The notes beneath the pieces are model-generated. The model did no database searches. It was given only the letters and a program-made list of their open reading frames with translations, and had not been told where the DNA came from. Shown here piece after piece: positions 1 through 64,000 of a DNA stretch of 64,000 nt (position 1 is the stretch's first letter; the number at the start of each line of letters is the position of its first letter). This DNA is from Centroberyx gerrardi (lineage: Eukaryota; Chordata; Actinopteri; Beryciformes; Berycidae): the NCBI RefSeq assembly GCF_048128805.1, contig NC_136012.1, forward strand, positions 27,743,082-27,807,081, written 5' to 3'. Position numbers and translations under genes: made by a program.

Positions 1-119
1 ACGTTAGCTGAAAAAAGTCCTGTTTTGCTTTATTGGAGTTTGGAGCTCGAGTTAGCATCATCTCTACTGCCACAACAGTGTTCATAATGTAGCAATTAGG
101 GTTTGATTAATGTGGGTTT

Positions 120-480
120 TTGATATTTAATACCCCAAAATCCAAGTATTCAGTGTTTCTTGTCAGGGTGGAAAAGCCTCTGAAATAGCATTTAGACCAT
201 AACGGGACACTAAAACTCTCCACTGAAACCTGGGACACTACTACTATTACTACTACTATTACTACACTGCTACTAGGCTACTACTACTGCTACTACAACA
301 ACTACTACTATTATTACTATCACTACTACTACTACTAATAAGAAAATATTCACGAATACTTGTGTAGAATCTGATCAAAATGTCTCATTAGAATCAGTTC
401 TGGTTAAGTTCTTCTCATAGACAACCAGTGTAGTATTGATCAATCCTACAATAAATATGGAATCAATCAAACTGCATCAT
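120..480. repeat. Dispersed repeat containing a variable TAC/ACT trinucleotide tract
   Basis: The segment combines 'AAGCCTCTGAAATAGCATTT', 'ACTCTCCACTGAAACC', an imperfect (TAC)n tract at about 240-340, then 'ACCAGTGTAGTATTGATCAA' and 'GGAATCAATCAAACTGCATC'. The same blocks recur near 13380-13460, 24080-24260 (inverted), 28310-28720 and 48330-48530 (inverted), so this is an interspersed element family. No coding capacity is visible. Confidence 0.75.
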
Positions 481-602
481 ATACATATATCCAATATGGC
501 CAGAGTCTAACCCTAACACCTGTATTTCCTCTTTTTCTTGTTTCATTGCAGGGAGGCAACCAATCGTATCCTTCAAGCTAAACAGCAATGTGGAGCCACA
601 GT

Positions 603-657
<55 letters not shown>
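603..657. repeat. (CT)n microsatellite
   Basis: A near-pure CT dinucleotide run directly upstream of the tmem216 exon that begins at 690. It contributes pyrimidines to the region before that acceptor. Confidence 0.95.
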
Positions 658-689
658 CTCTCATTTATCCTTGACTGTGTCTTCCTCAG

Positions 690-3587
690 CTGTCGTCCGC
701 TCCGCTGCAGGTTCTCCTCTACCTCAACAGCTGGTATTTTGCAGCCTTCTTCCTGGCAGAAGTTCTCATGTTCGTCTATAAAGGTCTGGAAGCCGCAGCC
801 ACACTGCTGCAGTTCATTTGCATTTAGTTGCATTGCGTTTCTGCATGAAGCATGAACCAGGCTTTAGACCCCCCGCTCCTCCAAAAGCACCAACAGGAAG
901 ACTAATTTTTTATTACATTACATTTACATTATAGCAGGGCTGCAACTAATGATTATTTTCATTATCGATTAATCAATTATTTTTTAGATGAATCATTTAG
1001 TCTATAAAATGTCAAAAATACCCATCACAAGTTCCCAGAGCCCAAAGTGATTCTTCAAATTTCTTACTTAGTCTGACCAGCAGCCAAAAATGTTAGAATG
1101 AGATGAAACAGAGAAAAGCAGCAAATCTTAGCATCTGTGAAGCTGTAACCAGCAAATGTTTGGTATTTTTACTGAGAAATGACTGAAACGAATAATCAAT
1201 TATCAAAATCAGAATTGATTAATTTTCTATGGTTTGACGAATTGATTAATTAAGTAATTGATTAATCAACTAATCGTCTCAGCACTACATTCTAGACATT
1301 GAGCTGACACTCCTCTGCAGAGTGCGACAGTAGGATAAAGGATGCTTCGTGCTTCATGTGCAGACACGCGGCGGAGTGTCAAGTTTTCAGGAACGTAGAA
1401 AAATAGTCTTGTTTTTAACTTGATGACAGATGTGATCCTGGTGAAAACACAAACATCAAACTGGAGATGACTGTGTTACAGTGTGTGTTGCAGACAGAGA
1501 GCGTCCTGACTGACCTGAGGTCTGCTGTGTGTCTGCAGGAGTTTTGCTGCCGTACCCGTCTGATAACCTGGTGCTGGACGTGGTGCTGCTGCTGCTCTTC
1601 CTCGGCCTGGAGAGCCTCCGCATCTTCTATGGTGAGTGCAGGGCTGGCCGATAATTCAATATTATGGTTTATCATAATATCAGTGGAATCATATGGTGAT
1701 TTTGGGATATCATGACACAATTCTGCTGTCTGAACTGATGATAACAAGCAAATTTTATTTAAAAACTAAATGAGACAAAATGAGATTTGGTAGGAATATT
1801 ATTTATTTAAAAATGTCAGTTTTGTTTGACATCACACCTAACATTACCATATATTAATTTGATTATTTAACATGTGATTTTGCATATGTGAGCCATATTA
1901 TGATGTATATTGATATTGAAAAAAATCCTTATGATATATGATGTTATATTGATTTCAACCATATCGCCCAGTCTGACCTGACTCATCAGAAACTTTCACA
2001 GAATCTGATGGCTGCAACTAAAGATTAGTTTCATTATCGATTCATCTATCGATCATTTTTTCAATTAATCATTTAGTGTATAAAATGTCAAAAGTAATGA
2101 CAAATGCCCATCACAGTTCCCAAAGACCAAAGTGATTCTTCAAATTTGAACGAATGAGATGAAACAGAGAAAAGCAGCACATCTTTGCATCTGTGAAACT
2201 GTAACCAGGAAATGTTTGGTATTTTTACTGATAAATGACTAAAACGATCAATCAGATATCAAAATTATAATCAATTCATTTTCTGTCGATCAACTAATCA
2301 ATTAATCAACTAGATACGAGCACTGCCTTCAGTCTGTCAGACTGTTTCTGTTACATTTTCTTTGTCTCTGTATGTTCTACTGCTGTCATTTGGCAGCTCT
2401 GCATAAACTGTTAATTCATGTTTTTATGTAGTTTGCGATAACTATAAAGATAACTATGAACTGTAACGATACATTGTTGCTCAAGCATTCACACCACAGC
2501 GATATCGTCTTATTTAAAAAAATATATAGTTATAGTCATCATTTTGGATGTTTATAGTTGTAGTGGGAACACAGACATTCTATTTACTTATAACGATTGA
2601 AATCTTTTTATATGTATAGTTATCTTTATAGTTATCGTTGTAGATGTGGATGGGTGTTAAGCCTGTAGTAAGGTGTGTGTGTGTGTGTGTGTTGTGCAGC
2701 CTGGAAGGGGAACCTGTGTGAGCGCAGCCTGGCCTCCAGCCTGTCGCTGCTCGTCCTGCTGCCCTGCGCTGCGCTGGCTGTTTACTACCTGCTGCTGCAG
2801 ACCTTCGTCCTGCGGCTGGAGTTCCTGCTCTGCTGCGTCCTGCTGTGCTTCCACAGCCTGGAGCTGCTGCTGGGCCTGCTGGGCCTGTCCGCCTTCTCCA
2901 GGTACAACAAGAGGAGACATCTGCTGCTGCCCGGTGTGGGCCAGTGGAGGAGAGAGTACTAGAATGTCCTACTCAAGTAGAAGTACTGTTACTTGGCTGA
3001 TATTTTACTGAAGTAGCAGTAAAAGTACCGGTGTAAAAATCTCCTTCAGTAAAAGTAAAAGTGTCTGATTTAAAATGTCCTCAGAGTAAAAGTTCCTGAG
3101 TTCCTCTTTAGAACAGAGAACGTTGTTAGCTGTGATCTTTTCCATGTGATTCTAAAAGGAGAGAGGTCAGAGTTCAAACTAGATTCTTTTCACTGGAAAC
3201 ATTAGAAATGACAAAATAAAGTGCAGAAACAAAGTAAAGTCAGATTCCTCTTCTCACTGTGAATGGATCCACAGTTTGTCAGTTTCTGTTGATCCAGTTT
3301 CTGTTGCTGATGGAGAGACACAATCTGTTCTGTGATGGATGGGATTTAAAAAGTAGTGATGGACAAAACTGCAGGAGAAATGTACTTAAAACGTAACTTA
3401 AAAATAAAATTACTGACTTTAAAAAAATACTCAAAAAAGCAACTCAGTTACAGTAATGTGATTCCACCTCCCTCCAGTCTCCCTGCTGTATCCCTAGTAT
3501 CTGTAGTTAAATCTATAAATATTGAAATTCAAACTTTTTGTGTTTTTTCCCTTCTTTTTTTGTGTTTGTAGGTCGAAAGTGTATTGA
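690..3587 (+). CDS. tmem216: Transmembrane protein 216 (tmem216), 5'-incomplete, 4 coding exons seen
   Basis: Spliced coding exons 690-783, 1539-1631, 2700-2901 and 3572-3587 join in frame (405 nt, 134 residues plus TGA at 3585). The product is a small four-helix membrane protein. Seen motifs include LSSAPLQ at the start, LLPYPSDNLVLDVVLL in the second helical pair and YYLLLQTFVLRLE near the end, all characteristic of TMEM216. In other vertebrates this protein sits in the MKS/tectonic complex of the ciliary transition zone and is mutated in Joubert and Meckel syndromes. All introns have GT-AG ends and phases agree. About 9-10 N-terminal residues are missing compared with the roughly 145-aa family length, so the first exon is probably upstream of the window or too short to recognise. 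TMEM80 is the related alternative, but the PYP/NLVLD and LLLQT blocks favour TMEM216. An unspliced alternative end reads on to a stop at 2962. Confidence 0.82.
935..1285. repeat. Dispersed TIR-like element, copy 1 ('GGGCTGCAACTAATGATTA' family)
   Basis: Begins GGGCTGCAACTAATGATTA and ends with the inverted-like TAATCGTCTCAGCAC. The interior contains 'TCTATAAAATGTCAAAA' and 'CCCAAAGTGATTCTTCAAAT'. Similar sequence lies at 2010-2325 and, inverted, at 23283-23640. It has the shape of a non-autonomous DNA transposon common in teleosts. Confidence 0.75.
1641..1975. repeat. hAT-like MITE copy next to a tmem216 splice donor
   Basis: Starts GGGCTGGCCGATAATTCAAT and ends ACCATATCGCCCAGTC, which is inverted-repeat-like. 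A second copy is at about 44110-44455 in paip2 intron 1. The element begins only about nine bases downstream of the tmem216 donor GT at 1632. Confidence 0.7.
2010..2325. repeat. Dispersed TIR-like element, copy 2
   Basis: Same family as 935-1285: GGCTGCAACTAAAGATTAG at the left, then 'TAAAATGTCAAAAGTAATG' and 'AAAGTGATTCTTCAAATTTG', ending near ACTAGATACGAGCACTG. It lies in the tmem216 intron before exon 2700-2901. Confidence 0.72.
2963..3400. repeat. Dispersed repeat, copy 1 (inverse copy at 25730-26185)
   Basis: Contains 'ACTTTTACT'-type motifs, 'GAACAGAGAACGTTGTTAGC', 'CAGAGTTCAAACTAGATTC' and 'ACAATCTGTTCTGTGATGGA'. The reverse complement of the same blocks is at 25730-26185. It occupies the last tmem216 intron, or the 3' UTR of the read-through form. 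Confidence 0.8.
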
Positions 3588-3705
3588 AGCAGAGAAATCC
3601 GTTGTGACTTCACCTTAAACATCGAGAAGAAATCAACAGCAGGCTTCATATTCACCTCAGATGTACTAAAATGTACAAAGTTTTCCTCTGTTTTTTTTGG
3701 TTGTA

Positions 3706-3817
3706 AATAAAGATATTGTATATTTTTCTAATATTCAGATTTAGGAGTTTAGTATTGAACACTTTTTACTGTTGGTTTTGTACAGGCTGTTTGCACTCAT
3801 GCAAACATGGTAATAAA
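3706..3817 (+). terminator. Two poly(A) signals of tmem216
   Basis: AATAAA occurs at 3706-3711 and again at 3812-3817, about 120 and 225 bases after the tmem216 stop codon. Either would end a short 3' UTR. The first is preceded by a T-rich stretch and is the nearer choice. Confidence 0.65.
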
Positions 3818-3989
3818 CTGTTTTATGAGACTGTTGGACTTCAATTCTGTTTTATTCAGTGGAATGATTTTATTACACAGCAGAAACTGAATCGGTTTTA
3901 TTCACAATTTATAATGATCAGTCTTCCTATGTGAGGTCAGAGGTCAGAGGTCTTCATGCCAGAAATAGATTCCAAATATTTTTCTCAGT

Positions 3990-4331
3990 CAATTAAAACC
4001 AAATGAAAAAGGGGTTTTGTGTTCATTAATTTAGATTGTGAACGCTAAAAAATGAACATCTTTATAAAATTTTGGTAAGTTGGGTGGGGATCTGAAACAT
4101 AAACAATGATGTCAAAGAGTGAGATATCAATACCTGAACCCCTTTCTTTTATTCGGGAATATTTTTGATATTATGTCCAAAAGAGTTCACTGTAAATATA
4201 ATTACAAAGTAAGAGTTCAATAGGTTCTTGTTCCGCTGTAGAAAAGCTACATTTACGTGAGAAATATATTTGGACACGGTATTATTACAAGGAAAACACT
4301 GATGAAGAATTTTATACGAGACCTCTTTCAC
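3990..4331 (-). pseudogene. Decayed LINE (L1-like) reverse-transcriptase 3' fragment
   Basis: Read on the minus strand, the segment gives KEVSYKILHQCFPCN followed, with frameshifts, by residues resembling the C-terminal cysteine/histidine region after the reverse-transcriptase domain of fish L1-type elements. It has no start, several frame breaks and no flanking element. It is annotated as a dead fragment, and the family assignment is tentative. Confidence 0.4.
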
Positions 4332-4589
4332 TTTTATTGTAATTATAATGGACAGACAACAAACAGGATCCGTTAATAATAAGTTAAAAAATAATTAGTT
4401 TTACTAGTTTTCCCATTGGCAGATATCTATTATTGACAAAATAATTTGGCGTTAGTAGTTAGCCGTTTGCTATGGCTAATAGAACAGGCAGTTTTGAACA
4501 GATCTAGTTATGTAATTATTGTAATATCGTAATAATCTTATTAAAAAAATATCGACACGCTACTAGAGACTTTTATTTTGTTTGACGCT

Positions 4590-4751
4590 GCCCCGGAAGT
4601 ACTTGGTTAGCTTCTGGCCACAGTTGACCTAGCTTGGAATAACTGTCTCTATTTGCTGTTAATTTCTTTCTCATTAACATAATTCCTATTAGTTACTATT
4701 GCTTATTAGCCTTATTAGGCGACTGGGCAATTTCTTTGATAAATATTTAAG
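4590..4751 (+). promoter_or_regulatory. Probable promoter and non-coding first exon of the + strand matrin-3-like gene
   Basis: CCCCGGAAGT at 4591-4600 is a consensus ETS site of the kind found in TATA-less housekeeping promoters. About 150 bases downstream is a strong donor, TTTAAG|GTAAGG at 4751/4752. The next acceptor is TCTACAG at 5705, just before the coding ATG at 5740. This fits a 5' UTR exon from roughly 4610 to 4751 and a 0.95-kb first intron. The transcription start is inferred. Confidence 0.5.
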
Positions 4752-5044
4752 GTAAGGCCGTTTCTGAAGATGTCATCCTGTTTACCGTTATCTGTTATTA
4801 TTAGCTAACTTTACTGTGATGCTAAGTTGGTTAGCTCGCGTTAGCCAACTGAAACTGAGAATAAATTCTACGGTTTAAGTTACATTTTAAAATAACGGTA
4901 ACGTTAAGGCTCTGGTGTTGTCTGTGGTTTCATCTGGTAAATGACAAAAATCGAGTTTGACGTTACATTGACTCATATGCTAAACTATTTTAGTGATTTT
5001 TCGGTTTCCCTCTTTTACAGCAACGGAACGAAAAACCGCTAAAA

Positions 5045-5345
5045 TATTCTCATAATATTACCATAGTGGTTTACAGTGTGTGACTGTGGTGCACAACAGT
5101 GAGTTTATAGTGAACTTATCGTGCTTTGTGGTATTTTTATGTCGTATGGTATCAAAACATTCCTATAATATTCCTATGTTGACATGCTAGTATCATAGTA
5201 ATCCTATAGTCTTTTTTTTTATTATTATTATTATTTTTATTATTTTTTATTTTGATTACTATTAGAATTTCTATGGTATAATTCTTGACCTGTATAAAGC
5301 TGCGTGTTGTTGTGACACTTGTATGGTATCCTACATGCACTACAG
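5045..5345. repeat. Dispersed AT-rich repeat, copy 1
   Basis: Contains 'AGTGAGTTTATAGTGAACTT', 'TGGTATTTTTATG' and 'TTCCTATAATATTCCTAT'. Related blocks occur at 56710-57180 and in opposite orientation at 63545-63890. It lies in the first intron of the + matrin-3-like gene. Confidence 0.65.
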
Positions 5346-5739
5346 TTCTTTTTTGTAAGGGGACACACAATTAACTTCTCATTTTTCCTTAAAACCTGCA
5401 TTTCATGTTTTGATAGAAGTGGAATTGTGTTTGAATTTTGCCGTCTGTGCCTCCTGCCTTGATTTCTGTTAACAAAGACCATCAGCCCCCTTGCATTTAG
5501 CTGTCATATTCTCTCTTCCTCACTTTCCATAGAGAAAAAGAGAGCACGGCACGGCATGTGTTGCCCTGCGTTCAGATGCCATGTTGTCAGCTGTAGCCCG
5601 ACATATTCTACAATCTTAGGATATACCCTATCATCAAAATTCTCTAATTCTCTTCTCTTTAAGCCATTTTTTACATCTCTCTTCCCCGGCAACCTCTGTC
5701 TACAGAAACCCAGTGCGTCTCTCCACAGCTCCTCCCATC

Positions 5740-6768
5740 ATGTCTCACTACCCGTACAGACGAGCGCCGCCCGCCGCAGACTCCCGGCCCGACCTGGGAA
5801 CTTACAGCTCGTCAGATCACTATCGTCCCTCGGCAGACCACGACTTTTACAGGCAACCTCACGAGCCGCCGTCTCACTTGGCATCCTCCTCTTCCTCCTA
5901 CCCGTCGTCTTCCTCCTCCAGAGCCTCGGGGGAGCCGTCGTTCTCGGCCGTGAGGCCGGACGGCGCTCTCAGCCTCCTCAGCAGCTGCGGTTTGGAACCG
6001 GACGACCTGGCTGTGCTGGCTGAGCTACCGGAGGACGTCCTGACCATTGAGTCGCTGCCCCGCCTCCTGGAGGAGATCAAGGGCAAGAAGGGTGCGAGCG
6101 AGCCTTACCCTTCGTCCTCCTCTCGTCCTGCCGGCTCAACCCGCCTGCCTGCAGCCAGGCCCTCCGGCGGCGAGTGGGATCACCTTCGCAGCCGGCCTGT
6201 GCAGTATCCACTGGACCACGCCTTCATAACGCCCAAGCCCCTCCCACCAGAGCAGGTTCAGGACTGGCAGGACCGCTGGGGGAATCCCAGGAAGACCGGT
6301 GCCGGAAGCTACAAGCCCTCCTCTAGTGCAGAGCCGCCACCATTATCATCACCATCACCATCACCATCATTATCATCATCATTTTCCAACTACGTAGTGG
6401 ACTACGACCACAGAGGAAGGCCTACTGAATATGGTAAGAAAGGGAGAGACGGCGGTGCGGTTTCCATGTATGACCGGCCCTCTTCCAGCTCAGCGGCAGC
6501 AGGGAGCGGCGACAGAAAGCCTTCCCGCTTCTCTCAGCCCAGATCAGCTGATTACAGGTTTGCGCCTTCTCCTGAGGAATACCGGCCCAAAGCTCGGGCA
6601 GAGCGCCGCGAGTCGGACGCTTCCTACAACAAGAAGAGCGGCGGCGGCAGGCTCAACACGGCGCTCAAGATGCCCTCCAAGAAAGCGGCGCTCGACTTCC
6701 ACGGGACGTCGCCGGCGGTGTTCCCGTACTCGTGCTCGCTGTGTGATATCACTGTTCTGTCGGAGAAG
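5740..6768 (+). other. First coding exon of the + matrin-3-like gene
   Basis: This 343-codon exon starts at the first ATG after the TCTACAG acceptor (5701-5705). It holds the low-complexity Ser/Pro-rich N terminus, the conserved matrin motif 'LLSSCGLEPDDLAVLAELPE' and the first half of zinc finger 1 (CSLCD near the end). A short CATCAC/CATTAT run near 6340-6385 encodes an imperfect Pro/Ser repeat. The exon is phase 0 at its 3' end, as is the corresponding 810-nt exon of the - strand paralogue. Confidence 0.88.
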
Positions 6769-9700
6769 GTAAGTACCTCCATCTTTCCTTCCTCTTGAAT
6801 CTCTCTGCATTCCTACCAGAGTCTGAGGGGGCGGGGCTTCCCCGACTTCAGGGCGGGGTGGGAGGGGCAGGTACTACTCTTCCTCACTCATCAGTCTTTA
6901 TACAGCTCATCATTTGGCTTCTGGGTGCGGAGGGACGGCAGGTACGTTGATGCTCTGGCTGGACTGGAAACTGTGTTTCCCAGAAGCTCTGCTGCCTGAG
7001 TGACAGTTCAGTCTTTACATGCTTTGCTGTTTGTGTTGCAGTTCTGGGTTCAGCACATCAACGCGCCTCAGCATGCAGACAGACAGCTCACCCTGCTCCA
7101 GCTGTAAGTTTGAAGGCCAATTCAGATTTTCATTCCAACCAAACACTGCAGCAGCTGATTTCACTGATTAACACACTGAGTCTGAATTCCTCTCCGCCCA
7201 TCAAGCTCCAGCTGCTGCTAAAATTTGTCTTTGGCGGATAAAACAGTAAAGGTTTACTTTTTGAGACGATAACATTTGAAAGCCTTGGTTATATACAGTC
7301 TTTGGTCATGTTTTCTTAAATTTTGTCCCTGCTGGCCACCGTACACTCTCTCTGATTGTGAGCCAATCAAATCAAAGCAAAACAATGGCTCTGTATCAAA
7401 TAGGCTCCTGATTGGCTGCCTGTTACGCTGCTCTACACAAAGTGGTAGCGTCTAAATTTCCTGGATGTTAACTAGCCTAACGTTTGTAGAAACTTAATGT
7501 TATTCCAAAGTGGTGACACACAGCAGGTGGGAGGCCACTAAGAAGAAAAAATAAAGACCAAAACTAAAGAAAACTTAGTATAAATCTGCCCTTGCCTCTT
7601 TATTGAACGGAATGAATATTTGTTGCAATAGATGCAACAAATATTCCTGTAACCCCAGAATAATCATGGATGAAAGAGAAGTTCTGGGGAAAAATAAGAT
7701 CATAGTAGAAATGGTTCTCCAAGCCACTGTCACTTTTGACTTTTTGAGCTGAAACATCTCACCCTTCAAAATGACTTGTTCGATTTTCAAAGTCACGCAC
7801 AGAAATAGTAGTTAGAATCATATTTACTTCGGTTTACAACTTGTTGGCCTTCTCTTTCACCCCCTAAAACCATTGGCCTTTCTAGTGTTAAATCAGGTAG
7901 AGAAGAATAGTAATGTAATAATAGTGTAATAATTACGTTTTTATTTGTTGCCTTTTAGATTTGTGTGAATTGGACAAGAGTTTAAGGACTTTACGTCTCT
8001 TTCTTGATGTTCATTCAAGCCGCTTTTACCTTGTTGTGGTTTTCATGGCTCTGTTGTCTTCACGTCTCTTCTGCAGGTTTCCTGACTGGGACTGTCGCAT
8101 GGAGACAGCCAGCAGGTCAGTTTACGACACACTACATGTCTTATCTCACTAAATTTTCTTGGATTAAACATCAAGTGTGCGGTCTGTACAGTACACGCAC
8201 ATTTTAGCTGGCAGGTGTTTTGTTGATGAGGCTAAGCTAGATGTTATGACAGAGCAATGTGTCAAATAAAATCCATCCTGTCATTCAAGGGACGACCACC
8301 AACCGGAGAAGCCCAAGGATGAAGGAGCGCCCGCCCAGCAGCCCCAGACAGCCAGTCAGTCAGCCAGCTCTTGTAAAGCTATTTAATTGGTCTTTCTCTG
8401 TGATGTTCATGTCATTGTACTCATTATTATCGTGCTAACTGCTTTTTTTGTCCCACAGATCCACAGCCGAATAGAAAGCAGAAAAAGAAGGTACTGAGAA
8501 CTAAACCCTCTAGACTCCTCTATAAACACTTCTGTAGATTTGGTTCTTCTCCAGTGAGTTTACCTGAACACTAACTCATGTCTTGTGTTTTTACATGTCA
8601 TCAGTCTGGAGGCAACAGCAAAGTGGTTTGTGTGAAGTTTCCAGCCCATTCTGTGGATGAACAGCACCTGAGGAAGTTGACTGAACCATTTGGGAAAATA
8701 GTGAAAGTCATCATGTTTCCTTCCTTAGTAAGTCGAGTTCATTTTCTACCACGTTTGAACATATATTAGTGATACACACCCAAATATTTATCCATTTTAA
8801 TACAGTATGTATATGGTGTTGTATGGTTTCACATGTTAAAGGTTTAACGAGAAGCAATAACCTCATAACAATAATCTCAGGAGAAGCAATAATCTTTTTT
8901 GTTTTTTTTGTTTCTCAATCTGTTCAGATTGACTTCACTTTCAGATTATTTTTGTTCATTTTTTGTTTTTGTTTCTTAGTAATGCAGAATATAAAAGTGT
9001 ACAGCAGGTGTTTGGGCACCCGGGCCCCCCTGCCCTGCACACACCTTGTTAACATGATATCTCATGTAAACCCATCCAGGCGTTTGTGGAGCTGGGCTCC
9101 AGCGATCAGGCCAAGGACCTGGTGAAGTACTACACCAGCTCCCCTTCCTCCGTACAGGGGGAAAACATCACCTTCTACATCTCCAACACCTTCAACTTCC
9201 TCCAGGTAAACACTCATCCAGCCAGCGGTCAAAATCAACTCATCAGACTGAAGGGAAAAGTTTTCTAAAACAAATAATACTCAGATCATTTTTCTGTCCT
9301 GTCACTGTGGTACATGGTGACAGGACGTTATGTTGTCATGTTGGTGTCAGGCTGTTTGTCTGTGTGTTGACACATTCTTCTGAACACAATAACTGAAGAA
9401 TAACACATGATAGAAACTTCATACTGACACCATGGGTTCCCTTTATACAGTAGATGATGGGATTAGATTTTGGAGCACCTTGCTGCATATATTTGGAAAA
9501 TTTCCTGTCCTGTTTCACTGTTTTACCAGCAGAGTATGACTTCAGAATGACAGTTTGTTATCTACCAAAGTTGTTGGTAGAGTACACCAAAACAACCACA
9601 GCCATAATTTAAGAGCATTTGGCTGACGGTAACTTCCCACCCTGGGTTCACTTTCACGATTTTACCATCCAGCTAGATGTTTAGAATAAAACTTGACTCC

Positions 9701-12700
9701 AGATGAAGGTTTGTTACCTTGTTTTAAAAGCCAGAAATCTTGGTCTCATCTCACTGGTATTGATCAACAACCCATCAACCCCTGCAGATACAGTATATTA
9801 TGGTCATTTTGTGCTATAGGGAGAAAAAACCTTACTTATTGCCCCAACCAACATGTATATTGTAAAGTGGTTATGCGGTGTGTTTCCTCCCAGAGTTCCC
9901 GGGTGTTGAGCTTCACTCCCGCTCCGTCAGGAGACGACGGCCGCTCCGACCTCCTCAGCATCGCCAAGCGCTTCGGCTCGCCGCTCTACACGCTGTTCCT
10001 GCCTTCCATGGTGAGATCCAGATCCACCGCACCGCACTACAGCTCCGCTTGTTGGTGCAGTGATGAACCCACTGTGGTAGAAAACACGAAGAAGAGAACA
10101 TTTACTAATCTGTGCAGAGTCATGGAATTTCTGGAATATCGTGGGTATTTTTAGCAGTGTATTCCAGACAGGGAAAGTCATGGATTTCAGGGAGTTTGCT
10201 GAATGGGTACAGTAATATAGCAGAATGTAGCCTATTTTCAAACTTGGTTTCACACCTTCATTGCATTAGCTGGTTTTCACACTGAAAAAAACATGAACAA
10301 ACCAGGAAGGAAAACAGTTTCAGGTCATGGAAGTGCTTGGACTTAGCTCTGCAAAGTCATGGAATTTTACATCATGTGTGTAGGTGAGATTAAAAACCCC
10401 AAGGAACCTCTAAAAAATATTCACCTCATAGCAAACCAGAGAAGAAGGAAAGATATTAAGCAAAACAAAAGTAAAGATCAAAATTAAAAAATGATAAGAA
10501 AAGGCACAGCTGAACTGGATAACAGAATCTAAAACAGATTACAACACAGTGGAGCAACAATAAGATGCATGGAATGATAAGGGAATTGAGTGAAATATGA
10601 AAAACAAATCACATTGACATTGTCTGCTTTGTTTCTTTCATCTTTGTAAATGCAATATAACATTAACTTTCTCGTTATTTTCTCAGGCGTTTGTAGAATT
10701 GAAAGACGCTGCAGACGCTCAGAAGCTGGTTGACTATTATTCAACAAACATCCTGAGGATAAACGGTGACATTATAAAGGTCACCTACTCTGGAGAATAC
10801 AACACCCTCATGTAAGTATAATGTCTTCACTTTGTGACGTTTTCCCGGTATTCATAACATTTAGGATATCTTTATCTCTGCTACTAGCACTTTGATATTC
10901 AGTCTAAATGTAACTAGTGTGATGGATTCTCATATAATACCGATGTATCGATGACCTGTTTATCGGCTGATTGTCACTAGTGTCTGATTGATCCTTCCTG
11001 TCCTGTTCTGTCCTGCAGGCGGGTTTCATCAGCCAAGAAGTACGAAGAGGAAAGTTCTCCAACCAAGAGGACGAGGAGTCCCAGTCCGAGGAGGAGAGAC
11101 GAGCCAGCATCTTCCAAGAGGAGGAGGAGTGGAGAGAGGGAGGAGAAGGAGGTGAAGAGAGAAGGGAGTGAGAGGAGAACCAGGTCGAGGTCCAGCGATA
11201 AATCCAGTGATAGATCCTCCAGGGACAGCAGATCCAGAGAAAAGACCGTGGAACCGGACAAAACTCGGCAAATTAGTAAGAAAATACAAACTTACTGGAC
11301 AGCAAACACTGGAACAGGGGCTCCATTGGACCCAGTTAAACCCCATTAGATCCCATTAGATCCCATAGAGAACCATTGGACCCAAGGAACCCCATAGGAT
11401 CCAACCAGCCATCCTTATGCTTTCTCTCAATGTGTTAGCTGCTAGTAAGTTTGATAAGATAAGATTGCACTTTATTGATCCCCTGGGGGAAATTCAGGTG
11501 CCGCAGCAGCAATTGGCAGAAATTAAGCTATTTAAGGTATTTAGGTATTAAGTTATTCCTCATTTTGTTTGGGACCCACTCAAACCACCTCGGAGACCCC
11601 TGGTGGTCCCTGGACCCCACTTTGAGAGCCACTGATATACAGGACTTTCCGGCTAATTCCAGCTACGTTCTCTCTTGCCGACAGAAACCGAGTCCAAAGC
11701 CGACGAACCAGCGGCTCCCAGCTCCTCCAAACCTGAAACCAGCCAGAATGCACCGATCAAGGAGGAAGCAGTGTGAGTTTTTACATTTGTTGTGGCTGTC
11801 GAAATGGTCTTTCATTTCATTTAGAGCAGTCATTTCCAATCCTGGAGCAGTTTAACTCTTAGTTGGGTTGGTTTGGACGTATAAGAACACGGCAATCGGA
11901 TGAGACGACGTTTAAAGTCCAAATTAAAAAAGTAACGAGAGCTAGAAAAGTCCAAGACATCAGAAAATGGTCTGGACACCGGACTCCAGTTCCATGACTG
12001 AACCGATGGGTAAATGCAACAAAGCGGCAACTCGTCCCCTGATTTTAGACCAAAGCAGATGGACTATAGGTTTGTAAATGCCTGTGAACTAAACTCCCTG
12101 AAACCCACAGGTCGTCCGGGGAGGAGAGCGACATCGAGGGGATGGAGGTGATCGGAGAAGACGGAGAGAATCTGGAGGACCAAGATATGGAGATTCTGGA
12201 CAACACCGACGGAGAAGAGGAGGAAGAGGAGGAGGAGGATGCTGCTGCTGAGGAAGACGGTCCAGCAGAAACGACCGACTCTCCTGAGCAAGGTAAACAT
12301 TTAAACTATGATGAGTTGTTTCTGAAAGGTAGATGCTAAACAAAAGCTAGCAAGCTAGCATTGCCTGGAAAAATAAACTGAAAACAAAATTGAAAGTAAA
12401 TCACAAAACTTTTATAGTTCAAGAGAAGGAGATGAAGAGGAAGGAGGCCGGTGATCAGGAGAAAATTGTGAAGGAGGAGGAGGAGGAGCAGGAGGGAGAA
12501 AGGAGGGAGGAGGGTCCAGAGAAGGAGGCGACGTCTTGGATCAAGATGGAGGAGGAAGAACCAGAAACCAGCAGAGAACCAGTGGAGAATGAAGAGACGC
12601 AACCAGAGGAAGACGAGGTAGAGAGAGACGGCGCAAACCCGTTTCACAGTCAGAAAACCCTCATGTAAATTTCAATGTATCTTAAATAAAGGAGCTGTTG

Positions 12701-12873
12701 CACACTTAGATGTATCATCCTTCATCAGGATAGACCCAAGGAGCATTTCTTCTTCATGTCAAACATTTTTATAAAAGACCAAGAAGTAGATTTTTCTTTT
12801 TTTACCCCCAAGTTTCTGGTTTTCTGGACACACAACTCCCATTCACTTCAAATTTAGAGTTCCATTCCTAATC

Positions 12874-12967
<94 letters not shown>

Positions 12968-15900
12968 TCCAAGTCTACAGTGTCTGCTGTAATCACGGCT
13001 GCACAATTAATCTTGTTTAATTATATTGCGATTTTTTTTAGAATATTATCATATTGGCAATAACGAAGCATTTAATTTCACTTTGAGTGGCAGCTGTTCT
13101 TCAAAATAGTCAATATGTTGATGTGAGATGCAATAAGTGAAATAAAATAATTTTGTCCCTCAAATCATGGAGATTAATAATCGTGATTAATAATTATGAT
13201 CACAGTATTGAGTAATTGATCATCTTTCAGGGTGTTGAAGGCCGATACGAAACCAATGTTTTTGGATTGGAGCTGCCAATATTCAGTGTTTTGTGCCGAT
13301 ATTCAGTGTCTTTGAATTTGACCATTTTCATGCCAAAATACATTACAATTATTCAAATTACTAAGTATTATATATATGTTATTAAGTATTCAGTGTTGGA
13401 AAAGCCTCTGAAACAGCATTTAGAGCATGGGACACTAAAACTCTCCACTGAAACCTAGAATGATGGTCATATCCATCATGTCAGAGGTGGACGGCACTGA
13501 CCGGCTGATATCCGATATTCAATAAAGGGTCAATATCGACATATCTTCACTGTTCTCCCCCAGGAGGAACCAGATTTCCCAGTAGACCTTGAGAACTGCA
13601 TCACTCTGGACGAGCTGGAGGAAGACGAGTCCGATGACCAAGGTCAGCAGAGTTCAGGATTCAATACAACACGATACGATGTGATCAATAAAACTTCAGT
13701 GACAACAAAGTCTGACTGAGCAGAATTCTGTTTATTTCTGAGACACACATCTTTCTAGCGATGCCATTGGCTGCTAGAATGTAAACAACAATTTAAAAAT
13801 GTCATTACAAAGTGACAATAATATAATTTGGATGGAGAGCTTGTGAAACTGTGATGGTCAAGAGTCTCATTAGTGATTACTACAGCAGAATAACATGGAG
13901 CTGATATCACCATTCATGTTCCTGACAGCAGAATAACATGGAGCTGATATCACCATTCATGTTCCTGACTAATGTTTTGGTTTGTCTTTTACAGATGGGA
14001 AAGACAGAGATGAACCCAAGGTAAGGAGGAAATATATACATATTTTAGCAGAGTGGGTTTAGTTAGATTGACTAGACGCGATACTCTCTGCTGACATGAA
14101 GAAACATTTGAGTGATTAGGTGTTTTTGTTGTGTTTGTCCTCCAGTCTCCCTCCAGCAGAGTGATCTACCTCAGAAACCTCCCCCGCCGCTTCTACACCG
14201 ACTCCGACTTTGTGAAAGTCATGAAGGGCTTTGGGAAAGTGGTGCGATATTTCCTCATCCGCAACCGCCAGGAGGTCAGAAGACATCCAGCTGTTATTTT
14301 GTTATGTTATGTTAAATACTATATATTTATACACTGAACAAAAATATAAATGCAACACTTTTGGTTTTGCTCCCATTTTTCATGAGTTGAAATAAAAGAT
14401 CTAAGACTTTCTCTCAAATTTTGTTCACAAATTTGTTTAAATCCGTGTTAGTGAGCACTTCTCTTTTGCCAAGATAATCCATCCACCTGACAGGTGTGGC
14501 ATATCAAGATGCTGATTAAACAGCATGATTATTGCACAGGTGTGCCTTGGGCTGGTCACAACAAAATTTGAGAGAAATAAGCCTTTTGTGTGCATAGAAA
14601 AAGTCTTAGATCTTTTATTTCAACTAATGAAAAATGGGAGCAAAAACAAAAGTGTTGCGTTTATATTTTTGTTCAGTATACGTCTTATGTATTATGCTCA
14701 TAGGGATCATTCAAGTTTCATGTGATCTTTTGGCTGGTATTGGTACCAGAGTCATCATGTTGGTATCCTGACAGCATGCTGTGTGTGTGTGTGTGTTGCA
14801 GGGCTTCATTGAGATGTGCAGCTCTTCAGAGGCTCTCAGAGCCGTCAAGGAGTTCAACTGTAAACCCGTCGAGCTCAACGGCTCCAAGCTCAGCGCACAG
14901 ATTTCCCACAAGTATCAGAGGCTCACAGTAGCGTAAGAACCTCCATCACAAACTGTAATCTGTTGTGTGTTTACTGGATTCATACTCAGGTCTGGAAAAG
15001 GAATTTCATCATTTCCAGATTTTTAAAAGTGTGGAAATAAAGTCTGGAAAAGTATTGTTCAGTTGCAATACACATGAAATTATTTGTCACTGTCTATTCA
15101 CTGTTGTGTCACAAATTGTGATATTAGTTGTGTAGAGTAATGTTCAGCTACAGAGTGATATGGTCACTATAGCTTTTTTGATTTGGACTGGTATGATGAG
15201 TGTATTTTTAAATTAAAATCTTGCCCAGTGGTTAATATATACTGATATCTGTCTGTGCATTCCAAGTGAGACTAAAAACTAAAGTTCTGTTCTGTGCTAC
15301 TTAATTATATTGAATTTTGTTCTGTCGTATGTGATTTTTCATGGCAGGTGGAAGGTGCAGTCGGACTGCGAGTCGGACGAGGAGCAGAGGAGGGAGCGCA
15401 GGAGCCGGGGCGGCAGGAGGAGCGACAGGAGCAGCAAGTCCAAAACCTCCGAGAGGGACGAGTCCGGCAGGAAGAGCTCAGAGAGAGAGGAGACGAGCAA
15501 GAAGTCTGCTGAGAGAAAAGAGTCTGCAAAAAAGACTCCAGAGAAGGAGATAGTAGCTAAAAAGACTCCAGAGAAGGAGATAGTAGCTAAAAAGACTCCA
15601 GAGAAGGAGATAGTAGCTAAAAAGACTCCAGAGAAGGAGGAGTTAACAACTAAAAAGACTCTAGAGAAAGAGTCAGTGGCCAAAAAGACTCCAGAGAAGG
15701 AGATAGTAGCTAAAAAGACTCTAGAGAAAGAGGAGTTAACAGCTAAAAAGACTCTAGAGAAAGAGGAGTTAGCGGCTAAAAAGACTCCAGAGAAGGAACT
15801 AGTGACTAAAAAGACTCTAGAGAAGGAGGAGTTAGCAGCTAAAAAGACTACAGAAAAGGATTTAGCAGCTGAAAAGACTCTAGAGAAAGAGTTACCACGC

Positions 15901-16291
15901 AAAAAGACTCCAGAGAAGGAGTTGGTTAAAACGACTCAAGAGAATGAGACGTTGCTAACTCCAGAGAAGGAGTTAGAAGCTGAAAAGACTTGTGAGAAGA
16001 CGGAGTCAGCAGCTGAAAAGACCCTAGAGAAGGCAGAGTCGGCTAAAAAGACTGCAGAAGATAAGGAGACTCCCAAAGTGCAGGGAGTTAGTCCGGAGGA
16101 GGTGGAGATGGAGGATCCAGAGCCGGAGCAGATCAGAGACGAAGCCACAGACGAGGCAGAGGAGCAGCAGCAGTCTGAACCTGCAGGAGGCGCTGTGGAG
16201 CCGCACAAACCCACTAAACCTGTTGGTAAGAAACCAGTTCAACCTGCCAGTTACAGAGCTGCAGACTCACCTTCTGTCTTTCTTACTGTTT

Positions 16292-16324
<33 letters not shown>

Positions 16325-17783
16325 TACTATAGCAGCACGCAGCAATACAGCAACCGGGCTCAGTCTAGCCATTTAGTCCTTATGGGAGAAAAAAGGAAAT
16401 GTAATTTTTTTGTATTCATTCAGAAGTTTTTGTAAGCCTATATAAAAGCTTATAATAATAATATAAAAATAAACTTTATTTCCAAAGTGCTTTAACAGTC
16501 GCATTAAAGCAAACATGAAACTCCCAAAATGAATTAAAACAAGGCACCATAAGCATAAAAAAAATAATTGTAAAATCAAGAGGATAAAAGACGTCGCATA
16601 AAAGCATTTTGCCTTTGACAGCCAAATACCTGCTCTGACATCACTGATTGGGGCGTGGCCAAAAGTGCAAAATGCTTTAGAGTTTCCACCCACAGACAGC
16701 AGTGCAACAGGGATTTTTTGACCCGTGTGATTTAGTGTTGATTTGCTCTTTAAACTGCCTGTATCTACACTGTGTAAAGCCTGGCTGAGTGCTAGCAGAG
16801 CGGCTGACTGGCTGTGTGTTCTCTGTAGGGGCGGAGTTTGTGCGCCCGGTCGTCGGATACTTCTGTAACCTGTGTCAGGTGATCTACGCCGACGAGGACG
16901 AAGCCAAGCAGCAGCACTGCAGCAGCCTGGAGCACTACCGCAGATACCAGGTCAGCTTCCCCACATCTTCCCCCCAGCTTCCCTCCAGCTTCCCTCCAGC
17001 TTCCCTCCAGCTTCCCTTCAGCTTCCCTCCAGCTTCCCTTCAGCTTCCCTCCAGCTTCCCTTCAGCTTCCCTCCAGCTTCCCTCCAGCTTCCCCCCAGCT
17101 TCCCTCCAGCTTCCCTCCAGCTTCCCTTCAGCTTCCCTCCAGCTTCCCCCCAGCTTCCCTCCAGCTTCCCTCCAGCTTCCCTTCAGCTTCCCTTCAGTCC
17201 AGCATGGAGCCTTCTGTCTTTTCATGTCCAGGGTCAAAGCAAGACACATGGGCAACTTTTTCATGGTATCCAGCGGTTCTTAAAACGGGTGACAAAGTCT
17301 TAAATGATCTAAATTTAAGGCCTTAAAAGTATGAAAACGTCTTAAATAAAAGTTATTTTTCACCATGTAATGTCAGGTTTCTCAGATGAATCCAGAACAG
17401 GTTAGTAGGTAAATCTGCATCTCGTCTGCTTTACTAAACACAGCTAATTAACTATTAATCTCCTGCTGTCCTTCTTATTCTGCCCGTTTTGTTTAGATTC
17501 AGCATTTTCATCAGCTGTTCAGTCTGCTTTTGACAGCTGTGTTTCTTTATTCTGGTTTTTGAACCAAAATAAGGCAGCATTAAAAAGATCTTGGATGGAT
17601 ATAGCGCATTTTGGAAGGAACTTCATTTATATAACTGTATTTTCATGTAGTTTTACAGTCTGATCAGATGCTTGTTAATGCAGGTTTACATCTGCTGTAG
17701 CTCCTCCCACCTGATCCTTATGGAAACCCTTCTCTTCTTCTGTTTGTCAGGAACACACAGGGAAAGACCCGTGGACCAGCTGA
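5740..17783 (+). CDS. matr3l1.2: Matrin-3-like protein, + strand paralogue (three RRMs), 20 coding exons
   Basis: Exons 5740-6768, 7042-7103, 8077-8115, 8290-8372, 8459-8490, 8605-8727, 9080-9205, 9894-10010, 10687-10811, 11019-11275, 11685-11772, 12111-12292, 12418-12617, 13564-13642, 13995-14020, 14146-14274, 14802-14932, 15348-16225, 16829-16950 and 17751-17783 sum to 3861 nt (1286 aa plus TGA), with matching phases at every junction. Order: Ser-rich N terminus with the matrin motif 'LEPDDLAVLAELPEDVLTIE' (about 90-110), zinc finger 1 (CxxC...Hx5H, about 331-358), RRM A (416-498), RRM B (499-579), RS-rich and acidic linker, 'ENCITLDELEED', RRM D (857-943), Lys/Glu repeats, zinc finger 2 (about 1246-1275) and tail EHTGKDPWTS. 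Matrin-3 proteins bind RNA and DNA in the nucleus and regulate splicing. The choice of paralogue symbol is uncertain. The exon-4 donor may instead be at 8354, 18 nt earlier and also in frame. Confidence 0.88.
8605..10811 (+). other. RRM A and RRM B exons of the + gene
   Basis: Four exons (8605-8727, 9080-9205, 9894-10010, 10687-10811) each encode half of an RRM. The introns fall just before the 'AFVEL' strand in both domains, as in matrin 3. RRM A carries 'LRKLTEPFGKIVKVIMF' and RRM B 'LLSIAKRFGSPLYTLF'. The second-half exons are 126 and 125 nt, exactly the sizes in the - strand paralogue. Confidence 0.85.
11457..11545. repeat. Fish interspersed repeat fragment
   Basis: 'AAGATTGCACTTTATTGATC' followed by 'CCCTGGGGGAAATTCAGGTG' is a block common across teleost genomes, likely a LINE or SINE tail. 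It lies in the intron between exons 11019-11275 and 11685-11772. Confidence 0.6.
12870..12967. repeat. Perfect (AGT)n trinucleotide repeat, about 32 units
   Basis: An uninterrupted AGT run of about 96 bp in the intron after exon 12418-12617. Its purity suggests recent expansion and probable length polymorphism. Confidence 0.97.
13755..13975. repeat. Dispersed repeat with an internal 43-bp tandem unit, 2 copies
   Basis: Starts 'GCCATTGGCTGCTAGAATGT' and ends with two tandem copies of a 43-bp unit containing 'GCAGAATAACATGGAGCTGA'. The same element at 45298-45640 has five copies of that unit. Confidence 0.85.
14146..14932 (+). other. RRM D exons of the + gene
   Basis: Exons 14146-14274 (129 nt) and 14802-14932 (131 nt) encode an RRM with 'SRVIYLRNLPRRFY' (beta 1/RNP2 region) and 'GFIEMCSSSEALRAV'. 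Both exon lengths equal those of the fourth RRM in the - strand paralogue and resemble matrin-3 RRM2. Only 125 bases of intron separate this domain from the preceding 26-nt exon (13995-14020), leaving no space for an RRM C. Confidence 0.87.
14332..14678. mobile_element. Tc1/mariner-type MITE with long inverted ends
   Basis: The left end CACTGAACAAAAATATAAAT and the right end (reverse complement) TACTGAACAAAAATATAAAC form inverted repeats that continue for about 80 bp ('GCAACACTTTTG', 'GCTCCCATTTTTCAT', 'AAATAAAAGATCTAAGAC'). TA dinucleotides flank both ends, as expected for Tc1/mariner insertion. No transposase is present. It sits inside the intron that splits RRM D. Confidence 0.9.
15348..16225 (+). 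other. Lys/Glu-repeat exon of the + gene (coding minisatellite)
   Basis: An 878-nt exon. After an Arg/Ser-rich start (about 15360-15520) come roughly 17 tandem 10-11 residue units related to KKTPEKEIVA and KKTLEKEELTA (about 15522-16065), encoded by 30- and 33-bp DNA repeats. Several are identical at DNA level (15535-15625). The end is acidic ('EVEMEDPEPEQIRDEATDEA'). The - strand paralogue has a plain Glu-rich exon in this position. The repeats keep frame because indels occur in multiples of 3. Confidence 0.9.
16829..16950 (+). other. Zinc finger 2 exon of the + gene
   Basis: Encodes 'GYFCNLCQVIYADEDEAKQQ' then HCSSLEH, a matrin-type CxxC...Hx5H finger. It matches the finger encoded at 22125-22240 on the other strand (shared HCSS and AxxxHC spacing). 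It ends in phase 0 at CAG|GTCAGC, exactly where an intronic minisatellite begins. Confidence 0.9.
16955..17200. repeat. 10-bp minisatellite (CAGCTTCCCT) at the start of the last intron
   Basis: About 20 or more tandem units of CAGCTTCCCT/CAGCTTCCCC/CAGCTTCCTT type. The array begins within a few bases of the donor of exon 16829-16950, whose own intron start reads GTCAGCTTCC. The reading frame of the exon stays open through the array to 17283, coding a Ser/Phe/Pro/Leu-rich repeat if the intron were retained. Confidence 0.95.
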
Positions 17784-18162
17784 GAACTCTGCATGTTCAC
17801 CACGTTCCTCTGAGAACCGGCCGGGGGAACCAAGCCTCCTCAGCACCAGGAACTCCGGAAGTCTGTTCACGTTCTACAACCAGAGAAACTTTCATCCCAG
17901 GTTGACCTCGGTTGTTTCACTTCCTTGTTTGTTGGTGAGGAAACACTGACATCACCCATCAGCAGCCAATCACATTCTCTCACTGGTATCGTTTCCAACC
18001 CATCGCCGCCACATACTGGAGCTACAGTTAGCAATCAAGTGGCTCCAATCAGACATGAACTCAATCCTAACCGTCTGGATTATATATGGAATTATATAGA
18101 AACACTCTCAGAACCAGTTAATACAGTTCTTTATGGAAACATTCAGCAGCACATGAACACTT

Positions 18163-18383
18163 AATAAATAAACAAACTGCTGACACATTCCCATCCCTCT
18201 AATCACAATGTTAACTGGTCTTTGTTATTATTGATTTCTTTGTTTCAGACTTCAGGTTATGTTGAAGGAAAACACTACAGGCTGTAATTCCAGTTATTTC
18301 TGTTCTTGGTTGTTGAATTCAGATCACTAAGGGATTTAAAGTGGAAACTGAAAAGGATGTAAATTGTGCAAATGTATATTAAA
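18163..18383 (+). terminator. Poly(A) signals of the + matrin-3-like gene
   Basis: AATAAA at 18163-18168 and ATTAAA at 18378-18383 lie 380 and 595 bases after the stop at 17783. They are the best 3' end candidates before the convergent gene begins. Confidence 0.6.
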
Positions 18384-18684
18384 GACGCGACTGTTCAATT
18401 TCAGGACATCCCTCTTTTTTTTTTACCAGTCTGCTGCTGGTTCAGTGCCTTGCTCAAAGGCTTTTTGACAGAAGTTAAGGCAGAGTTGAATTTCCACCTC
18501 AAACAGGATAAAATTGAGTTTTTATTGTGAACCTGATCACCAAACCAAATCACTTAATTTCAGATTGTACACAGTCTGATGATGCTTATCTTTTCACTTA
18601 GTGATGTTTCAGCGTAATTGTTCCCAAATAACGAAGCATCACATTCAAAAAGCCCAAAAGGTCTGGAAACTGGATTTTTCTGCG

Positions 18685-18690
18685 TTTATT
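18685..18690 (-). terminator. Poly(A) signal of the - matrin-3-like gene
   Basis: TTTATT on the plus strand (AATAAA on the minus strand), about 200 bases beyond the stop codon at 18889-18891. With the + gene signals at 18163-18383, the two convergent 3' ends are only about 300-500 bp apart. Confidence 0.6.
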
Positions 18691-18888
18691 TTTAAAAAAA
18701 AAACATAAGTAACACATCAACATGAGATTCAGGCATGAGAAGACTCAGATCCAAACATTCAACGTCCTTTTTCCTTTTAGTGTGAGTGAACTGAAAAACA
18801 GCTGATCCAGTCCTGGAGGAAACAGAGAAACTCAAAAAACTAAATCTGGGTTGTTTCCATGCGTTCTGGGTGTTGAACTGACTCGTCG

Positions 18889-18957
18889 TTACGCAGAAGA
18901 AGTCTTTTTCACTTTCTTGCTGCTCTGTGCTTTGGCCTGTTCCTTCTCCAGATGTTT
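18889..18957 (-). other. Last coding exon of the - matrin-3-like gene
   Basis: The 69-nt exon encodes [20 protein letters not shown] plus two residues and TAA. It is preceded by the acceptor TTCTCTTCCAG. The sequence resembles the basic C-terminal tail of matrin 3. It is too short for ORF finders and lies 3.2 kb from the preceding exon. Confidence 0.85.
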
Positions 18958-21900
18958 CTGGAAGAGAAGGAACATGAAGGAAGGTTATGTTGCAGCAGGA
19001 AAAACACATCCAGGCACTCTTCCCATACAAAAAGTAAAAAGTAGGGCTGTGAATCAATAAAAAAAAATCTACTTATCAATCGCACAATTTGCTGTGATTA
19101 ATCAATCTTTTTGAAGCTTGTAATCATAGATATTTAAATGTAGAATCACCAAATTAATGTAGAATCAACACAAAGGAAGTTTATTTTAAATCAAACACTA
19201 TTGTTTAATGGCATCTTTTAATTGAAAACACAGACTCTCTTGTGAACTACAGATCAGTCTATCAGAACCAATTGCGTTTTTTTGTTTTTTTTGTTACGAG
19301 TTTAACATTTCAAATGAATAGCAAAAATGAACGCGTTAATTATCACAGCCCTAGTAAAAAGCCTTTATTATTTATTGGTTAACGCATACTAGGGTTGGGC
19401 GATATGTCAAAATTTTCCTATCGGCTACCGTCAGCCCAACAACCGGCGATTGCCGATATAGTCGCCGGGTGTCAGAGCGGCTAAGATTGTCACTACAATG
19501 TGAATAGCTGGTCCACCTTAAAGGTCAGTCCACCTTAAGTGAGCCTGGTCAGGTTAGCCATTGTCGCTAACTTCGGGGCTAACCCCCTTCACTTTAATGA
19601 AAAACTCAACTTCTAGTATGTAACGTTAGCTAACTAGAGAAAATGTCCGCTAGCCGTGATGCTAATTTTCGCTATGTTCAACTCCATTGACTTATGCTAA
19701 AAACGTTAGCGATCTAAAAGTCCGCTAGCTGCAACGCTAATTAGTGCCAAATCCCATTTGATTATGCTAAAGTGTTAGTGACTTAAAAACTGGATCTGAA
19801 ATGGGTTTGTCGCTGCCCGATCTGAGTTGAACATACCGAAAACTAGCATCACGGGCTAGAAGTGTGTGACGGTGAGGTCACACACACGCATATATTTATG
19901 TTATATATAACTGGTTCTTCGGATCACGTCGGAAATCAAGTGTGTTTATGTTTATGGTTGTGTTAAACGCCACTCTGGAAGGCGGAGTGAAAAGGCAACT
20001 GTGATAGAGAGGGTGGAGACGTGATGTTTCAATACGGGATAACGGCGCCCAACTCCAACAGCCAGTTCCTATTCGCGCACGCTTTGAATTGCGCTTTACA
20101 GGTTAATTATTTACCATTAAATTAGCAAAATAAAATGACAAAAATCGCCCAAAAATGGATGGACTCAGCCCATCGCCGATATATTCGTCCTATCGCCCAA
20201 CCCTAACGCATACACGTTAAAAATGTTTTAAAAGCGTTGATGCGTTGCAGCCAAAACCACGGGTGAATTTTGACGCCAGTAAGGAAGTGGCTGAAAGCAG
20301 CAGTTCCTCTAACGTCCGCTAGAGTCCGGCTCCAAAAAGACGCCAAACTCCATGCAAGTCAAAAGACCGCAACCCAACTTCTCACTCAAAATATAGTCAA
20401 TACATTTTTTCGACAAGAGGTTTTGGTCTCAGTAGCTAGTTTCACTTCTTCTAATGTGTGTCCTTATGGCGATTTTCAAAATAATTTCGTTATTAACGGG
20501 ATATAACGGTTATAAAACGGGGTTATTTTTCGAGTGATTGACAGGTCGCCGATTCTGGACCAATAGCAGGCGGCGCTGTGGTCAACCCTCAGCTTCGCTC
20601 CGGCTCCAAAAAATTTCAACATGGCGGCGCTCGTAAACCCAAACGTTTGGCTTCAAAACGGCCCTTCAGAAACCTGTGGGTGACGTCACACTCACTACTC
20701 CATCTGTTTATACAGTCTGTGGCTGCAGCACACAGCCTTCCTCACAGTGCACCTAAACACAGTGATTCTGATGAGCAGCAGTCTTCCTCACAGTGCACCT
20801 AAACACAGTGATTCTGATGAGCAGCAGTCTTCCTCACAGTGCACCTAAACACAGTGATTCTGATGAGCAGCAGTCTTCCTCACAGTGCACCTAAACACAG
20901 TGATTCTGATGAGCAGCAGTCTTCCTCACAGTGCACCTAAACACAGTGATTCTGATGAGCAGCAGTCTTCCTCACAGTGCACCTAAACACAGTGATTCTG
21001 ATGAGCAGCAGTCTTCCTCACAGTGCACCTATATAAACTGATTCTGATGAGCAGCAGTCTTCCTCACAGTGCACCTATATAAACTGATTCTGATGAGCAG
21101 CAGTCTTCCTCACAGTGCACCTATATAAACTGATTCTGATGAGCAGCAGTCTTCCTCACAGTGCACCTAAACACAGTGATTCTGATGAGCAGCAGTCTTC
21201 CTCACAGTGCACCTATATAAACTGATTCTGATGAGCAGCAGTCTTCCTCACAGTGCACCTAAACACAGTGATTCTGATGAGCAGCAGTCTTCCTCACAGT
21301 GCACCTATATAAACTGATTCTGATGAGCAGCAGTCTTCCTCACAGTGCACCTAAACACAGTGATTCTGATGAGCAGCAGTCTTCCTCACAGTGCACCTAT
21401 ATAAACTGATTCTGATGAGCAGCAGTCTTCCTCACAGTGCACCTATATAAACTGATTCTGATGAGCAGCAGTCTTCCTCACAGTGCACCTAAACACAGTG
21501 ATTCTGATGAGCAGCAGACTTCCTCACAGTGCACCTAAACACAGTGATTCTGATGAGCAGCAGTCTTCCTCACAGTGCACCTATATAAACTGATTCTGAT
21601 GAGCAGCAGTCTTCCTCACAGTGCACCTAAACAGTGATTCTGATGAGCAGCAGTCTTCCTCACAGTGCACCTATATAAACTGATTCTGATGAGCAGCAGT
21701 CTTCCTCACAGTGCACCTAAACACAGTGATTCTGATGAGCAGCAGTCTTCCTCACAGTGCACCTATATAAACTGATTCTGATGAGCAGCAGTCTTCCTCA
21801 CAGTGCACCTAAACACAGTGATTCTGATGAGCAGCAGTCTTCCTCACAGTGCACCTATATAAACTGATTCTGATGAGCAGCAGTCTTCCTCACAGTGCAC

Positions 21901-24900
21901 CTAAACACAGTGATTCTGATGAGCAGCAGTCTTCCTCACAGTGCACCTATATAAACTGATTCTGATGAGCAGCAGTCTTCCTCACAGTGCACCTAAACAC
22001 AGTGATTCTGATGAGCAGCAGTCTTCCTCACAGTGCACCATATAAACAGTGATTCTGATGAGCAGCAGTCTTCCTCACAGTGCACCTAAACACAGTGATT
22101 CTGATGAGCAGCAGTCTTCCTCACCTGCAGCTTGTCATAGTGCGCCTGGCTGCTGCAGTGAACTCTCTTAGCCGTTTCTTCATTGGAGTAAAACAGGAAA
22201 CAGACTCGGCAGTAATAACCCATCTTCACGTGTTCCACACCTGCAGCGGCGACACGTTTACAGACAGAAACATCAGATGAAACATTTACAGACAGAAACA
22301 TCAGATGAAACATTTACAGACAGAAACATCAGATGAAACATTTACAGACAGAAACATCAGATAAACTTCATGATCCTGTGGGGAGTCGAGTCGCTGCAGC
22401 AGCAAACAGTCTCAGGATACAGCAGGACAGAAGAGAGAGAACAGCACACTGGGGCGACTAACACTAGAATGTACTGAGTCGAAATATGAGAGCAAAGTGT
22501 GAAATATGAATAGCAGCAGGTATGTTGTTATTCATATTTCATAAACTTAGTTTCATGTCATGATTTTGCCACTTAATCTTTCGTTTATGTTTTTACTTTT
22601 TAACCACTTTCTCCTTTGAACACTTGCTGATTTTTATCTTTTATTTTACTATTCTTGTTTTTATGCCTTTTTATGAAACTCTTTGTAAACTCTGCTTTTA
22701 GATAACTACTTCCACTTCTGCTACTACTACTACTACTATTACACCTACTATTACTTCTACTATACCCACTACTACTGCTACTACTATTACTGCTACTATA
22801 AGTACTACTATGGATACTGCTGCTACTTCTACTTTTACTATAACTACTACTACTTCTATTGCTACTACTACTACTACTTGAATTTCTGATAGCAGCTCCC
22901 TCATATTCATGATAAGCTGTGAATTTGCTTCCCTGTACATTTTCTAACAAAATATTCTATTACAATGTAGAGTTACTAGAGCACAAAACCAACAGAATAA
23001 AACAACAGTGTGATGTGTTCAGATCATGTTCCTCACCGATGGGCCTGTTGGGCTCGTAGGGAGCGAGCGGCAGACAGGCGGCGCTGGGTTTGGTGTCGGG
23101 GGGCGGAGCCTCCGTCTGTCCGTTCTGACCGGCAGACGCCGCCTCCTCCTTCTCCTGCTTCACCTCCTGCAATTTGCACAATTTTTTTTTTTTAAAAACC
23201 TGCTGCAAAACCTTCCATTTTTGTTCACACTGAAAGAGTGTCAATGGTGTGTGTATTTTAATTTTGGTGTATGTTTACAGTCAATTAGTGCTGACACGCT
23301 CAGTCAATTAATCATTTTGTTGATCAACAGAAAATTAATCTATTACAATTCTGACAATCGATTCCTCGTTTTAGTCATTTATCAAGTAACAATACCAAAC
23401 ATTTGTTTTTTACAGCTTCATAAATTCTAATATTTGCTGCTTTTCTTTGTTTCATCTCATTATTAAATGAAGACTTTGTGTTTTCTGGCTGCTGGTCAGA
23501 CTGAGGAAGAAATCTGAAGAATCACTTTGGACTCTGGGAACTGTGATGGACATTTGTCATTATTTTTCACATTTTATAGACTAAATGAATAGTTGATTAA
23601 TCGAAAAAATAATTGATTGATAATGAAAAAAATTAATAAGCCTATATGAGTGTTTTCATCCTCCTCCTCCATGTGTCACTCACAGCATCGCAGCTCTTCT
23701 TGTCCGAGCCGCTCGGCTGATCAGACGCTTCAGGAATCGTCTCCTTCGTCTCTTTCTCTGCCGACTCTTCCTCGCTCTTCTGCTCAGCGCCGGTCGCCTC
23801 GCTGCTCTCCTCCTCCTCCTCCTTCACGTCCGTCGTCGTCTTCTCCTCCTCCTTCTCCTCCTCCTCCTCCTCCTCCTCCTCTGCCTCTTCCTCCTCCTCC
23901 TCCTTGGCCTTCTTGGTTGGAGGTTCGTCGGTGTGTTTGGAGGATTTGCCCGGCGTTCCGCTGCTGTCTCTCTTCGACGGCTTCTTGTCTTCAGGCAGCG
24001 TGGGTCGCCGATGTCTGGACGGACAGACAGAAGTGGCAATTCTTCTCAGCACAAACTAGGCTTAGACAGAAATATTGGTTTGCTGATATTGTCCTTTATT
24101 CCAAATTTATTGTAGAATTGATTAATACTACGCTGGCTGTGTATGAGAAGACCTAAACTGATTGACATTTGATCAGAAAGTATGCATCAATATGTTTATT
24201 ATTTTTATCATCAGGGTTTCACTGGAGAGTTTTAGTGTCCCATGATGGTCTGAATGCAGTTAGTGGGCAGCAGCAGTAGGGAAGGAAACTAACTTCTGTC
24301 TCGTAAAACCAAAACTTCACCGGCCACTTTCACTGTTTTAGTAGCCACCCAGATGTTCAGAGCAGAAAAAGTCTCTGGTGTGTTTTCTCACCCATATTTG
24401 AGCTGTTTGTACTTCCTGCTGACGTAGACGTTCAGACGCCTCCCTTGGATTTTCGGCGGGCTCACTTTGTAATCTTCGGCCATTTTCTCCGCGTCTTCTG
24501 CGTTCTCCATCTCAACGAAACACTGGAAAACACAAACAAACGTCAGCAGAGAATTTTAAAACTTCCCGTCGGCCGTCGCTGGGTAGAAGAGGTTTTGCTG
24601 CAGTACCTCTCTCTTGATCCGGTTGAGGAAATACTTCCTCACTTTCCCAAAAGGCTCCGCCAGCTTCAGGACCGTCTCGTCCGAGTATTTGATGTTGGGG
24701 ATTTGACCGATGTACACGACTCGACTGGAGCCGCACTGCAGGAGAAACACACCGGATTTAACGGATGACAGATTAAATGACAACAATAAGGTCAATAAAT
24801 ATGGAAACGAACCCGTAGGCTCACAACTTCAGAGACAAGACGGTACGAAAACAGGTAGAAATGGTTAAATAGCTAAAAAGAACAAAAAAAACAACAACAT

Positions 24901-27900
24901 AAAAACTAAAAACACAGTTGTAATTTGCCTGGTTTAGGGAGTCGTCATGATGTACTGAGTGTTTCTGTTTTAAGACCGAGGATCACAATAAAAATCTTTG
25001 TTGATTTGTTAAAAAATTTCCAATAAACTAGATAATTAATTAGGTGAGGTTATATACAAAAGGTCAACTCTTTCCATGACCAATATATGGAGTTGTGGAA
25101 ATGCATTCAATTTCAATAAAGAGAATTTTGAATCGTGTTCTATTACACATTTCAGTTTGTGAATAAACTTCGGATGCAGTTACTTGAAAAATCCAAAAAA
25201 CAAAAATTCATTTTTTCAGTAATTTAGAAAAGCGGCTTATTTTCTCATTGACTCCCATGTATTTTTGAAATTATAACCATGGGGTTTCAACAGGCTTCAC
25301 TGGCCCAGGGGGCGAGAAACTCACTCAACACATAAAATGTCCAGCTGAAACTTAAAATCATGCCAAAAAAGAAGAGCAGAGGAAGAGCAGAGCAGGCGGG
25401 TGTCCTCACCTGGATGGTGGGATAGGTCATGGAGTGGCTGATCCTCACTGATCTGCCGCAGACGGACGCCGTCACGTTACTGTTGTAGAACTTGGCCATC
25501 GCTTTGGCTTCGTCTTCTGTAGCAAACTGCAGGTAAGCCTGTTGGGAAAGAAAAACAGAGTGATGCACACCACAAGCAATAAAGTGCAGATCAAGTAGAA
25601 AAGGACACACAGACCTCAAAGCCAAAGATGAAGATAAAACTTAATTATACCACAAAGGCTAAACATTAATCTTGTTTCATTTATGTTACTTTCCAACTTT
25701 GCCTGGACTAAATATCACCACGGCTGAAGAGTCGCTTTTTTGTGTACTTTTTTAAAGTCTACTATTTTTTAACGTCAGTAATTTTACTTTTACTTTACTT
25801 AACCCCATCCATCACAGAACAGATTGTGTCTCTCCATCAGCAGCAGAAACTGGATCAACAGAAACTGGATCAACAGTAAACTGACAAACTGTGGATCCAT
25901 TCACAGTGAGAAGAGGAATCTGACTTTACTTTGTTTCTGCACTTTATTTTGTCGTTTCTAATGTTTCCAGTGAAAAGAATCTAGTTTGAACTCTGACCTC
26001 TCTCCTGTTAGAATCACATGGAAAAGATCACAGCTAACAACGTTCTCTGTTCTAAAGAGGAACTCAGGAACTTTTACTCTGAGGACATTTTAAATCAGAC
26101 ACTTTTTTACTTCTGCTTCAGTAAAATATCAGCAGAGTAACAGTACTTCTACTGCAGCAGGACATTGTAGTACTCGTTCCTCCGCTGCATATCGCTGACT
26201 GTACAGAATCTGTCAGCAGCTCTACCTAACACTGGACAGATCTCGGCTGCAGGACCCGAGACGGACAGAGGAATAGCTTTTTAACTAAACTATAAAATGA
26301 TTGGATATGACGGCCGCTGTACCTCGGGTCTCAGGTCCAGCACCAGGTGTTTCACCACTTCCCCAAACGGCTTGGCGAGCGCCAGCAGCTCGTTCAGGAA
26401 GCCGTAGCCTCGCCTGAAGCCCACGACGTTCACCACCCGCATCCCCTGAGGAGAGCAGAGAGACGTAAAAAAAACAACTGGAAAACAACAAGGACAGACT
26501 TCACTCTCAGCCGCGATATCTCAGTTCCTGCTCTGATTTTTACACATTTACTACAGCAGTGACACCAGAGACAGCGCTCTTTGTTATGATAAATTGTACG
26601 ACAGTGGCTGAAATTACCGACTGTATATAAAAGTATTATGTGATACAGAAGTTATAGATACATACCCCTTTCCTGGACTTGTCTGCAGGGAAGAGGGAGA
26701 CACACACACACGCACACACACACAGGAAAGGATGAGTGTTAGTTGTAAGTTTCATTTTGACAGCAGGTAGAAGCCTCGTTTTGGTTTTTAAAGAAGATGA
26801 CATCATCATGATCAGGATGGGACATTAACACCAGACACTTTATCCACTTTGTCAGCTAACCAACAATCATGACCAATATCCAGTTCTATTAAAAACAGAC
26901 TTAAATGTCGATTCTATTAAAAACAAATTTAAACGTCCAATTCTATTAAAAACAGTTCCAGTGCTTGGTACATTTTGGGATTCAACAGCCACTATGGCCA
27001 GAAGACAAGTTGAAAGTTTACATTTCAAAAAGTTATATATTGCGTTTGTACAAAAAACTAAATCTTAGTAAATGACTAAGAAAGTCCATATGCTGGGTAA
27101 GAAAATGGACATAAAATAAGGCTTCTCTGGTGCATCGATTTCAAATAGGCTTAATTCAAGAATGAAAAAAAGGCAAATCTGCACTCTCATATCTTGATTG
27201 ATAAAAATAAAAAAATATGAAATACTTTTTAGCGTTTTTACTTTTTTGTAAGTAAATGGCAAAAAAAAATATATCAAAAAACTTGATATTCAATAGTGAG
27301 TTTTACTTCCATCCCAGAACTTCTTTATCTCATTTTGGGATGAAGCTGTTCAGTCTGTCCTGATCATGATCATCAGCACCGATCAATCGTCCTGATCGGT
27401 TAAACGAGGCGGTGCTTTACCGACGGGATCAGAGTGTTTGGCGTGCGACTCGTCCTCGTCCTCCGCCAGCTCGTCCAGAGTCACAAAGTCCTCCATGTTC
27501 TCCAGGAAGTCCTGATCCTCCTGACAGACAGAACACAACACACACTCAGAACAGCAGGATCAGATTTATTTCCACTTCTATAATTCATATTTGTGCCATC
27601 ATTTCTGTTATGGTTTGTCAAACGATGAGTCCAACAGACATGGATAATGCAACAGTCACTTATCAGCTTTTATTTCCAGATTCTGTAATGTAATGTCTGT
27701 GATACCAAAACATATGTCTGGTCTCTCCATGTCGGTAAAGCTCTCACCAGATCTTCAGGTAGATCTCCCTCGTTCATCTCTGAACTGTCTCCCGGCTCGG
27801 CGCTCGGTTCGTCTTTAGCCTCCGTTTCCTCAGACGAGGCTTCGGCTTCCGTCGGTCCCGTCTGTCCCTCTGGCCCCGCCCCCTGCTCGGCCTCGCCCTT

Positions 27901-30900
27901 GGCCCCGCCCACGCCTCCGTCTGCCTCCTCGGTGATGTCATCACCACCCGGAACCTGCATACATTTCGTATATTTTCATTTTCAGACGCAGTTACTTCCA
28001 ATCAGTTAAATCCCATCAAAAAGTCTGTCTTTCGACAATTAAGAACAGAAGGCTTATTTTCTCATTGGCTCCCATGTATGTTTGAAATTGGAATAGTGGG
28101 GTTTCATGTAAATATGCACAAATACATATTTTTCATTTGTTTCTTCTGTCTCAGTATGTTCTACTGCTATTGTTTTGCACCCCCTCGTACAGCTGTAGCT
28201 CATTTCTGTCTTTCATGCTTTTCTACATAGCATGTTCTGTGTTTAAATGGTCGGTTATGTTATTTTTAAACAGGTTCATCCAGTATGGGTTTCTGAAGGC
28301 AAATAATGATAATTTTGGACTGAAACTGCCAATAGCCGATATTCATCGCTGGTTTCAAGCCAAAAAATTTGTATTCTGTGTTTCCCAAGAATTATATTGT
28401 CGTCAAGAGTGGAAAGCATCTGAAATATCACGGGACATTGAAACTCTCCAATGAAACTCAGGATAATAATAATTATTATAATAAGTAGAATATTTGCATA
28501 CTTGTGTGGAATCCAATCAAAATGTCTCAGAATCAGTTCAGGTTCAGTTCTCCCCATACACAACCAGTGTAGTGTTGATCAACTCTACAATAAATGTGGA
28601 ATCAATCAAACTGCATCATATCATCAGATTAGAGGTGGATGATAATGACTGGCCCAGATCTGATTTTTATTAAAAGGCCAATATCAGCCCAATATATTGA
28701 CAAACCGTTCTATTAAACCTAACCCCAGTTCAAATAACTTCCATTTGCTGTATTCTTATTTATATTCTATTTTTCTTTGCTGTATCTTATAACATTTTGC
28801 TGCAGAAACATCCCAAGCGGATCATTACAGTTTTATCTTGTACCAATTGCATCGGATCAATCATTTATCTTCCCCACTCATTGGTTGTTACTTATGATCT
28901 GGATTATTTATTGTTAGCTTGGTATTTTATTTTCCTGTTGTTTTTAGTTATCTTATGTTTTATTTTATTTGTTGTCTTCTGTTTTTTGTGAAGCACTTTG
29001 AAAAGGTGCTATATAGATAAAGTTTATTATTATTATTCTATTGTTATCGTCATCTTTTCCTCACCTTCTCCGGAGCGCGGGACTCCTGGACCGGCTCAGT
29101 GGCGGACTCTGCTGGCTCCGCCTCCTCCGCCGGCGTCGAGGCTCGGTCCTCCTCCTTCCCCTCCTCGTCTCCGTCTGTTCCCTGCTCCTCCTCCTCCTCC
29201 TGCTCCTCCTCCTCCACCTGCATCTCCTCCTCCTCCTCCTCTTCCTCTCCTCCGTCCTCTCCCTCCATCACCCCGGCCACCTCCTCCTCTGACCCCGGCT
29301 TCTCCTCCGCCGCGGGCTTGGCCTCCTCCTTCTTCTTCTCCTCCTTGGTCTTGGCGCTGGAGGAGGAGGTGGATTTGGAGGCGGAGCTCTTGGAGGAGGA
29401 TTTGGTTCCTGAGCTGGAGGAGGAGGAGGCAGTCGCTCCGCTGCTCCTCCGCCCGCGGCTGTTTCCTCCAAAATTGCCCTGGCCCAGTCTGCGGCTCACA
29501 CTGAAACACATTTATTCACTTATTCATTTGTGTCATGGCTTGTACATTACATTACACTGATGGTTAACTTTGGTTGAACCCCGAAATCCGGTCGGAGGAA
29601 ACTTACACCGATGGAATGAAGAAAGTAATAAGTTAATCAATAAAAAAAAGTGGGAGACAGGACTTTGACAAAGCAGATTTTGCCAATATATAAAAAAACA
29701 AGTCTCTTTTTTTTTTGCCTATTTACAATTATTGGTAAACTTATTATTTTCTTCATTCCATCAGCATAAGTTTCCTCCGACTGGATTTCAGCATTTCATT
29801 TTTTTTCAACATTTCATTTTTTTTCTAATATATTGCCAGAATTTGCTTTGTTTGCGTTTGTTCACATTATAACAATATATCTAAATGGCAGTGTAAGATG
29901 TGCAAGTCCTACATACCAATACTGAACAACAATATTTATATATATATAAATATTATATATATTTCTACATGAGACATTTTTTTTTGTGAATTGCCAAATT
30001 TTTCGACTCCTGGATATTATTAAACTCATTTTCCAGGCTTGAGTTGAAAACCTGCTATCATGTTAGCCTGTTCTCATGTTGACTGAAACTATGAAGCTGT
30101 ATTATTATTATTATTGTACAGTATGCATTTTATTTTAATAGGTGATTCCACTTCTACCATGAGATTTAATTGCATGTTGAAATAACTGCTGTCTTCTGTG
30201 TTTTTAAGCTGCAAAATAAATCAATGACATTAAAGTTAGATAATCTTGTTTCCTCTCTGTTTGTTTTGTTCTCTCTCTTCACTACTCGTTTCTCTGCTCA
30301 GTTGTACCTACCAGGCATTAATATTGCATTAACTTGGTGAATAACGGTGATGTGGATTCTCTGGGGCGTTTCCTGAAGCTCTGTACTCACTTGAGAGTCT
30401 TGTACTTGGTGCAGATGTTGAGGCGGATCGGCCGGCCTTTGATGGTGAGCGGGTTCACGGTGTAATACTTCACCAGCATCTCCGCGTCCTCCGGGGTTCC
30501 CAGCTGGACGAACGCCTGGATGAGACAGACAGGAGCAGAGTGAGGAAACGTTTGGCTGCTTTTCAAGGGAGCAGAGTGAAGTGAAAGCGTATTAATTATC
30601 CTCCAGAGGGCTCTCTCCTGCTCCTGTGGTGGAGAAATTGGTCTCTCTCCTCTTCTACGATGGATTTCTCCCTGTATGATTGTTGACTGGTGCAAAATGA
30701 CGGCTCTAGAAAGAAGCCCTCGCTCTTTGATTCTGAGGGACTGACACCAAAACCTGACGTTTACCGCTGAGGTTTTACATCCTGAAACATTTGTGTTTTG
30801 GGGTGGATTTTTCTTTAATGATTCCTGTGGAGAAGTTTGGTATTTTCAGCCTCTGATGTCAGTAAAGTCGAGGTGTTTGTGTCGCGGTACAAATGTGTAT

Positions 30901-33900
30901 TTACAGTTCAATGGGTTTGTATTGTTTCAACACAGATTTAGTTTCATTTACACTTTATTTAATACGGCAGGCCAATTCAGAAGGATGCAGAATAACTGAA
31001 TACTGAAAGGGAGTCAGAGATGTGACACGGTTAATACAATATTCACAGTTTTAGTAATCTTTGCAAACAAAACAGGTTATAACAATATACAGTCCCAAGT
31101 CAGTCTCATGTCTTGAGGCACAAGTCTCAAGTCAAGTCTCAAGTCTAAATGTAGAACACCAACATCAAGTCAGAACAAATCAAGAGTCCAGTATCAATTT
31201 AATATCTTAAAGAAAACTAAATATCTAGGACTTTTCAATGCAATATGGTTTTAATAGGATAAAAACTTGGTAAGAGCATCATGAGTTTGATTTCTATAAT
31301 CAGTTTCAACTTCAATAAATTCAATCATTCCATACAAATTCAGAAAACAGAATTTAAATTCAGTCGTCTGCTGGAACAAATCTCATCACTTTCAATCTAA
31401 GTCATTTACACAAACACAAGATCTCAAGTCAAGACTTTAGAAACCTTTTCAAGTCATCAAAGTACAAGTCAGAGTCAAGTCCCAAGTCAGCAGAACCCAA
31501 GTCAAGTCAAGTCTCAAGTCTTCTCTTCATGCATCAAGTCAAGTCTCAAGCAATTAAAGTCATGTGACTCGAGTCCCCACCTCTGACAATTAAATAGTAA
31601 AAGATTTGAAAATAGTGCAGGGAAGGGAACAGGAACCTACTTTACAAATAAAAGGTTGTGTGTCCAAAATCATCCGTGGAAAAGAAAACTATTCCCAAAT
31701 AATGACAGGAATCTCAAATCTCTAGAACACATTAAAGCAGGAATACTTGAAAAAAAACCTCCTCCATCTCCGTTTACCTCGTCGGTTAAGAACAGGTGTT
31801 TCTCCACGGTGCCGAAGCGCCCGGCGACGGTCAGCAGCTCCATCTTCTTCTCTTCCTCCCTCGGCAGGTTGGAGAAGAATATCACCTGGCTGCCGCGACC
31901 TTTGACCTCCCTGCTGGGTCTGTTTCCCAACCGGTCCTCTTTCTGCAGGCGAAAAACAACACAGAACACATCAGACACATCCAAGACCAGGAGTTTTTAT
32001 ATTTGTATCTTTAACTTCTACAAATTGCGGCTTTGCATAAGAGCAAGACAGAGTGAAACTGATAAAAATGACTTCACTATCTTCATCTTCACTTTCTCCT
32101 CTTTAGCTGTTGCTTATTCTGACGGCTTTTATGACGCCATTTTCTAGCGGCGGTGCAGCCGGCATCTTTACCTCGATCACCATCAGCTCCTTGGACAGGT
32201 AGAAGGTGACCGGCTTGCCGTACATGGAGGCCGGGTGCTGCTGGTAGTAGTTCACCATGTCCAAAGCCTCCTGGTGCGTGTCCATCTCCAGGAACGCCTG
32301 ACAGCAGAAGAAGAAGAAAAAACCCGTTAACGTCACTACACATCCGTTCAACAGGCAGAAAATTCACTTTGTATTTGGTGTTAAATTCAGAGTGTAAATG
32401 TCACACAGTTTCACTCCAAAATGACAGTCCATCATCAGAGAAATGTGACACCTACTCTAATAAAATGAACATGATGAATATTGAATATTAATAGATTTTT
32501 CTTTACTGTATCCTATTGCTATTTCCTGATATAACATCCCAATTTCCCTACAGGGATCAATAACATTTGATTTTATTTGAATTTCAAATGTGCACGGAAT
32601 TAGTGGAATGCAAATGGGACAGTGACATCTAGGGATGCACCGATATGCTTTTCAGAGGGCGATACTGTTATATACCGATATTTCTATCTATATCGGCCGA
32701 TACAGACACAGATATGTATTTTTGTAAGAATCTGAGTACAAATGCAGGTACAAAACAGGTTAAGCTTTTCACACATTCCTATCTTAACTGTTTTTTAAAC
32801 AAAAGACCATGTTAGTTTTATTCTGTTGCTAATTTGACAGCATCATATGATAAATATGATTATATGCAATGCTATGGACAAATACATAGATTCATATACA
32901 ATGCATCCTAGACAACTCCACAATCCGCAAAATATTGGCAGTTCAAATCATATCGGGCCGATACTGACATCGCTTTTTAAAGCCAATATCGGTCGATACC
33001 GATATTGGCTTATTGGCTTATTGGCGATATACCAGTGTATCCCTAACATTGTTTCCATGGTTTAAAGTTGAATTTGACCCGGTGCAGAGAAACACAGATG
33101 ATACGTGGCTGCAGTACCTTGTTCTTGAGCACCAGATGCTCCCTCAGGCAGCCGAACGGCTCGCTGAAGGAGAACAGACTCTTGTTGCTGAGCGGCTTCC
33201 TGTCGTATTTCGCCACGACGACTCTGCTTCTCAGCTGAGGAGGAAAACACAGTTCGGTTCAGCTGCTGTTTTATCCACAGTGTGTTTCAAAACCCACCGG
33301 ACACGTTCACTATTTCACCGGCCGAACAGGACTGAAGGAAGAGCAAAGTCCTGTTCGCACGGGACTAGTATGACATGGGGACCTCATGTAATTAATGCAT
33401 TACCCCCCGACCTCTGTGTTTCGGCAAACGCATTCACACGGATAATGACATTCGTGGAAAGAGTTCCCCCGGATACAACTGAATAAGATTTTACACTTGG
33501 TCCCTTGTTGATTAAGCGAAGCAAAACTTTAAAAAAAACAAACCCATCAAAACCTTCCTCTATAGATTACACTACTGCCTCCACAGAAATCGTGAATCAA
33601 GCAGAAGGAAAAAAAATGTGTTAAACAAATTACCTCTGAAATTAACCAGAGTTCAATTAGAGTTCAATTCAATACGGAAGGTAATTTGTGCCGACATCTT
33701 AAATTTACAAATCAAAGATGACGGCAGATTGACTCGGGTTGAAGTCACAGATGATCTCTGCAATTATTACAAATCACTGGACGTCTCAGGTGATATCAGT
33801 CACATGTCAACAGGGCTTAACTTACCAACCACAGACAAACATTTAAAACATTTTGATTGGTGGCAGATGAACATGCCTACCCTGATTTTCCCTTCATTAA

Positions 33901-34888
33901 ATAGTCCTGCCTAGAAAGAAAACTACTTTGTTTTAAAACTGGGGAACACAAAGAGCGATTTATCCTTGATGATTATAAATATATGAAGAGACATGTCTTT
34001 AATGATCAAATAAACTAAACCAAGCAACACTGTCAAACTAGAGCTTAACAATAAATTGTGTTTGATCACAATTGCAGTTGCCACAATTGATAACTGTAAA
34101 TTTTGTCCATAAAGAATCGTTTGGTTTAATTGTATTTTGTTTAGAACGACCTTTGAGGCTGAAAACAGCCACGGTGATATAAACTACAAAAAGTGTGATA
34201 AAATAATTTGGTTGCCCAAATAAGCGGCTAATAATTGTGCTTAATAATCGCGATCGCAATATCTATCAAAATGATCTGGATTATCATTTTAGTCGTAAAT
34301 GTGCAGCCTTATGCCAAAGAACAGACAAGTTTCAATACTGGATCTTCAATCAGAAACCAGAGCAGCAGCACCAACAGCCAGTGATTTGCAGATAAATGAT
34401 TTTAGTGTCGACTGATTGCTTTAGAGACAGGAAATGTTGCTTCAGTTATGAGCCTTCATGAATATTTCAACAGACAGGATCCAGGTAAAGTAAAAGTGAT
34501 GCTAAAATAAGTGCAGATCTGACAAAGACAGAAATACAATGAATCCAACTGATTAATAATAAATATAATTATATATTCATTTATTAATACCAAGGGCGGA
34601 TATTTCATTTCACTGTTGGGGGGGACAATAAACAGAAAAATTTCTCAAGAGCAATTCCTGAAGGGGACACCAAAGGTGCCGCCAAAAGTACTGTTGTATT
34701 AAATGTATATAGAGGTCCATTATGAAACATTTCCATAAGCACTTCATTCCTTTCTTATGAAGATTTTATCAAATTGCCTTTGATATTACTGGGGTCTTTC
34801 TACTTGGCGTTTCGGTGCACTGAAAAATGATCGGATGTCTGTTTTTCTTTTCTCTGCCATTTTAACTGACCTGGCTGGCTGACAAATA

Positions 34889-34935
<47 letters not shown>

Positions 34936-37900
34936 CATGCAGGTTATTTACAGTAGTAGGTGAGATGCAACACCCATTAACTGAACTAAAGCTAATATAT
35001 GCCTAATTAGATTTTGTTTTCCCGAAAAAGCAGATCTCTAATGTTTTGCTGTCAATGTGTAAAAGTCCAGAACGCTATGAAGCCTGCCAGAAACGTACTT
35101 ATATTTAACATAATGTTTGTTGTAATTATGTCTTTTTTATTAATTAAGTCTTCATTTATTTCCAAAATTATGAACAAAATAACATAGTGGCAGCCATTTT
35201 ACATGCAGTAAGAAAAAAATAATATACTTAGAACCTAATTACATAGGGTAAGTTAATCTTAAATATTATATTATAGAAATATTACTGTTACCATCTACAA
35301 AAGATAAAGTATTTTGGTATGAAATCCCGCATTTTAATTTAACCAACTATCCTGTATCATAAATACATGTCTGGCATTTGTAACAAACCAAACCGCTTGA
35401 AAATCGGTCGAAAATTCAGCGAGTTATGAGGATTTTAATTGTGGATAGACCTCCTGCCTCCATACACACACATGCATGAGGAGACGCGGCTCCGTACCAA
35501 CACGCTGACGCACAAGATTCAACCGCGAGGTAACGGAACAAAATGTAGTCTGATTACAATTGTGAATGTGTTTTATTCTATTGAGTGGTAGAAGTAAAGA
35601 AAAATGTCTGACACATCCTTTGTTTTAAGTTAACCTCAGCTACTTACTGGAGGTCAGCCACCACTGACACACTTCCAGAGATCCTCCACACACACTCGTA
35701 CCGAGGGCTAATGTGTGTGTGTGTGTGGGGGTTCGGGGAGGCAGGTAGGCAGTGGACCAAACCACTGTGAGGCGTATGAGAGAGGGACTCAATCTTTCGA
35801 AACTTAAAAACGCATTGTTTTGCGTCTATAATTAGCACAAGTGCTTTCAATGCATATTATTATATTATTTAAAATTATATAGTTATGTTTACAATGATAT
35901 ATTGAGGGGGACAACTCTCTGTTAGTCCCAGGAAGGGGGGGTCCGGACCCCCCTGTCCCCCCCGTGATTTCCGCCCCTGATTAATACAGTAACAGAAGCT
36001 CAGTGCCTGACCTTGGGTCCAGAGTGAGACTGGTTCTTTCCGGACAGACCGGGACCTCCACCGCCTCCTGGGACACAAACATACATATTATATTATGTTA
36101 GAACAGGATTCAAAACATCACATGCATTCAGATTCTGATTCAGAGAAAGCTTTACAGGCATGAATCAAGCAGTACTGAGAGTTGCCAAAGCATATTACAA
36201 TAGTACAGGATAAAATAAGGTACAATACAGATGAATATGGCACAATAAAGAACAGGCAAATTCTGTAATTATATGAACTCTATTTTTTGTTCATATGATA
36301 AATATGATTATATGCAAATAGGGGTGTCACGATTTCGATTCTAAATCGAAAATCGATCTAAATGAGCGTTCGAATTCGACCTTCGAAATCACAAGCAGGT
36401 TCGCGATTCTCCCAGTATTTTTTTTCTCTCCACCCCGGCCTACTTGCACGCATCTGAAGAAAAAAAAAACATTTCAATGACGATACAGCGTAGCTGCTAG
36501 AGAGCGCCCGTCATTTTTAAATCGTTTAAAATGTACCAAAAACTGAAAATCAAGTTATCAGCTTTGTTTTATATATACTACAAGTTGTCATCGATGAACC
36601 GGAACCGGAAAATACTGTAAATCTGGTGACACTGAGACGTTTGATTTTCCCCGGGTTTAGTCGTCCTCCACCGGTAAAAATGGCTTCGCCGGCTAAGCGT
36701 CACGCTTTTAAAACCTTCTGGAAGCTGTCAGATTGTGCTGTGAGACGGAACCTGACCCGCCGTATGTAGTGGAAAGTTACGAAGACATTGTGAGTTGAAG
36801 TCTTTTGATCGAAATCTCTTGTTCTTGCTCGATAAAACAAGACACAAGATCACCTTCACTAAACAGCGGGACCTGCCTGCTCTCACCGCCGGAGACGGAC
36901 GCTGTTTTCCGGGAGGCGGTGCGCCGAAGAGTCGGTAGGAGGACTGGCCGGGCTGCGGCGACTTTTATCCATATAAGTTTGGCGACTATTATTGTCTGAT
37001 CTTATTACTGTGTGGGCTGAAGCGCTGGAGGTTTTGTATGTATTTTGAAAGCTTATCGTTAGCCAAGATAGGAAGGATCTGTTTTGTTGTCATACTGTGA
37101 ATGTTGACACTGAAGTAGGACGCACTGAATCGCCTTGCCATGTATTTGGTACCAAATTAAAGGGAAAGTTGTGTTTTTTTAAATGGAAAAACTTTGAAAA
37201 AATTTGACCATGTGGCCTTAGTGTGGTACATTCCAAAAAAAAATATGGCCGTTATATCACACTTGATACCATCTTTTTAAAGAAGAATTTGAAAATGTAA
37301 ATGACAGTCAGGGCATAAAACCAATGATCTGTTGATCTTTACAAATCAAGACTCGATAGTCTAACAATGGCATAGCCGTCAGTGCTGAAAAAAAAAAATT
37401 AAATCAAATCGAATCGTGACCTTAAAATCTAAAGTCAAATCGAATCGTGAATTTGGAGAATTGTGACACCCCTATATGCAATGCATCCTAGACATGTTAG
37501 TCACTAATTATCACAATGAAACTTTTCTTTCTTCTCGCCTCTGTTCTCTCCTTTCACAAGCACTGATTAGATTATGGAAACCCAGGACATGCTGACCAGG
37601 TTTTACTGTCCTGGACTGAGCCGAGTCTTTCACCTGGTTCATGTTTGTTTCAGAAACGAACATGACAGAGTGTCCGCAGTCAAAATGATGCGATTATGAC
37701 CAAAAACGACTTTGGTGACATTTTGTGAAATTCCCTGATATTCCCTGACTTCCCCAGAGAATTTAATAGATGACTTTCCCTGTCTGGAAAACACAGCTCA
37801 ATATTCCATGATACTCCACAACTCTGCTAACAGCCAGAATCCAGAAATTCAGAAACCATATTTGACTCCCAGAAAACAAACTAACATCAGTACTTCAGCA

Positions 37901-40254
37901 TAATGACAGCAAAACAAACCACAGGTTAATTACAAGTTTCTAGAATGAGTTTCCAGTTTTGTCTTCAGTTGTTCTGAAGATTAGGGACCCTGATGGCAAA
38001 TAATCTGATCAGAGGAACATAAATATGACCCAGCTGGCCTCCCTTACCCCAGCTGGAGGGCATGCCGCCTGCTGACTGGCCTGGAGCCATGGGTGCCGGT
38101 CCCAGCAGCCCCGCCGACAGGTTGGGTGTCTCCAGGAGATGAGACCCCCCGCTGGGAGACAAGACAAACTGTTAATCTCTCAGTTTATTATTTATTTACC
38201 CTTTATTTAACCAGGGAAGTCACACTGAGATTTACATCTCTTTTTCAGCATACACCGTTTCACAATTCTAAAACAAAATAAAAGACAACAAAACACTTAT
38301 AGGAAATAATTTGGAGAAACACTAGCACTAACAATACCACTGGTGTGAGATAGAGGCGACCAATCGTCTCCACCATGCTCTCATTGGTTCACCTTAATTA
38401 TACCAAGGTAAAACAAATAATTTGACATTTAAAGAGAAACTAAACCCCAAACCTAAATCTGTGTAAAGCCTGACATCTAAAGGTAAAAAGCATGCTGCTG
38501 AAATAGCCATCTGCTATTGGCTGGTCTTTAGTGCCAGATGATGATGTCACCATCTGTGGTACTCTATAGAAGATGACATCATCACCTGAAACCAAAGATC
38601 CGGCAATAGCAGATGGCAATTTCAGTAGCATGCTTTTTACCTTTAGATGTCAGGCTTTACACAGGTTTGGGTTTGATATTAAGTTACTCATTAAAGACAA
38701 GGTGTAGTCAGATCAGTGTGTGTGTGTGTGTGTGCCTTACCCTCTGCTGGAGGCCATACCAGGGTCCCAGTCTGGATACCTAAACACAGCAGGAGAACAT
38801 TTACCAACGGTGTCACTTCCTCCTTTCCTCCTGATACTGAATCTTAACATGAATATTTCTCTCCATTCGAAAAAGTACGCATTTATTTACCGTAACACCA
38901 CGACACTTCAAACTGTATCAGTGTGTTTCAGTGACTTACATCTCCAGCAGCAGCCTTCGGTTCTCAGCATGGCGAAGCCCATTTGTGTGTTGGTTCCACT
39001 CCTAAATTAACAAACAGAAGATTACTGAAGCTGCACAGATGGTTTTTCCCAGGACTGAATCATATAGGAATTACAGGAATTAACCCCCAAAACTAGTTTT
39101 CAAAGCATTCCATCTATAATTGTTAGATGTTAAAGATATTTGGCTGATTGAAAGCTTAAGAGATCCATCTCTATGTGTATATTCCTGAAGCATTTGAGTT
39201 GTATGTGTAAGAAAATGAAGACATAGACTAGAAGAAGATATAAAACAGGTCAATTAAATGGTGCAAATTGGATTTCCAGTCAATGGAGAACATGAGGGAA
39301 GATTACAAATGCACCTGGACTGAAGTGGACTGAAGACAAAACAAGAGCTGAGCTCAAGTGTCTGGATTGGAATCAATGAATGGGAACATTTACAACAAGT
39401 TAGTCCAAGAGGAAAAGGAGGGAAGGAGTTTGGACGGTACTCACCATGGTGGAATGTACATCAAAGTCACAAAGAGAGCAGACATGGGGGAACATGGGGG
39501 GCATGACTCCCAAGAAGTCTTGGACTTTTCCGTGTGACGGGGAGCCCATCCTCCTCTGCATAAAGACAGGGTCGGACGGCGAGGGCCCCATGCCGAGCCC
39601 ACCGTAGGAATCGCGGTGGGAAAGCTCCGAATACTGCCGCTCTCTGCTCCCGCTGCCGCCGCCGCTGTTGTTGCCGTAATCTAAATTGTACCCCCGGGCC
39701 GAGGAGACGTCCTGCATGGAACCGTAACCGAAGTCCGAGGGGTGCTGGGCTCGGGCCGAAGCTTGCCCCATGGAAGGACCGCCCATTCTCCCCATGTGCA
39801 TGTCGTCCCAGTCTTCCCTGCCGCCTCGGTAGGACGTTTCGGAGGACATGGAAGGCAGATCCCGGGGGTTGGCCGCCATGCGCCGCTCTCCTGCGTCCCC
39901 CTTGCGGCTCTTCAGCTGCATGAGGATGTGAGGCAGCGTCTCCACGCTGATGTTCTCTTCGGGGATCTGAGCCAGAGCGTCCAGGTCGGCAGGCGACAGC
40001 CCCAAGCTGGCGAACAGCTTCATAGTGCTGCCAAGATGGCTACCGCCGCCACGCCGGGACATCTGGGAGCCGCAGTCCTGGCCATCCACGCCACCGCCGA
40101 CCCCCATGCCTGAAACCATGCCCCCCATCGGTCGGCCGGCGGGGCCGGACCGCTGTTCGCTCATGCTGAAGTTCAAGGTCTCTGCGGCGGCCAGGAGCCC
40201 GCGACCCACAGCAAAGCCTTTCTGACCGCCGTCTGATTGGTTCTTCTGAGACAT
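18889..40254 (-). CDS. matr3l1.1: Matrin-3-like protein, - strand paralogue (four RRMs), 21 coding exons
   Basis: In transcript order the exons are 40254-39445, 39001-38940, 38779-38741, 38151-38048, 36067-36012, 33234-33118, 32297-32172, 31942-31778, 30515-30391, 29500-29065, 27954-27748, 27520-27421, 26682-26666, 26445-26323, 25538-25410, 24735-24607, 24522-24392, 24014-23684, 23166-23037, 22240-22125 and 18957-18889: 3522 nt (1173 aa plus TAA), with every phase consistent. Order: matrin motif '[20 protein letters not shown]', zinc finger 1 (about 257-285), RRM A (358-438), RRM B (439-535), Glu-rich linker with '[14 protein letters not shown]', RRM C (789-872), RRM D (873-959; '[20 protein letters not shown]' is very close to matrin-3 RRM2), acidic linker, zinc finger 2 (about 1118-1148) and a Lys-rich tail. 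It should be a nuclear RNA-binding scaffold and splicing regulator. Adjacency to paip2 mirrors the mammalian MATR3-PAIP2 neighbourhood. The symbol could equally be matr3. Confidence 0.9.
19042..19353. mobile_element. hAT-type MITE with intact 8-bp target duplication
   Basis: Inverted ends TAGGGCTGTGA and TCACAGCCCTA are flanked on both sides by GTAAAAAG (19034-19041 and 19354-19361). Eight-base duplications are the hallmark of hAT superfamily insertion. It is 312 bp with no coding sequence and lies in the last intron of the - matrin-3-like gene. Confidence 0.92.
19390..20205. mobile_element. 816-bp non-autonomous hAT element with intact 8-bp target duplication
   Basis: Ends TAGGGTTGGGCGATA and its reverse complement TATCGCCCAACCCTA form a 15-bp perfect terminal inverted repeat. 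The flanks ACGCATAC at 19382-19389 and 20206-20213 are identical. No transposase reading frame is seen. It lies 36 bp from the preceding MITE, in the same intron. Confidence 0.94.
20260..20725. repeat. Fish interspersed repeat
   Basis: Contains 'CCGGCTCCAAAAAGACGCCA', 'GATTGACAGGTCGCCGATTC', 'AACATGGCGGCGCTCGTAAA' and 'GTGACGTCACACTCACTACT' then 'TTTATACAGTCTGTGG'. This is a combination recognised from widespread teleost repeats. It has no coding potential and abuts the minisatellite that follows. Confidence 0.65.
20741..22124. repeat. 46-bp minisatellite, about 30 units, abutting a splice donor
   Basis: Two unit types share 'GATTCTGATGAGCAGCAGTC' and 'TTCCTCACAGTGCACCTA' and differ in the segment AAACACAGTG (type A) versus TATAAACTG (type B). 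Type A dominates the left part (20741-21020); A and B then largely alternate, giving a 92-bp higher-order period. The array ends exactly at the 5' splice site of the zinc finger 2 exon of the - gene (last exon base 22125). On the minus strand each unit carries GTGAGGAAG, identical to the start of the real intron. Confidence 0.97.
22125..22240 (-). other. Zinc finger 2 exon of the - gene
   Basis: Encodes '[20 protein letters not shown]' followed by [13 protein letters not shown], a matrin-type CxxC...Hx5H finger. The acceptor is CGCTGCAG and the donor CTGCAG|GTGAGG at 22125/22124. Phase and finger spacing match exon 16829-16950 of the paralogue. Confidence 0.92.
22700..22885. repeat. Imperfect (TAC/TACTAT)n microsatellite
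   Basis: A degenerate TAC-rich tract in the intron between exons 23166-23037 and 22240-22125. It yields long but meaningless Ser/Val frames on the minus strand. Confidence 0.9.
23283..23640. repeat. Dispersed TIR-like element, copy 3 (inverted)
   Basis: Reverse-complement relative of 935-1285: it contains 'ATTAATCTATTACAATTCTG', 'AAGAATCACTTTGGACTCTG' and 'CATTTTATAGACTAAATGAA'. Confidence 0.7.
24080..24260. repeat. Dispersed repeat copy (inverted relative to 120-480)
   Basis: Includes 'TTTATTGTAGAATTGATTAA', 'TGTATGAGAAGACCTAAACT' and 'TTTCACTGGAGAGTTTTAGT'. These are reverse complements of blocks at 120-480 with the TAC tract absent. Confidence 0.65.
24392..26445 (-). other. RRM C and RRM D exons of the - gene
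   Basis: RRM C comes from exons 26445-26323 ('[20 protein letters not shown]') and 25538-25410 ('[18 protein letters not shown]'). RRM D comes from 24735-24607 ('[20 protein letters not shown]') and 24522-24392 ('[20 protein letters not shown]'). As in the other RRMs, the intron falls immediately before the strand carrying the AF(I/V/L)E-like motif. RRM C has no equivalent in the + gene. Confidence 0.88.
25730..26185. repeat. Dispersed repeat, inverse copy of 2963-3400
   Basis: Carries 'TCCATCACAGAACAGATTGT', 'AGAATCTAGTTTGAACTCTG' and 'GCTAACAACGTTCTCTGTTC', the reverse complements of blocks in the tmem216 intron copy. Confidence 0.8.
26666..26682 (-). other. 17-nt microexon of the - gene
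   Basis: ACAAGTCCAGGAAAGGG is bounded by the acceptor CCCTGCAG and donor GTATGT. It is needed to join the phase-1 end of 27520-27421 to the phase-0 start of 26445-26323, adding DKSRKG across the junctions. The paralogue has a 26-nt exon (13995-14020) in the same place, coding DGKDRDEPK. A TG-rich run (CA on plus, 26700-26724) lies upstream of the acceptor. Confidence 0.75.
28310..28720. repeat. Dispersed repeat copy related to 120-480
   Basis: Shares 'GAAAGCATCTGAAATATCAC', 'AAACTCTCCAATGAAACTCA' and 'ACCAGTGTAGTGTTGATCAA' in the same order. The TAC tract is replaced by a short AATAATAATTATTATAAT run. Confidence 0.75.
28985..29040. repeat. LINE/SINE-type 3' tail
   Basis: 'GAAGCACTTTGAAAAGGTGC' followed by TATATAGATAAAGTTTATTATTATTATT, split over the two blocks, is a tail common to fish LINE-derived repeats. 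A reverse-oriented tail of similar type is at 16440-16500. Confidence 0.6.
29577..29795. mobile_element. Foldback (MITE-like) element
   Basis: The left arm (about 29580-29640) carries 'CGGTCGGAGGAAACTTACAC' and 'ATGGAATGAAGAAAGTAATA'. The right arm (about 29735-29795) is its approximate reverse complement ('TATTATTTTCTTCATTCCAT', 'AAGTTTCCTCCGACTGGATT'). Arms of about 60 bp enclose about 95 bp. It lies in an intron of the - gene. Confidence 0.8.
31086..31587. repeat. 'CAAGTCTCAAGTC' dispersed element, copy 1
   Basis: About 500 bp of CAAGTC-rich ends around a unique core ('TCTAGGACTTTTCAATGCAA', 'TAAATTCAGTCGTCTGCTGG'), ending CCCCACCTCTGAC. Copy 2 at 43330-43790 is nearly identical through the core. 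The CAGAGGTG ends are inverted-repeat-like. Confidence 0.88.
32640..33045. mobile_element. hAT-like MITE, diverged
   Basis: Left end TAGGGATGCACCGATATG and right end GATATACCAGTGTATCCCTA are imperfect inverted repeats. The interior is rich in CCGATA/TATCGG. No clear target duplication remains. Confidence 0.7.
34591..35979. mobile_element. 1.39-kb non-autonomous hAT-like element with intact 8-bp target duplication
   Basis: Ends CAAGGGCGGATATTTCA and (reverse complement of right end) CAGGGGCGGAAATCACG are inverted repeats followed by G-rich stretches. Both flanks read ATTAATAC (34583-34590 and 35980-35987). It contains a (CA)n tract at about 34889-34934. No transposase frame is visible. Confidence 0.9.
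36320..37474. mobile_element. 1.16-kb hAT-like element nested in an older repeat
   Basis: Ends TAGGGGTGTCACGATT and (reverse complement) TAGGGGTGTCACAATT are inverted. Flanks TATGCAAA (36312-36319) and TATGCAAT (37475-37482) match at 7 of 8 bases. The flanking sequence ('GATAAATATGATTATATGCAA', split here, and 'ATGCATCCTAGACA') is uninterrupted at 32848-32915, marking the insertion point. A short frame near 36680-36765 starts [16 protein letters not shown] and then stops; it may be a transposase remnant. Confidence 0.85.
38446..38692. mobile_element. Foldback MITE with about 75-bp near-perfect arms
   Basis: The left arm (38449-38525) reads 'CCTGACATCTAAAGGTAAAA' then 'AGCATGCTGCTGAAAT'. The right arm (38612-38690) is the reverse complement with few mismatches ('TAGCATGCTTTTTACCTTTA', 'GATGTCAGGCTTTACACAGG'). 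It lies in the intron between exons 38741-38779 and 38048-38151 of the - gene. Confidence 0.88.
39445..40254 (-). other. First coding exon of the - matrin-3-like gene
   Basis: 270 codons from ATG (40252-40254 on plus) to HSTM|GTGAGT. It contains '[20 protein letters not shown]' and '[17 protein letters not shown]', matching the matrin-3 N-terminal motif (ILASFGLSARDLDEL in human). It ends with the CSLCD half of zinc finger 1. Confidence 0.9.
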
Positions 40255-41547
40255 TGCGTCACAAGCTGGATCTGCTCTCTGGCCTCAAAACGTCTCAGAT
40301 GACTCAAGATACGGATTAAAGCAGGCGGCAAAAAAATGTCTATTTTTCTAAAGGATTGGGGGGAAGATTGATTTCTTCTGTCAGGTGAATTTGAAAAGAG
40401 TGAAATCAGTCTAAGTCAAGGGGAACTGCTCCTCTCCTCAGGGGGAAATGTCTTATTTCTGCTGAAACACAATGAGGTTGGGACATTCTTGAAATGCTGC
40501 CTCCACAAAGAAAACAGAGGCAAATGGAGAGGCAACAGCACTGATCCACAGCAAACGGAAGAAAATGACCATAATTCAAAAATAAGTCAACTGAATAGAC
40601 TTAGGCCTAGACTTATTACAAAGGGAACATGAGAGGCAATTTAAAAGCACTGAAAAGAAGGGTAGAAAAGGAGACAGTGACAGAAAGAGACACAGGCTAA
40701 AGACTCAGAATCACCTCAGACAAGGAGGAAGAAGATGCAAAATGAACTGTAGGACATTGATGTGACCGGAAGGTGATGGATCATAACTGAAACCATCCTC
40801 ACTCAGAAAGAACAACTCTTGAAATCAATGTCAGTGTCAAATATCGGGACGAAATATGAATTGTAGAATATGCCAATATATGAATCACTCTGTGAAAAGG
40901 TAATGGGCTGACAGACGCCTTGATAGAGACGTGAAGGAAGCCAAATGTGTCCAATTGCACTGAGAGAAGTGGAGGCCTTGACAGTAACAGATTGGGTCTG
41001 ACCTGATTTCAACCTATTCTGCAGGCTGTCAGCTTGTGATTTGCATGAAAGAAACCCTGCTTATCTAAACTGAGATTTGGACAATACACCGGTATCTGGT
41101 AAATGAATATCTAGAGAAGCTCCAATGTGGTGCAAATTGTGCTTTAAGTTTTGAATCGAGGATACATGCAATGCGGCCTATACTGTGCAAGCAGCTAAGC
41201 TAATGCTTAGCTAGCTAATGTTGCACGAGTTTAATGTTTCTTAACCTACTGCAAAACATTCAAATTAAGCACAAACGTATTATCCATACGTGAAGCCGTA
41301 CAACTACGAACTGATGACAAAATTACCGAAAAAGTAAAATTATACTAACGCTAATCTAGAAGCTAACTTATCTCGACTAGTTATGGCATTAGCCTGCTGG
41401 TAATGCTAGTCGCTACTCGCTAGCTAACGTTGTCTGGTAATTTAGCTCAAAACTATTCACCCTGCAGTCAGTAATAGCTGTGCAACGTTATTTTATTTAT
41501 TCTAGTTTATGTTATATAACTATATCATAAAACAATTGCACTCTTAC

Positions 41548-42540
41548 CTTAGCTTTCGTATGTGTAGTTAGTTTGCTAAACTAGCCAGCACGTACTGCGG
41601 TGGCACCAGTGAGGCACCGAGGCAAGAGTAACGGAGTACCGCGGTTTGTTGTCTGCGGCAGCACGGGCTGGTGGAGCTTTTTATGTTTTGTGTCATATCA
41701 TGTCTGTCTTGTGCTCTGGAGTTTGCTGCTTGGATGCTTATCCACTATGGAACACACAAAGTTTCAACGTGGACCTTGAATATTTATGATCTTTGCGCCA
41801 CATTTAATTAACAAACGTTTAAAGGGTTACGGGTTCCGCTTACTCGCTATCAACGGTAGAACAAATCGAGCGCACATAGATGAGCCAGCTGCTACGGGGC
41901 GGGCCGGCGGTGGGACGGGACCTGGAGGGGACTGGAGTCAGGCTGCCTTCAAGGGCTCCTCGGTTAAACAAGTAACACAAAGAATGAAAATAGAAATAAA
42001 TAAATTATATTCTTTTTTTACCATCAGTGGTTCACACAGCTTCCATGCTTTCCACCCCTACATGTCACATCTCAGCAATTCGGGTACGGGGGAGTCAATT
42101 GACTAAATTCTACCCAAAACTCAAGATATACTATTATTGTGTCAATGTGGTCCCGAATGCGCCCTGATGTGATTTTGGATTTTTTTTAATGGCTTCCAAA
42201 TAGATTGTAGTGATAAACACTGCAAGATAAAATGTGTCACACTTAGGTACGGTAAGTCCCACACATTGTCATACCCAAATGACGCTCATACTCGGGTATC
42301 ATGGAAAATCCCAAATTTCCCCGTCCTGCTGTATTTGCCACTTTGTTTTGGTCTTTCATGTGCGTTACATCATAATTACGACATTACGGACAGCACTTTA
42401 AGGCAGCAATCCGATATAACCAATCGCATGCGAGCACAGAGTGACGTTGTAGATGTAAACAAACAGATCCAGCGCGGCCATTACAGTTGAATAGTTCGAC
42501 GGAGAGTTTGACGCTTCGGGCTTTCGCAACCGCCGCAGAT
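41548..42540. promoter_or_regulatory. Divergent promoter region between the - matrin-3-like gene and paip2
   Basis: A minus-strand donor (AGCTAAG|GTAAGAG, exon base 41548) marks a non-coding first exon of the matrin-3-like gene extending toward about 41700. On the plus strand, GTTGTCAG|GTATAT near 42548 can be the donor of a paip2 5' UTR exon, with coding resuming after the acceptor at 42872. The two likely start regions are less than 1 kb apart. CG-rich stretches lie at 41590-41660 and 41880-41930. Exact start sites are inferred. Confidence 0.5.
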
Positions 42541-42894
42541 TGGTTGTCAGGTATATTATTTTGAATAAACAACGTCGATTTTACTTGGACTCGTGTAATG
42601 TCTTTGTTCGTTCGCCTCGGTATTTCTCTGTCGCAGTTACAGTAAATTTGTCGAGTCTGTTCACCCCAAAAATGGCAGAGACAGCTAGCCAGACGCTAGC
42701 TGGCTATTGTCTGTATGGTAATGTTAGCGGCCATCATAACAAACCTTACTGTTGACATAACAGTCTAACTGCTCGGTGTTTGATCATGAAATTGAACCTA
42801 TATTTTCCCTATAGTTTCCCATCGTGCTGTCGTGTAGTATCGTATAGATTGTGTGTTTTTGTGACATTGTAGAAAGGCTGTGGTGAGGAGTGAA

Positions 42895-45771
42895 ATGAAA
42901 GACCCAAGTCGCAGCAACAACAGCGCCCCAAACATGACAATTAGCAACGACGTCATCCTGACCAACCAGTTCAACTTAGAGGACAATCCCTTCGCCGAGT
43001 ACATGTGGATGGAAAACGAGGAGGAATTCAACAGACAGGTGAGTCAAACACACTCAGACCTGCAGGCTGTTTTCCTGATCATCACCGCCACACCTCAGGA
43101 GCAGGACAGGCAGGGAACTGTTTTGTCAGAATGAGACATGTTCAAGTTGAAGTTTATTATCCGTTTATCATGTGCATATCTCACAGGACTTTACAAAGAA
43201 ACAGCCTGACTAGATCCAACTGATCAACAATCAATTGTAGAACAGAATGATGTAAGACAAACACAAAGAAGCAGAACAAAGCACAAGACACACAATAGCA
43301 GATTTTAGACATACTGTAGTCGCCGGTGCAGAGGTGTGACCAAGTCAACTTTGCTCAAATCCCAAGTCAGTCTCAAGTCTTGAGGCACAAGTCTCAAGTC
43401 AAGTCTCAAGTCTAAATGTAGAACAGCAAGTCAAGTCAGAATAAATCAAGAGTCCAGTATCAATTTAATATCTTAAAGAAAACTAAATATCTAGGACTTT
43501 TCAATGCAATATGGTTTTAATAGGATAAAAACTTGGTAAGAGCATCATGAGTTTGATTTCTATAATCAGTTTCAACTTCAATAAATTCAATCATTCCATA
43601 CAAATTCAGAAAACAGAATTTAAATTCAGTCGTCCGCTGGAACAAATCTCATCACTTTCAATCTAAGTCATTTACACAAACACAAGATCTCAAGTCAAGA
43701 CTTTAGAAACCTTTTCAAGTCATCAAAGTACAAGTCCCAAGTCACCAGAACCCAAGTCAAGTCTCAACAAGTCTTCTCTTCATCCAGATGTGGCCACTGC
43801 TCCATTTACCACCACACTTCACAAACACAGCTTCCTAACTGTTTAACAGTGTTAAACATCACTGACCCGCTCAGACACGAAGCTCAGCTGTGAGCGTCAC
43901 TTGTGAAAGAGAGAGCGAGAGGTCAAAGGGCACAAGGAGCGTGCAACACACAGTTAGACAACAGAGCACTATTTCTAGTTTGCCTGTTATGGTTTTGTGT
44001 TTGTGTTCTCCTCAGAGATATTACTGCACAACACTCTTCATGATGGGTCTATAACTGGGACATGGTATTTTCTAGAGGTTTAACCTATTTATATCACAGT
44101 AGATAGATAGTAGGCCGATACTTCAGTATTATGGTTTATCATCTTTCAGTGGAATCATATGGTGACGATGTGGTGATTTTGGGATATCGCGACGCACAAT
44201 TCTGCTGTCTGATGATAACAAGCACAATTTATTTAAACACTCTGACAAAATGAGGTATGGTAGGAGTATTATTTGAAAATTTCAGTTTTGTTTGACATCA
44301 CACCAAACATTTGGTTCAATGCCATGAACATTCATTTGATTATTTAACACGTGATTTTGCATACGTGAGCCATATTGTGATGTATAGCAATATTAAAAAA
44401 AAGCCTCACGATTATTGTAATATTGATTTCAACCATATCGCCCAGCCCTATATCACAGTTAGGTCGGATCAATAACTGATATGGTTCAGTCGGTTGCAGC
44501 CGGGGTTGTAAACGACCAGCAGCCTTCAACCAAACGCTGGTAACATTTACCGGAGTCGACTTTACATGGAACCAGACATCTGGAGTTCCATTCTACTCTG
44601 AACTCTAGTTGGCTGCTAAAATAGTGAAAGTGTCCAACAGAAGTTAGTTTACAGAATCGTCTTTCTGTCCCCAAACTGCTGTCAGCAGTCAGTCCAGCAG
44701 ACAAACCTCACTTGGCTCACAGCAAGGTCAGACAGCAGTGAACTGGTGAACTGGTGAACTGGTGAACAGGTCTGCACAATAAATTGTTTATGAAGATCAT
44801 GTTTTTAGAAAATATCCGACCCTCGCTCTCCATCAGTCCACAGTGTGGATGGGACAATAGCTGGTATTACTGTATATATTGCGGTAAAAAACAATAACTG
44901 TAATGACACCGCCACTCATTTTTCTTACTGTGAACACCATGAAAACCATCTGTCAGCACTGAGGTTTTATTTTCCCCAAAAGGAGAAGCGCTCCAATAGA
45001 TTTTTACATTCATGTTGCTGACTGAGTTAAAGTGGATGCAGACCAGCAGCTCTTTATTTGAGGCGCATTTGCCTTTTATTTTTAGATGTTATTTGTATTT
45101 TTATTTGTGTTGTTTAAAACTCTCCTTACAGTTTCTGTAAGCTAAACCAGCATTTTATCATTTAAGTGTAATTTTAATTACATTTAACTTTAATTTTAAT
45201 TACATAAAACAGTCAAATGTCTTGTGATTGATATGATAAATTAGTTTTTAAGTAATTGAAGCAAATTACAGATTTCTGAGTCACAAATCTTTCCAGCGAT
45301 GCCATTGGCTGCTAGAATGTAAACAACAATTTAAAAATGTCGTTACAAAGTGACAATAATATAATTTGGATGGAGAGCTTGTGAAACTGTGATGGTCAAG
45401 AGTCTCATTAGTGATTACTACAGCAGAATAACATGGAGCTGATATCACCATTCATGTTCCTGACAGCAGAATAACATGGAGCTGATATCACCATTCATGT
45501 TCCTGACAGCAGAATAACATGGAGCTGATATCACCATTCATGTTCCTGACAGCAGAATAACATGGAGCTGATATCACCATTCATGTTCCTGACAGCAGAA
45601 TAACATGGAGCTGATATCACCATTCATGTTCCTGACACAACATACAGATTGACACATTTTTGTATTGTGATATATTGAGTTTCGATATTTTGTCCCATCC
45701 CTGGTTTCTATAATCCAGTTCTTTGAGTTGACGTTATTTGAGATGCTCAACATGAATCTGTTCCTGTCTTC

Positions 45772-45861
<90 letters not shown>

Positions 45862-47070
45862 GTGGAGGAGGAGCTGTGGGAGGAGGAGTTCATCGAGCGC
45901 TGCTTCCAGGAGATGCTGGAGGAGGAGGAGCAGTGGGAGTGGTTCATCCCGTCCAGAGACCTGCCCCCCCAGGCCGTCAGCCAGCTGCAGGACCAGATCA
46001 ACCTGCTGGTGCTGGGCGCCGACGTCGACCTGTACCAGGACGTCGTGGTGAGTCGCCCCGCGCCGGGAGACCAGGGTCCGCCTAAACCGCTTTCTTCTTC
46101 TGGTGTCTTCCCTTGAATCGCGGGGGGAATCCCCAAAATGGCTGACAAACAAAGTGGAATTCAGTTCCAGCTTCTGTTAAACAAAGGAGCATTTATTCTC
46201 CCTCGTTCCCTCGTTTTCCTCCCTCCCACAAAGGGTGGAAAATGCAAACTTCCAGCATGAAGTGTATCCCATAATGCACCGCTCTGCTCCGGGCGCTGAA
46301 TCTGCGCTGAATGTGACAGAACAATGGCTGATAGAAATTGTGCATATTCTATAAATGTAAGCTGATTTGGCAACTTCCAGTTTTGATATGGTTTCTGCGT
46401 TTTTTCATAATGTTGCACTGTTCAGAAGTGGGCAGGTTGTCAGAAGATGAAGCATTTTAAGAATTTCAATAATCTATGAGTTATAGAATCGAAATTTAAG
46501 CTGCAGATTTATTTGGTTTCAAACATGAGAGTAAAACGTCTCGCTGGAAAATACATTTTTTATTTTGTCCCTGAGAGTGAATGTATTGGACTTTATCTAA
46601 AGTAGAGAGGGCTGTTCAGTTCTGACTCGTGTTGATTGTAAAATATCATGAAACTTTTGTAAAAGTAATGAAATTTTAAATTCTGATACTAAGTTCATCA
46701 ATTTTTTAAACTTGAAAATAAAATTTACAGGAGTAACTTGGAAAAATGCAACAAAAAATGAGAAACACTAATGCAATTGGTCTGAAAAAGCGTTCGCTGT
46801 GAGTCTCAAACAAAACAAAATTTCAACGTCAGAATTTCTAAAGTTTGCTTTACATCACATCGCAGTCGTACAATGAATGCGATGATGAAAATTTGGTATT
46901 CTGGAAAGTTTGGGAATTTAATTAATAATGAAATAAGTTTGCGAACCCTGCAGAGATAATTAATGCACCTTTTTTTTAAAATATTTTCCTCTTCTCTCCT
47001 CCAGGTGAACAGCAACCTGAACCCCAACGCCAAGGAGTTCACCCCGGGGATACAGAAGCACGTCATGTGA
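42895..47070 (+). CDS. paip2: Poly(A)-binding protein-interacting protein 2 (paip2)
   Basis: Three coding exons, 42895-43038, 45862-46047 and 47005-47070, give 131 residues with phase 0 at both introns. The start MKDPSRS is that of vertebrate PAIP2. '[18 protein letters not shown]' followed by [20 protein letters not shown] is the acidic PAM1 region that binds the PABPC1 RRMs. '[13 protein letters not shown]' near the end is the PAM2 motif that binds the MLLE domain of PABP. PAIP2 displaces PABP from poly(A) and represses translation in the cytoplasm. The length is close to the human 127 aa. The upstream in-frame ATG at 42880 adds only five residues and is less conserved. PAIP2B is the alternative, but MKDPSRS and the PAM1 wording favour PAIP2. 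Confidence 0.95.
43330..43795. repeat. 'CAAGTCTCAAGTC' dispersed element, copy 2
   Basis: Nearly identical to 31086-31587 through the core. It starts GCAGAGGTGTGACCAAGTC and is truncated at its right end. It lies in paip2 intron 1. Confidence 0.88.
44110..44455. repeat. hAT-like MITE, second copy of the 1641-1975 family
   Basis: Shares 'GTGATTTTGGGATATCGCGA', 'TTCAGTTTTGTTTGACATCA' and 'TTTCAACCATATCGCCCAGC' with the tmem216 intron copy. Confidence 0.78.
45298..45640. repeat. Dispersed repeat with an internal 43-bp tandem unit, 5 copies
   Basis: Same element as 13755-13975 ('GCCATTGGCTGCTAGAATGT', 'GGATGGAGAGCTTGTGAAAC'), but the 43-bp unit ('GCAGAATAACATGGAGCTGA') is present five times instead of two. 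It lies in paip2 intron 1. Confidence 0.9.
45774..45858. repeat. (GT)n microsatellite forming the paip2 exon 2 acceptor tract
   Basis: About 42 uninterrupted TG/GT units end directly at the AG acceptor (45860-45861). The usual polypyrimidine tract before exon 45862-46047 is therefore entirely TG repeat. Confidence 0.97.
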
Positions 47071-47810
47071 CCCGCCGCCGGCCGCCGCTCTACCGCACTG
47101 TGAAGTCAGTGGAAGAAGATGTGTGTGTCGTTTCCAGTCGTCACTCCGTTGCACTCGACCTTAGGCCTGACGTGTTGCCAAAGTTCTCCGCTAGCCTTGC
47201 ATGTCTACGAGTTTGAGTAACGTTACATATGTACAAGTACAGCATACTTACATGCCTATTTGTTGTAACTCTTTTGAATGTATTTTCAGGGGCGAGAGGA
47301 AGGTTAGTTTCTCTGTTACTGGTTGTTGTGTTTGCGTTAAGTTGATCCAGGCGGTCCGGTTCCCACGCAGAACAAACTGGATTTTTGTTACAATCTGCTC
47401 TGATGTCCGAACAGTAGCCCAACTCTAGGAGATATGTCTTGTTTTGCACTTTTATTTTATTTTATGTAATTTTATTTCTGTGTGTGCGTGCGTGTGCTGT
47501 CATGTTTTCTTTTAGATCCTTTAGGTTCTAGCATCTCCTTGTATTGAAATGCACTTTTGCCCTTAATCGTTTTGGTTTTAGCGTGACAGTTTGAACCCGG
47601 TTCGACCCGGTTTTGGTTTTGTCCTTTGTGCTCCAGTTTTCAGACTGTGAATCTGAAATGCCACGTCTCCCTGACCTTTGGGTTTTCCTTCTGTCGGTGT
47701 TCCTCTCCACTCCCTGCCTCCCTCAGAGCCGGTGGCTGCCTACTGCCACATTAACTGATTTTTTTGGTTTTTGTTTTTCTAAATGCACATAAGTACTGTA
47801 TAAAAAGTGG

Positions 47811-47816
47811 AATAAA
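47811..47816 (+). terminator. paip2 poly(A) signal
   Basis: AATAAA about 740 bases after the stop codon, with T-rich sequence downstream. A further AAATAAATG occurs near 47863. Confidence 0.7.
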
Positions 47817-47994
47817 GAAAAAAAAGTTGTAAAAAAAATCTATTTTTTCTTAAACTATTTGAAAATAAATGTTTATGGAGAAAATGTGTTTTGGTGTGGT
47901 GTTGTATGTCGTGTGTATTTGTATTGTATTTATTTGGGTCGGCCTTGAGATGTGCTGATAGAAACACAGATCGTTGTTTCTAGTCTGTAATATT

Positions 47995-48810
47995 TTAGAC
48001 AACAATATTCCCACCGGTCCTGGAATATCATTGGATTCTGAGAGGTCTCAGACAGGGAAAGTCAGGGAATTTTACAGATGAGTCATCTTCCAGGAACAGA
48101 GCAGAATGTATTTTACACGATCATCACATGATTAGCTGCTTTTCAGACTGAAAAACAACATTAACAAACCAGGAAGGAAGAACAGCTTCAGGTCATGGAA
48201 ACACCATGAAGTTTTACATGCTACACAGAAACTACTATGGACACATACAGTTAAAATGTTGACATTTCTTCTTCTTCATTTTTGTCTTCTTCTTTTTGAC
48301 CAGCAGATGGTGCTGCTTTCCCTATTTTACCCTGCAGAGGCAAACAGTCACAGAACAGTTTCTGTACCAGAGTTAGACCATGAGGCTGATATTGTTCTTT
48401 TATTAAAATGGGATCTGGTCCAGTCTGATATGATGATATGATGCAGTTTGATTGATTCCATATTTGTTGTAGAATTGATCAATACTACACTGGTTGTCTA
48501 TGAGAAGACAGTATGCATGAATATATTTTGTTATTATTAACAGTAGCAGTAATCACAGTAGAAGTAGCAGTAGTAGTAGTGGTAATAGTACTAACAGTAG
48601 TAGCAGCAGCAGTAGTAGTAGTAGTAACAGTAGTAGTAGTTTTTTGTTGTTTGTAGTTTGTAGTTTTGTATGCATGGATATGTTTATTATTAGTAGTAGT
48701 AGTAAATTTTACTAGCAATATTAGCATCAGTAATAGTGTTACAGTTTTAATATTTTCAGACATTTCATGTATAATATCATCATTATTATCAAAAGTAGTA
48801 GTAGTTGTAG
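47995..48810. repeat. Two interspersed repeats downstream of paip2, with AGT-rich tracts
   Basis: 47995-48240 contains 'ACAAACCAGGAAGGAAGAAC' and 'TTCAGGTCATGGAA', shared with 10140-10390 and, loosely, with the inverse of 37550-37880. 48330-48530 is an inverted copy of the 120-480 family ('GTTTGATTGATTCCATATTT', 'GTTGTCTATGAGAAGACAGT'), followed by degenerate AGT/AGC repeats to about 48810. No gene is seen. Confidence 0.7.
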
Positions 48811-48879
48811 CATAGCATCAGTAGCAGTATAGCAGTAGTATTCATGTTGTCCAGCAGGTGGCAGTGTTGCTCTGCTTCA

Positions 48880-49685
48880 GTTTGTTCCTGGTTCAGACAG
48901 ATTCTGCTCTTCAGGTCTCATTTCCCCCGACACACTGTCTCATTCTGATGCTTCCACTCACTTCTCCTCACGTTCCTCATGTATCTAACACACCATCCAA
49001 ACAAGTGTGGATGGAGTGTGGATGGATGTTCACACAGGACCATCCCCCCCCCTCCACCCTCCTCCCTCCTCCCTCCTCCCTCCGCCCTCCACCCTCCGCC
49101 CTGCTCTCTGCTCCATCCGTCTCTCCTCCGGCTCTCGGGGGAGTCGCGGCGGTGCGGTCGCCTGGGCAAAAACAATCAGTGGTGGGAGGCTTGTGTATGT
49201 GTGTGTGTGTGTGTGTGTATGGGCGTGCGGGGAGGAGACAGAGAAGAAGAACCAAAGAAGAGTGGTGGAAGGGTTCGGCCCCGTCTGCTGAAAGGAGGTC
49301 CCCCCATCACCCCCCCACCCCCCCCACCCCCCCACACTCGCCCTGACTTTTCAAAAAGGGCCAATTTTTAGAGTCCTGTCTCTTTGAGCGGGGGCATAAA
49401 GGCGGCAGCAGCCATAGATCAGCCTCTCTCCTCCATTGTGGTTCCGGCAGGTCAGCTAGCCCAAGACGGAGAAGGCCATGCATGTTGATGAGCCAAGGTG
49501 GGGGGGGGTCGGTATAGGGAAGGGGGGGGGGCAGATGTCCACCAATACACCGAACCCTGGTTTCCACAACGCATACACACAAAAAAATAACAGAAGAAGA
49601 GGGACGGTCCCTATCCTGAAGACAGAGGGTCCTGGGGGACTTCCTCATTCTGTCTGCTGGAGGGGGGGTGGAGGGTGTGTGCGTG

Positions 49686-49727
<42 letters not shown>

Positions 49728-49901
49728 GGGGGGGGGGGGGTACATTGTTCCAGAGAGAGATGTCATTAACCTTGATACAGGGGAGCGGCTGCAGATGTCC
49801 CCGCAGAGTCACAAGTTCGCGACCCCTGTGTCGATGTCAGGAACACCCTCGCATATCATCATCATCATCGCCATCATCAGATTAAACCCCCCCCCCCCCC
49901 C

Positions 49902-49938
<37 letters not shown>

Positions 49939-49950
49939 CGTCCCCAGAAT
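48880..49950. repeat. Low-complexity interval with several microsatellites
   Basis: C-rich CCTCCCTCC runs (49040-49110), TG (49196-49218), C-runs (49300-49335), G-runs (49500-49530), (GT)n followed by poly-G (49676-49740), poly-C followed by (CA)n (49887-49936). The many frames here are repeat artefacts. The short island 49375-49480 is ordinary sequence of unknown role. Confidence 0.85.
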
Positions 49951-51050
49951 GACAACACACCCACATTGTTCTCCTCTCTGGCTCAGTGCATTCTCATACA
50001 TCATCACACAAGGGTTCGTATTTTGGTCGCAGTGAACAGGTGGAAGACTTGAGAAATGTTATCATGCATTCTTTTCAAAATCAATAAACTGGATATTTAA
50101 GCAGATATTAAAAGTATTCGTTGTGCATACTTTTATTTTGGTATATAAATCTGGATATAAGTCCTGTTTTTATGACACCAAGATGCAGTCAGTCTCTGAC
50201 AAAGCTACATACAGCTGGGAAACCTGTAAAGAAATTCATGTATTCCCACACTGTGTCTCTGCATCATGTGTTTCTGTTGTTTGAGGTTCAAACTGTACAG
50301 CTGTCACCTGTGACTCAGTTGAACGAGTAGAAGAAGACAGACAGCGATACAAGTTAAAAAGGGAGAGTTTTGTTCTAAAATGGCACATTCACCGTCTGAA
50401 AACTGAGAAAAATCCCCCAAACATCCTCTCTAAAAAAAGATCACTAGCTTGAATTCATTAGTGAATATTGTTGAAGTTATAACTATCTTAAACATTTGCA
50501 TTTAAAGTTGTAACTCCTTTTGAAAATGCAACTGTTTGTATTTTTGAGCTGTTGGTTAGACAGGAATGACAGGAAAACTTCCTCAACCCAAAATGCATCA
50601 TTATAACCATTTGATAATGAAATCTCAACCTTTTGAAATAATGCAGGACATTCTCTGCTTTTGCACCAGCTGATTTATCTGCAGGACTAAAGGATTCAGG
50701 TTCATTTTTTGGCAGCTGTATGTTACAGTAAAATTAATTGATTTGCAGGGAAAAAGTGGCTAGTTTGATTTGACAGAATTACCAGCCACAAACAAAATTT
50801 ATCCACATTTTCCTGGAGGATCTGACTCATTTCAAACATCCAAAGTGGAAATTCAACTTTAGCTACCGAACCAAATGCTGGTAAATGTAGTCTCAGCTGG
50901 TAATTTCCAGTCTTCTGACCTGCAGGCTGTTTAATGAAGAGCCGGCCTGTCGCTCCACAGCAGAGCGAAGCACAGAGCAACTGTTACGCTCCCTCACTGT
51001 TTCAACCTTTTCTCTGGCAGCCGAGCAGCTTCTCTTCCATTGGTAAGGAA
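49950..51050. other. Gene-free sequence, no feature recognised
   Basis: AT-rich unique-looking sequence without convincing splice-joined coding segments, RNA genes or recognised repeats. A short (CAA)n run occurs at 51053-51076, just beyond it. Confidence 0.5.
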
Positions 51051-51349
51051 ACACAACAACAACAACAACAACAACATCCCCGATGCAGAGAGGCATCTTA
51101 TACCACCACCTTCACCCCTCTCCTCCCCCCCTCCCTCTCTCTATCCCCTCTCTCTCTCTCTCTCCCCCCCATCCTTAGCCCTCAGCTTTCAGATGCAAAC
51201 GAAGCAGACATATGGAGAGGAGGTCTTTCTGCAGCGGCCCTCCTAAAGATTCAGATTGTATGACAAATCACGTCCAGGGCCGCTGCCCCCCACCCCCCCT
51301 CCACCCACCACCCACACACCACCCAGCACCCACCACACCCCCAGACAAC

Positions 51350-51530
51350 AGCTTCATTAGGCTGAAAGAAGGGAGTTTTCGCAGCTTTGTCGAGTCAAGA
51401 CTCAGACCCCCTTCTTCCCCCTTCTCAATTACTCCATTGTTGGCAGCAGCTTCAAGTTATTGCACTCCAAACCATATGGCTCTTTCTGGGCTCCACAAGT
51501 GATGCCCGGCTCCCTGCAACCAAACCTACA
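51350..51530. promoter_or_regulatory. Candidate non-coding regulatory island
   Basis: A non-repetitive block between C-rich tracts contains CTCAATTACTCCATTGTTGG (Sox-like ATTGTT and a homeodomain-like ATTA), AAACCATATGGCTC (E-box CATATG) and AGCAGCTTCAAG. No reading frame across it is protein-like. Regulatory function is inference from composition and position in the desert upstream of neurog1. Confidence 0.25.
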
Positions 51531-51949
51531 CAGACTGGGTAGTTTATCACAAATCTCCCATGAGCCACGTCTGTCTCCATCATGGAGGAACATTGTAGAA
51601 CTGTGTGTTAGTTAATAAAGTGTAAATCTGTATGAAGCAGCTAGAAGCAGAGAGCAGCTGAGTCAGCTTGTTGTGGTGTGGCTGTAGATCCATTCAGTAA
51701 CGTTCTCAGTAAAAGTGAATAGTGTGATAAGGTGGATTTGGTTACTGTGACACAGTAAACTGTCTTGTCTTTAGCCCTAGTCTCTACTCCAAAACACTCT
51801 GAGTTGTAGCTTGAGAAGAGTCAGCTCAGTTAACCTGAACAAACTGTTAGCTAGCTAACTAGCCGGCAAACACACTGATGTTCATGTGAACACCCTCTGG
51901 CGGCCATATTGGAGGTCCTCAGCTCTTTGAACAGCTGATTGTGTTTCTG

Positions 51950-52085
51950 TTGAGATATTGTACACCTACCTTATGTATATGTATTTCGCCGATGCTGTTA
52001 TCCAGAGTGACTTACAAGGAGAACAGTGAAATAAGCTTAAATGCCTAAATCACCAACAGCACAAGATGCAATAATCAGAACAAAG
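51950..52085. repeat. Fish SINE-like tail
   Basis: 'CGCCGATGCTGTTATCCAGA' followed by GTGACTTACAAGGAGAACAG resembles the 'GACGCTTTTATCCAAAGCGACTTACA' block of common fish repeats, in two quoted pieces. Confidence 0.55.
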
Positions 52086-52355
52086 GTCAGAGGTCACAGC
52101 ACCTTGAACGATAAGACAGAAGAGCTGAGAAGGAGACAACAAAAGGATTAAAAAGGGAAACTATATGATAGAGAAGTGATAAAACTGTTATAAAATTGAT
52201 GTTAATGTGCTGAGAATCCACACAGTAAAAAAGCACAACATGCAGCTTAAAGAGGTGAAACTGACTTCCTTCCTCATTAGAAACCATCAAACTGGACTGT
52301 TGACATGCTGCTGAGGCTGGAACACACATGTACACACTCTTTATACATGTGCATG

Positions 52356-52357
<2 letters not shown>

Positions 52358-52392
<35 letters not shown>

Positions 52393-52558
52393 AAGCATCT
52401 GTCTCTCGTTCTTTTCTCTCTTTTAGTGTCTTTCGTCTTTCCTCACTGATGGGACATACACACACACACACGTACACGCACACACACACACCTTACAGAC
52501 ACACCAGTTGGATTGTTAGACTGTTGAATACACACGCTTTCTCTACTTTTAATTGTCC

Positions 52559-52611
<53 letters not shown>

Positions 52612-52711
52612 CTCATTCATGCACACACACACCTCAGGCACCAGTTGGATAAACTGTTGCACACACAATTTGTCAGCTTTTAAGTCTCTCTCTTTCTCTC
52701 TCTCTCTTTCT

Positions 52712-52752
<41 letters not shown>
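52358..52752. repeat. Cluster of (CA)n and (CT)n microsatellites
   Basis: CA runs at 52358-52390, 52459-52491, 52561-52608, 52621-52632 and 52713-52751, with CT between 52684 and 52712. All frames here are repeat artefacts. Confidence 0.95.
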
Positions 52753-52755
<3 letters not shown>

Positions 52756-53426
52756 CCTTATGGGCCATACGGTCTTGTTTATTCAACAACAGAAATCGGA
52801 TGAGACTAATTGTAGCCAGGATTAATGACGGGAGCTGAAGTCTTGGTGTGTGTTTGTCCTACTGGATCGATGGCACCTGAACGCAGCGTCCGCTCTGCTC
52901 CATCACCACACTGTCAGAAACGAGGGTTCAGCGCCGGTCCAGTTCTGCACCCACAGATGCAGCAGTGGGTCTTAAGGTACTTTGTCCTGGGATGGAAGCC
53001 CTGAAGGGACAAATCTGTAGTTTTTCCAAGGCTACAGTTTTGTACCAAAGCATCACAGTAAGTACAGTTGTGTCACGTTGGGTAGAGCTGGGTGGAATAC
53101 CGAAAATTTACCAAAACCGACACGACGAATCTTTCACCAACCTCATTTTCCATGTTGGTGTGTTTGGTAAATGCATTCCTTCAGTGCAGCCCAGTGCATG
53201 TTCCTTTAAATTAAAATAATTTAAAGATAACACCCTTATCTGATACATGAACACTGGAATAATCAGGGAATCGTCTTAATCGGACTGATCGGTCTATTAG
53301 TCCGCATGTAAACACACTCAATATGATCGTGATGTGGATTCAGGTCATATCACCCAGCTCTAACTTAGGGTCCATAACTGTTCATTTAGAGGTTCAGGTG
53401 ACCAGGACACAAATATGAACCTCAGT

Positions 53427-53803
53427 ACGGTGGCCAGTTTAGGACATCCTCAGCCGCCTTTGTCATTCATAACTGTACTGTAACTGTACGAGGGAGATGC
53501 ATCAGGTTTAGCTGGACTTTGTCAAACTTAGATGGAGTTGGTGTGCAATGGAGGGCAGTCCTGGTGTCACAATCAAGTGCTTCATCAGTCCTTCATCACA
53601 TGGAGCAATCTCGCACACGCTCAGTGTGCAACAACCGGACTGAAAGGCACCAGTTGCAGGTAAATACAAAATGCATTTTGAATCTGATAAATCTGATTGA
53701 TATTTGGATAGTCCAGCTCTCTGCCACAAGCGGCTAAATCTGACAAAGTACATCTATGAATGACAGAAGCCACTGAGGATGTCCTAACATGGCCACCGTA
53801 CCC
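53427..53803. mobile_element. Foldback element with imperfect arms
   Basis: The left arm 53427-53475 ('ACGGTGGCCAGTTTAGGACA', 'TCCTCAGCCGCCTTTGTCAT') is mirrored by the right arm 53753-53803 ('TGTCCTAACATGGCCACCGT', 'ATGACAGAAGCCACTGAGGA'). Outward ends are G/C-rich and the interior has no gene. Confidence 0.65.
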
Positions 53804-54261
53804 GTGCCGCAGGGTACAACGCTCGAACCCTGACGGTTCCTTTCAGGTGCGTCCCTGCACCTTGTTTTGTGAGAGTGCGGTTGCCATGGCTCCGCCCGGT
53901 CGCACATCAACTCTGCGGCCACACTGGCCTCTTTGTGGCCTTACTGCAGGGTGAGCTGGAGGTAAATTATAACCCTGAGCAAACAGCCGCAGACAAGTGA
54001 ATAGGAAGCCGTCCGCGCAGCGCTCCGCTCCCAGAATGCAACAGCTGATTGATGGAGGCCTCCAGGTTCAGGCCGCGCGACGCCGTCAGCATTCAGCCGG
54101 CTGATTCACGAGCGAATTCCCTTACATGAAAACATTAAAACCTTCCTGAACAACAAGACTGTGAGGGAAAGGGGAAGATATTCATAACCGCAGACAACAT
54201 GCACAATGCACTGTATTTGATCATGCTTTGTTGCTGTGTTTGGGGATGGTAATTTGGGGGG

Positions 54262-54267
54262 GTGGTG

Positions 54268-54313
<46 letters not shown>
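54262..54313. repeat. (GT)n microsatellite
   Basis: Nearly pure TG run inside the intergenic interval. Confidence 0.95.
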
Positions 54314-54314
<1 letters not shown>

Positions 54315-54894
54315 GTGCAGAGTTCAGGCCTGGGAAGCATCACTCTGCTCCACTGTGCAGCAGTCTGAACCCTGGTGAAGGAAGCATGGACAGCTGAAAC
54401 GCTGCTTTAAAATGTTTTGTTTTTTTGTTTTTTATGAGATTTTATTTGGTTTTCAAGATAAACACAAACCATGACGTCCCAGACATTTATCCACAAACAA
54501 AACAACCAAAAAAAAGACAAAGACAAAGACAAAACAACCAAAAAAAGATACGTTTACTGTATCTACTCGACTGCCAACAAATCAGCGTTACCAACAGAAC
54601 ACACAACACATCAACACGCCCGCTCAGCCCTACAGACCTCATCTGTTCCCAAATGATACCACCTGTTCATATTAACACCCAAACCAAGTTAACACATTAT
54701 CTGTACATTATTATCACTTCTTTTATGATATCCACCTGATTGTTACTCTTTATATCTTCTGTTATTCTCACACCTTAAACAGCAAGCCGAACAGACAGAT
54801 TCAAACCCTCCTAAGCGGTCACCAATTCTTCAAATTGTGTTAAAACGGTTTTCAACATCTTATACCTCCTCGCTCCAGCAGTTTTAACCATTTT

Positions 54895-55050
54895 ATTCGT
54901 TTTTTTAATTTAACCTTTCTTTAACCAGGAAGTCTATTGAGATATAATATCGCTTGACCTGGCCAAGGCAGCAGCATGAAGAAGTTAAAAGCAAATACAC
55001 ATTACACATATCACACATAAAACACATACAATAAACATTACGAGTCACAT
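54895..55050. repeat. Fish interspersed repeat fragment ('TTTAACCAGGAAGTC')
   Basis: 'CCTTTCTTTAACCAGGAAGT' then CTATTGAGATATAATATCGC is a widespread teleost block. A related fragment is at 38190-38260 ('CCTTTATTTAACCAGGGAAG'). Confidence 0.6.
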
Positions 55051-55554
55051 AGAGAGCAGCCTTCTCTGTTAAAAGCAGTTATAATGTTACTGGGAAGATT
55101 CCAGAATAATATGTTTAAATGTTACTTATACATATACAGTTTATACTTAATGTACTAGCTATTCTGATTCCTGTTCCCAGATGTTCCCTTGCTAGAAGTA
55201 GAAGTACAATCCTACAAAATAAATTGGAAATTCAATAAAATAAATTCAATGCAAAAGGTGAACATTTATTCCAAATCATATATCAGCCTGTCCAGTGTTT
55301 GTCTTTTGCTGTTTAATGCAGTTTTGCTGATTTCTGCTTATTCAACTAGAACAAACGTTCACCTTTTGCATCTCAGGCGCTTCCAGTCTCTTTATTGTGT
55401 TCATTCTGAGATTCTGATTGATTTCCATTCTATTAAATTACATGTTATTGAATGTGATTTATTCCAGTAAACTCATGCATAGAAAGGGTTTTTTAGTTTT
55501 GTGCTGAAGTTGGTCAGGTGAGAAGTGTGTGTCCGTCACTTCCTGGTTACACCT

Positions 55555-55606
<52 letters not shown>
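55555..55606. repeat. (CA)n microsatellite
   Basis: About 25 CA units. A short (TTCTA)n pentanucleotide run follows at 55784-55806. Confidence 0.95.
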
Positions 55607-55608
<2 letters not shown>

Positions 55609-56149
55609 TGCATCCACACACCAAGTGCCCACAAATATTAATACAAAACATATTTGTTTAAGATAAATTAGACAGACATAGATTAATATAAACAGCTCCT
55701 ACAAATATATGTATACTGTTTACACTTTTTAAAGGTTACTGCTCCTGTTCTTGTCCCTTTATGATGTTGTTTATTCTGCTCTCTATTCTATTCTATTCTA
55801 TTCTATTGTGCTGTGCTCGCTCCTATTTTATGTCAAGAAATACTAATAGCCTAATAAATCAATAACTGAGTGTATCAGAGTTTCTTTTATTTTTGAATTG
55901 TGTTTTTTCATGTTTCTTATTTCTGTGTTTTGTTGATTTCTATCAGGGGTTTTATTCTATCAAGGCTTTTCTGTCTTTGTTTTATTTTTCTTCTATCAGG
56001 GTTTTATTTTCATTCTATCAGTTTTTCATTCTGTCAGTGTTTTTTTATTCTATCAGGGCTTTATTTTATTATTATTATTATTTTTTTTATCAGAGTTTCA
56101 TTCTATCATGGTTTTATTTCCCTCTCTCGGGGTTTATTTCCTCTGTCAG

Positions 56150-56370
56150 GTCGCTGCAGCGGCTCTCTGTGTGTTTCTGATGGAATAATAGCGGAGCTCT
56201 GGTCCCAGTCCGGCTGGGGGAAGGGGATTATTCCCCGGATTACCATCCAAACCTCCTCGGAGACTTTCTGACTCAAAGATTTCTGTCGGACAGTAATCGC
56301 GTTAATCCCGCAGGATCCCGCAGGATTACCGCTGCCGCAAAATGCAGAGGGGAATTTAATTCAGACTGGA
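56150..56370. promoter_or_regulatory. Candidate enhancer with clustered K50-homeodomain (Otx/Pitx/Gsc-type) sites
   Basis: Four GGATTA/TAATCC hexamers occur in 104 bp (56225-56230, 56237-56242, 56303-56308, 56323-56328), with a further TAATCG at 56294. The block is GC-balanced, non-repetitive and bounded by simple repeats. These hexamers are the established binding sequence of K50 homeodomain proteins. It lies about 4.9 kb upstream of the neurog1 promoter. Enhancer function is inferred. Confidence 0.4.
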
Positions 56371-56438
56371 TAAATAGATATGAAATCAATTGAGGAATGG
56401 ACTGACTCCATATACCCCCCCCCCTCCCCCCCACCCCT

Positions 56439-56440
<2 letters not shown>

Positions 56441-56518
<78 letters not shown>
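56441..56518. repeat. (CA)n microsatellite preceded by a C-rich tract
   Basis: About 38 CA units following CCCCCCCCCTCCCCCCCACC-type sequence at 56417-56440. Confidence 0.96.
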
Positions 56519-56521
<3 letters not shown>

Positions 56522-56709
56522 CACTGAGTTTCAACTTCAACACCTTGCAGTTGCAGTCTGAGCAGCTGACATGCAAATGGAGAAACCAGACGGCTGCTTT
56601 TCCTTTTGTAGAACTTTTGTAAAACTTTAAAACATGAAAGCTGATCAAAATACAGCAGGGAACACCTTTCAAATAATTTTTAAAAAACAGTATAAGAATC
56701 ATATGGGGA

Positions 56710-57180
56710 TTTGTGCTACTCAGTAGTGAGTTTACAGTGTTTTTCAGCATATTTTATGGTTCCTAGAATATTTATATAGGGCCTCAAAATGTGTCTGTAG
56801 TACTCAATCGTGAGTTTACAGTGAATTTATAGTCACTTTATAATACTTTATAGTATTTTTTACTTCTACGGTATCACTACAATATTCCTATAATATTCCT
56901 ATAGGGTTTTAAAGTCTATGGTACTCGATAGTGAGTTTATTGTTTTTAACTCCTATGGTATCAATATTCCTATAGAAACATATAATGTGGTCTGTGGTAC
57001 TCAGTGACCTTATTATACTTTATGGTATTTTTATGGTACTTGTATGATATTATTATAGGATTTCCTGTGATATAATTTTTGGCCTATAGTAGCTGCATGA
57101 TATTTTTTTAAAGTTTAGGGATGTTTGTAAAGTAACCCTGTAACATGTATTATAGGATTACTATAGTTCTTCATCACAAC
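56710..57180. repeat. Dispersed AT-rich repeat, copy 2, internally repetitive
   Basis: Repeats of 'AGTGAGTTTACAGTG', 'TATGGTATTTTTATGG' and 'ATTCCTATAATATTCCTATA' relate it to 5045-5345 and 63545-63890. No coding sequence. Confidence 0.65.
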
Positions 57181-57298
57181 AGTTCTAATGAGATTTCTCC
57201 AGTTTCTCCATCAGCTGAATTGCTGTTTTGTTCTTGTTTTTGCATCCACTTTCCTGGAGAGTCTCTCCACTCTCTCTAGTGTTTTCTTTTCTTTTTTC

Positions 57299-57300
<2 letters not shown>

Positions 57301-57351
<51 letters not shown>

Positions 57352-57366
57352 GGGGGGGGGGGGGGG
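57301..57366. repeat. (GT)n plus poly-G microsatellite
   Basis: About 24 GT units followed by a run of about 17 G. CT-rich low-complexity sequence occupies 57474-57722. Confidence 0.95.
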
Positions 57367-57473
57367 ATTCATTTCATTCTGTTTCATTTTCTCACGTGTT
57401 TTGCTCCATTGAAATGCAATCACATCTCGTGTAGCAGCGGCTTAATCCTGTCAGGCCCTGAACCCTGAACTGC

Positions 57474-57510
<37 letters not shown>

Positions 57511-57723
57511 CCTTGGTTCTCGTTCTTTCTCGCGGAGTTCTCTCTTTCTCTTCCTCTCTTTCTCTTCCTCTCTTTTTCTTTTACTCCTTTCTCTCTTTCC
57601 TTTTCTTTATTCTCTCCTCTTCTCTCTCTCCCTCTTTCTCTCCTTTCTCTCTCATTTCTTTATTTTTTCTTTTTCTTTCTGTCCTCCCCTGTCTCTTTTT
57701 CTCCTTCTCCCCCCTCTCTCTCT

Positions 57724-57850
57724 ATTCAAATTCAATTTGCTTTATTGGCACTAATGTTATAAAGAATATTGCCAAAGCATTCAACAATAGGCTACAACAG
57801 TACTGATAATCAACAGTAAAAAAAAAGATAATTCCTTGAAATAATTATAT
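57724..57850. repeat. Fish interspersed repeat ('TTCAATTTGCTTTATTGGCA')
   Basis: 'AAATTCAATTTGCTTTATTG' and 'AATATTGCCAAAGCATTCAA' recall a common fish repeat. A related block is at 36130-36255 ('GTTGCCAAAGCATATTACAA'). Confidence 0.6.
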
Positions 57851-58020
57851 AGCTACAAAACAAAAACGTTTTGGGGTTTTTGCAAAAATGGAATTTTGTG
57901 AATTTATCTCTGCAAGTATATCTACTTTCAAATTCCTAATAAAAACACAGTTAAGAAAAAAAAAACAAAGAAAAGAAAAATAGTTACCCCTCTACCCCCC
58001 ACGTGCCCCAGCACCCCCTC

Positions 58021-58200
58021 TCCTCTCAGCCAATAGGAATCCGTCCTCCTCCATACATTTTACAGCTTTATAATCCCGCACGCAGCGCTCGGCTCGTGCT
58101 GCTGCAGCCTCACTCAGAGAAACACAACAGTCTTTTCCTTTCAAGCTGTTCCGTCACTTTGAAGTGATTTTCCTGAAGAGATGGAGGCTGTAAAAATAAA
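58021..58200 (+). promoter_or_regulatory. Promoter-like island upstream of neurog1
   Basis: A CCAAT box (AGCCAATAGG, 58029-58038) is followed 33 bp later by a TATA-like TTTATAA (58067-58073) and GC-rich sequence with an initiator-like CCTCACTCAGAG near 58107. The spacing suits a core promoter. The ATG at 58181 leads only into AT-rich and (CT)n sequence, so any transcript would probably be non-coding, or this could be a distal element. Not recognised. Confidence 0.3.
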
Positions 58201-58244
58201 AATAAAAACCCTCCAGCCTGCCTCTCTCTCTGTTTCTGCTCTGT

Positions 58245-58246
<2 letters not shown>

Positions 58247-58311
<65 letters not shown>
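58247..58311. repeat. (CT)n microsatellite
   Basis: Pure CT run; the Ser/Leu and Arg/Glu frames across it are artefacts. Confidence 0.96.
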
Positions 58312-58312
<1 letters not shown>

Positions 58313-58374
58313 GTGAAGCTCTCCTCCCACAGACGCAGCATCGCGAACTGGACGTCAGTTGGAAATGTTCGTGA

Positions 58375-58790
58375 AAATGTTAGCTAGCTAACCGCTGCCC
58401 GGTTAACTTCAGGCAACTGAAACAACTTGGTTAACGTTACAGTTAAGTTTAGACAGTTTGGCTTGGGTCAGGTTTAGGCAACTAAAACTTTGGTGAACTT
58501 TAGGCAACTAAAAAACTTTAGTTACAGGTAGCCTCCGGTTAAGTTTAGCTAACGTTAGCCTAACTAAAAGTTTGGTTAAGGTTAAGCTTAGCCAACTAAA
58601 ACAGTTTGGTTAAGCCTAGGCTAAAGTTTCAGTCATGGTTAAATAAGAAACATTTAGCTAGTTTTGCTTTCCTTCTTGCTATTATATTTTTAAGTTTAGC
58701 TAATGTTAGCTTAACTAAAACAGTTTGGTTAAGTTTAAGTTTAGGCACTTAGGCATCTTAAGAAACACTTAAGATGAAAAAATAAACTTT
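58375..58790. repeat. Degenerate GTTA/TTTAGGCAACTAAA tandem repeat
   Basis: Multiple diverged copies of 'GTTAAGTTTAGGCAACTAAA' alternate with 'GCTAACGTTAGC'. This is a known low-complexity style in fish genomes. Confidence 0.75.
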
Positions 58791-59099
58791 ACTCACAGTA
58801 GAAAACTTTCCTTTCCTTTTTGCTATTTCAAAGTCAAACTACTTCCTGTTTCTACTCGTGTCTCCTTCATGTTTTCTTTTCCTGATGGGAAAATGCATTT
58901 CTCTCAGTTTCTCTGCACTTCTCGTGCAAGGTGCATGTTCAAATTTGCATTTTAACACACCGTGCTCATTTCCAGGAAAGCATCCTCGGTGTTTCATCAA
59001 AGTCTGAGGGCTTTTTTTTTTGTGTTTCGTTTTGTTTCGTTGTGATTCAGCAGGACAGACAGGCTCATAATATTCCAGCCTGCATGTTTCCTAGTAAAC

Positions 59100-59640
59100 T
59101 CTGCTCCGGGTTAGGCTACTTGTGAATGCAGCCCAGAAATCCCCGGGCATATGGGCAGGTAAATAGAGCCGAGCAGGGGCAGAAATGATTTGTGTGCAGG
59201 CTGGGTTTTGTTCCCGCTGAGACCATTTGAATAAGAATAATGCCAATAGAGTGGCTGAGGCAGAAAGAAAGCGGCACAAAAGGCCAGAGGAGCTGAATTT
59301 GGACGAGGGACAAACCAGCAGAGGAGTGAAAAGAAGTGCGGGGTGGACGGCCACAATGGAACAATTCACCTTATAATCGCTTTGATATATTATACATGCC
59401 TGAAGACTCTAAACATTGTGTAATTATTTATAAATGACTGTCCCCCTATTCCCCATAATAGAGCAGGCAGAAAGGCGCTGCAGGTCTCTGGCCCCCGTCC
59501 TCCTGCCGCAAAGAGAGCCGAGGAGCTGCGAGAGGAATAAATGGAATAATTAATGGAAAATTGTATGCCTGTCTCATAAAGATGTCTTTAAAAACACTTC
59601 AGGAAAATTGGCCCATGCATGCCGCTGGACGGTTTTACTG
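59100..59640. promoter_or_regulatory. Candidate conserved non-coding element upstream of neurog1
   Basis: About 540 bp free of simple and interspersed repeats, in contrast to its surroundings. It contains GGGCATATGGGCAGG (E-box), ACCATTTGAATAAG, TGGAATAATTAATGG and GTGTAATTATTTATAA (homeodomain TAATTA). Frames across it lack protein character. It is about 1.5-2 kb upstream of the neurog1 TATA box, so a neural enhancer is possible. This is inferred, not shown. Confidence 0.35.
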
Positions 59641-59649
59641 CCTGTCCTG

Positions 59650-60880
59650 CATGTTGGGAATCTCAATGGGAATGTGTGGAGGAAACTGTGACAAGTAAAG
59701 ATGAGAAAGAAAGAAAAAATCCAGACAGAACTAATAAAGTTAAACGGTTGAACTGCTGCCCTTCACAAACAAATACTGCGGGAGAAAAGTGGAGAGTCTG
59801 GAGAAAAGCAGACAGGAATGATAAGCCTCAAAAACATGTAGCCTAATTTATTTTAGAACAACATACATTTATGTTACTTTTCAAGGCAACATTATGCTAA
59901 TTACTTCACGCACTGATACAGAATATGCAGTTTTTGATTTCAGGAAAAGCAACCGAAATGTGTGTTTTCCCAAACTGGACAGATATGTTGAAAACATTAA
60001 TTCATTAATTAAGTCTACCTTAATCAGTATGTGAAATGCAAATATAACTCCATTCATTCATTCATTCATTCAGTGTGTAAACTAAATTATTCTGCATTCA
60101 AAATTAACACATCTTAAGCTTCAACAAAACGTTTTTATTTTTTTTTATTTTTTTACAAACTTTAAATTTTGTATAGGCAGTTCTCAAAGCTGAAACACAT
60201 CCATAAGGTCTCTCTGCATATCAAAACTAATGCAACAGCAACCTGTAGCCTGTTCACATTATTAGCAATTCAGTTCATAAGCTATTAGGAATTATTCATG
60301 AAGAGAGAAAATCACGACGTTTCTATTTTGCACCGCTGTAACGTGAAAAAACAAGTCTGCATCATGCAGGCAGCAGGAACAGAGAAACCCACCGAAACTC
60401 ACTTTCACTACCAACTTTTTATTATTATGGAACAGAGTTTAACAGCTTTATGTGCTGATGCAGATGTAGCCTACATGAAGTAAATTAATAGTAGGCTATA
60501 AAACAGATGTAAGATATAGGCTATAGATGGAGATTGGGTATTTTAAGGGAAAGGGAAATCGTTGTTTTTCTGAAACCATCATTTATTTCTGTTCATTTGG
60601 GTGTTTGTGATGCCTCGTAGTTTCTTTTCCTTTTTTATCCTCTGTGTATCTGTGCTGAAGCAGGATGGATGGGTGTCGATGTGGGTTTTGGTGAAAAAAG
60701 CCCTGAAGTCTCCGGAGCGTGTCTCCGCCCGGGGGGGGGTGCTCCTACCGACTCCTCTTTCTTTCTTTCTTCTTTTTTTATTTTTTACTTTACAGGTTTT
60801 AACTTTAAAAGTGGGTTTGGTCTCTTTCTGGGAGGGGGGTGCGGGTGCGTGCGTGTCGTTCGCGTGGCCGGGCGGCGGTA
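59650..60880. other. Gene-free sequence upstream of neurog1
   Basis: Mostly AT-rich unique sequence with an (ATTC)n run at 60053-60074 and T-runs at 60130-60155. GC content rises sharply from about 60700, the start of the neurog1 CpG-rich region. Confidence 0.5.
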
Positions 60881-60889
60881 CCCCCGCGC

Positions 60890-61273
60890 TCTGATTGGCT
60901 GGCGGTGATTACCGGCACGCTTCTGCGGGGCGAACAAACACCGGGCGTCATTATGTTAATGAGCTGGTCCCGCGGCACGGGGCAGACCTGCCGCAGCCCA
61001 TTCACCCTCCTTCATCCCTCCTTCATCCCTCCTTCACACTGATGCCAAAGCCGGAGGGGGGGGGGGGGGCGGTCATTGTCCGTGCAGGGTATATAAGCGG
61101 GCTGAGGCCGGTCGTGTGCCAGGCTCACCGGCTCGCACGAGCTGAACCGAGAGCAAAAGAAGCAAACAGACGCGTGCCTTACCGATCCGTCCTCTGCACA
61201 CCAAAAAACTTCTTCCTTGTTGGATCTTTGCTGAGAAAAACTTCGCCAGCTCCACCGCATCCAGCTTCACCAG
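60890..61273 (+). promoter_or_regulatory. neurog1: neurog1 core promoter and non-coding first exon
   Basis: TATATAA at 61090-61096 sits in a GC-rich context. A reverse CCAAT box (GATTGGCT, 60893-60900) lies about 200 bp upstream, as does a G-run at 61057-61069. Transcription should start near 61120. The first exon ends at CACCAG|GTAGGT (61273/61274) and the acceptor TTTCCTCCAG is at 61384, leaving a 111-bp 5' UTR intron. Confidence 0.75.
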
Positions 61274-61407
61274 GTAGGTTCACCGTGCGCGTCTCCGCTG
61301 CATCACGTTTCCAGTTTAACGGTGCACATCCTGCTGCAGCTCCGGCTCTGGTTTTAACCCGCTCTCCTCTCTTCTTTCCTCCAGAATAAAGCAACATGTG
61401 CACCGCC

Positions 61408-62061
61408 ATGGAGACCGTCTACTCCGACATCGACAGCAACAGCTGCGACTTCTCCTTCCCGCACACCGACGACGACGAGGACTCCCGCGGCAGCCTGCGC
61501 TCCGCCTCCCCGGCCAGCTCGCCGCTCGGCCCGGAGCCCGGCAGCACCGAGCAGCAGCAGCAGCAGAAGAAGCGGCGCCGGGGCCGCCGGGGCGACGCCA
61601 CCGTGCATGTGGTGAAGAAGAACCGGCGGATGAAAGCCAACGACCGGGAGAGGAACCGGATGCACAACCTGAACGACGCCCTGGACGCGCTCCGCGGGGT
61701 CCTGCCGGCCTTCCCGGACGAGACCAAGCTCACAAAAATCGAGACTCTCCGCTTTGCGCACAACTACATCTGGGCGCTGTCCGAGACCATCCGCATCGCC
61801 GACCTGCAGGGGGGCAAGGCGGGCCGGGGCGGCGGGGCCGGGGACGCGCCCCTGGTGCTCCCCCCGGGGCTCGGCCGCATCGGCGACGCCCCGAGCCCCG
61901 GCAGCGAGGCCTGCTCCTGGAGCTCCAGCGGCTCGTCGTCGTCCTCCTCCCCGGCGTACTGCACCTCCAGCCCGGGCAGCCCGGCGGTGGCGGAGGACTA
62001 CGGCTTCCTGCAGCCGGACGCGGTGTACGGCTTCCACAGCTTCGTGCCGGGCGTCTACTGA
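61408..62061 (+). CDS. neurog1: Neurogenin 1, proneural bHLH transcription factor
   Basis: A single coding exon of 217 residues from ATG 61408, or 221 from the in-frame ATG at 61396. The second ATG has the better Kozak context (CACCGCCATGG) and gives METVYSD, the usual fish neurogenin start. The bHLH spans about residues 74-130: basic '[17 protein letters not shown]', then '[20 protein letters not shown]' and '[20 protein letters not shown]', diagnostic of neurogenins. Flanks are a Gln/Lys/Arg-rich stretch before the basic region and a Gly- and Ser-rich C terminus ending FHSFVPGVY. It acts as an E-protein heterodimer on CANNTG E-boxes to specify neurons, including cranial sensory neurons. The exon is far more GC-rich than the surroundings. 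Neurog2/3 are less likely given the length and N terminus. Confidence 0.95.
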
Positions 62062-62532
62062 CCTGCAGCCCGCCGCGGACACTCAGAGACCCGGGTGATG
62101 TAGAGAAACACCAGCGGCAGGACTGGATGAACCGGGAGTCTGCAGGAATAAGACTGAATCACTGTTTGCCTTATGAAGCCCGATGCGGCTCTGATACTGA
62201 TCTATTTTCCTATTTACATTTGTCTGCATACGGATTGTAAATGAGAATAACTTAATTTGTGCTTTTTTTAGTTGTTGTTTTTTATTGTCTTTGGTACGTT
62301 TTGTATTTCTCCAAAAACCTTTGCACTTTTTCCTCCCCTCCCTCCTCCAGCACCGTGTATTTACAGTAGAGTCCCTTCAGACTGGAGACAGATCTGCTTT
62401 GCAGCGCGGAGGTGAAAAGTCAATTTTACAATTTGTAGAGTGATAATGCAGAAAAGCGAGCGTGGAAATCGGGTTTCAACGCTTTGACAATAGAGTGAAA
62501 GGAGCTGCCCTCATTCATTATGTATTCTGTGA

Positions 62533-62539
62533 CCCCCCC

Positions 62540-62570
<31 letters not shown>

Positions 62571-62573
62571 ACT
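62533..62573. repeat. Poly-C plus (CA)n in the neurog1 3' UTR
   Basis: About 24 C followed by about 8 CA units, within the probable 3' UTR. Confidence 0.95.
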
Positions 62574-62771
62574 CAATACAAAGACTCAATCCCATCATCG
62601 AGGCACGGATGGACCCTCTCTACTTTCCTAGTGTTGTTTTTTTTAATTTATTCTATTTTATAACTTTTGTTTTGCTCGCTTGTCATATGAAATTGTATTT
62701 TGTATTTTGTACATAAAGAGATTTTTATTCTATTTACTTGGAACTGTGGTGCTGCCAGCCATTTTTCTACA

Positions 62772-62777
62772 AATAAA
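62772..62777 (+). terminator. neurog1: neurog1 poly(A) signal
   Basis: AATAAA about 710 bases after the stop. An earlier ACATAAAG near 62711 is weaker. Confidence 0.65.
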
Positions 62778-62829
62778 ATTATAACGTTTCTAAAAAATGA
62801 AATCTCTCTGTGTCTTTATGTCGCCCTTC

Positions 62830-63421
62830 TCTGTTTTTTTTTTTTTTTTCTAAATTGTTTCAGTTCGTTAACATTTAATCCCATGCTTATTCCTAAACAA
62901 ACACACAGATTAATCTGCTGCCAAACCGCCACATGGCTGCAACTATTGTCATAATTTAGGCCAAATACTGAGAATACCGGGGCGGCCTGAATGCATCAGC
63001 AGACAATGGGCTCAGGATGCATTAATAAGTTAATATTATAATTATTATAATTAATATTAATAAGATAACGGTTTTGGGCAGAGCGCACAGCGGCAGGTGG
63101 AAACAACTTGATGCTCACAGTAAAATCTCTGCAGCCCGAAAACAAAAATACAACCAAACAAAACAGAGAAATTTAAAAGCTCATTTATGTTGTTTGCAGC
63201 CACAGTGGCTCAAGCTGTTAGGTTTTAATGTCATATTAATTAGGCCTATGAAATAAACTTGTACAGTTATGACCAAAAATATGCAATTAGCCCATAGGAA
63301 TGTTATCATGTATAACATGGAATATTTTAAGAAAAGGAGATTTTGATTTGATTTGAACACTTGATGCTCATGTTCAGCTCTCTCAGCCTGTAAAGAAGAA
63401 GCTCATTCATTTTGTTTGCAG

Positions 63422-63455
<34 letters not shown>

Positions 63456-63540
63456 GCACACACAGTTATTATGTTTTAATATCATGTTATCAGCCTAACA
63501 GCATTTTTAAGTTACAAACAAAAAAATGCTTTCCCTTACG
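62830..63540. other. Gene-free AT-rich sequence downstream of neurog1
   Basis: T-run at 62837-62850 and (CA)n at 63423-63455; otherwise no gene, RNA or clear repeat recognised. Confidence 0.5.
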
Positions 63541-63544
63541 AGAA

Positions 63545-63890
63545 ATCCTATAGCCGATAATACATTTTCAAAAGATACTATTCAAATATCACAACAAAAC
63601 TATAAACTATATATAATATACTATATATTATAGTGATACCATAGGAGATAAAACACCACAAACTCACTAAAAACTCACTATTACACACTATAAGTCACTA
63701 TAGGAATATTATAGTGGTGCCATTGGAAATAAACTTAAATTAAATAAACATAAATTTATTATAAAAAAAGATGAAACACCATAATGATAAACTCACTATA
63801 AATTCACCATTGAGAATCATAAACACATCATAAGTTTCTATAGTAATATTATAGGAATATTATAGGGGTATTATAGGGATTTTGAGTGTT
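63545..63890. repeat. Dispersed AT-rich repeat, copy 3 (inverted)
   Basis: 'AAACTCACTATAAATTCACC' and 'AGTAATATTATAGGAATATT' are the inverse of motifs at 5045-5345 and 56710-57180. C/T-rich sequence runs from here to the window end. Confidence 0.6.
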
Positions 63891-64000
63891 TATTTTTATT
63901 ATCCATCCCTACACTCCTCTTTCTTCTTTCTCTCCCCCCCATCACCCCCTCCCCCCCCCATCTTTACCCCCCCTCATCGCCCCCTCTCCCCATCCTACCC

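What the first reader, a model, noticed from the sequence alone, without database searches (positions are those of the whole stretch)
20741..22125. A 30-copy minisatellite seeded at a 5' splice site forms an array of decoy donors
The 46-bp array ends exactly at the donor of the zinc finger 2 exon of the - gene. Read on the minus strand, the intron starts GTGAGGAAGACTGC and almost every later unit repeats GTGAGGAAGACTGC. The spliceosome therefore meets about 30 near-copies of the real donor, each 46 nt further into the intron. Copy number could tune splicing or U1 occupancy. A read-through into the first unit meets a stop after about 12 codons.
Basis: partly seen in the sequence, partly recalled or inferred. 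Interest (0 to 1): 0.7.

Follow-up and report, generated by a model that had tools for sequence, protein, structure and literature searches.

The report
Minisatellite grown from a splice donor
In what looks like a fish matrin-3-like gene, the start of the last intron has been copied about 30 times in a row, giving a line of weakened look-alike splice sites; a human gene carries an array of the same kind, and this genome carries at least one other.

Summary
Confirmed, and less exotic than it looks. A 46-bp array (20733-22124, minus) starts at the first base of the last intron of a matrin-3-like gene: real donor CAG|GTGAGG, then 30 copies ACT|GTGAGG. Only the intronic half of the donor is copied, so each decoy is far weaker (11.3 vs 5.4 bits by a recalled matrix; U1 duplex -11.8 vs -4.9 kcal/mol). 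The decoys still outscore 6 of 27 donors inferred in the window's two matrin-3-like genes, so low-level use is plausible; any use gives a stop after 12 codons. Human ABCA7 has the same anatomy (PMC5954066, passages): one-unit retention about 2%, independent of length, though total expression fell with length. New here is recurrence. The tail-to-tail paralog has an unrelated 11-bp array at the homologous donor. Three of six ZF2 donors have a tandem repeat within 5 nt, one a plain AC repeat. A spastin exon runs into 22 CAG|GTGAGT decoys that outscore its real donor. Best reading: donors sometimes give birth to minisatellites, mostly tolerated; regulation by copy number is untested.

The parts
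22125..22240 (-). ZF2 exon of the matrin-3-like gene; ends AAGCTGCAG
   Evidence: translation [38 protein letters not shown]; Pfam zf-U1 only below cut-off, E=0.16
22119..22127 (-). real 5' splice site CAG|GTGAGG
   Evidence: 11.3 bits with a recalled vertebrate matrix; U1 duplex -11.8 kcal/mol; position checked
20733..22124 (-). 46-bp minisatellite, about 30 units, starting at intron base +1; 30 decoys ACT|GTGAGG
22257..22366 (-). 28-bp x 4 array in the upstream intron just before the same exon; units carry a branch-point-like CTGAT and a pyrimidine tract
   Evidence: TRF; sequence; the branch-point reading rests on a recalled consensus
18889..18957 (-). coding part of the last exon, [22 protein letters not shown]
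16829..16950 (+). ZF2 exon of the tail-to-tail matrin-3-like paralog; ends CCAG|GTCAGC
   Evidence: matches the minus-strand ZF2 exon at E=3.6e-5
16953..17197 (+). 11-bp x 22 array starting at intron base +3 of the paralog's homologous intron; unit CAGCTTCCCTC (pyrimidine tract + CAG, no donor)
23678..23686 (-). inferred real donor GCT|GTGAGT of the same gene, also with T at -1
   Evidence: phase-0 join read

Best explanation
The array is a young minisatellite born from a duplication that took in the first bases of the intron at the ZF2 donor, then spread by slippage or unequal exchange, largely in 46- and 92-bp (A/B) steps. The spliceosome mainly uses the 22124 donor, because only it keeps the exonic CAG that pairs with U1. 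The 30 ACT|GTGAGG copies are weak competitors: rarely used, and at most slowing removal of this last intron a little. Any transcript that uses a decoy, or keeps the intron, ends in [12 protein letters not shown] in place of the normal 22-residue C-terminus, with ZF2 intact. By the 50-55 nt rule (recalled) decoy 1 should escape NMD, decoy 2 is borderline (54 nt), and later ones should be degraded. Shown: sequence, register, scores, reading frame, recurrence at other donors. Inferred: birth mechanism, age, donor choice, RNA fate.
For: Array starts exactly at +1. Units are nearly identical apart from the A/B types and three variant units, which suggests a young array. Decoy 5.39 vs real 11.3 bits; U1 duplex -4.9 vs -11.8. 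Stop-to-junction distances 7, 54, 100 nt and rising (first seven decoys). The same anatomy recurs in this genome at spastin, and a different array sits at the paralog's donor. Human ABCA7 is a published precedent with rare unit retention.
Against: The decoys are not dead: six of 27 donors inferred in the window's two genes score lower, and three (23683, 10812, 11773) also have T at -1. Thirty weak sites together might matter. In ABCA7 total expression falls with array length. No RNA data; donors are inferred from reading frame and homology. The scoring matrix and U1 sequence are recalled. No other species or individual was available to date the array.
Confidence: 0.7

Rival explanations
1. Functional decoy array: U1 on many decoys competes with or detains the real donor, so copy number sets retention of the last intron and matrin-3 level.
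For: Decoys above 6 of 27 inferred donors. In ABCA7 longer alleles have lower expression and more skipping of the next exon (PMC5954066). Decoy 5' splice sites can hold an intron back while hardly being spliced: OGT decoy exon (PMC12017769, passages). In spastin the decoys score above the real donor.
Against: All 30 decoys lack CAG. GTGAGG is intact in 31 of 31 copies, but the array has so few variants that this is no sign of selection. In ABCA7 unit retention itself did not follow length.
Confidence: 0.15
2. Coincidence: an ordinary intronic minisatellite whose edge happens to lie on a donor.
For: 0 of 8 complex arrays in a 200-kb sample had a donor-like edge, and 1 of 24 places began at a homology-confirmed coding donor, so most arrays have nothing to do with donors.
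Against: The unit itself is made of the intron start. The pattern recurs: 2 of 12 window arrays (the window was chosen for this), 3 of 6 ZF2 donors including one plain AC repeat, spastin.
Confidence: 0.1
3. Assembly artefact: copy number is wrong, or the array was expanded or collapsed in assembly.
For: Near-identical 46-bp units are hard to assemble; no reads could be examined.
Against: An ordered A/B variant map with private variants is what real arrays show; one match in the assembly.
Confidence: 0.05

Closest known systems
ABCA7 intron 18 VNTR, human (PMC5954066; passages read)
   Same: Array flush against an exon; first two bases of the array (GT) are the exon's donor; many copies (about 12 to about 427 reported); keeping one unit gives an early stop
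   Different: 25-bp unit; polymorphism and splicing measured there, not here; its length effect is skipping of the next exon and lower expression, whereas here the next exon is terminal; no sequence relation was looked for
CBS 31-bp VNTR, human, c.1444_1467+7(16_21) (PMC2630376; passages read)
   Same: Tandem array across an exon end and intron start
   Different: By its coordinates the CBS unit holds 24 exonic and 7 intronic bases; the matrin-3 unit holds no clear exonic part. The C5 locus (L049) resembles CBS more
Decoy exons in retained introns, OGT and SF3B1 (PMC12017769; passages read)
   Same: Non-productive 5' splice sites inside an intron
   Different: Those are exon-like units with 3' and 5' sites, and for OGT the function was tested; here a tandem array with no tested function
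Intronic minisatellites of Sparus aurata growth-hormone gene (named in PMC3045353, passages)
   Same: Polymorphic tandem repeats in fish introns
   Different: Relation to splice sites not checked

Membership tests
donor-seeded intronic VNTR (ABCA7 type) | array begins at the first intron bases and the unit contains the intronic part of the donor | tested here: met
donor-seeded intronic VNTR (ABCA7 type) | length differs between individuals | not testable with these tools
   one assembly only
donor-seeded intronic VNTR (ABCA7 type) | decoy donor used at low level | not testable with these tools
   no RNA data
exon/intron-spanning VNTR (CBS type) | unit carries the end of the exon | tested here: not met
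   units read GGTGCACT|GTGAGG where the exon reads AAGCTGCAG|GTGAGG; TGCA is the shared stretch (by eye)
decoy-exon intron retention (OGT type) | decoy 5' and 3' splice sites both recognised | tested here: inconclusive
   most units have TTTAG|G or TATAG|G besides GTGAGG; acceptors were not scored and there are no RNA data
MATR3 gene family (host gene) | RRM pair related to Matrin 3 | tested here: met
   Matrin 3 PDB hits E=6.9e-17 and 2.1e-12; Pfam RRM_1 E=4.9e-9
MATR3 gene family (host gene) | two matrin-type zinc fingers | tested here: inconclusive
   fingers read by eye; Pfam zf-U1 below cut-off for ZF2, and no family for the first-finger exon ORF

The most novel reading that the evidence does not exclude
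In this genome, 5' splice sites are a recurrent birthplace of minisatellites, so it holds a natural dosage series of tandem donors: weak decoys at matrin-3, and 22 decoys at spastin that score above the real donor. Their copy number sets how fast, or how correctly, the adjoining intron is removed.
Probability: 0.15. Interest if true: 0.75.

Novelty: new member of a known kind. Interest (0 to 1): 0.42.

Why it matters
How the spliceosome picks one donor among many is mostly studied in minigenes with a few sites (recalled). Here nature offers 30 weak copies (matrin-3) and 22 strong copies (spastin) behind real donors in one genome. RNA-seq of this species would show directly whether position, exonic context or strength decides. 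The recurrence also suggests that VNTRs like the one at human ABCA7 are not one-off accidents, and that splice donors may seed tandem repeats.

Tried and rejected
Selection on decoys: GTGAGG is intact in all 31 copies, but the array has only three variant units apart from the A/B types, so conservation says nothing.

Genome-wide enrichment as proof of donor seeding: tandem CAGGTGAG patterns outnumber the backward control 2212 to 96 and tandem AGGTGAGT 262 to 71. I do not use this as proof: one array gives many matches, and in the 200-kb sample CAGGTGAG alone is about 3 times commoner than its backward form (9 vs 3). A first count was inflated by fetched arrays and was dropped.

Array edges. 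One search printed 100 rows of 2212; I grouped them by eye into 24 places and fetched all 24. By my reading of TRF, 14 of the 24 are arrays and 10 are scattered motif copies (one, L042, inside a collagen-like exon). One (spastin, L023) begins at a donor of a homology-confirmed coding exon. The others were judged by eye on three-frame translations; L027 and L034 have open frames up to the edge, but Pfam found nothing for either and the PDB nothing for L034 (L027 was not run against the PDB), so they are undecided. For L026 the edge lay outside the piece. One search printed 100 rows of 262, 15 loci; 14 were examined (three of them shared with the first list; C7:13592552 was not fetched; the edge of L055 lay outside the piece). 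Three begin at a donor-like exon end: spastin twice (second, inverted copy on C3) and C5:36403.2k, whose exon has an open frame and splice consensus but no hit in Pfam or the PDB, so it is not confirmed as coding.

A pattern search for tandem AGGTAAGT did not complete, so GTAAGT-seeded arrays were not surveyed. RNA structure: GTGAG can pair with CTCAT of the same unit; weak, not pursued. Pfam found no zinc-finger match above cut-off. Papers: 'matr3l1.1' gave none; minisatellite + splice site + intron + teleost gave five, and in the one I opened (PMC3045353) none of the passages shown described an array at a donor; minisatellite + splice donor + exon-intron boundary gave one, on ABO, seen only in the listing. 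Further searches gave the ABCA7, CBS and OGT papers used here; the rest of their hits I saw as listings. MIR137HG VNTR (PMC6692358, passages) lies in an exon and was set aside.

Full report
On the minus strand of 20733-22124 lies a 46-bp minisatellite of about 30 units (TRF score 2397) that begins at the first base of an intron. There are 31 GTGAGG sequences: the real donor at 22124 and 30 later copies; 28 of 30 intervals are 46 nt. Units are of two types, A (CACTGTGTTTAGG) and B (CAGTTTATATAGG), often alternating, in the order AxABABABABxBAABBABABABBBAAAAAA. That is the mosaic one expects of unequal exchange or slippage, partly in 92-bp steps. A search of the 779-Mb assembly with the array gave one match, itself (the tool skips common words). 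I take the species to be a teleost fish from gene content (recalled); no call named it.

The host is a matrin-3-like gene. Its second RRM pair hits solved Matrin 3 domains at E=6.9e-17 and 2.1e-12 and Pfam RRM_1 at 4.9e-9. The exon before the array (22240-22125) encodes a Cys2His2 finger, [38 protein letters not shown], called ZF2 by analogy with MATR3 (recalled; Pfam's zf-U1 match is below cut-off, E=0.16). The intron is the last one, 3,167 nt, and joins in phase 0 to [22 protein letters not shown] at 18957. The array makes up 44% of it.

The decoys are near-copies on one side only. The real site is CAG|GTGAGG; all 30 copies are ACT|GTGAGG. For scale, I inferred 27 donors in the two genes of this window from reading frame and homology (14 on minus; 13 on plus). 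Six of them score below the decoy (27420, 26322, 24606, 11276, 12618, 14933), and three have T at -1 (23683, 10812, 11773). So the decoys are weak but within the range of sites that these genes seem to use. About 4.5% of all 7,494 GT in the window score at least as high.

The stop lies 7 nt before the junction for decoy 1, 54 nt for decoy 2 and 100 nt or more for later ones. By the usual 50-55 nt rule (recalled) decoy 1 should escape NMD and most others should not. ZF2 stays whole; only the 22-residue tail is lost.

Tandem repeats sit at other donors of this genome. The paralog on the plus strand, tail to tail with this gene, has its own array at the homologous donor: 11-bp units, 22 copies, starting at +3 of the intron after CCAG|GTCAGC. 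Its units are unrelated and carry no donors, so it is not a decoy-donor array; each unit is a pyrimidine tract plus CAG. A genome search with the ZF2 exon found six homologous exons, the weakest at E=0.07. I read the donors of all six. Three have a tandem repeat within 5 nt (46-bp, 11-bp, and a plain AC repeat on contig C23, GAG|GTACACAC...), three have none.

Searching the assembly for tandem donor words led to a spastin exon on contig C3 (peptide hits Spastin in the PDB at E=4.1e-11). It ends LRPE|GTGAGT and runs straight into a 40-bp array with 22 further CAG|GTGAGT. Those score 12.5 bits, above the real donor's 11.46, and the next exon [23 protein letters not shown] follows at about C3:1907. 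As at matrin-3, a second array (31-bp, about 8 copies) sits just before the same exon. Another candidate, C5:36403.2k, has a unit that spans an exon-like end and intron start, but its exon has no homology hit and is unconfirmed.

How common is this? All 24 places behind the 100 rows printed were fetched; 14 are arrays, and one begins at a homology-confirmed coding donor; two more have open frames at the edge without any hit. Of 15 loci behind the 100 rows printed, 14 were examined: three begin at an exon-like donor (two copies of spastin, one unconfirmed). In 200 kb of unselected sequence none of eight complex arrays did; in the window, which was chosen for this, two of twelve did. If one assumes about 200,000 donors in the genome, a given array edge would fall exactly on one by chance in the order of 3 times in 10,000 (my estimate, not computed in a call). 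So the association looks real but concerns a minority of arrays. The raw excess of tandem donor words over backward controls is not used as evidence, for the reasons given under Tried and rejected.

Known relatives. Human ABCA7 has a 25-bp VNTR whose first two bases are the exon 18 donor. The paper reports unit retention of about 2% (2 +/- 1, as I read the sentence) independent of length, exon 19 skipping that rises with length, and total expression that falls with length (PMC5954066, passages read). Human CBS has a 31-bp VNTR named c.1444_1467+7, which places it across an exon end (PMC2630376, passages). Decoy 5' splice sites that hold an intron back while hardly being used are described for OGT (PMC12017769, passages). 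The finding is therefore a new member of a known kind, with two additions: tandem repeats at homologous donors of paralogs, and a spastin array whose decoys should be at least as strong as the real site.

Judgement: the array is real, very probably donor-born, and young. The likeliest state is that the 22124 donor does nearly all the work. A regulatory role is possible and easily tested, but nothing here shows it.

Noticed in passing
window 16953-17197 (+): 11-bp x 22 array starts at +3 of the homologous last intron of the plus-strand matrin-3-like paralog; units are acceptor-like (pyrimidine tract + CAG).
   Followed up: partly
L023 / L046 / L047 (G000:C3:1-6000) and L057 (C3:106700-107500): Spastin exon followed by 22 CAG|GTGAGT decoys in 40-bp units and preceded by a 31-bp array; a second, inverted copy of this exon and its arrays lies about 105 kb away on the same contig.
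   Followed up: partly
L049 / L059 / L060 (G000:C5:36401.3-36404.7k): 30-bp units made of 17 bases of an exon-like end plus 13 bases of intron start, with CAG|GTGAGT; the exon has no homology hit.
   Followed up: partly
L061 (G000:C23:3888000-3889300): A third ZF2 homolog has a TC repeat up to its acceptor and an AC repeat from +3 of its donor.
   Followed up: partly
window 22257-22366 (-): 28-bp x 4 array directly upstream of the ZF2 exon, so the exon is flanked by arrays on both sides, as in spastin.
   Followed up: partly
L027 (G000:C2:38168300-38169100) and L034 (G000:C3:100800-101400): Two further CAGGTGAG arrays with open reading frames up to their edge; Pfam gave no family, so whether they start at exon donors is undecided.
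   Followed up: partly
window 32285-24391 (-): The gene seems to hold two pairs of RRM-like exons (four RRMs); the first pair was read by eye only, and Pfam found nothing in the ORF at 30387-30845.
   Followed up: no
window 13882-13969 and 45420-45637: The same 43-bp tandem unit, 2 and 5 perfect copies, at two places 31 kb apart; perhaps a mobile or recently copied satellite.
   Followed up: no
window 15529-16058 (+): 30-bp repeat in an open frame (KKTPEKE-like) of the paralog.
   Followed up: no
L051 (G000:C6:34347500-34348200): A 20-bp array with AGGTGAGT-bearing units begins shortly after the stop codon of an ORF ending ..RRCEVW*, which looks like an M13 peptidase (recalled).
   Followed up: no
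window 61390-62061 (+): bHLH gene (Pfam HLH E=5.8e-19), probably neurogenin-like by recall.
   Followed up: no
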